DNA from: a virus
Virus record (IMG/VR): IMGVR_UViG_3300045740_000189
Span: 1 to 23,429 of that record
Length of the DNA: 23,429 bases
Strand: one strand, 5' to 3'
Each line of letters begins with the position of its first letter. The stretch's first letter is position 1. Below, piece by piece: positions 1 through 23,429 of the stretch. The translations under genes and the position numbers were made by a program. The notes beneath the pieces were generated by a model, which was not told the DNA's origin, did not search any database, and saw only the letters and a program-made list of their open reading frames with translations.

Positions 1-1
1 T

Positions 2-553
2 TCATTTTGCTTTACCGTGAATAGGACAATCAGCATTAACCCACTTACGTTCTTCAGGCATTTCTTCATTATCCATTACAGGACACTTACAACCTTTTTC
101 AACTGCTTCAGAAGAACCAGGAACAAGACCATTCCATTCTTGATGAGTCATCGCATCCATCTCTTCTTCAGTATATTCAGGATTATCAGGTTGCTGACAA
201 CGTGATAGTTTTGCTTTTAGGTCATAAATCTCATCCTGCATCTCACGAAACTCTTTAGCATAATCTTCAGAAAGTTTGAGTTCAAACTCTTCAGCAACCT
301 TACGCATATCTTCATCACTTCGCATATCATTAAATGCGAGAGCACAAGCACCCTTCATAATACCAAGTTCATGGTGTCCCATCGTGCGGGCAATTGTTCC
401 AAAGAAACGGAACAACTGAATAGAGTTGATGTCTTGACAAGGAATCTCAAAGGTATAATGCTCCTCGGGAAGTGTTTCATCATCATAAGCACCATATCCA
501 TTAGAAGTCCATTCGGTGTCAAACTGTACTTTGAGACGTGCTTTGTAGGTCAT
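2..553 (-). CDS. Hypothetical protein with possible C-terminal zinc knuckle
   Basis: A complete 183-residue soluble protein that I do not recognise by name. The N-terminal half is mixed, residues 80-118 are acidic and probably helical, and the C-terminus carries C155-x-C157 and C176-x2-H179, a spacing that could bind zinc. The TGA stop lies at the very edge of the window. It is the first gene behind the terminator/promoter pair at 576-608, which separates it from the HNH gene, so it probably starts its own transcript. The Shine-Dalgarno sequence is weak. Coding is supported by length, direction and lack of overlap; function is unknown. Confidence 0.8.
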   Translation of the reverse strand: MTYKARLKVQFDTEWTSNGYGAYDDETLPEEHYTFEIPCQDINSIQLFRFFGTIARTMGHHELGIMKGACALAFNDMRSDEDMRKVAEEFELKLSEDYAKEFREMQDEIYDLKAKLSRCQQPDNPEYTEEEMDAMTHQEWNGLVPGSSEAVEKGCKCPVMDNEEMPEERKWVNADCPIHGKAK

Positions 554-575
554 TGCTCTGGATTTGTATGCTCAT

Positions 576-604
576 ACTATAAAACCCTTGACTGCGAAAG
601 TCAA
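576..604 (-). promoter_or_regulatory. Sigma70-type promoter overlapping a terminator hairpin
   Basis: On the minus strand TTGACT (604-599) is followed by exactly 17 bases and TATAGT (581-576). Each box differs from the bacterial consensus by one base. The -35 box lies in the ascending arm of the hairpin at 584-608 and the -10 box begins in its T-tract. It is placed to transcribe the 183-residue gene starting at 553. Function is inferred from box match and spacing. Confidence 0.6.
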
Positions 605-608
605 GGGT
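581..608 (-). terminator. Rho-independent terminator after the HNH gene
   Basis: A perfect 10-bp stem (arms 599-608 and 584-593) with a 5-base loop is followed on the minus strand by TTT (583-581) and then an AT-rich stretch. It lies 11 bases beyond the stop of the HNH gene and would end the small-gene transcript coming from about 2020. The T-tract is short, so termination may be partial. Confidence 0.7.
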
Positions 609-619
609 CAATGGACAGA

Positions 620-1111
620 TCAAAAACTGTACTCTTGCCATTCATTTACATTACAATTACTCAGAGTAAACTGCATCTTATTATAAGGTGCTCTCGGTTG
701 TCTTGCAAGTTTCATGCCAGTTTGCTCAAGTAAAGTATTTCCCTTTTTAGTATTGCAAGAACTACAAGCAACCACAAGATTTTCCCAAGTATCTTGACCA
801 CCACGACACCTTGGAATTACATGATCAATTGTAAGTCTAGTTGTTGCACCACAATATTGGCAAGTATTATTATCTCTCTTATAAATCATTGCTCTAGAAG
901 GTTTATGTGACACGATACGAGAGAGTGGTAATTTTACATAATTAAGCAGACGAATTACACGATTGGACAATACCTGTGCTTTTTCCTTTAGAAGTAAGAC
1001 AACTGCTCTTTTCCAATTTGTAATATTAATTGGTTCATAGCTTGAGTTAAGAACTAGAACTGTTGTATTTGGTTGTATTTTTATGCCGGTCATACTTTTT
1101 CTTGCAGGCAC
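620..1111 (-). CDS. HNH endonuclease
   Basis: A 163-residue HNH-family nuclease. The zinc-binding ββα-metal core runs from about residue 84 to 123: C84-x2-C87, then I95-D96-H97-V98, G104-G105, W109-E110-N111-L112 and C116-x2-C119-N120. The N-terminal 80 residues match the extension seen in cyanobacterial and cyanophage HNH proteins of the HNH_5 type. It is likely a DNA nuclease, either free-standing and homing-like or acting on phage or host DNA; the sequence does not decide which. The start is uncertain: GTG at 1111 gives 163 residues and ATG at 1093 gives 157, and neither has a good Shine-Dalgarno. It is the last gene of the small operon and is followed by a terminator. Confidence 0.9.
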   Translation of the reverse strand: MPARKSMTGIKIQPNTTVLVLNSSYEPINITNWKRAVVLLLKEKAQVLSNRVIRLLNYVKLPLSRIVSHKPSRAMIYKRDNNTCQYCGATTRLTIDHVIPRCRGGQDTWENLVVACSSCNTKKGNTLLEQTGMKLARQPRAPYNKMQFTLSNCNVNEWQEYSF

Positions 1112-1118
1112 ATATTAT

Positions 1119-1352
1119 CTATTTTTCATTATATTCCTTCATCAATTCTTTTGCAAGTTTCATCGAACGACGATATATCGAATATCTTGCCCAAGGTGTT
1201 TTTGGATTATTTACTAACCACCAACGGAGCATTAATAACCTGATTTTTACAATTTCTGTTGTAAGAACTACTGCATTTGCAATACTTTCGTCAATAACAA
1301 TAAAATATGCAATACAACCAAATATCAGAAGATATGTGTAAGTAAAACTCAT
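1119..1352 (-). CDS. Small single-pass membrane protein
   Basis: A 77-residue protein with one hydrophobic segment at about residues 7-20 and a basic, tryptophan-containing C-terminal part (RWW near 43-45, then many Lys and Arg). The predicted arrangement is N-terminal membrane anchor and positively charged cytoplasmic tail. The start codon overlaps the stop of the preceding gene as ATGA, which indicates translational coupling. I do not recognise the family by name. A role at the host membrane, for example in lysis control or host takeover, is possible but unsupported. Confidence 0.75.
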   Translation of the reverse strand: MSFTYTYLLIFGCIAYFIVIDESIANAVVLTTEIVKIRLLMLRWWLVNNPKTPWARYSIYRRSMKLAKELMKEYNEK

Positions 1353-1561
1353 CTTCTTAGAGTTTTTAAATACTCTAGCACATTTTCACGCACTGCCATG
1401 AGTTCGTTATAACACTTTTGATTATGGGCACATTGACGAAGTTCTTGATCTGGTTTATATACCGATTCAATAAACAAGTCAAGTCCACGATTCCATTTTA
1501 TTTCTGGAGTTTCTTTATCCATATATTTTTCAATAAAGGAGTTTAAGTTTTCATTTTCCAT
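1349..1561 (-). CDS. Hypothetical 70-residue protein
   Basis: A short, soluble, mostly helical and charged protein. It has two cysteines in the middle (HNQKCYNE and the preceding RQCAHN) and no membrane segment or known motif. It overlaps the upstream gene by 11 bases and the downstream gene by 4 (ATGA), so it belongs to the tightly packed small-gene operon. No clear Shine-Dalgarno is present, consistent with coupling to the upstream gene. Function unknown. Confidence 0.72.
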   Translation of the reverse strand: MENENLNSFIEKYMDKETPEIKWNRGLDLFIESVYKPDQELRQCAHNQKCYNELMAVRENVLEYLKTLRR

Positions 1562-1721
1562 CTTTTTTAATTTGAATCGGACAAGTAGGAATATATTCTT
1601 TAATGACTTGTATTATTTCTATTCTCTGTTGAGTTGTAAGACCAACTACTTTAGTAACACGACCAATAACAGCAAGTGCTTGTGAACATGATATGGTTGT
1701 TGTAAGTAACAAAGCAACCAT
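1551..1721 (-). CDS. Small exported protein with signal-peptide-like N-terminus
   Basis: I place the start at ATG 1721 because GGAG sits six bases upstream; a TTG at 1733 in the same frame would add four residues and break that spacing. The product has 56 residues. Residues 1-17 (MVALLLTTTISCSQALA) resemble a signal peptide ending in an AxA-like cleavage site; the internal T-I-S-C is a poor lipobox. The mature part is amphipathic and ends in a lysine-rich tail. The context of small proteins, including a membrane protein two genes on, would fit an envelope role. A spanin-like lipoprotein is one possibility, with low support. Confidence 0.65.
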   Translation of the reverse strand: MVALLLTTTISCSQALAVIGRVTKVVGLTTQQRIEIIQVIKEYIPTCPIQIKKDGK

Positions 1722-1765
1722 AATAATCTCCAATTCTATGACTATTTAAGGTACTTTATAATTTT

Positions 1766-1999
1766 TTAACAAAACTGATCGATTGTTACATCGCTTTTTC
1801 TTTTATTAGTTTTTTTCTTTTGGTGTTTAATAGTAATGAAATCAATACATTCATCCAAAGTTACGAATTGTTTGATTTGATGTCCATTGTTGATTACCAT
1901 AAAATTATCACCATATGGAACTGCTGCCCACATCTCATCATGAGTGATATAAAAATTTTGATGCTGAGATTCCAAAAGTGAACTATTTGTAAAAGACAT
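1766..1999 (-). CDS. Hypothetical 77-residue protein, first gene of the small operon
   Basis: A small protein with a globular-looking first 58 residues (alternating hydrophobic and aromatic residues around DEMWAAVPYGDNFMVINNG) and a strongly basic stretch, KHQKKKTNKRK, near residues 59-69. The basic tail could contact nucleic acid. It is the first gene behind the consensus promoter at 2021-2049 and so is probably expressed early. No family is recognised. Confidence 0.75.
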   Translation of the reverse strand: MSFTNSSLLESQHQNFYITHDEMWAAVPYGDNFMVINNGHQIKQFVTLDECIDFITIKHQKKKTNKRKSDVTIDQFC

Positions 2000-2020
2000 C
2001 GATACTATTCAACTGTCACT

Positions 2021-2049
2021 ATCATACCAAACTTATTTTCAGATGTCAA
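2021..2049 (-). promoter_or_regulatory. Consensus sigma70 promoter (extended -10) for the small-gene operon
   Basis: TTGACA at 2049-2044, a 17-base spacer, then TATGAT at 2026-2021 preceded by TGG, which makes an extended -10. This is the best promoter match in the window. Transcription would start near 2014, just upstream of the ATG at 1999, and run through the 77, 56, 70 and 77-residue genes and the HNH gene to the terminator at 581-608. Such strong host-type promoters are typical of early phage genes. Confidence 0.75.
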
Positions 2050-2055
2050 TCACAC

Positions 2056-2084
2056 TTGACAAATACTTCAAATGTCTTTAGAAT
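2056..2084 (+). promoter_or_regulatory. Opposite-strand sigma70-like promoter, divergent from 2021-2049
   Basis: On the plus strand TTGACA (2056-2061), a 17-base spacer and TAGAAT (2079-2084) form a near-consensus promoter. Its -35 box is the mirror arm of the minus-strand -35 box, with six bases between them (TGTCAA-N6-TTGACA). No plausible plus-strand gene follows. Transcripts would run antisense to the 79- and 51-residue genes. Activity is inferred from sequence only. Confidence 0.5.
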
Positions 2085-2108
2085 TGCTTTGTTGAGTTTA
2101 AAGATAAG

Positions 2109-2348
2109 TTATAGATTAAATTCCGGATCATTTAACATCTTTTCATGAAACTCATCCATTCTTTTGAGTCTTTTTTCCCAAGTTTGTCCTGTTTGATCTC
2201 CTAACTTTGGATTAATGCAGTTGGGATCCTTAACTTCATTACACACAAGACCTGCTAGATCTTCTTCTTTTCCAAGTTTACCAGAAGACCAATAAAGCTG
2301 TCCTGCTATCCATCGTGCTCCACACTTAGAGCAGGTTTTAATTTCCAT
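2109..2348 (-). CDS. Small probable zinc-binding protein
   Basis: A 79-residue protein starting MEIKTCSKCG. C6-x2-C9 and C36/C44 give four cysteines suited to one zinc ion. The C-terminal third is charged and helical (WEKRLKRMDEF). It looks like a conserved cyanophage small protein, but I cannot name it. The ATG overlaps the end of the 51-residue upstream ORF by 11 bases, so the two are probably coupled. A plus-strand promoter at 2056-2084 points into its 3' end. Confidence 0.8.
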   Translation of the reverse strand: MEIKTCSKCGARWIAGQLYWSSGKLGKEEDLAGLVCNEVKDPNCINPKLGDQTGQTWEKRLKRMDEFHEKMLNDPEFNL

Positions 2349-2493
2349 TTTCTTTGTTTTGTAGAGTTTGTGACTCTAAAGAATTTAACTTATCTTTGAG
2401 ATTATTAATCTCATGATTTGTTATACTGTATCTTTTATCTTGAAAAGATACATAGAACTCTTTAGACACTTCATCATAGTTGATGTCTATCAT
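2338..2493 (-). CDS. Small coiled-coil-like ORF, 51 residues
   Basis: An ATG at 2493 opens a 51-residue frame ending TAA at 2340-2338, overlapping the start of the zinc-protein gene by 11 bases. It begins MIDINYDEVSKEFYVSF and continues into a charged helix (INNLKDKLNSLESQTLQNK) with heptad-like leucines. The overlap with a real downstream gene and the protein-like composition favour coding. No convincing Shine-Dalgarno is visible, and the in-frame stop just upstream excludes an earlier start. No known family. Confidence 0.6.
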   Translation of the reverse strand: MIDINYDEVSKEFYVSFQDKRYSITNHEINNLKDKLNSLESQTLQNKENGN

Positions 2494-2569
2494 TTGTTTG
2501 CATCATTTAATGCATTATTTAGGTTTGTGTTAAAAATAGTTAAAATTTACATTCACTCTACACTTATCA

Positions 2570-2674
2570 TCAGAACAGTGCGTTGAGTGCCACCTCAGAT
2601 ACTTTAACACCCCAGTGAATCATCCAGATAAAGGATGTGACAAAAATCAATCTGTCCAGTGTGGAGTACCTCAT
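2570..2674 (-). CDS. Possible 34-residue hydrophobic peptide
   Basis: Downstream of the terminator at 2705-2729 an ATG at 2674 opens a 34-residue frame closed by two tandem TGA codons. The product has one hydrophobic stretch, LIFVTSFIWMIHWGV, long enough to enter a membrane, with a charged start (MRYSTLDR). A GGAG lies 14 bases upstream, farther than ideal. The stretch is less AT-rich than its neighbours. It may be a small membrane peptide or chance; the longer overlapping frame at 2604-2795 looks less protein-like. Confidence 0.4.
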   Translation of the reverse strand: MRYSTLDRLIFVTSFIWMIHWGVKVSEVALNALF

Positions 2675-2701
2675 CGGTCTTTGTGTGTCTCCACCTACTA
2701 T

Positions 2702-2729
2702 AAAACCTCCCGCAGTGGTCTGGGGAGGT
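2702..2729 (-). terminator. Rho-independent terminator after the frameshifted gene
   Basis: Arms 2723-2729 and 2705-2711 form a 7-bp GC-rich stem (ACCTCCC/GGGAGGT). Three further pairs (CAG/CTG) across a one-base bulge close a TGGT loop. On the minus strand it is followed by TTTTATAG. It lies 24 bases beyond the stop at 2753. The TATAGT after it copies the arrangement at 576-581, but no -35 box is found at the right distance here. Confidence 0.7.
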
Positions 2730-2752
2730 CAGTGTGCCAGTTTTTAAAGTGT

Positions 2753-3281
2753 TTATTCCAGTAAGCGAGATAATCCAGAAGAGTAAATAATACAATTTAA
2801 CTCCGAAGGTTCATCATCTTTTAGTTTTGGTAGAAAATATTTTAAACAATCACCTATTTTATTTTCGTCAACATTATTTCCACCAATCCCAGATGTAATT
2901 TCATTTATCATATCTAAGAACATCGTTCTTTCTTCAATATTTTGTTCTGATATTGTGTTCATAGTTTCAAAAGATTTACTTACTTCTAGATATGACCATA
3001 AAGTTTTATAATCCGATGCTTCTATAGGAATATAATATCTTTTTTGAACAGCAAATCCATCAACTAATTCATAGATTGGACCTTCATTTTTTCTTTCTTC
3101 CGCTGTTTGTAAAGGATTTATTGTATAACCTATTGGTGGTTTGAGCGGATGTTTGATTTCATAAATGTTTAGATCTTTAAATTCTTCATTAGAATAATTG
3201 CTAATTTCTTCACCATAAATGCTTCTAATACTTAACCTGTTTACAACTTGTTTACGATTAAAGGTCGTAGTAATAGTTCAT
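2753..3281 (-). pseudogene. Unknown gene interrupted by a +1 frameshift (175 residues if joined)
   Basis: ATG at 3281 encodes only seven residues (MNYYYDL) before CTT TAA at 3263-3258. One base over, the frame is open without a stop from there to 2753. It includes the ATG at 2962 that gives an obvious 69-residue ORF, and the 99 codons upstream of that ATG read as ordinary protein (for example GPIYELVDGFAVQKRYYIPIEASDYK). Skipping one base at CTT-T-AA joins everything into 175 residues. This is a broken gene, a sequencing error, or a programmed shift of the prfB type. The product is soluble, acidic at the C-terminus and of unknown function. It is followed by a terminator. Confidence 0.7.
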
Positions 3282-3292
3282 AGTTTTATTTA

Positions 3293-3637
3293 TCAGTAGG
3301 TAATAACAATCTTAGCAGCACCTGTAATATTTCCTACAGTAACATTAGGACTACCTGAAAGACCCGTAGCAGTGCCAGTTACATTTCCAACAAAACTTGA
3401 TTCTGTTACGACACCAACATTGAGATTAGGACTTCCGGATAACCCAAAAGAAGTCGTAGCAAATGATGCTGTAGATGCAGTTCCAGTTACATTACCAACA
3501 AAACTTGATGCTGTTACTATACCACTAATAGTAACATTACCGCTATTGGATACAGTAACTCCAGTACCAATCGTAGTTGGTGACGTTGCAGAACCAATTC
3601 CAGATGTAAAATTCGCAACATCGGATGCTCTTGTCAT
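3293..3637 (-). CDS. Short fibre-repeat structural protein
   Basis: A 114-residue, low-charge protein rich in Gly, Ser, Thr and Val, with the repeats SGIVTASSFVGNVTGTA and VVTESSFVGNVTGTATGLSGSPN. It shares this building block with the fibre proteins at 12568-14824, so it is probably a virion fibre or fibre-tip component. The ATG follows an A-rich leader ending AAGAAG, behind a CATAAATA late box. It lies apart from the other fibre genes, on the far side of the glycan cassette. The final residues (GAAKIVITY) are hydrophobic. Confidence 0.8.
   Translation of the reverse strand: MTRASDVANFTSGIGSATSPTTIGTGVTVSNSGNVTISGIVTASSFVGNVTGTASTASFATTSFGLSGSPNLNVGVVTESSFVGNVTGTATGLSGSPNVTVGNITGAAKIVITY
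3375..3517 (-). repeat. Two in-frame copies of a 35-bp repeat, 108-bp period
   Basis: Positions 3375-3409 and 3483-3517 agree in 33 of 35 bases and start exactly 108 bases (36 codons) apart. They encode the repeated SSFVGNVTG unit of the fibre protein. The near-identity at DNA level suggests recent internal duplication or homogenisation. Confidence 0.8.
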
Positions 3638-3654
3638 CTTCTTTTTTTTTTAGT

Positions 3655-3662
3655 TATTTATG
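3655..3662 (-). promoter_or_regulatory. Near-consensus T4-type late promoter box (CATAAATA)
   Basis: CATAAATA on the minus strand ends 17 bases upstream of the ATG at 3637. It differs from TATAAATA in the first base only. The gene behind it is structural, which fits late expression. The implied leader is very short and A-rich. Confidence 0.5.
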
Positions 3663-3804
3663 GGATTATCTTGTCCTATCCCAAGCACAATGTGCTCTTT
3701 GCCCATCTTGTAGGACATAATGGAAAAAGATATTGTTTGTTACCAATATTTAATTATATCTAATCACATTATGTTTATTTACTAATTTTTTAATTAAATC
3801 TAAA

Positions 3805-3942
3805 TTATGGGAAGTGTAATTTGGACCTAAATATATCAATGTACCATTCTTCATCAGGATGATTTTGATGATATTTAAGTAGTGCTGGAATTGCTGTGAT
3901 AATTCTACCAAGTCCACCATCTAATGCTATAATTGTAGTCAT
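3805..3942 (-). pseudogene. Truncated duplicate of the GT9-like glycosyltransferase gene start
   Basis: A 45-residue frame starting at ATG 3942 overlaps the preceding glycosyltransferase stop as ATGA. Its first part copies the N-terminus of the intact gene at 8330-9265: 23 of 31 aligned residues are identical from I-I-x-x-D-G-G through E-W-Y, and the DNA is visibly similar too. Homology then ends abruptly and the frame stops at 3805. A second short frame starts inside it (MKNGTLIYLGPNYTSHN...), also ending soon. The stretch 3661-3804 shows further short open fragments (for example HYVLQDGQRAHCAWDR) but no complete gene. It reads as the decayed end of a once longer cassette. Confidence 0.7.
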
Positions 3943-4706
3943 TTATAATTAATGGTAAAAGTTTCTTTTTGCTCTTTTTTCATATAAGTATCGTCAATGA
4001 TTTTCTTCCAGTCTATGACAGGACTAATGTGATTTGCATCACAATGAGTAGACCAACCTGGCATCGGAGAAATCAAATACTTTTGTTGTTGTTGAAGTTC
4101 CCAAAATTTATCATAATCCTTTGAGAAATGAAATCCTTCTTCTTCCTTTACTCCATGAATAGAATGTTTTTTCTGTATTTCCAAATCTTCTATTAAGGTC
4201 TTATATTTACACGCAAAGGTATTAGTCGTTGCTGGAACTGCTCTCCAATGAGAACTTGAAGTTGTAAAGATTTCACATAAGTATCCAGCATTAATAAAAA
4301 AATCAAAATCATAAAGAGTTACATAATGAGAACCAATCGTAAATGCTTCTAATAATACTTCACTCCACCCTGGACGATGTAGATAATCATCTTCTAAAAA
4401 GTAAATAATTTGCTCATCATCAAAGTTTTTAGATTGAATAATATCTAATGTTTTTAGAAAACTATCAGTTTCACTTCCACATTTTATAATCTCTACATTC
4501 TTTTCTTGCGATAAAAAGGTTTTATTAATACTACCATAAAACTCATCATAAACAATGGTGTAGTTTACGAGGTCTGGATTTAAAGTATTTTTAAAGTTCT
4601 CAAAGACTTTAATCTTATTAAACCATTGAGGTCTTGTGCGGTCTGGAAGTTGTTGTAGTTTTGAATAATAACAATGTCTTAAAAATACTTCAATTGGTTT
4701 TTTCAT
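3939..4706 (-). CDS. GT-A type glycosyltransferase (EDDYLH motif)
   Basis: A protein of 255 residues from ATG 4706; an in-frame GTG at 4715 is possible, but AGGAG next to the ATG favours the shorter form. Residues 100-110, IIYFLEDDYLH, form the hydrophobic strand plus acidic motif expected at the metal and sugar-nucleotide site of GT-A enzymes. A later aspartate pair (YDFDFF near 132-137) may take part. The C-terminal section includes W-S-T-H-C and ends basic. The same EDDYLH occurs in the neighbour at 4961-5776, so the two are probably distant paralogues adding different sugars. Donor and acceptor cannot be told. It is the last intact gene of the cassette. Confidence 0.75.
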   Translation of the reverse strand: MKKPIEVFLRHCYYSKLQQLPDRTRPQWFNKIKVFENFKNTLNPDLVNYTIVYDEFYGSINKTFLSQEKNVEIIKCGSETDSFLKTLDIIQSKNFDDEQIIYFLEDDYLHRPGWSEVLLEAFTIGSHYVTLYDFDFFINAGYLCEIFTTSSSHWRAVPATTNTFACKYKTLIEDLEIQKKHSIHGVKEEEGFHFSKDYDKFWELQQQQKYLISPMPGWSTHCDANHISPVIDWKKIIDDTYMKKEQKETFTINYK

Positions 4707-4968
4707 TCTCCTCACTTAAAAGTTTAGATGACTCAATTTCCATTTCATCCCAATTCATATCTTTAATTCCTTCATAACCTAATTTTTCTAAAAGTTTAGC
4801 ATATCCTCTTGGAACAACCTCAAGACAAAAATAATCTTTTACCTCTTCATACAAAGGATTATCAGTATCAATTCTCAATTGCAACATATCAAGAATTTTT
4901 TTTACATCTTCAAGTGTCTCAATTTTATCAACAGTTAATTGATATCTTCTTGTCGGTTGTTTATCCAT
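4690..4968 (-). CDS. Hypothetical 92-residue protein in the glycan cassette
   Basis: A small, charged, mostly helical protein (for example VDKIETLEDVKKILDMLQLRID) with no motif I recognise. It overlaps the upstream gene by 8 bases and the downstream gene by about 17, so translation of the three is probably coupled. Its fixed place between two glycosyltransferases suggests a partner or regulatory role, but nothing in the sequence shows this. Confidence 0.75.
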   Translation of the reverse strand: MDKQPTRRYQLTVDKIETLEDVKKILDMLQLRIDTDNPLYEEVKDYFCLEVVPRGYAKLLEKLGYEGIKDMNWDEMEIESSKLLSEENEKTN

Positions 4969-5776
4969 AAGTAACTTTCAATGATTTAAGTTTTGAATAT
5001 TTATTCCACCAGTTTATATGATTTATAAAAGGATCTCTTTGTTCTTCAAACTGAATATGAAGTGCAAGAGAAGGGATTGGATTTATACGAATTACATAAG
5101 TTTTCCAAATTTCTCCAACTGTATTTCCTTCATCAACAAGATTTTCTGGATTCTCTCCTGTAGCAAGAGGTTTATATTTTGATGCAAGTTTCTCAAATAC
5201 TTCCCAGTGGTCTTGAAATACTTTTGGAGTCGTCATCATTGTAAATGTTGTCCATATACCCTCTTTCCAGTGTCTTGTAGGAGTCCTGAATACTCTTCCA
5301 GGATATAATTGATATAAAACATAATCTTCTGGGTTGTCAAATGGATACAAGCATATCTCTTTCTTTATATAATAATATCTTTTCATATGAATATAAGTCC
5401 GAAGCATTTCAGCAATTGCTTCTGGACAATGCAGATAGTCATCCTCTACAGAATAAACTAAATCAGCAGTAGAATTCTTACAATACTCAAACTGCTTTAA
5501 TCCACTATAATTAAATCCTGGAATTTCTAAATCTATAAGTTGATATGAGTGTTTAGAATGTTTGAAGATATTATGAATTTTTGAAATACAATCTTCTGTG
5601 CAATGGTCATTTAAGATAATGAAAGAAATTTTTACATCTTTTACAAGATTTGTGGAGTTAATTAATGAAGACAAACAACCAATTATCAAGTATTTTTTGG
5701 GAATATCAATGTATCTTGGTTTATCACCATGAATGTTTTTACCATCATGAATTCTTAGAATGATTTCAAGTTTCAT
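4961..5776 (-). CDS. GT-A type glycosyltransferase (EDDYLH motif)
   Basis: A 271-residue soluble protein. Residues 48-60 (VKISFIILNDHCT) resemble the first nucleotide-binding strand and aspartate loop of family-2-like GT-A enzymes. ADLVYSVEDDYLH at 104-116 is the acidic metal-binding strand. Two conserved-looking aromatic segments follow (GRVFRTPTRHWKEGIW and NPIPSLALHIQFEEQRDP). It probably transfers a sugar to the glycan built by this operon. The ATG overlaps the carbamoyltransferase stop as ATGA. The motif is shared with the 255-residue enzyme two genes on. Confidence 0.78.
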   Translation of the reverse strand: MKLEIILRIHDGKNIHGDKPRYIDIPKKYLIIGCLSSLINSTNLVKDVKISFIILNDHCTEDCISKIHNIFKHSKHSYQLIDLEIPGFNYSGLKQFEYCKNSTADLVYSVEDDYLHCPEAIAEMLRTYIHMKRYYYIKKEICLYPFDNPEDYVLYQLYPGRVFRTPTRHWKEGIWTTFTMMTTPKVFQDHWEVFEKLASKYKPLATGENPENLVDEGNTVGEIWKTYVIRINPIPSLALHIQFEEQRDPFINHINWWNKYSKLKSLKVTYG

Positions 5777-7323
5777 TGATATAATAACTTTTTATTTTTA
5801 ATAGTTACTAGAGTTTCTATCTCAGGAAGATAAAGATATTCTATCATACTATTCTTAAGAGTATATATTGCATGTTCAAATGTCTCAACTAATGGTTCTC
5901 CACCAAGATTAAAACTAGTATTTAATACTATAGGAACTTCAGTTTTCTCAAAGAAACTAGAAATTAAATTATAAAAATGCTGATTTTGTTCTTGAGTAAC
6001 TGTTTGTATTCTACAGGTATTATCTGCATGAATAATTGCAGGAACTTGTGATATTGCATTTTCATAAGCATCCATCGCATATTGCATATAAGGACTTTCT
6101 TTCAATGAAAGCATATTAAACCATTTGGATGCTTCTTCTTTTAAAATACTTCCCGCAAATGGACGAAAATTTTCTCTTCTTTTAATTTGATTTACAATAT
6201 CTTTTCCTTTTGGATTTCTTGGATCAAAGAGTAATGAACGATTTCCAAGTGCTCTTTGTCCTGCTTCACTTTTACCTTGAAATAAAGCAATAACATTTTG
6301 TTCAAGTAATAAATTCACAATATCTTCATAGGATACTTTTTGAGTTTCTAGGCCATTTAAATCATAAGTTGTTTCTTGATGACCAATATAAACATTTTGG
6401 AGTGGTTGAATTGGTGGATTATTTCTCGTTTCTTGAATGTAATGATAATATGCAGCACCAATACTAATGCCGGCATCAAAGCAAATTGGATCAATATAAA
6501 GATTAATGTCTTTTAGATTCTTAAGATAATGATAGTTTGCAACACAATTTAAACCATAACCACCAGAGATGACTACATTTTTAATTCCAGTTTCTTCTGT
6601 ATATTTTTGAATAAGATTTAAAATGTGAGTTTGTGTTTCTTGTTGAAGATTATATGACTCATCAACTCTTTCTTTCCATTCTTTTGTATTGTATGGATAC
6701 TGAAGTTTTTCCTTATGGTCATAATATTGGCCAAGTCCCATCACTTTTCCTGCGTCCAAAAAAGAAAAATTAAATTTTTCGCATTTTTCTTCAAATTTTT
6801 TTCCTATAGACTTATTAGTGCTTATAATTTTATTATTTTTTATTTTTTTATTAATATTTGTGCTATAAAAACTTTGGTGTAATATTTTAATATTCTTTGT
6901 CAGTTTATCAATAAAGTATACTGTTGATGATTCATTTACCAATGAATCATCAACATTTAATTGTTTTCCTGTACCATCGACAATTATAACAATAGATTTA
7001 TCATGATTGGAATTATAAAATCCGCAGAATGCATGATATAAATGATGCTCATTAAATAATTCGCAATGATATTTTTTTATCAACTTCTTATGATTTTTTT
7101 TTATGTCACTACTAAAAATAAAATCAATATTATAATCTGCTATAGAATTTAAATATATTTTTTTTACTTCTAAGTTTAACATATTTTGCATTATTTTTTC
7201 AATTCTTGCATCATGTTTTACTCTAGAAAATCTTTCCTCCATTTGATATGAATTAATAATACCATCATCAATAATACATATTGAGCTATCGTGGCATAAT
7301 AATGTCATTGAAATTATTTTCAT
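5773..7323 (-). CDS. O-carbamoyltransferase, NodU/CmcH family
   Basis: A protein of 516 residues from ATG 7323, whose A is shared with the upstream TAA stop (TAATG); a GTG at 7332 would add three. Family hallmarks are the His cluster HHLYHA (93-98), VDGTGK (115-120), SGGYGLN (253-259), DAGISIGAA (283-291), the long motif FQGKSEAGQRALGNRSLLFDPR (348-369), RRENFRPFAGS (382-392) and NTSFNLGGEPLVET (468-481). The N-terminal Kae1-like and C-terminal YrdC-like parts are both present, so the enzyme should use carbamoyl phosphate and ATP to carbamoylate a sugar hydroxyl. Residues 157-180 form an unusual Asn/Lys/Ile-rich stretch encoded by very AT-rich DNA. Length is slightly below the family norm. 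Confidence 0.9.
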   Translation of the reverse strand: MKIISMTLLCHDSSICIIDDGIINSYQMEERFSRVKHDARIEKIMQNMLNLEVKKIYLNSIADYNIDFIFSSDIKKNHKKLIKKYHCELFNEHHLYHAFCGFYNSNHDKSIVIIVDGTGKQLNVDDSLVNESSTVYFIDKLTKNIKILHQSFYSTNINKKIKNNKIISTNKSIGKKFEEKCEKFNFSFLDAGKVMGLGQYYDHKEKLQYPYNTKEWKERVDESYNLQQETQTHILNLIQKYTEETGIKNVVISGGYGLNCVANYHYLKNLKDINLYIDPICFDAGISIGAAYYHYIQETRNNPPIQPLQNVYIGHQETTYDLNGLETQKVSYEDIVNLLLEQNVIALFQGKSEAGQRALGNRSLLFDPRNPKGKDIVNQIKRRENFRPFAGSILKEEASKWFNMLSLKESPYMQYAMDAYENAISQVPAIIHADNTCRIQTVTQEQNQHFYNLISSFFEKTEVPIVLNTSFNLGGEPLVETFEHAIYTLKNSMIEYLYLPEIETLVTIKNKKLLYQ

Positions 7324-8333
7324 TAATAACACATTACTGCTGATTTTGAAACTTTTTTAAGTGGTAAATTTTCTAAACTTTGGAGAAAATCAACCCATTC
7401 TTGTGTTTTTCTTTCCCAATTAAAGAAATAATCCACATATTCTTTTTGCCTTTTCAAGTAATCTTGTGTTTCTTTATTATTTACAATTTCTATTGCTTTT
7501 TTGAGATGTTGATAAAATCTTTCTTTATGTGAAATAATTTTTTCATGATAATCATACATCATTGTCCAATTAGATGCAGTTTCTGGAAGACATCCATAAT
7601 TTGGATGAACACACAAACATCCAGCACTCATTGCTTCTAAAAGTGAGAGACAAAATGTTTCTACCATAATATTTGGATATGCAAAAATATGAGAGGATGC
7701 TAATGATTTTCTAAGTTCTTCGTTAGGGAGATACCCAATGTTGTGAATTTTTGAATTACTTTCCAATCTCTGATATAAATCCCCATTCTCATAGTCATCT
7801 TGCCATCTGTTCATTCCATAAATTGACCAAGAAGAGTGAACTTTAAGTTCTATATTATTATATTCTTCACATAATTTTTCAAAAACATCTATCAATAGAG
7901 AAAGTCCTCTTTGTGGATTTGAATGATGGACTAATACGATTTTATTTGTTGGTTTTTCCTGAAGTTCTATTGGGTCTAGTGCATATTTTATCACCGCACA
8001 ATGACTTCTTGGAATATTATATCGATTTATCCAATTTTCCATTTGGTGGTGGGAAATAAAAACAATTTTATGAAAATTATTCCAACCACCATTCTCAAGA
8101 GGTTTATTATTTTTAACTCCAAGATACCAATGCATTTCTTCACATTGTTTCGGATCCAAATGCGACCAATAAATCCTTATCTTTGTTTTATCTAAATCTG
8201 AAATGTTAAATCTATCAGTAATAATTTGAAATTTATTTAAGAGATCTTGTGGAAGTCGTTTTTGTAATTCATACTTAATAATTTCTGTTCCACCTTTTGA
8301 AGAATTACTAAAATTGTCAAATTCAATGGTCAT
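7323..8333 (-). CDS. GT4-like (GT-B) glycosyltransferase
   Basis: A 336-residue GT-B enzyme. The N-terminal acceptor domain carries the glycine loop KGGTE at 13-17. The C-terminal donor domain carries VETFCLSLLEAMSAGCLCVHP (224-244), the E-x7-E motif (E225, E233) of retaining family-4 transferases, followed by YGCLPET. It would transfer a sugar from a nucleotide-sugar donor, identity unknown. The start overlaps the upstream gene as ATGA and the stop is shared with the carbamoyltransferase start as TAATG, so it sits in the middle of a coupled operon. Confidence 0.87.
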   Translation of the reverse strand: MTIEFDNFSNSSKGGTEIIKYELQKRLPQDLLNKFQIITDRFNISDLDKTKIRIYWSHLDPKQCEEMHWYLGVKNNKPLENGGWNNFHKIVFISHHQMENWINRYNIPRSHCAVIKYALDPIELQEKPTNKIVLVHHSNPQRGLSLLIDVFEKLCEEYNNIELKVHSSWSIYGMNRWQDDYENGDLYQRLESNSKIHNIGYLPNEELRKSLASSHIFAYPNIMVETFCLSLLEAMSAGCLCVHPNYGCLPETASNWTMMYDYHEKIISHKERFYQHLKKAIEIVNNKETQDYLKRQKEYVDYFFNWERKTQEWVDFLQSLENLPLKKVSKSAVMCY

Positions 8334-9265
8334 ACCACAATACTCTCTATCTCTAAGTCTTCTTTAATTTTCTCATAAACATTCAAAATTTCATCATCAG
8401 TGTATTCAATACACTCTTTATTCAATCTTTCTGCAAGGTTAGATTGAAGACTGGAAATTCTCATTGGAGAATAAACTGGTTTCTTTCTTTCAATAATTCT
8501 AAAATAATCTGGATATGACATATTTACAGAGTCAGTTCCTCCCATAATCACACATCCTTGAGTTCCTGTTGCTCTTGCAATATGCTGCCCCACACTATCA
8601 CAACCAATTAGATAGTCTACTTGAGAAATTACACCCATCCATTCACGAATGTGAAGATCGTGTTCTGGAACATAAACAAATCTATTTTCCGTAGGAAGAA
8701 GGTGTCGATATCCCATGTAAATAATATTATAATCCTCTGCAAGGAGTTCACAAAGTTGATTGAACATACTTTCAGGTATTGATCTCAGAGAATCATCATA
8801 GACTCCAAGAGGACAAACTTGTGCTGTAGATCCGTAAGGATTAAACACTATAGTTTGTTCTTTACCTTGTGCTTCATATGCTTTATAAATGACTTCTTGG
8901 CCTTTGCGAATTTCAGCATGTGAAAGATTCAAGGTTTCATAATTTAAGTCACCATGCTCTTCAGTTTCATTAATGATTTCATCAAATGCTTCTGCAAGTG
9001 AAATTTTACCTTTATAAAAATTAGGAAGACGATAAGGCTCTGGAGAAATTATTTTATCTGCTTTCATAAAATAATTTTCCCAAACATCTTTAGTATCTGG
9101 ATTAAAAGTTCTTTTTTGAAGTTCCGGAATACCTAAAGGAACATAGTCCCATCCAATGATTGATAGATACCATTCTTTATTTGGATGATTTTTATGATAC
9201 TTAAGAAGTGCTGGAAGTGCTGTAATAACTCTTCCAATACCACCGTCAATGTTAATAATTTTCAT
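8330..9265 (-). CDS. GT9-like (heptosyltransferase-related) glycosyltransferase
   Basis: A 311-residue protein. The N-terminus, INIDGGIGRVITALPALLKY, is the glycine-rich opening strand and helix of ADP-heptose:LPS heptosyltransferases. The donor half shows FNPYGST (141-147), REWMGVISQVDYLIGCDSVGQHIARATGT (207-235), then MGGTDSVNMSYP (241-252), the usual GT9 order. It probably acts on a heptose-like or other hexose donor. Starting two bases after the sulfotransferase stop, it belongs to the same operon. A truncated copy of its start survives at 3805-3942. Confidence 0.85.
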   Translation of the reverse strand: MKIINIDGGIGRVITALPALLKYHKNHPNKEWYLSIIGWDYVPLGIPELQKRTFNPDTKDVWENYFMKADKIISPEPYRLPNFYKGKISLAEAFDEIINETEEHGDLNYETLNLSHAEIRKGQEVIYKAYEAQGKEQTIVFNPYGSTAQVCPLGVYDDSLRSIPESMFNQLCELLAEDYNIIYMGYRHLLPTENRFVYVPEHDLHIREWMGVISQVDYLIGCDSVGQHIARATGTQGCVIMGGTDSVNMSYPDYFRIIERKKPVYSPMRISSLQSNLAERLNKECIEYTDDEILNVYEKIKEDLEIESIVV

Positions 9266-9266
9266 A

Positions 9267-10100
9267 TTACTTATATTGAATAAACTTTTTATCTAATTTT
9301 TCAATAATATCTATATCTGGTTTATGCCCTGCTCTCCAAAACTCCATATTCATTTCTTTATACTTTTGAACGATTTCTGGAGGTAAAACATTTCTTGGTG
9401 GTTTATATTCTACTTTTTTCTTGATAGTATGAAGGTCTTTAAGATTACATGCTCTATCAAAATTTTCATTTGAATATTCTACATTATCAAAATCATGAGA
9501 ATAATAAGGTCTTTCAAGAAACTCATATACTTTTCTCATTGTTTTTTCTGGTTGTTTACACAGATTCTCATATTCAATAAAATGAATCATTTCTGGATTG
9601 AGTGCATAACCTTCTTGGAGTAATATCCAAGGTTTGGCAACAAGACCATCATTTTTATCCATCATTCCATCACATCTTGCAAACACATTATTATTGTGCT
9701 CTGTGAGTGTTTTAGTGTAAAATGGATTTTTAGAAGAAATTACTTCAAAAGAATTCAGAATAGAAACAATATCTCTTACAAGACATAGAATTTTTGTATA
9801 AGGAAAGAGTGCTTTGAGAAAATTTGTTTTCTTTGTCCAACCTCTTGAACTGTCGAAGATGACTGATTTTTCTATGTGTTGGTAGTAACCATCAAACATT
9901 CCATACATTAGATTTTTTCTTTGCTCTTCGGTGGTCGTGAGATTACTCTCGGCACCTGTAATCACATCAATTGCATTTCCAGTTAGTGCTTCTACTGGAG
10001 AGGCAATATCAGCATAAAAGTCTGGATTCTGACGAAGAATTCCCGACAGCAGTGTAGAACCGGACCTTGGAAGTCCGGAGATAAAATAATATTGTTTCAT
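9267..10100 (-). CDS. Sulfotransferase (PAPS-dependent)
   Basis: A 277-residue protein with ISGLPRSGSTLLSGIL at 7-22, the 5'-phosphosulfate binding loop (R12, S13, G14, S15, T16), and KILCLVRDIVSILNS at 103-117, the 3'-phosphate site (R109, S113). These are the two signatures of PAPS-dependent sulfotransferases (Sulfotransfer_3 type). It lacks a transmembrane segment, so it is cytoplasmic. In this cassette the acceptor is most likely a sugar of the phage-made glycan, though a protein tyrosine cannot be excluded. It follows the oxygenase gene by only six bases. Confidence 0.88.
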   Translation of the reverse strand: MKQYYFISGLPRSGSTLLSGILRQNPDFYADIASPVEALTGNAIDVITGAESNLTTTEEQRKNLMYGMFDGYYQHIEKSVIFDSSRGWTKKTNFLKALFPYTKILCLVRDIVSILNSFEVISSKNPFYTKTLTEHNNNVFARCDGMMDKNDGLVAKPWILLQEGYALNPEMIHFIEYENLCKQPEKTMRKVYEFLERPYYSHDFDNVEYSNENFDRACNLKDLHTIKKKVEYKPPRNVLPPEIVQKYKEMNMEFWRAGHKPDIDIIEKLDKKFIQYK

Positions 10101-10106
10101 AAATTA

Positions 10107-10730
10107 TCAATTCTCAGGTTGCGGATAATTAATCGAACCTTTGGGAAGTGCAATAATATTAAACGAAATTGAAATTCTTTCTTCATCATGGTCATTAGTC
10201 TCGACCGAATGAGGAAGATAAGAAGGGAAGAGAATGATATTACCTTCTACTGGTTCAATACGAATACTTTCTGCAGTGAATTGATTTTTTTGTGAAGTCA
10301 GTGAGCAACCTTTCCACATTTTATTGATTGCTGGATTTTGTAGAACCAACTTTCCACTACCTTCTGGTGTTGAGAGATAAAAGACACCAGAGAATACGTC
10401 ACCATGCACATGCTCAGAATTCATGCACTGACGACTATCATTCACATTTAACCAAGCTTCAGTGAGTGCAATGTCACAATCAATAAAATCAAGGTCAGCA
10501 ACTGCCTTGAATGCCATTTGACAGATATACTCAAAGAGGGGACGAAATTCTTCTACTCTTTGAAGTGTATCTGGTGATTGATATCCTGCAATATTTGATA
10601 TCGGGGTTTCTTTAGTTGGATTTTTTTCTTTATATTCTTTAACTGTAGTGAGGAAGACTTCCTGGTGCTCTTCAAAGTCAGGGTACTCTGATTGCCACAG
10701 GGGAACAGAATAAATAGGCATTAAATTCAT
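10107..10730 (-). CDS. 2OG-Fe(II) oxygenase
   Basis: A 207-residue double-stranded beta-helix dioxygenase of the small family common in cyanophages. SEHVHGDVFSGVFYLSTPEGSGKL (105-128) carries the proximal iron ligands, probably H109-x-D111 with H107 nearby. LPHSVETN (172-179) carries the distal His174, and R185 in EERISISFN is placed to bind the 2-oxoglutarate carboxylate. It would hydroxylate an unknown substrate with loss of CO2 and succinate formation. It opens the glycan cassette, so the substrate may be a sugar or the modified virion protein. ATG 10730 is used here; ATG 10721 is also possible. Confidence 0.88.
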   Translation of the reverse strand: MNLMPIYSVPLWQSEYPDFEEHQEVFLTTVKEYKEKNPTKETPISNIAGYQSPDTLQRVEEFRPLFEYICQMAFKAVADLDFIDCDIALTEAWLNVNDSRQCMNSEHVHGDVFSGVFYLSTPEGSGKLVLQNPAINKMWKGCSLTSQKNQFTAESIRIEPVEGNIILFPSYLPHSVETNDHDEERISISFNIIALPKGSINYPQPEN

Positions 10731-10756
10731 AGTTATTTGAGCAAGTTTTTTTTAAT

Positions 10757-10786
10757 ATTTTAGCATATTTTAGCACATTTAATCAA
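10757..10786 (-). promoter_or_regulatory. Possible sigma70-type promoter of the glycan cassette
   Basis: TTGATT (10786-10781), an 18-base spacer and TAAAAT (10762-10757) preceded by TGC form a plausible extended -10 promoter. The TGCTAAAAT unit occurs twice ten bases apart (the other at 10775-10767). It lies 27 bases upstream of the ATG at 10730. The area is so AT-rich that chance matches are likely. Confidence 0.4.
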
Positions 10787-10800
10787 ATATTTGATTAAAT
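10777..10800. repeat. Perfect 24-bp AT-rich palindrome
   Basis: ATTTAATCAAAT is followed directly by its exact reverse complement. It sits between the cysteine-rich gene and the glycan cassette and overlaps the candidate -35 box. It could be an operator for a dimeric protein or a weak transcript-end hairpin; no T-tract follows on the minus strand. Confidence 0.6.
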
Positions 10801-10834
10801 TTAAAGATTGATCTTGAAATAAAAAATAAAATAC

Positions 10835-11563
10835 TTATGTGAGAGTGCATCTAATTGTGCGAACGCAGGTGGGGGTAGTTTTTCCAAATTTAGTACAAGT
10901 AGCTCCAGTTGCAAAATTGACAGCTGATCCTGCATAGAAGTAGTTTGCACTAGTACTCCAGTACCATGTTGCTGAAGTAGTATCCCAGTAAGTTCTGCAA
11001 GAATATCCTGGATTTTGTAATTGTCCGATATTTGGTACAAACCATCCACAAGATCCCATACAACTATTTGCAACAGTGACGGCATCGCTGCTAGTATACC
11101 AAGTTCTACTTACTTCTGTGCAAGAGGGTGCAACAAACCATTTGCACGTAGATGGACCACAGCAAATAAAAAAACCTTTACAATCTGTAACATTTCCAAT
11201 AGATGTGATTCCTATATTTGTGCAGGATAAGCAAGTAGGTGCGTTGCAGTCACAACTATTAGCACCCCAAGCGTCTCTTTTTTTTGCTTCCAATTGTTCA
11301 GTTAATTTCCACCTTCCTGTCGGAACTGTTCTAGTACATAAAGTTTCTTTACATGAGCAACAAATATCACAACAAGGACATGCACAAAAACTACAACGAC
11401 ACCCTAAATTCAAAGGATAAGAAGCACACGCAGAGCAAACATTCGTGGAACTAAAACAAGTTGTTGTACTAATTCCTAATGTTGCTTGTCTTGTAGGTCC
11501 AACTACACTTGCATTTCCTGGATATGATCTTTTGTTAATATTGGTGGGACGAAATGGTGCCAT
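10835..11563 (-). CDS. Cysteine-rich protein with DUF1566/Lcl-like C-terminus
   Basis: A 242-residue protein with 28 cysteines, 13 of them within residues 36-76 (spacings such as C55-x-C57-x2-C60-x-C62-x-C64-C65). From about 168 on it resembles DUF1566/Lcl domains, which have a C-type-lectin-like fold: GWFVPNIGQLQN (173-184) in place of WRLPTxxEL, YWSTSANYFYAGSAVNF (201-217) in place of YWSST...A..V.F, and CVRTIRC near the end. Being last in the tail-fibre module, it may be a receptor-binding tip or a metal-binding virion protein. The start follows the upstream stop by three bases. The Cys cluster could bind metal or form disulfides after assembly. Confidence 0.82.
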   Translation of the reverse strand: MAPFRPTNINKRSYPGNASVVGPTRQATLGISTTTCFSSTNVCSACASYPLNLGCRCSFCACPCCDICCSCKETLCTRTVPTGRWKLTEQLEAKKRDAWGANSCDCNAPTCLSCTNIGITSIGNVTDCKGFFICCGPSTCKWFVAPSCTEVSRTWYTSSDAVTVANSCMGSCGWFVPNIGQLQNPGYSCRTYWDTTSATWYWSTSANYFYAGSAVNFATGATCTKFGKTTPTCVRTIRCTLT

Positions 11564-11566
11564 AAA

Positions 11567-12133
11567 TTATACTCCAGTTGATGAAATTCCCACTGATTCA
11601 TTAAATACTTCTTTTATAAGTCCTCTGACCATTCCTTCTAAATCACGAACTCTCCAAAGAATACGATCTTCGTAAACTCTTGGTTGATCAAAATCACTAT
11701 CTGGACGACCTTCTGGACTGATTGGAAAAAATACATCTTTTGGATGTGCATAAAGACTTGGTAGATCACGAAGTCTTTGACGATACATTTCCCACTCACG
11801 TAAATTTAAATCCTCTGGAGCATCTGCTGCCATTGTCCAATCAGATTCAGAAAGAAGGAGATTTCTTTCTTTACGAATTCTTCCCCAAAGTTCTTCTTCT
11901 GAAATATCTTCTACAACAAATGAAAGATTTTCAGAATCCCAAGAAACTCTTTGATATTCTTGATCAAAATCTGGAATCGTGTATGGTCCAGTAAAACCTG
12001 CTTCTGCAATTTCTTCTTCAGTAAAGGTAGAAGAATCTGTACGACTTCTTCCACCATTTAAACGAATTTTATGAGGAAGTAATTGTGGTTCTTGCCCTTG
12101 ATAGGAATAAAGTTTTGTGTTGTCTACTATCAT
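11567..12133 (-). CDS. Tail (fibre) assembly chaperone-like protein
   Basis: A 188-residue protein. Residues 86-125 (beginning IRKERNLLLSESDWTM and including WEMYRQRLRDLPS) match the pattern R..RN.LL..SDWT...D...W..YRQ.LRDLP of phage tail assembly chaperones (Phage_tail_APC type). The N-terminal part (LLPHKIRLNGGRSRT) is typical of cyanophage versions. A coiled-coil-like C-terminus (DRILWRVRDLEGMVRGLIKEVF) may bind a fibre. It probably helps fold or assemble one of the neighbouring fibres and is not itself a main virion component. AAGGAG ten bases before the ATG supports the start. Confidence 0.8.
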   Translation of the reverse strand: MIVDNTKLYSYQGQEPQLLPHKIRLNGGRSRTDSSTFTEEEIAEAGFTGPYTIPDFDQEYQRVSWDSENLSFVVEDISEEELWGRIRKERNLLLSESDWTMAADAPEDLNLREWEMYRQRLRDLPSLYAHPKDVFFPISPEGRPDSDFDQPRVYEDRILWRVRDLEGMVRGLIKEVFNESVGISSTGV

Positions 12134-12150
12134 TTTATTTTATCTCCTTA

Positions 12151-12528
12151 TCAATCAATAATTTCTTCATATGAACAAATGACAGACAAGTCACCCCCTG
12201 CAGATGCTTGAGCAGTGATGGACCTGTTTTCTTCAAGGTAAATCGATGATGCTTTATCTAGAACAACGAGAGTCGAATCTGCTATAACATCAATAGTATT
12301 TGCTAAAGCGACAGAAGTTCCTGCACCTGCCTCAGCATCATGAATTTTTATCGTAATATTTGCAGTGGTTGCTCCATCAATATTAGCAACAATGATTGTA
12401 TTAATTTTGAAAACTTCCTGACTATTTGCAGGATTATTTACAATAACTGTTGGGTTTGTTGTTAATAAATTTGCAAACGTAGTTACGCCTACAATTGTTG
12501 TTACTCCTACAATGTTTGGGGCTGCCAT
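12151..12528 (-). CDS. Small virion structural protein
   Basis: A 125-residue, beta-rich, low-charge protein. It starts with a tandem IVGVTT and continues with evenly spaced strands (TIIVANIDGATTANITIKIHD, TLVVLDKASSIYLEENRSI), like a compact beta sandwich. It contains one Cys and ends with an acidic tail. It follows a perfect TATAAATA late box 32 bases upstream and has no clear Shine-Dalgarno. I recognise the type as a cyanophage structural protein but know no specific role; decoration or fibre base is possible. Confidence 0.75.
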   Translation of the reverse strand: MAAPNIVGVTTIVGVTTFANLLTTNPTVIVNNPANSQEVFKINTIIVANIDGATTANITIKIHDAEAGAGTSVALANTIDVIADSTLVVLDKASSIYLEENRSITAQASAGGDLSVICSYEEIID

Positions 12529-12559
12529 GAGATTATCTTAGAATTTTACATATTTATTT

Positions 12560-12567
12560 TATTTATA
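12560..12567 (-). promoter_or_regulatory. T4-type late promoter TATAAATA
   Basis: A perfect TATAAATA on the minus strand immediately after the stop at 12568 and 32 bases upstream of the ATG at 12528. Position and match are as in T4-like late genes, which are read by host polymerase with a phage late sigma factor and clamp. Confidence 0.75.
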
Positions 12568-12813
12568 TCAAGAACGATACTCATCAAATGAAAGTATTTT
12601 TTTAAATGCAATTGATTTACCTTCTGTTGCTATTGATAAATTCGTTAATCCACTACCATTACCAGAAAAACTACCTGCAGTTATAATACCCGTTACATTA
12701 ATTCCTCCAGAACCAGAAATGACTTGACCTGATGGGATGATGGCACCCTTAGATAATTCAGGTGCTCCATTATCATCTTTGTTAACAATTCTATCTACTT
12801 TAATCTGTGGCAT
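12568..12813 (-). CDS. Mini-fibre paralogue 3 (81 residues)
   Basis: An 81-residue protein of the three-member tandem family at 12568-13277. It has an N-terminal (I/V)KVD-R-I adaptor (MPQIKVDRIV), a K/S-G-x3-PS segment, the fibre block GGINVTGIITAGSFSGNGSGLTNLSIA, and the tail GKSIAFKKIL. Unlike its siblings it ends with an extra polar stretch (SFDEYRS). It is probably a short trimeric fibre or fibre-associated virion protein. The start lies one base past the upstream stop. Confidence 0.75.
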   Translation of the reverse strand: MPQIKVDRIVNKDDNGAPELSKGAIIPSGQVISGSGGINVTGIITAGSFSGNGSGLTNLSIATEGKSIAFKKILSFDEYRS

Positions 12814-12814
12814 T

Positions 12815-13039
12815 TTAGATTATGAGTGAAAGTGCAATTGATTTACCTTGTTTTGCTATTGATAAATTAGTTAATCCACTACCATTTCCAGCAAAAGAAG
12901 TGGCAGTAACTATACCAGAAACACTAATTCCACCTGCGCCAGTGATAATTCCTGATGAAGGAACTGATGCTCCATATGAGATTACAATTTGATTTGTTGT
13001 TGATCCTTGAATTGAATCTACTTGTATTTGCGATGACAT
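12815..13039 (-). CDS. Mini-fibre paralogue 2 (74 residues)
   Basis: A 74-residue sibling: MSSQIQVDSI adaptor, then GGISVSGIVTATSFAGNGSGLTNLSIAKQGKSIALSLII. The stretch FAGNGSGLTNLSIA is almost identical to the 81-residue copy (FSGNGSGLTNLSIA). The C-terminus ends abruptly in a hydrophobic LSLII. No strong Shine-Dalgarno is visible. It is likely read through from the late box at 13695-13702. Confidence 0.75.
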   Translation of the reverse strand: MSSQIQVDSIQGSTTNQIVISYGASVPSSGIITGAGGISVSGIVTATSFAGNGSGLTNLSIAKQGKSIALSLII

Positions 13040-13049
13040 GAGGATTGTG

Positions 13050-13277
13050 TTAAGTAATTAAACTAAATGCAATGGATTTCGAAATAGTAACTTCATTTTC
13101 TATAAATCCAGTAATTTCAGAACCATTTCCTATAAATGAAGAAGCAGTGACAATTCCAGTCAAATTAACATTCGGTGTTATTATAACTTGATCTGAAGGA
13201 ACACTAACACCTTTTGTAAATTCAACAGGACCAGTTCCTGTCGTGTTGGTAATCGTATTTACTCTTAAAGACGACAT
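13050..13277 (-). CDS. Mini-fibre paralogue 1 (75 residues)
   Basis: A 75-residue, most divergent member: MSSLRVNTI adaptor, GTGPVEFTKGVSVPS, NVNLTGIVTASSFIGNGSEITGF, and tail ISKSIAFSLIT. The start is well supported by AAGGAGG seven bases upstream of the ATG. It shares the hydrophobic C-terminal KSIAxSxI ending with its siblings, a short motif that may be an assembly or anchoring signal. Confidence 0.77.
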   Translation of the reverse strand: MSSLRVNTITNTTGTGPVEFTKGVSVPSDQVIITPNVNLTGIVTASSFIGNGSEITGFIENEVTISKSIAFSLIT

Positions 13278-13288
13278 AATAAACCTCC

Positions 13289-13666
13289 TTAAATTATAAC
13301 AAAGGTATTACCAGCACCTACAGTTACAGTTGCAGTTATTGCAAGAGGTCCTGCAGCAAAATAATTATAATTAATTTGTCCTAGATCTTGATCTTGATAT
13401 ATTGTATTAAAATTGGAAAAAATAACTGCTGTGGCAATACCAGTAGTAGAAACTCCACCTCCACCACCACCTTGAATACTAATATCTAAAGTTTTGGTGC
13501 CCGTGTTGTAATAAAAAGTATTACCAGCACCAATAAAGTTTAGATTAGTGGCACCAATACCTTGAGGAGTTCCTGCAGATTGTATCCCGAGAATTGCACC
13601 ACCTGTAATATTTTGTAAAGACCTACTGTTGTCAATAACAGTAGTTCCTCCTATTTGAATTGCCAT
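13289..13666 (-). CDS. Fibre-like virion protein (125 residues)
   Basis: A 125-residue Gly/Thr/Ile-rich protein. Its N-terminus, IGGTTVIDNSRSLQNITGG, resembles the SNQVISSGRQLQNIASL segment (104-120) of the neighbouring 376-residue fibre, pointing to shared ancestry. A GGGGGG run near residues 67-72 separates the N-terminal part from a beta-rich C-terminus ending in GNTFVII. GGAG eight bases upstream of the ATG supports the start, and a perfect late box precedes it. It is probably a fibre or tail accessory protein. Confidence 0.75.
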   Translation of the reverse strand: MAIQIGGTTVIDNSRSLQNITGGAILGIQSAGTPQGIGATNLNFIGAGNTFYYNTGTKTLDISIQGGGGGGVSTTGIATAVIFSNFNTIYQDQDLGQINYNYFAAGPLAITATVTVGAGNTFVII

Positions 13667-13693
13667 CTTCGTGTCTCCACTCGGCAGTTTTTA

Positions 13694-14824
13694 CTATTTA
13701 TACTTTTTAAGTTCTTCTATTTCTGCTTTTAATTCTTTAATTGCTTCAATTAAAACCCCAATAATACCATTATAATTTACAGTTTTTGGATCATTTCCAT
13801 GAACTAGTTCTGGAAGAATTTGTTCTAATTCTTGAGCAACCACACCATATGAAGGTAATCCAGATTCTTTCCAATTAAATCTAACTCCACGCAGATCATT
13901 TATTTTTGATAAAGCATTAGTGACCGAATGAATATCTGTCTTATACCTGAAGTCAGAAAGAGAGTTAAAATCTTGTGCAGTGACTATTCCACTGACAGAC
14001 ACATTAGATCCATCAAAAGTAAAATTAGAAGATCCTGCAAAAGAACCGGCACTATTATAGACAACTTGAGTATTAGCACCAGCGCCACCAGGAGCACCAC
14101 CAATTCCACTTAACTGAGATCCGTCACCATAATATGTAATAATACCAACATTATCTGTTGATGTTATGATACCTCCAGAAGATCCTGTTGACCTGAAAGC
14201 AATATTACCAATAGTACCAAATCCAGTAACATTTAGACTGCCACTGGTTGTCATTCCAGTGATGCTTAAATTAGTTCCAATACCAGTAGTAAAAGTTAAA
14301 CCAGAACCAACTTGTACCCAAGAAGTTCTAACAGCAGGAGCAGTTACAATTCCTGCAACTCCAACATCACTGTTAAATGTAGAAATTCCAGTAATAATTA
14401 AGTCAGTAAAAGTATTTGGTCCATTTGCAATTGCAGCTTCAATTGTTGCAGTTGTCGTTGCATCAAGAGAAGCAATATTTTGAAGTTGTCTACCAGAACT
14501 AATAACCTGATTGGAACCAATGCTTAATGATCCAACAGTTGCGACACCAGATACATTTAGATTAGTTCCAATTCCACTGTTAAAGTTTAGTCCACTACCA
14601 ACTGTTAAATTTGATGCTTGAACAGTAGTAATAATACCAGCATTTGCAGTGATTGTCTGTCCAACAGAAACAGATGTGGCACCAATTCCACCACGAACAT
14701 CTAAAGTATATCCCGGAACTGTTGTTCCAACACCAACTCGAAGTTGGTCTTTATTGCCGTAGATTAAATTATCACCAATTTCAACACCATTTTTAATGAC
14801 AAAATTCTTATTAATTGCTGCCAT
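13694..14824 (-). CDS. Tail fibre with C-terminal S74 intramolecular chaperone
   Basis: A 376-residue protein. Residues 1-45 form a cyanophage fibre N-terminus (VGVGTTVPGYTLDVRG). Residues 46-285 are a chain of repeats (GSGLxFxxGIGTNLxxxG, VSGIVTA). From 289 on comes a peptidase S74/endosialidase chaperone domain: LSDFRYKTDIHSV, LRGVRFNWKESG, YGVVAQELEQILPELV, then a coiled coil (355-376). In this family the chaperone trimerises the fibre and cuts itself off just before the conserved serine, here Ser290-Asp291. It has its own late box and a purine-rich GGGGGAGAG before the ATG. It probably forms a host-contacting fibre. Confidence 0.88.
   Translation of the reverse strand: MAAINKNFVIKNGVEIGDNLIYGNKDQLRVGVGTTVPGYTLDVRGGIGATSVSVGQTITANAGIITTVQASNLTVGSGLNFNSGIGTNLNVSGVATVGSLSIGSNQVISSGRQLQNIASLDATTTATIEAAIANGPNTFTDLIITGISTFNSDVGVAGIVTAPAVRTSWVQVGSGLTFTTGIGTNLSITGMTTSGSLNVTGFGTIGNIAFRSTGSSGGIITSTDNVGIITYYGDGSQLSGIGGAPGGAGANTQVVYNSAGSFAGSSNFTFDGSNVSVSGIVTAQDFNSLSDFRYKTDIHSVTNALSKINDLRGVRFNWKESGLPSYGVVAQELEQILPELVHGNDPKTVNYNGIIGVLIEAIKELKAEIEELKKYK
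13695..13702 (-). promoter_or_regulatory. T4-type late promoter TATAAATA
   Basis: A perfect TATAAATA built into the last codons and stop of the 376-residue fibre gene (TAT AAA TAG), 29 bases upstream of the ATG at 13666. It would start the transcript of the small fibre genes. Confidence 0.7.
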
Positions 14825-14860
14825 TCGGGTTCACTCTCCCCCGGTGTAATTTGTTAATAT

Positions 14861-14868
14861 TATTTATA
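14861..14868 (-). promoter_or_regulatory. T4-type late promoter TATAAATA
   Basis: A perfect TATAAATA in the 47-base gap between the protease gene and the S74 fibre gene, 37 bases before the ATG at 14824. It is the clearest late promoter of the window since it lies outside coding sequence. Confidence 0.78.
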
Positions 14869-14871
14869 AAG

Positions 14872-17427
14872 TTATCTAGTCAAAGGATCTTGATTCCAAG
14901 TATCCCTAGATCCATCTGCTTTCTCATTGATCCATATTCTAACGAATCCATCTCCAGAGTTTCCACCTTGTCTTGTTTTGTTATTAGCAACAGATGCATC
15001 TTCTCTAGCAAGTCCAGAACCACCTCCACCACCTCCTCCAGCGTTTGCTCCACCACCACCATAAAATCCTGCTCCTCCACCACCTCCCGTGGCAAAAATT
15101 TGTCTAGTTCCTTCTTGCTGCCTTTCAAATTTAGCATTACCCCCATTATTTCTACCACCAAAACCAACTCTAATTGGCCTTGTGGTTTGTGTAGGAGTAT
15201 TTGGAGGAGGTGTAATTGATGATGTTTGAATTAAATTTCCATTATTGTCTATAAGAAAATTATTTTTAGTAGCACTATCATATCTTTCTCTTCTCAAATT
15301 TGCAGGAAGTTGAACTATTGCATTTGGTGTGTCATGCAGTCTTCTGTTTATACTTGATACAGTAGCAGCAGCTGAGAACAAAGAATCTGAAATATCTGGA
15401 TCAGACTGAACTATAAATTTATTAGCATTAGTATTACTTTCCACATAACTAATATCTCTTATAGAATTTTGTTTCGCATAAGTAGAACAAAGAGCTTGTT
15501 TTGCTTGTGCTGGAGTCCACAATAAATTTGTAGGTATTGTATTTGCCATATTATATTCCAACAGACATGCTAATATACCAGCAGCAGTTGGAGTAGCTGC
15601 ACTAGTTCCACTAAATGGACCCCATGCCCACCCATCATCATTTCCCCAATTCGGATTGTATGTAGAAAATTGTCCTCCACCGGGAGAACAAACACTTGTT
15701 GCGGGACCTTTATTACTATAAGATTCTAATTGATCTTTTGAATATGTATTTAATGCCGAAACATTTATTGCATTATGTACTCCTTCGGGTCCTATTGGTC
15801 GATTGTAATAAAACCTTCCTGTTGAACCAGAACTAAGTATCATGTAGGAATTAGGACTTCCCGATGATAAATCAAAAGAAACAGAATCTGAATAAACTTG
15901 GTAGTAATTATCATAGTCTATTTGCTTATTTACAGAAGAATTCCATGGTGCTCTGGTATGACACCCATTACCCATGGCACATGTAACATGAACTCCGGAG
16001 TTTACGGTTGCTTCAATATCAGATAATAATGAAACTATTGTTTCATCTTCTTTAAGAAAATTACCATTATGATGGACAGACCACAATCCCTTTATATTTT
16101 TTTCTCCAGTTACTGGATAAAATGAAACGAATCCTTGAGATGCAACTGAAATTGAAATTGCTTCTCTAATTAAAGACTGTTGATAAGATTCTGCAAATTT
16201 AAATCTCGTATTAAAAGTTGAATCTTGTGTTTTAATCAAATAATATGTTTGTCCATTTACAAGACCATTTATTGAAGATCCTTCATATACAACTCTATCT
16301 CCTGTTCTCAGATTATTATCTGCAAAGGGATATGAAAATAGGACAGAATTATTTTCTAAATTATTATTGAAATTGCTAATAAGAATATTATCTATACCAG
16401 TTTCAATATAAAATGGATTTAATTTGTATTCTTCTAAAACATCAATATCCCAACCCTTTTCTGGACGACTTATGACAGTTCCCCTATATCTAATTGATTC
16501 TATACTATTAATACCAATTCTACTAAGATGAAAATTTTGAAATTCTAATATTGCAACTGTTGGATTTATATGTCCGTAAGAATTTTTTTGAGAACTGTTT
16601 ACTTTCTTTCGATGAAATTGTCTGATATATTCCAAAGATTCAAAAAAAGTAGCTTTATTTGGACTATCATCATAAGATCCATATACAACGTATAAATTTG
16701 CATCCTTGGCAAACCCACTTCTAATACCACCAGCGCAACTTAAAGTGCCCGAAGCATGATCCAATAAACATTTATCTGGATAATTTGCATATAAATTTGA
16801 GATTCCATTTATTGTTGTTTTTTCAGTGACATTTTGTTCCCAGTTATATGGAATTATTCTAGAACTAGTCCCAAATCTATTTTTAAAATCAACATGTGAT
16901 TTTGATAAAGATAATGTTTGTCCGAGATTATCTGGATCCACCTCTAGAGTTATCACATCAACATTCATTCCTGTCCAAAAACTACTATAAGAACCAGTAA
17001 CTTGTTTTGTATCAGAAAAACCTCCACCCCAATTAGAGGGTGTATTTTCACCAGCACATCTCAACAAACTATGATTATCCATAGATGAAATATTTGGTGG
17101 GGTTGAAGGAGATTTCCAATATTTTCTATTTGGTCCACTATAAAAATAATCTTCGGGTTTTACAGAAGCTGGAAACATTTTTGGCAAATCTGAAAGTTTT
17201 TTAACATCCAAAACTCTCTGATCTTCTTTCAATTTCTCTGCTTCTTCGTCAGAAAGATAATAAATTGTGTTTGGACCGGTTTCTAGTCTACGAGAACACT
17301 CAACTTCTCTATTTGGAATACACTCGGAGGAACATTCACATTCTTCCATATCGGCATAGAATGATTCGTTAAAACCAATATCTTTTAAAGTTACAATGTA
17401 TCTTGAAGTTTCTGATTTAATTTCCAC
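14872..17427 (-). CDS. Subtilisin-like (S8) serine protease with glycine-rich tail
   Basis: An 851-residue protein. The start is GTG, supported by GGAGG eight bases upstream. Residues 8-80 look like an S8 propeptide (YIVTLKD ... YLSDEEAEKLKEDQRVLDV) with an inserted Cys cluster (C30, 32, 36, 44). The catalytic core carries H224 in DHASGTLSCAGG, the oxyanion N487 in CAMGNG and S609 in FSGTSAATPTAAG; the triad aspartate is probably D157 or D164 (MNVDVITLEVD). Residues 345-435 form an insertion like virion repeat domains (GDRVVYEG...ING..NGQTYYLI). Residues 750-832 are glycine-rich and end GDGFVRIWI. No signal peptide is seen. It is likely a virion protease acting on the host surface or on neighbouring fibres. 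Confidence 0.85.
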   Translation of the reverse strand: MEIKSETSRYIVTLKDIGFNESFYADMEECECSSECIPNREVECSRRLETGPNTIYYLSDEEAEKLKEDQRVLDVKKLSDLPKMFPASVKPEDYFYSGPNRKYWKSPSTPPNISSMDNHSLLRCAGENTPSNWGGGFSDTKQVTGSYSSFWTGMNVDVITLEVDPDNLGQTLSLSKSHVDFKNRFGTSSRIIPYNWEQNVTEKTTINGISNLYANYPDKCLLDHASGTLSCAGGIRSGFAKDANLYVVYGSYDDSPNKATFFESLEYIRQFHRKKVNSSQKNSYGHINPTVAILEFQNFHLSRIGINSIESIRYRGTVISRPEKGWDIDVLEEYKLNPFYIETGIDNILISNFNNNLENNSVLFSYPFADNNLRTGDRVVYEGSSINGLVNGQTYYLIKTQDSTFNTRFKFAESYQQSLIREAISISVASQGFVSFYPVTGEKNIKGLWSVHHNGNFLKEDETIVSLLSDIEATVNSGVHVTCAMGNGCHTRAPWNSSVNKQIDYDNYYQVYSDSVSFDLSSGSPNSYMILSSGSTGRFYYNRPIGPEGVHNAINVSALNTYSKDQLESYSNKGPATSVCSPGGGQFSTYNPNWGNDDGWAWGPFSGTSAATPTAAGILACLLEYNMANTIPTNLLWTPAQAKQALCSTYAKQNSIRDISYVESNTNANKFIVQSDPDISDSLFSAAATVSSINRRLHDTPNAIVQLPANLRRERYDSATKNNFLIDNNGNLIQTSSITPPPNTPTQTTRPIRVGFGGRNNGGNAKFERQQEGTRQIFATGGGGGAGFYGGGGANAGGGGGGGSGLAREDASVANNKTRQGGNSGDGFVRIWINEKADGSRDTWNQDPLTR

Positions 17428-19656
17428 TTATAAAACCTCCGATGTTCCGTATGTGTCGCAAGATTGTGTTACCAAATTGGCATCACTATCATCATCCAAT
17501 TTCCTCTTAGGTAATGAAGTGTCATCATATATTTGTTTTGATGAATTCGAGTATGTACATCCACATGCACCAGCATTTGCTCCTGGAATCCATGTAGCAC
17601 ACTCACCGTCTCTCATCCATGCATCACGATTATTACTACGAGAATCTCTATTATATAGAGATATATTTAAATTATTTCCGGATCCACTTAAAGAAGCACC
17701 TGCTCCACCATTGTTGCCAGATCCATTTGCACCAGCAACTCCTGGACCACCACCAGAACCACCTGGATTACCTGCAGCAGACGAAGACTCTCCAACATAT
17801 CGAATTCCCTTACCAGACCCTCCTCCACCTGCTGCAACAGCAATTAATCTCCCTCCTTTGTACAAGAATGTTCCACCTCCACCAGATCCATTTTTGAAAT
17901 CAGAATCAGCACCTGACCATCCACCTCCAGGAGAACTTTGATTAGGATAATTGGAAGTTTCCTTTCCAGATCCAGTTCTTCCTATTTGGAAGGTGTACGT
18001 TATACCTTTTAAAAGTTTAAGGTAAATAACTCCAACTCCACCTTGTCCACCTGGTCTAACAGTTCCATTCCAAGATGTTGCGGATTCCCCAGCAGCACCA
18101 GCCATTTCAATTGCAACTTCACAATCACGATCAGGTGAAACTAATTCCCATTGACCAACACCTAAACTTACTGCATTGTTACCGGATGGTGGATTTCCTT
18201 CACCTAGTTGAAATCCAGCAGTAGTATTTGCCCATGCCTTTAAAGTAGCGTTTGAAACCTGTGATCTGTCATAATTTTGATTTGAATTTTTTTGATTTGT
18301 TAATTGAACAGTTACTTCTCTACTTACGACATTTGCAACAACTGTTCTATTTTCTGGAATATCTACATTTGGATCAAATCTTCTTCCATACTCCAAAACA
18401 TTATTATCTTTAGTTGAATTGATAGTTAAAAAAGAATCTATGTCTGCTCCATCTTGTTTTCTAGTCGCAGACAAAAATAGTATATCAATTGCGGGTTTTC
18501 CCCAGGCAGGATTCCATTTTAATCTTCCGCAACATAAACTAGTACTTTCCGCAACTGCATTTGTTTCAGTTCTTTCAAATAAAACTCTTCCATTATCACC
18601 AAATGCTCTTACAGTTTCTCCATTAAAATCTGAAGTTGAAAAATTTAAATTTTGTTTATTTGATTCATTTTCAAATCTGGAATTGCCATTCCATTCCAAA
18701 ACTTTAAAAGCGTTGTAAATGTCTCCACTTGACCCACCACCACCACGAATTCTGCATTGAAATGCAGCTATAAATGGTTTGTCAGTGCTAGAATTAATTG
18801 CTCTCGGGTATATGTCTCTAATTTCAAGATCTAAGTAAATATAGCAAGTGTCAGTATCAGTACCAAAAACCCATGGTCCAAACCAAGTGGATACTGGATT
18901 CGGTTTTAATCCAGATGCTGTCCTTATGGTTTCATTTTTTCCACCAGGTCTAACAGCATCATCCCAACTTAAACATTGTGCTGCAGGTTTAGCATCTACA
19001 TCTAGTGTTACAATAGATGAATTAATTGATGGTGCAGCCGTAGCATTTGGAACACCCCCTTGAGAAACCTTACAATAGATCTGATATGATCCAGGACCTG
19101 GAGAAACAGTAACAGAAGAATATGTTCCACCAGTAGTTGTTCCTACTATAGCACCGTTTAAATACCATTCATATCTTAAAGAAGCATTATCACCATTACT
19201 TGCAACAGCAGCTATACTAAAAAGTGCAGATTTTCCTTCGGTGATTCTTTGATATGAAGGTTGTGATGTTATTGAAATATAAATTTTAATGCTTGTAGCA
19301 GCAGTTCTGGAGGTAAGTGGACCATTAATTGCAGGTGCTACTCCAGAACTAGGAGTAAAAGTTGCTAGTGAATAATAATTTGCTGCTAAAAGTTGGCTAC
19401 TTAAGTATAAATTTTCTCCAGTTTCACCCGTTATTGGAGAACCATCTTTATACCATTGATATGAAATTGTTCCGGATGCTTCTGTTCCCGTTGATGGATT
19501 AATTGCTTTTGCGATGGCAGTCAATGTTGCACTACCATTATAGTCAATAATTAAATCCTGAGGTTGCTGAGCACCTAAAGCAGCATTTGAAAAGGTTAAT
19601 ATTGGTGCGGAGACTTCAAATCCTGTTTGAAGTCTCTTATTAAGTACTAGTGGCAT
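17428..19656 (-). CDS. Ig-like plus glycine-rich adhesin
   Basis: A 742-residue protein. Two Ig-like domains come first, at about 35-125 (ISYQWYKDGSPITGE) and 126-222 (RYEWYLNGAIVG). A unique region at 225-495 has several Cys. A glycine-rich domain follows at 498-660, with GGGGTFLYKGGRLIAVAAGGGGSGK (592-616) resembling ALK/LTK-type glycine-rich domains. The C-terminus has a Cys cluster (C686, C698, C700, C733). Ig-like domains on phage tails are usually adhesive, and glycine-rich loops occur in T-even gp38 adhesins, so this is probably a host-binding tail protein. The ATG shares its A with the upstream TAA stop. The next gene starts directly after the stop. Confidence 0.82.
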   Translation of the reverse strand: MPLVLNKRLQTGFEVSAPILTFSNAALGAQQPQDLIIDYNGSATLTAIAKAINPSTGTEASGTISYQWYKDGSPITGETGENLYLSSQLLAANYYSLATFTPSSGVAPAINGPLTSRTAATSIKIYISITSQPSYQRITEGKSALFSIAAVASNGDNASLRYEWYLNGAIVGTTTGGTYSSVTVSPGPGSYQIYCKVSQGGVPNATAAPSINSSIVTLDVDAKPAAQCLSWDDAVRPGGKNETIRTASGLKPNPVSTWFGPWVFGTDTDTCYIYLDLEIRDIYPRAINSSTDKPFIAAFQCRIRGGGGSSGDIYNAFKVLEWNGNSRFENESNKQNLNFSTSDFNGETVRAFGDNGRVLFERTETNAVAESTSLCCGRLKWNPAWGKPAIDILFLSATRKQDGADIDSFLTINSTKDNNVLEYGRRFDPNVDIPENRTVVANVVSREVTVQLTNQKNSNQNYDRSQVSNATLKAWANTTAGFQLGEGNPPSGNNAVSLGVGQWELVSPDRDCEVAIEMAGAAGESATSWNGTVRPGGQGGVGVIYLKLLKGITYTFQIGRTGSGKETSNYPNQSSPGGGWSGADSDFKNGSGGGGTFLYKGGRLIAVAAGGGGSGKGIRYVGESSSAAGNPGGSGGGPGVAGANGSGNNGGAGASLSGSGNNLNISLYNRDSRSNNRDAWMRDGECATWIPGANAGACGCTYSNSSKQIYDDTSLPKRKLDDDSDANLVTQSCDTYGTSEVL

Positions 19657-22600
19657 TAGAAGTTCTGACCAGAAGTGATACCGTAATAAGTGCTACCATC
19701 TAAGGTAGTAAATGAATAAAGATCAGTTTTACCTGCAGTTGATGTCATTTGTGGTGTAACTCCACCAGCCCATTTTAAAGTAGCTCCTTGGAAAGAGAAA
19801 GTAACAGTTCTTCCTCCAGTTCCATCTTGAGTTAACTTAACTAAGAATGTTGTAGACGTTGTAGTTGGAACATTGCTAATAATAAATGATGTAATACTAG
19901 AATTCAATGTTACATTAAATGTTTGAGCTTCGGAGAGATCTAAAGTTACAACGTTAGATGATATTGATGGTGTTGCGATTGCCTCAGTGTAAGACTTAAA
20001 TCTAGATCTGCCTTCAACATCAAGGATCGAATTTTCACGAAGAGTTAGTGTATTTAATTTCAATGACTGTTTTACATCAAGTGTCATTGTTGTTGTAACT
20101 CCAGCAAGAATGCTTGAATGTCCAACTCCAACTAAAGCAAATGATGTTGATAAGAATTGACCACGGACAGTAAGAGCAGATCCAACTGTCATTGTTCCAA
20201 TGAATCTAGATTCTCCACGAACATCAAGTGCTGTAGAAACTCCAGAACCAGTTTCATTTACAATAGTAAGTTTAGCAAATTCTGTATTTGTTGTTCCAAC
20301 ACCAACTTTAGCAAAAGTGTGAATGCCGATAGAATTTACAACCCAGGACGTTGATAGTGGAAGGTTAAATAATCCAGAGGCGTCCCCAATAAATTTGGAA
20401 GATCTTACAGTTCCTATAAAGTTTCCAGCACCATATACCTCTAGAGCAAATTCTGGATTTGTTGTGCCAATACCAACAGATCCAATACCAGTAATTGCAA
20501 CTAATTGTGGGATAGAACCATTAGTTGCTCGTTGTCCTACTTGAAGGAGATTATTTAATACCGTTGTAGTTCCAACTCCAACTCCAAATCTATCAACTTT
20601 TAAATCTAAAGAATCTGTTGTTAGAGAAATAGGACCAAATTTTCTCCATGCATTATCTTTGGTATAGGTCCATCCAGAATATCCACCTCTCTCAGGTTGA
20701 GTATAATATGTAAAGTCACCTAGATTTCCACTAGTTGTTGGAGTAGAAATTCCAACTGTAAACTTCCTTGAAACTTCAGCATCACCCTGAAGATACATTG
20801 AATATGCTTCAATTCCTCTGCTTGAGTTTGATGTTATTTTTTCATTGAAAACAACTGGACCATCAAATTGACTGACAATATCTTTTGTTGGTCCACCTTC
20901 TACTTTAATCGATCTACTAATATTAATTTCAAGAGGAGTTAAAATATCAAACGCAACATTTACTCCAGCATCTGTACCAACTTCCTCACCAACTGCAGAA
21001 GGAACTGGTGCATCAAATACTTCTTCTTGACCAGTAGCAGAACTTACTTTTTTATTTCCAACATAAAAATCACCTTCATCATTCATACCAGTATAAACTA
21101 CAATACCACCATCTTGTTTTAAAGATTGTGATAGAAGTCTCTCCTGAGAAGAAAGAACTCTATCCTGTTTATCTGGGAATGCAGTTGAGTAGTTACCAGG
21201 ACCAAATCCAACATATTCAAAAGTATGTCCAGAGGCACGAATAATTGAGTTTCTTCTAAATTCTGTTGGGATAACTCGTATTTTTCTTACTTCAGATCCA
21301 ACACTATGAATTCCTGCAACAGATCCTAAAGCACCCCTAAAAACAGTTAACGGCAATTCATCAGAAATTCTCATAATTTCTGAGTCAACTTCAATATAAT
21401 CGCCAAGCTTTAGACCAGAAGTTGAGAAATTTTGAATTGAAATTGAAGTGGAAGATCTTGAAGATATAGTTGCATTTAATACAGTGGATATTCCAGCAAA
21501 AATAGAAACCATTCTTCCACCAATATTTTCATCATTACGAGTGCTGTTTCCACCTTGAGAAGTGAACCCTTCCTTAAATAGATAAATTTCTCCAGTTGCA
21601 GTTGGTGCTTGGGTTCCAACTCCAATATTTAAAGTTAATTCTGAGAGTCCGAGAACTTCATTTACAACAAAATCTCCATTATAAATTTCTTGTCCAGATC
21701 CAACAATCCTGACCTTATTTCCAGTGAGTAATCCATGAACTGTATTTCCAACTCCAATTGTTTTAACAGTTGCAATTCCCAAAACATTATCATAAGTTAA
21801 AGAACTAACTTGTAAAGATTTTCCAACATTATGAGCAAAAGATAATTCAGAATTTGTAGATCCAATTCCAATAGTAGAAAATCCAATTATAGAAGATCCA
21901 CTGGAAACATTAATAGTATTATGTTGCCCAGTAGAAATACCAGTAATTCTATAGAGATTGTTGTAATTATTATAAGATTCAGATCCAACACCAGTTACTC
22001 TAATAACATCATTTGTATTGTCTATAATTCCATTTACAGTTACAAAAGCTGGGTAATAACTAGTAGATGTTGTTGTAGCAACTCCAACAATTGTTAGGGT
22101 ATTGCCAATTCCATAAGAAGATCCAGGATCTACAATTTTAACTGCAGTTATTGATCCAACAGAGTTTACTGTTACTATGGCAGTGGCATTTTTTCCCACT
22201 GTAGAACCAGCAACTCCAACTAATGTTGCATTGTAGAGATACTCTGTTCCTCCAGTTCCTCTGCCATATCCCTGTCCAGCAGAAGTAATTCCAACAGACT
22301 TAATTCCATTTAAACCATGATCATACTTTGTATAAAGTATGTGAGTTGTGCTGGAAGTTGAAACTATATTTGTAAGTCCAATTCCAACAGCAGAATCTAA
22401 AATTAATTTTTCAACAGTTTCTTTTGTAATAGAATTGCGAAGGTCATTTGTTATTACTCTACCAACAATGTCAGATTTTGCATAACTTTTTGCTGAATTT
22501 GGGTCAGAATTAGGATTATCTCTATCATTTTGTGGATAAAGATCTATAATATTCTGAGAAAAACTCTCATTGATAAAATCAGGGGCAATAGGATTGTTTG

Positions 22601-23429
22601 TAGAATTTACACAAATTAAATGATATATACCATCTTGTTTATTTTCAATATGTTTTCTTATTTCTTCACTTCTATAAATGGTATAAGTATTTACATATTC
22701 TTCCCTTTCAAAGTATGGAAGTTCTGTTGTCGTTCTAGTATCAACATTATTTAAGAAAATTCCGGGATCCCCATCTATATTGAGACTAAATGCCTTTGCA
22801 CTAGAAATTCCAGAAACTAAAAATGATTGATTATATGCAGAAAGTGCTACTCCTGCAGAATTTGTTGTACTTTTTACATTCCTAATCTTTACTTTAGATC
22901 CAACTGATAAGTTATGAGGAATTTCTGTATAAACAGTTGCTACACCCAAAGAAGAAGAAATTCCAGAAATAATTTTTAAATTTTTTCTAACACCAACATT
23001 AGATAGACTATCATTTGTAAGTGAAAGTTGATTTGATTCGATAGTAGTAGAAGATTCTTGTATAACGAATCCATCAACTGGAGGTCTTGCAAGTGAAGAC
23101 TCTTTTGGTATAACGTATCTAATTCTATAAAGTCTATCTACTGCTCCTCTATTATCAAGTCTTCTTTTAATAAAGGTTCTTGGAGATCTATCACCTAATG
23201 TAGTTGTTCCAAGACCAACAATAGTGGAGTAAATTCCATTTTCAGTAGATGCAGATGATACATTAATATACCAATTCTTATTTGCAGTATCAAATTGAAT
23301 TGGATGACCAATATCACCCGGCAATTTATCAGATACTCTACTTACTACCTTTAATACTCCACCATTATTATTGATAGTAATTGAATTTCCATTCAATGCT
23401 TCATTTAAAGTTTCTGATATTTGAATTGA
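19656..23429 (-). CDS. Large virion structural/fibre protein, 5' end outside the window
   Basis: The frame is open to the window edge: 11 more codons precede the TTG at 23396 with no stop, so that TTG is not the real start and the gene is cut. At least 1257 residues are visible. Numbered from the TTG, residues 150-210 and 550-592 hold similar beta domains (PHNLSVGSKVKI, HGLLTGNKVRI), and 360-440 a related one (GQGYGRG ... GSSYGIGNTLTI). Residues 719-800 (ASGHTFEYVGFGPGNYST, GGIVVYTGMNDEGDFYVGNKKV) look like a conserved cyanophage structural segment. 880-1140 are fibre repeats (GVGTTNxEF). 1148-1246 form a beta-rich tip. It probably is a baseplate or tail fibre protein. Confidence 0.85.
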   Translation of the reverse strand, partial: SIQISETLNEALNGNSITINNNGGVLKVVSRVSDKLPGDIGHPIQFDTANKNWYINVSSASTENGIYSTIVGLGTTTLGDRSPRTFIKRRLDNRGAVDRLYRIRYVIPKESSLARPPVDGFVIQESSTTIESNQLSLTNDSLSNVGVRKNLKIISGISSSLGVATVYTEIPHNLSVGSKVKIRNVKSTTNSAGVALSAYNQSFLVSGISSAKAFSLNIDGDPGIFLNNVDTRTTTELPYFEREEYVNTYTIYRSEEIRKHIENKQDGIYHLICVNSTNNPIAPDFINESFSQNIIDLYPQNDRDNPNSDPNSAKSYAKSDIVGRVITNDLRNSITKETVEKLILDSAVGIGLTNIVSTSSTTHILYTKYDHGLNGIKSVGITSAGQGYGRGTGGTEYLYNATLVGVAGSTVGKNATAIVTVNSVGSITAVKIVDPGSSYGIGNTLTIVGVATTTSTSYYPAFVTVNGIIDNTNDVIRVTGVGSESYNNYNNLYRITGISTGQHNTINVSSGSSIIGFSTIGIGSTNSELSFAHNVGKSLQVSSLTYDNVLGIATVKTIGVGNTVHGLLTGNKVRIVGSGQEIYNGDFVVNEVLGLSELTLNIGVGTQAPTATGEIYLFKEGFTSQGGNSTRNDENIGGRMVSIFAGISTVLNATISSRSSTSISIQNFSTSGLKLGDYIEVDSEIMRISDELPLTVFRGALGSVAGIHSVGSEVRKIRVIPTEFRRNSIIRASGHTFEYVGFGPGNYSTAFPDKQDRVLSSQERLLSQSLKQDGGIVVYTGMNDEGDFYVGNKKVSSATGQEEVFDAPVPSAVGEEVGTDAGVNVAFDILTPLEINISRSIKVEGGPTKDIVSQFDGPVVFNEKITSNSSRGIEAYSMYLQGDAEVSRKFTVGISTPTTSGNLGDFTYYTQPERGGYSGWTYTKDNAWRKFGPISLTTDSLDLKVDRFGVGVGTTTVLNNLLQVGQRATNGSIPQLVAITGIGSVGIGTTNPEFALEVYGAGNFIGTVRSSKFIGDASGLFNLPLSTSWVVNSIGIHTFAKVGVGTTNTEFAKLTIVNETGSGVSTALDVRGESRFIGTMTVGSALTVRGQFLSTSFALVGVGHSSILAGVTTTMTLDVKQSLKLNTLTLRENSILDVEGRSRFKSYTEAIATPSISSNVVTLDLSEAQTFNVTLNSSITSFIISNVPTTTSTTFLVKLTQDGTGGRTVTFSFQGATLKWAGGVTPQMTSTAGKTDLYSFTTLDGSTYYGITSGQNF

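Follow-up and report, generated by a model that had tools for sequence, protein, structure and literature searches.

The window (the whole stretch of 23,429 nucleotides analyzed here) carries a minus-strand operon, running from position 10730 to 3939, of seven enzyme-like genes separated from their neighbors by gaps of only -10 to +6 nucleotides. This is the arrangement that the first-pass annotation had described, except that its count of seven omitted an eighth open reading frame within the operon, s92. The genes flanking this cassette are indeed of the tail-fiber type, as had also been proposed, but the gene directly upstream encodes a lectin-like adhesin rather than a generic fiber. In order of transcription, the features are as follows.

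12551-12566, minus strand: two ATAAATA late-promoter boxes of the fiber operon that ends in the adhesin gene
11567-12133, minus strand: gene for a protein resembling tail-fiber assembly chaperones, preceding the adhesin gene (PF16778, 9e-14; phrog_4912, 3e-19)
10835-11563, minus strand: Cys-rich C-type-lectin/Lcl_C-like adhesin with 28 Cys residues, encoded immediately ahead of the cassette (Lcl_C match below cut-off, E 0.002)
10731-10834, minus strand: spacer with a remnant of the 3' end of a reverse transcriptase (RT) from a diversity-generating retroelement (DGR) and a sigma-70-like extended -10 (TATGCTAAAAT)
10107-10730, minus strand: 2OG-Fe(II) oxygenase, first gene of the cassette (Pfam 2OG-FeII_Oxy_5, PF13759, 5e-22; NCBIfam TIGR02466, 5.7e-29)
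9267-10100, minus strand: PAPS-type sulfotransferase (Pfam Sulfotransfer_3, 3e-19)
8330-9265, minus strand: GT9-like (heptosyltransferase-fold) glycosyltransferase (AF2 model, pLDDT 86; Foldseek)
7323-8333, minus strand: GT4-type (GT-B) glycosyltransferase (Glycos_transf_1, PF00534, 1.2e-15; phrog_2170, 6.5e-41)
5773-7332, minus strand: NodU/TobZ-type O-carbamoyltransferase (Carbam_trans_C, PF16861, 7e-58; Carbam_trans_N, PF02543, 4e-13)
4961-5776, minus strand: GTA1, predicted GT-A fold glycosyltransferase with an EDDY motif (AF2 pLDDT 86.7; Foldseek SpsA, E 1.2e-7)
4690-4968, minus strand: s92, small conserved cassette protein (phrog_9119, 8e-5), with an ATAAATA late-type box ahead of it at 5004-4998
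3939-4715, minus strand: GTA2, GT-A type glycosyltransferase homologous to GTA1 (hhalign A1 versus A7, 96.6%, E 5e-10; EDDYLH motif)

The virus and its relatives are T4-like cyanophages, whose hosts are aquatic cyanobacteria, as is evident from the cyanomyovirus homology of its fibers, from late boxes of the form NATAAATA (the cyanophage late-promoter motif was defined in PMC2984593) and from psbA, which is carried by three relatives. The general proposal of an enzymatic decoration cassette adjoining tail genes in a cyanophage is supported. A megablast search of the cassette against phage genomes gave no match, and the repeat scan reported no collagen-like repeats.

The family of the 2OG oxygenase, in which an HxD/E...H facial triad is expected, shows HxH...H (H107, H109 and H174), and residue 111 is variable. 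The sulfotransferase retains both the 5'-PSB and the 3'-PB site, with its RSGxT motif and R109/S117 invariant, and its best relatives in the PDB are protein-tyrosine sulfotransferases (E 6e-12). In the carbamoyltransferase, both domains exceed the Pfam cut-off, as do the Pfam matches of the oxygenase, the sulfotransferase and the GT4 protein, the enzyme matches the Nol-like carbamoyltransferase family phrog_1601 (3e-128), and alignment with solved carbamoyltransferases shows HHLxH, D119 and D286 to be invariant; we take these to be the His and Asp residues of the metal/carbamoyladenylate site, with the same role as in TobZ. Carbamoyl transfer is its predicted activity.

PDB sequence searches with the GT9-like protein, GTA1 and GTA2 gave nothing meaningful, and their folds were therefore predicted. 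For the GT9-like protein, the AlphaFold model suggests the GT-B fold of GT9 enzymes: its top 30 PDB matches are all WaaC, WaaF, TibC or another GT9 structure, and include both LPS heptosyltransferases and TibC, which heptosylates a protein. Genes for ADP-heptose supply are essentially absent near cassettes of the sulfotransferase type (L025 has one partial match and L077 a set; the window itself is a fragment). The protein itself has no significant Pfam match, and 13/22 family members match Glyco_transf_9 (PF01075) weakly (best E 0.0034); since the PF01075 cut-off was missed, we call it GT9-like and do not file it as a member of GT9. The GTA1 model resembles SpsA and other GT-A enzymes, and the fold of GTA2 is assigned by profile homology to GTA1 only; both carry EDDY as a DXD-like motif. 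Neither has a significant Pfam match of its own, and GT2 models were matched in a few members of their families. Relatives of GTA2 were found in Synechococcus phage S-SRM01 and on bacterial chromosomes, where its neighbors (RsfS, NUDIX and ketoacyl synthase genes or, in Prochlorococcus, those for GuaA and a PBP) offered no functional clue.

Comparison with relatives showed a modular island, as opposed to a pathway of constant composition. The 2OG gene leads in almost all of them, the sulfotransferase gene usually comes second, and those for GTA2 and the GT9-like protein usually come last; between them, genes for GT4, the carbamoyltransferase, GTA1 and further enzymes are present in some relatives and missing from others. 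Sulfate- and carbamoyl-transferring enzymes do occur together, as the first-pass annotation had remarked, both here and in about a dozen relatives. Its idea that the seven enzymes can build and decorate one glycan, however, is not supported as it stands, given this mix-and-match content: a carbamoyltransferase is present in a minority of cassettes (3/19 sulfotransferase-seeded loci), and relatives add a tryptophan halogenase, members of an Asp/Arg hydroxylase family, radical SAM enzymes and more 2OG oxygenases, that is, families known mainly from the modification of amino acid side chains.

What does stay constant is the company of the adhesin. In 27 of 29 cassettes, the 2OG gene is immediately preceded by the adhesin gene, alone or together with a template repeat (TR) and an RT gene; the figure for control viral carbamoyltransferase loci of another kind is 0 of 78. 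Conversely, a scan seeded with the adhesin found 2OG, sulfotransferase or GTA genes on the same strand in 32/34 contigs, representing about 29 distinct viruses. By sequence, the adhesin of the window is a homologue of the DGR variable protein of one of these relatives, L007 (blastp, E 8e-31). In some relatives the retroelement is complete, with an RT matching RVT_1, a C-type-lectin target and TR/variable repeat (VR) pairs of 124 to 134 nucleotides in which 94 of 98 substitutions fall at template adenines. The order in some of them is adhesin with variable repeat, template repeat and RT, with the RT stop codon overlapping the 2OG start codon, so that a single transcript probably encodes both the apparatus for adhesin mutagenesis and the tailoring enzymes. 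Each of the 10 RTs at 64% identity or higher is directly followed by a cassette gene, usually with a 4-nucleotide overlap; among the remaining 68 RT loci, any gene of the cassette families was nearby in only one.

A search of the entire window recovered the adhesin homologue but neither an RT nor a template repeat. The window is thus a derived copy that has kept the adhesin and the enzymes and has lost the template repeat and RT, and the DGR is, in the window, a matter of history. Its trace is left in the spacer upstream of the 2OG gene, which aligns to the RT tail of L007 (0 of 1,000 local shuffles aligned as well) and contains a motif that is conserved at this position in relatives. This also bears on the host-type promoter that had been suggested for the cassette. 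A sigma-70-like site does exist there, but it is one of 58 found versus 59 expected, and the conserved motif represents the lost 3' end of the RT gene; a promoter may overlap the end of this remnant. CTAAATATGGTAnAAT, which lies ahead of the 2OG gene and could be taken for a conserved promoter of host type, was rejected as such because it corresponds to the last RT codons in relatives. The early action on the host surface that was to follow from such a promoter finds no independent support.

Possible signs of late expression were seen further downstream. A late-type box lies 5 to 45 nucleotides upstream of s92 in 12 of 14 relatives (0/14 in a control interval). Part of this signal can be put down to the W-N/D-K-Y codons that end the GTA1 gene, but the box also occurs in five loci with a different preceding gene (L008, L053, L060, L071 and L073). 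CTAAATA, considered as a late box, showed no enrichment. No terminator was predicted between the late fiber operon and the cassette.

Since the enzyme set is nearly always found directly behind one adhesin family in the relatives, its probable role is to decorate the portion of the virion that makes contact with the host. Our preferred reading, to which we give roughly even chances, is that T4-like cyanophages carry the cassette as a modular tailoring island linked to one family of C-type-lectin-fold tail adhesins, and that its enzymes modify the adhesin or the neighboring fibers. Of the targets first proposed (fibers, virion surface or host LPS), the 27/29 and 32/34 linkage favors the virion adhesin over LPS. 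The analysis shows gene content, folds, gene order, linkage and the DGR of the relatives, whereas substrate, chemistry and timing are inferred. Ahead of virion assembly or in its course, soluble cytosolic enzymes would act on the adhesin or neighboring fiber proteins: the 2OG enzyme would hydroxylate a side chain or a sugar, the GT-A, GT4 and GT9-like enzymes would attach sugars, and the sulfotransferase and carbamoyltransferase would cap these, with the sulfotransferase alternatively acting on tyrosine. The exchangeable middle genes would vary this chemical coat in parallel with the sequence variation of the binding site.

Tailoring of the adhesin would be in keeping with the protein-tyrosine-like sulfotransferase match, the late box of s92, the lack of a predicted terminator between the fiber operon and the cassette, the side-chain-modifying enzyme families that relatives add and the absence of transmembrane segments from the cassette proteins. 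Solubility does not decide the target, however, because LPS-core glycosyltransferases are cytosolic, too. Counting against an adhesin target, the putative substrates are read from linkage, and adhesin and enzymes may be linked because both concern the same host receptor. In the stretches examined of the cultured cyanophages S-SSM7, P-SSM2, S-SRM01 and S-SKS1, related enzymes are not accompanied by the adhesin, and such enzymes can therefore serve other purposes.

One such purpose might be the remodeling of LPS or a capsule-like polysaccharide on the surface of the infected host, which could, for instance, prevent superinfection or keep progeny from sticking to debris, with the adhesin binding that same glycan. 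The GT9 fold is that of LPS heptosyltransferases, the Pseudomonas LPS core contains a carbamoylated heptose made by WapO (PMC8005017), clusters of the P-SSM2/S-SSM7 type join GT9 and carbamoyltransferase genes with sugar-nucleotide genes, and a possible sigma-70-like site precedes the 2OG gene. Heptose and Kdo, however, are missing from most analyzed cyanobacterial LPS (PMC4515613); the conserved promoter motif coincides with a remnant of RT coding sequence; and the cassette has no recognized flippase, polymerase or lipid-carrier enzyme. Together with the strict adhesin/DGR linkage, this makes host glycan remodeling unlikely in our view.

We consider it improbable that the locus is a hypervariable cargo island, i.e., a set of accessory genes without joint function, possibly genome filler, gathered at a recombination hot spot next to fiber genes. 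Ever since they were first described, cyanophage sugar clusters have been read either as "stuffer DNA," an idea raised by Sullivan et al., or as LPS genes (PMC3037559), and the content of the middle of the cassette varies strongly. The refuting condition named in the first-pass annotation, independent variation of the genes, holds in part: the middle genes vary, whereas the frame of adhesin, 2OG oxygenase, sulfotransferase, GTA2 and GT9-like protein mostly does not. Intact catalytic motifs, same-strand translational coupling and the adhesin linkage (32/34) likewise speak against filler. Finally, some phages modify DNA bases with TET-like enzymes and carbamoyltransferases, but a hypermodification pathway in which the 2OG enzyme hydroxylates bases that the transferases then glycosylate or carbamoylate is highly improbable here, given a 2OG protein of PF13759/TIGR02466 and not of the TET/JBP type, the misfit of a sulfotransferase and a GT9-like enzyme, and the position amid tail genes.

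Returning to the adhesin as target, we tentatively suggest two layers of diversification, in which the retroelement hypermutates the binding site and co-transcribed, exchangeable enzymes hydroxylate, sulfate, glycosylate, carbamoylate and, in relatives, perhaps halogenate the same adhesin. If so, these phages would alter their receptor-binding tip in chemistry as well as in sequence. Phage receptor-binding proteins have seldom been examined for chemical modification, and the near-strict link of tailoring enzymes to one DGR-type adhesin allows a direct test, namely, whether this adhesin is sulfated, glycosylated or carbamoylated. If it is decorated, the hosts open to a major group of aquatic viruses would be determined by enzymatic modification in addition to sequence, and the cassette would supply new tools for sulfation, glycosylation and carbamoylation.

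Several known systems share parts of this arrangement. The LPS-type clusters of cyanophages (P-SSM2, S-SSM7 and S-CAM1; T4-GC 302-308) likewise place a GT9-like gene next to a NodU-type carbamoyltransferase gene behind tail-fiber genes, and a GT9 gene was detected near the carbamoyltransferase gene, usually just upstream, in 67/80 viral carbamoyltransferase loci; these clusters, however, have sugar-nucleotide (heptose-type) genes of their own, lack an adhesin/DGR of the present family and mostly lack a sulfotransferase. In the cultured Synechococcus phage S-SRM01, homologues of the sulfotransferase and GTA2 genes are adjacent with overlapping start and stop codons, whereas no adhesin, RT or NodU-type carbamoyltransferase was detected in the 20 kb examined. 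With phage DGRs of the Bordetella BPP-1 type, the relatives share the RT, the adenine-directed TR/VR pair and the C-type-lectin-like target, but in them the RT precedes a tailoring-enzyme operon, and the window has neither RT nor TR; neither "glycosyl" nor "sulfotransferase" occurs in the main text of a worldwide DGR survey from 2021 (PMC8144416). Pseudomonas WaaC/WaaF and WapO, which yield 7-O-carbamoyl heptose in the LPS core (PMC8005017), combine the same GT9 and carbamoyltransferase chemistry, whereas the present cassette is phage borne, adds sulfation and 2OG oxidation and faces hosts whose LPS is generally without heptose. TibC-type protein O-heptosyltransferases, which resemble the phage GT9-like protein at the level of the fold only (about 10% identity), have an adhesin protein as their target.

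The tailoring enzymes of this 23.4-kb fragment of an IMG/VR virus record are encoded by an operon of eight minus-strand ORFs extending from 10730 to 3939, with spacings of -10 to +6 nt among the first seven and an overlap between the eighth and its neighbor. An ORF map and domain searches bore out all seven enzymes named in the first-pass annotation, which had overlooked an additional small ORF, s92. In the transcript, the order from 5' to 3' is as follows:

Gene 1, minus strand, 2OG-Fe(II) oxygenase (2OG; PF13759)
Gene 2, minus strand, sulfotransferase (PF13469)
Gene 3, minus strand, GT9-like protein
Gene 4, minus strand, GT4 (PF00534)
Gene 5, minus strand, NodU/TobZ-type carbamoyltransferase (PF02543 and PF16861)
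Gene 6, minus strand, GTA1, a GT-A type protein
Gene 7, 4968-4690, minus strand, s92, a small conserved protein
Gene 8, minus strand, GTA2, a GT-A type protein

The carbamoyltransferase gene also contains a perfect 15-bp inverted repeat (6922-6955). The GT9-like protein has no Pfam match of its own, and members of its family match weakly at best; the 30 best PDB matches of its AlphaFold2 model (pLDDT 86) are the heptosyltransferases WaaC, WaaF, and TibC and another GT9 structure (E values of 5e-10 to 6e-7). The GTA1 model (pLDDT 87) matches SpsA and further GT-A enzymes, and GTA2 is homologous to GTA1 (profile comparison, 96.6%), with an EDDY motif common to both. The PAPS motifs of the sulfotransferase are intact, as are, in alignment with solved carbamoyltransferases, the HHLxH motif and two Asp residues of the carbamoyltransferase. 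The iron site of 2OG calls for caution, since its family has HxH...H in place of the usual HxD...H.

Nucleotide comparison with phage genomes revealed no close match among cultured phages. Relatives of the 1257-aa fiber ORF were found among the fibers of 361 Synechococcus phage records and of other cyanophages, the fiber genes are preceded by NATAAATA late boxes, as defined for cyanomyoviruses (PMC2984593), and psbA is present on the contigs of three cassette-bearing relatives (L014, L056, and L061); on these grounds, we assign the window to a T4-like cyanophage lineage. An 851-aa protein of the fiber region (14872-17427) has a subtilase domain (Peptidase_S8, 4e-13), and several fiber-like ORFs of 74 to 81 aa (12568-13277), with a common GNGSGLTNL-type motif and a GKSIA... 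C terminus, are possibly degenerate or domain-sized pieces of fiber.

Relatives of the cassette were gathered by IMG/VR scans seeded with four cassette proteins, after which gene maps were drawn. In the recurring frame, 2OG stands at the start, the sulfotransferase is mostly second, and GTA2 and a GT9 are mostly last, while the middle holds shifting sets of GT4, carbamoyltransferase, GTA1, s92, and other genes, including a second sulfotransferase (Sulfotransfer_2), several 2OG oxygenases, an Asp/Arg-hydroxylase-family protein, a tryptophan-halogenase-like protein, a radical-SAM protein, and DXD-type glycosyltransferases. The pairing of sulfate with carbamoyl groups, previously singled out as unusual, was seen again, but since a carbamoyltransferase occurs in only 3 of 19 sulfotransferase-seeded and 2 of 11 GTA2-seeded loci, it recurs without being the rule. 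Two relatives (L071, 6640-8351; L056, 8284-10004) have a second carbamoyltransferase split into two neighboring ORFs, with the C-terminal-type half ahead of the N-terminal half. Chromosomal homologs of GTA2 (L161 to L190; about 35 to 49% identity) occur in Chlamydiae, Verrucomicrobia, and one Prochlorococcus single-cell genome, with housekeeping genes around both loci looked at.

Sequence comparison places this island of predicted soluble tailoring enzymes almost always beside a lectin-fold adhesin. Of 29 cassettes, 27 have a lectin-like protein, with or without a template repeat (TR) and reverse transcriptase (RT), adjoining 2OG on its upstream side, compared with none of the 78 carbamoyltransferase loci used as controls. 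An adhesin-seeded scan found same-strand cassette genes in 32 of 34 contigs (approximately 29 viruses once near-identical contigs are merged); some 15 of these contigs were new relative to earlier scans, and all except one of those carry cassette genes. In several relatives, the ORF immediately upstream of 2OG encodes an RT (YMDD; RVT_1 up to 2.5e-16), preceded by a TR of 124 to 134 nt and, farther off, by a variable repeat (VR) at the end of the C-type-lectin-like protein. Across four TR/VR pairs, 94 of 98 differences fall on template adenines, and these elements are genuine diversity-generating retroelements (DGRs). Intact DGRs, translationally coupled to the cassette and directly upstream of it, were located in four relatives:

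L007, 6537-8393
L055, 2654-4523
L014, 7533-9379
L016, 7527-9379

In an RT-seeded scan, each of the 10 RTs at 64% identity or higher is immediately followed by a cassette gene (nine 2OG, one GT9), the RT stop and the next start commonly overlapping by 4 nt; among more distant RT loci, a cassette-family gene lies nearby in only 1 of 68. At L211 (7242-9738), whose RT is a distant relative (40%), a sulfotransferase of the cassette family likewise follows the RT, possibly an independent DGR-sulfotransferase link.

In the window, the protein encoded at 11563-10835 belongs to the adhesin family (E value of 8e-31 against L007's variable protein), neither an RT nor a TR was found, and the 104 nt separating the adhesin from 2OG (10731-10834) give a better alignment to the L007 RT 3' end than did any of 1,000 shuffles. 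Together, these observations identify the window as an island of DGR origin whose retroelement is gone, leaving the adhesin and an RT-tail remnant. The host-type promoter proposed in the first-pass annotation loses ground here: the sigma-70-like site upstream of 2OG sits inside the RT remnant, and such sites show no excess in the region (58 found versus 59 expected). Nevertheless, a promoter would be consistent with the survival of the TATGnTAnAAT piece once the RT was lost. Of 14 relatives, 12 have an ATAAATA box ahead of s92, whereas a control interval yielded none in the 14; the remaining cassette genes almost never have such a box. In the window and most relatives the s92 box overlaps GTA1 codons, but it is also present at five loci where GTA1 does not precede s92. 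Given this box, and with no terminator predicted between the late fiber operon and 2OG, it is plausible that at least some of the cassette is expressed late, via its own box or read-through; early expression is conceivable.

As for the target, a protein is favored by the linkage to RT and adhesin, the leading position of 2OG, the side-chain enzymes of relatives, and the sulfotransferase, whose nearest solved relatives are protein-tyrosine sulfotransferases; we give the adhesin or fibers roughly even odds. The cassette enzymes would then modify the adhesin or its neighbors in the cytosol, ahead of assembly. The main rival, remodeling of the host surface, is weakened: heptose is generally absent from cyanobacterial LPS (PMC4515613), and no export or polymerization genes were recognized.

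NodU-type carbamoyltransferases are frequent in viruses. A GT9-like gene lies near the carbamoyltransferase, mostly immediately upstream, in 67 of the 80 best viral loci (L081 to L160), only three of which have a sulfotransferase; the two genes form a conserved module. Two cyanophage papers describe a carbamoyltransferase as a pyrimidine-synthesis enzyme (PMC9146016, PMC10436341), a label that is probably wrong for the annotated enzyme of MS29, since its sequence marks it as a NodU-type protein. Sugar clusters of cyanophages, carbamoyltransferases of phages, and phage DGRs have each been described before; among the open-access papers searched, itself weak evidence of absence, we found no report of the three joined in one adhesin-bound island. 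Many of the viral loci also have heptose-type sugar-nucleotide genes akin to P-SSM2 T4-GC 304-308 and represent the known cyanophage LPS-type cluster (PMC3037559). That cluster resembles the window in its GT9-carbamoyltransferase chemistry, which recalls the carbamoylated heptose of Pseudomonas LPS (PMC8005017), but differs from it in lacking the lectin-like adhesin.
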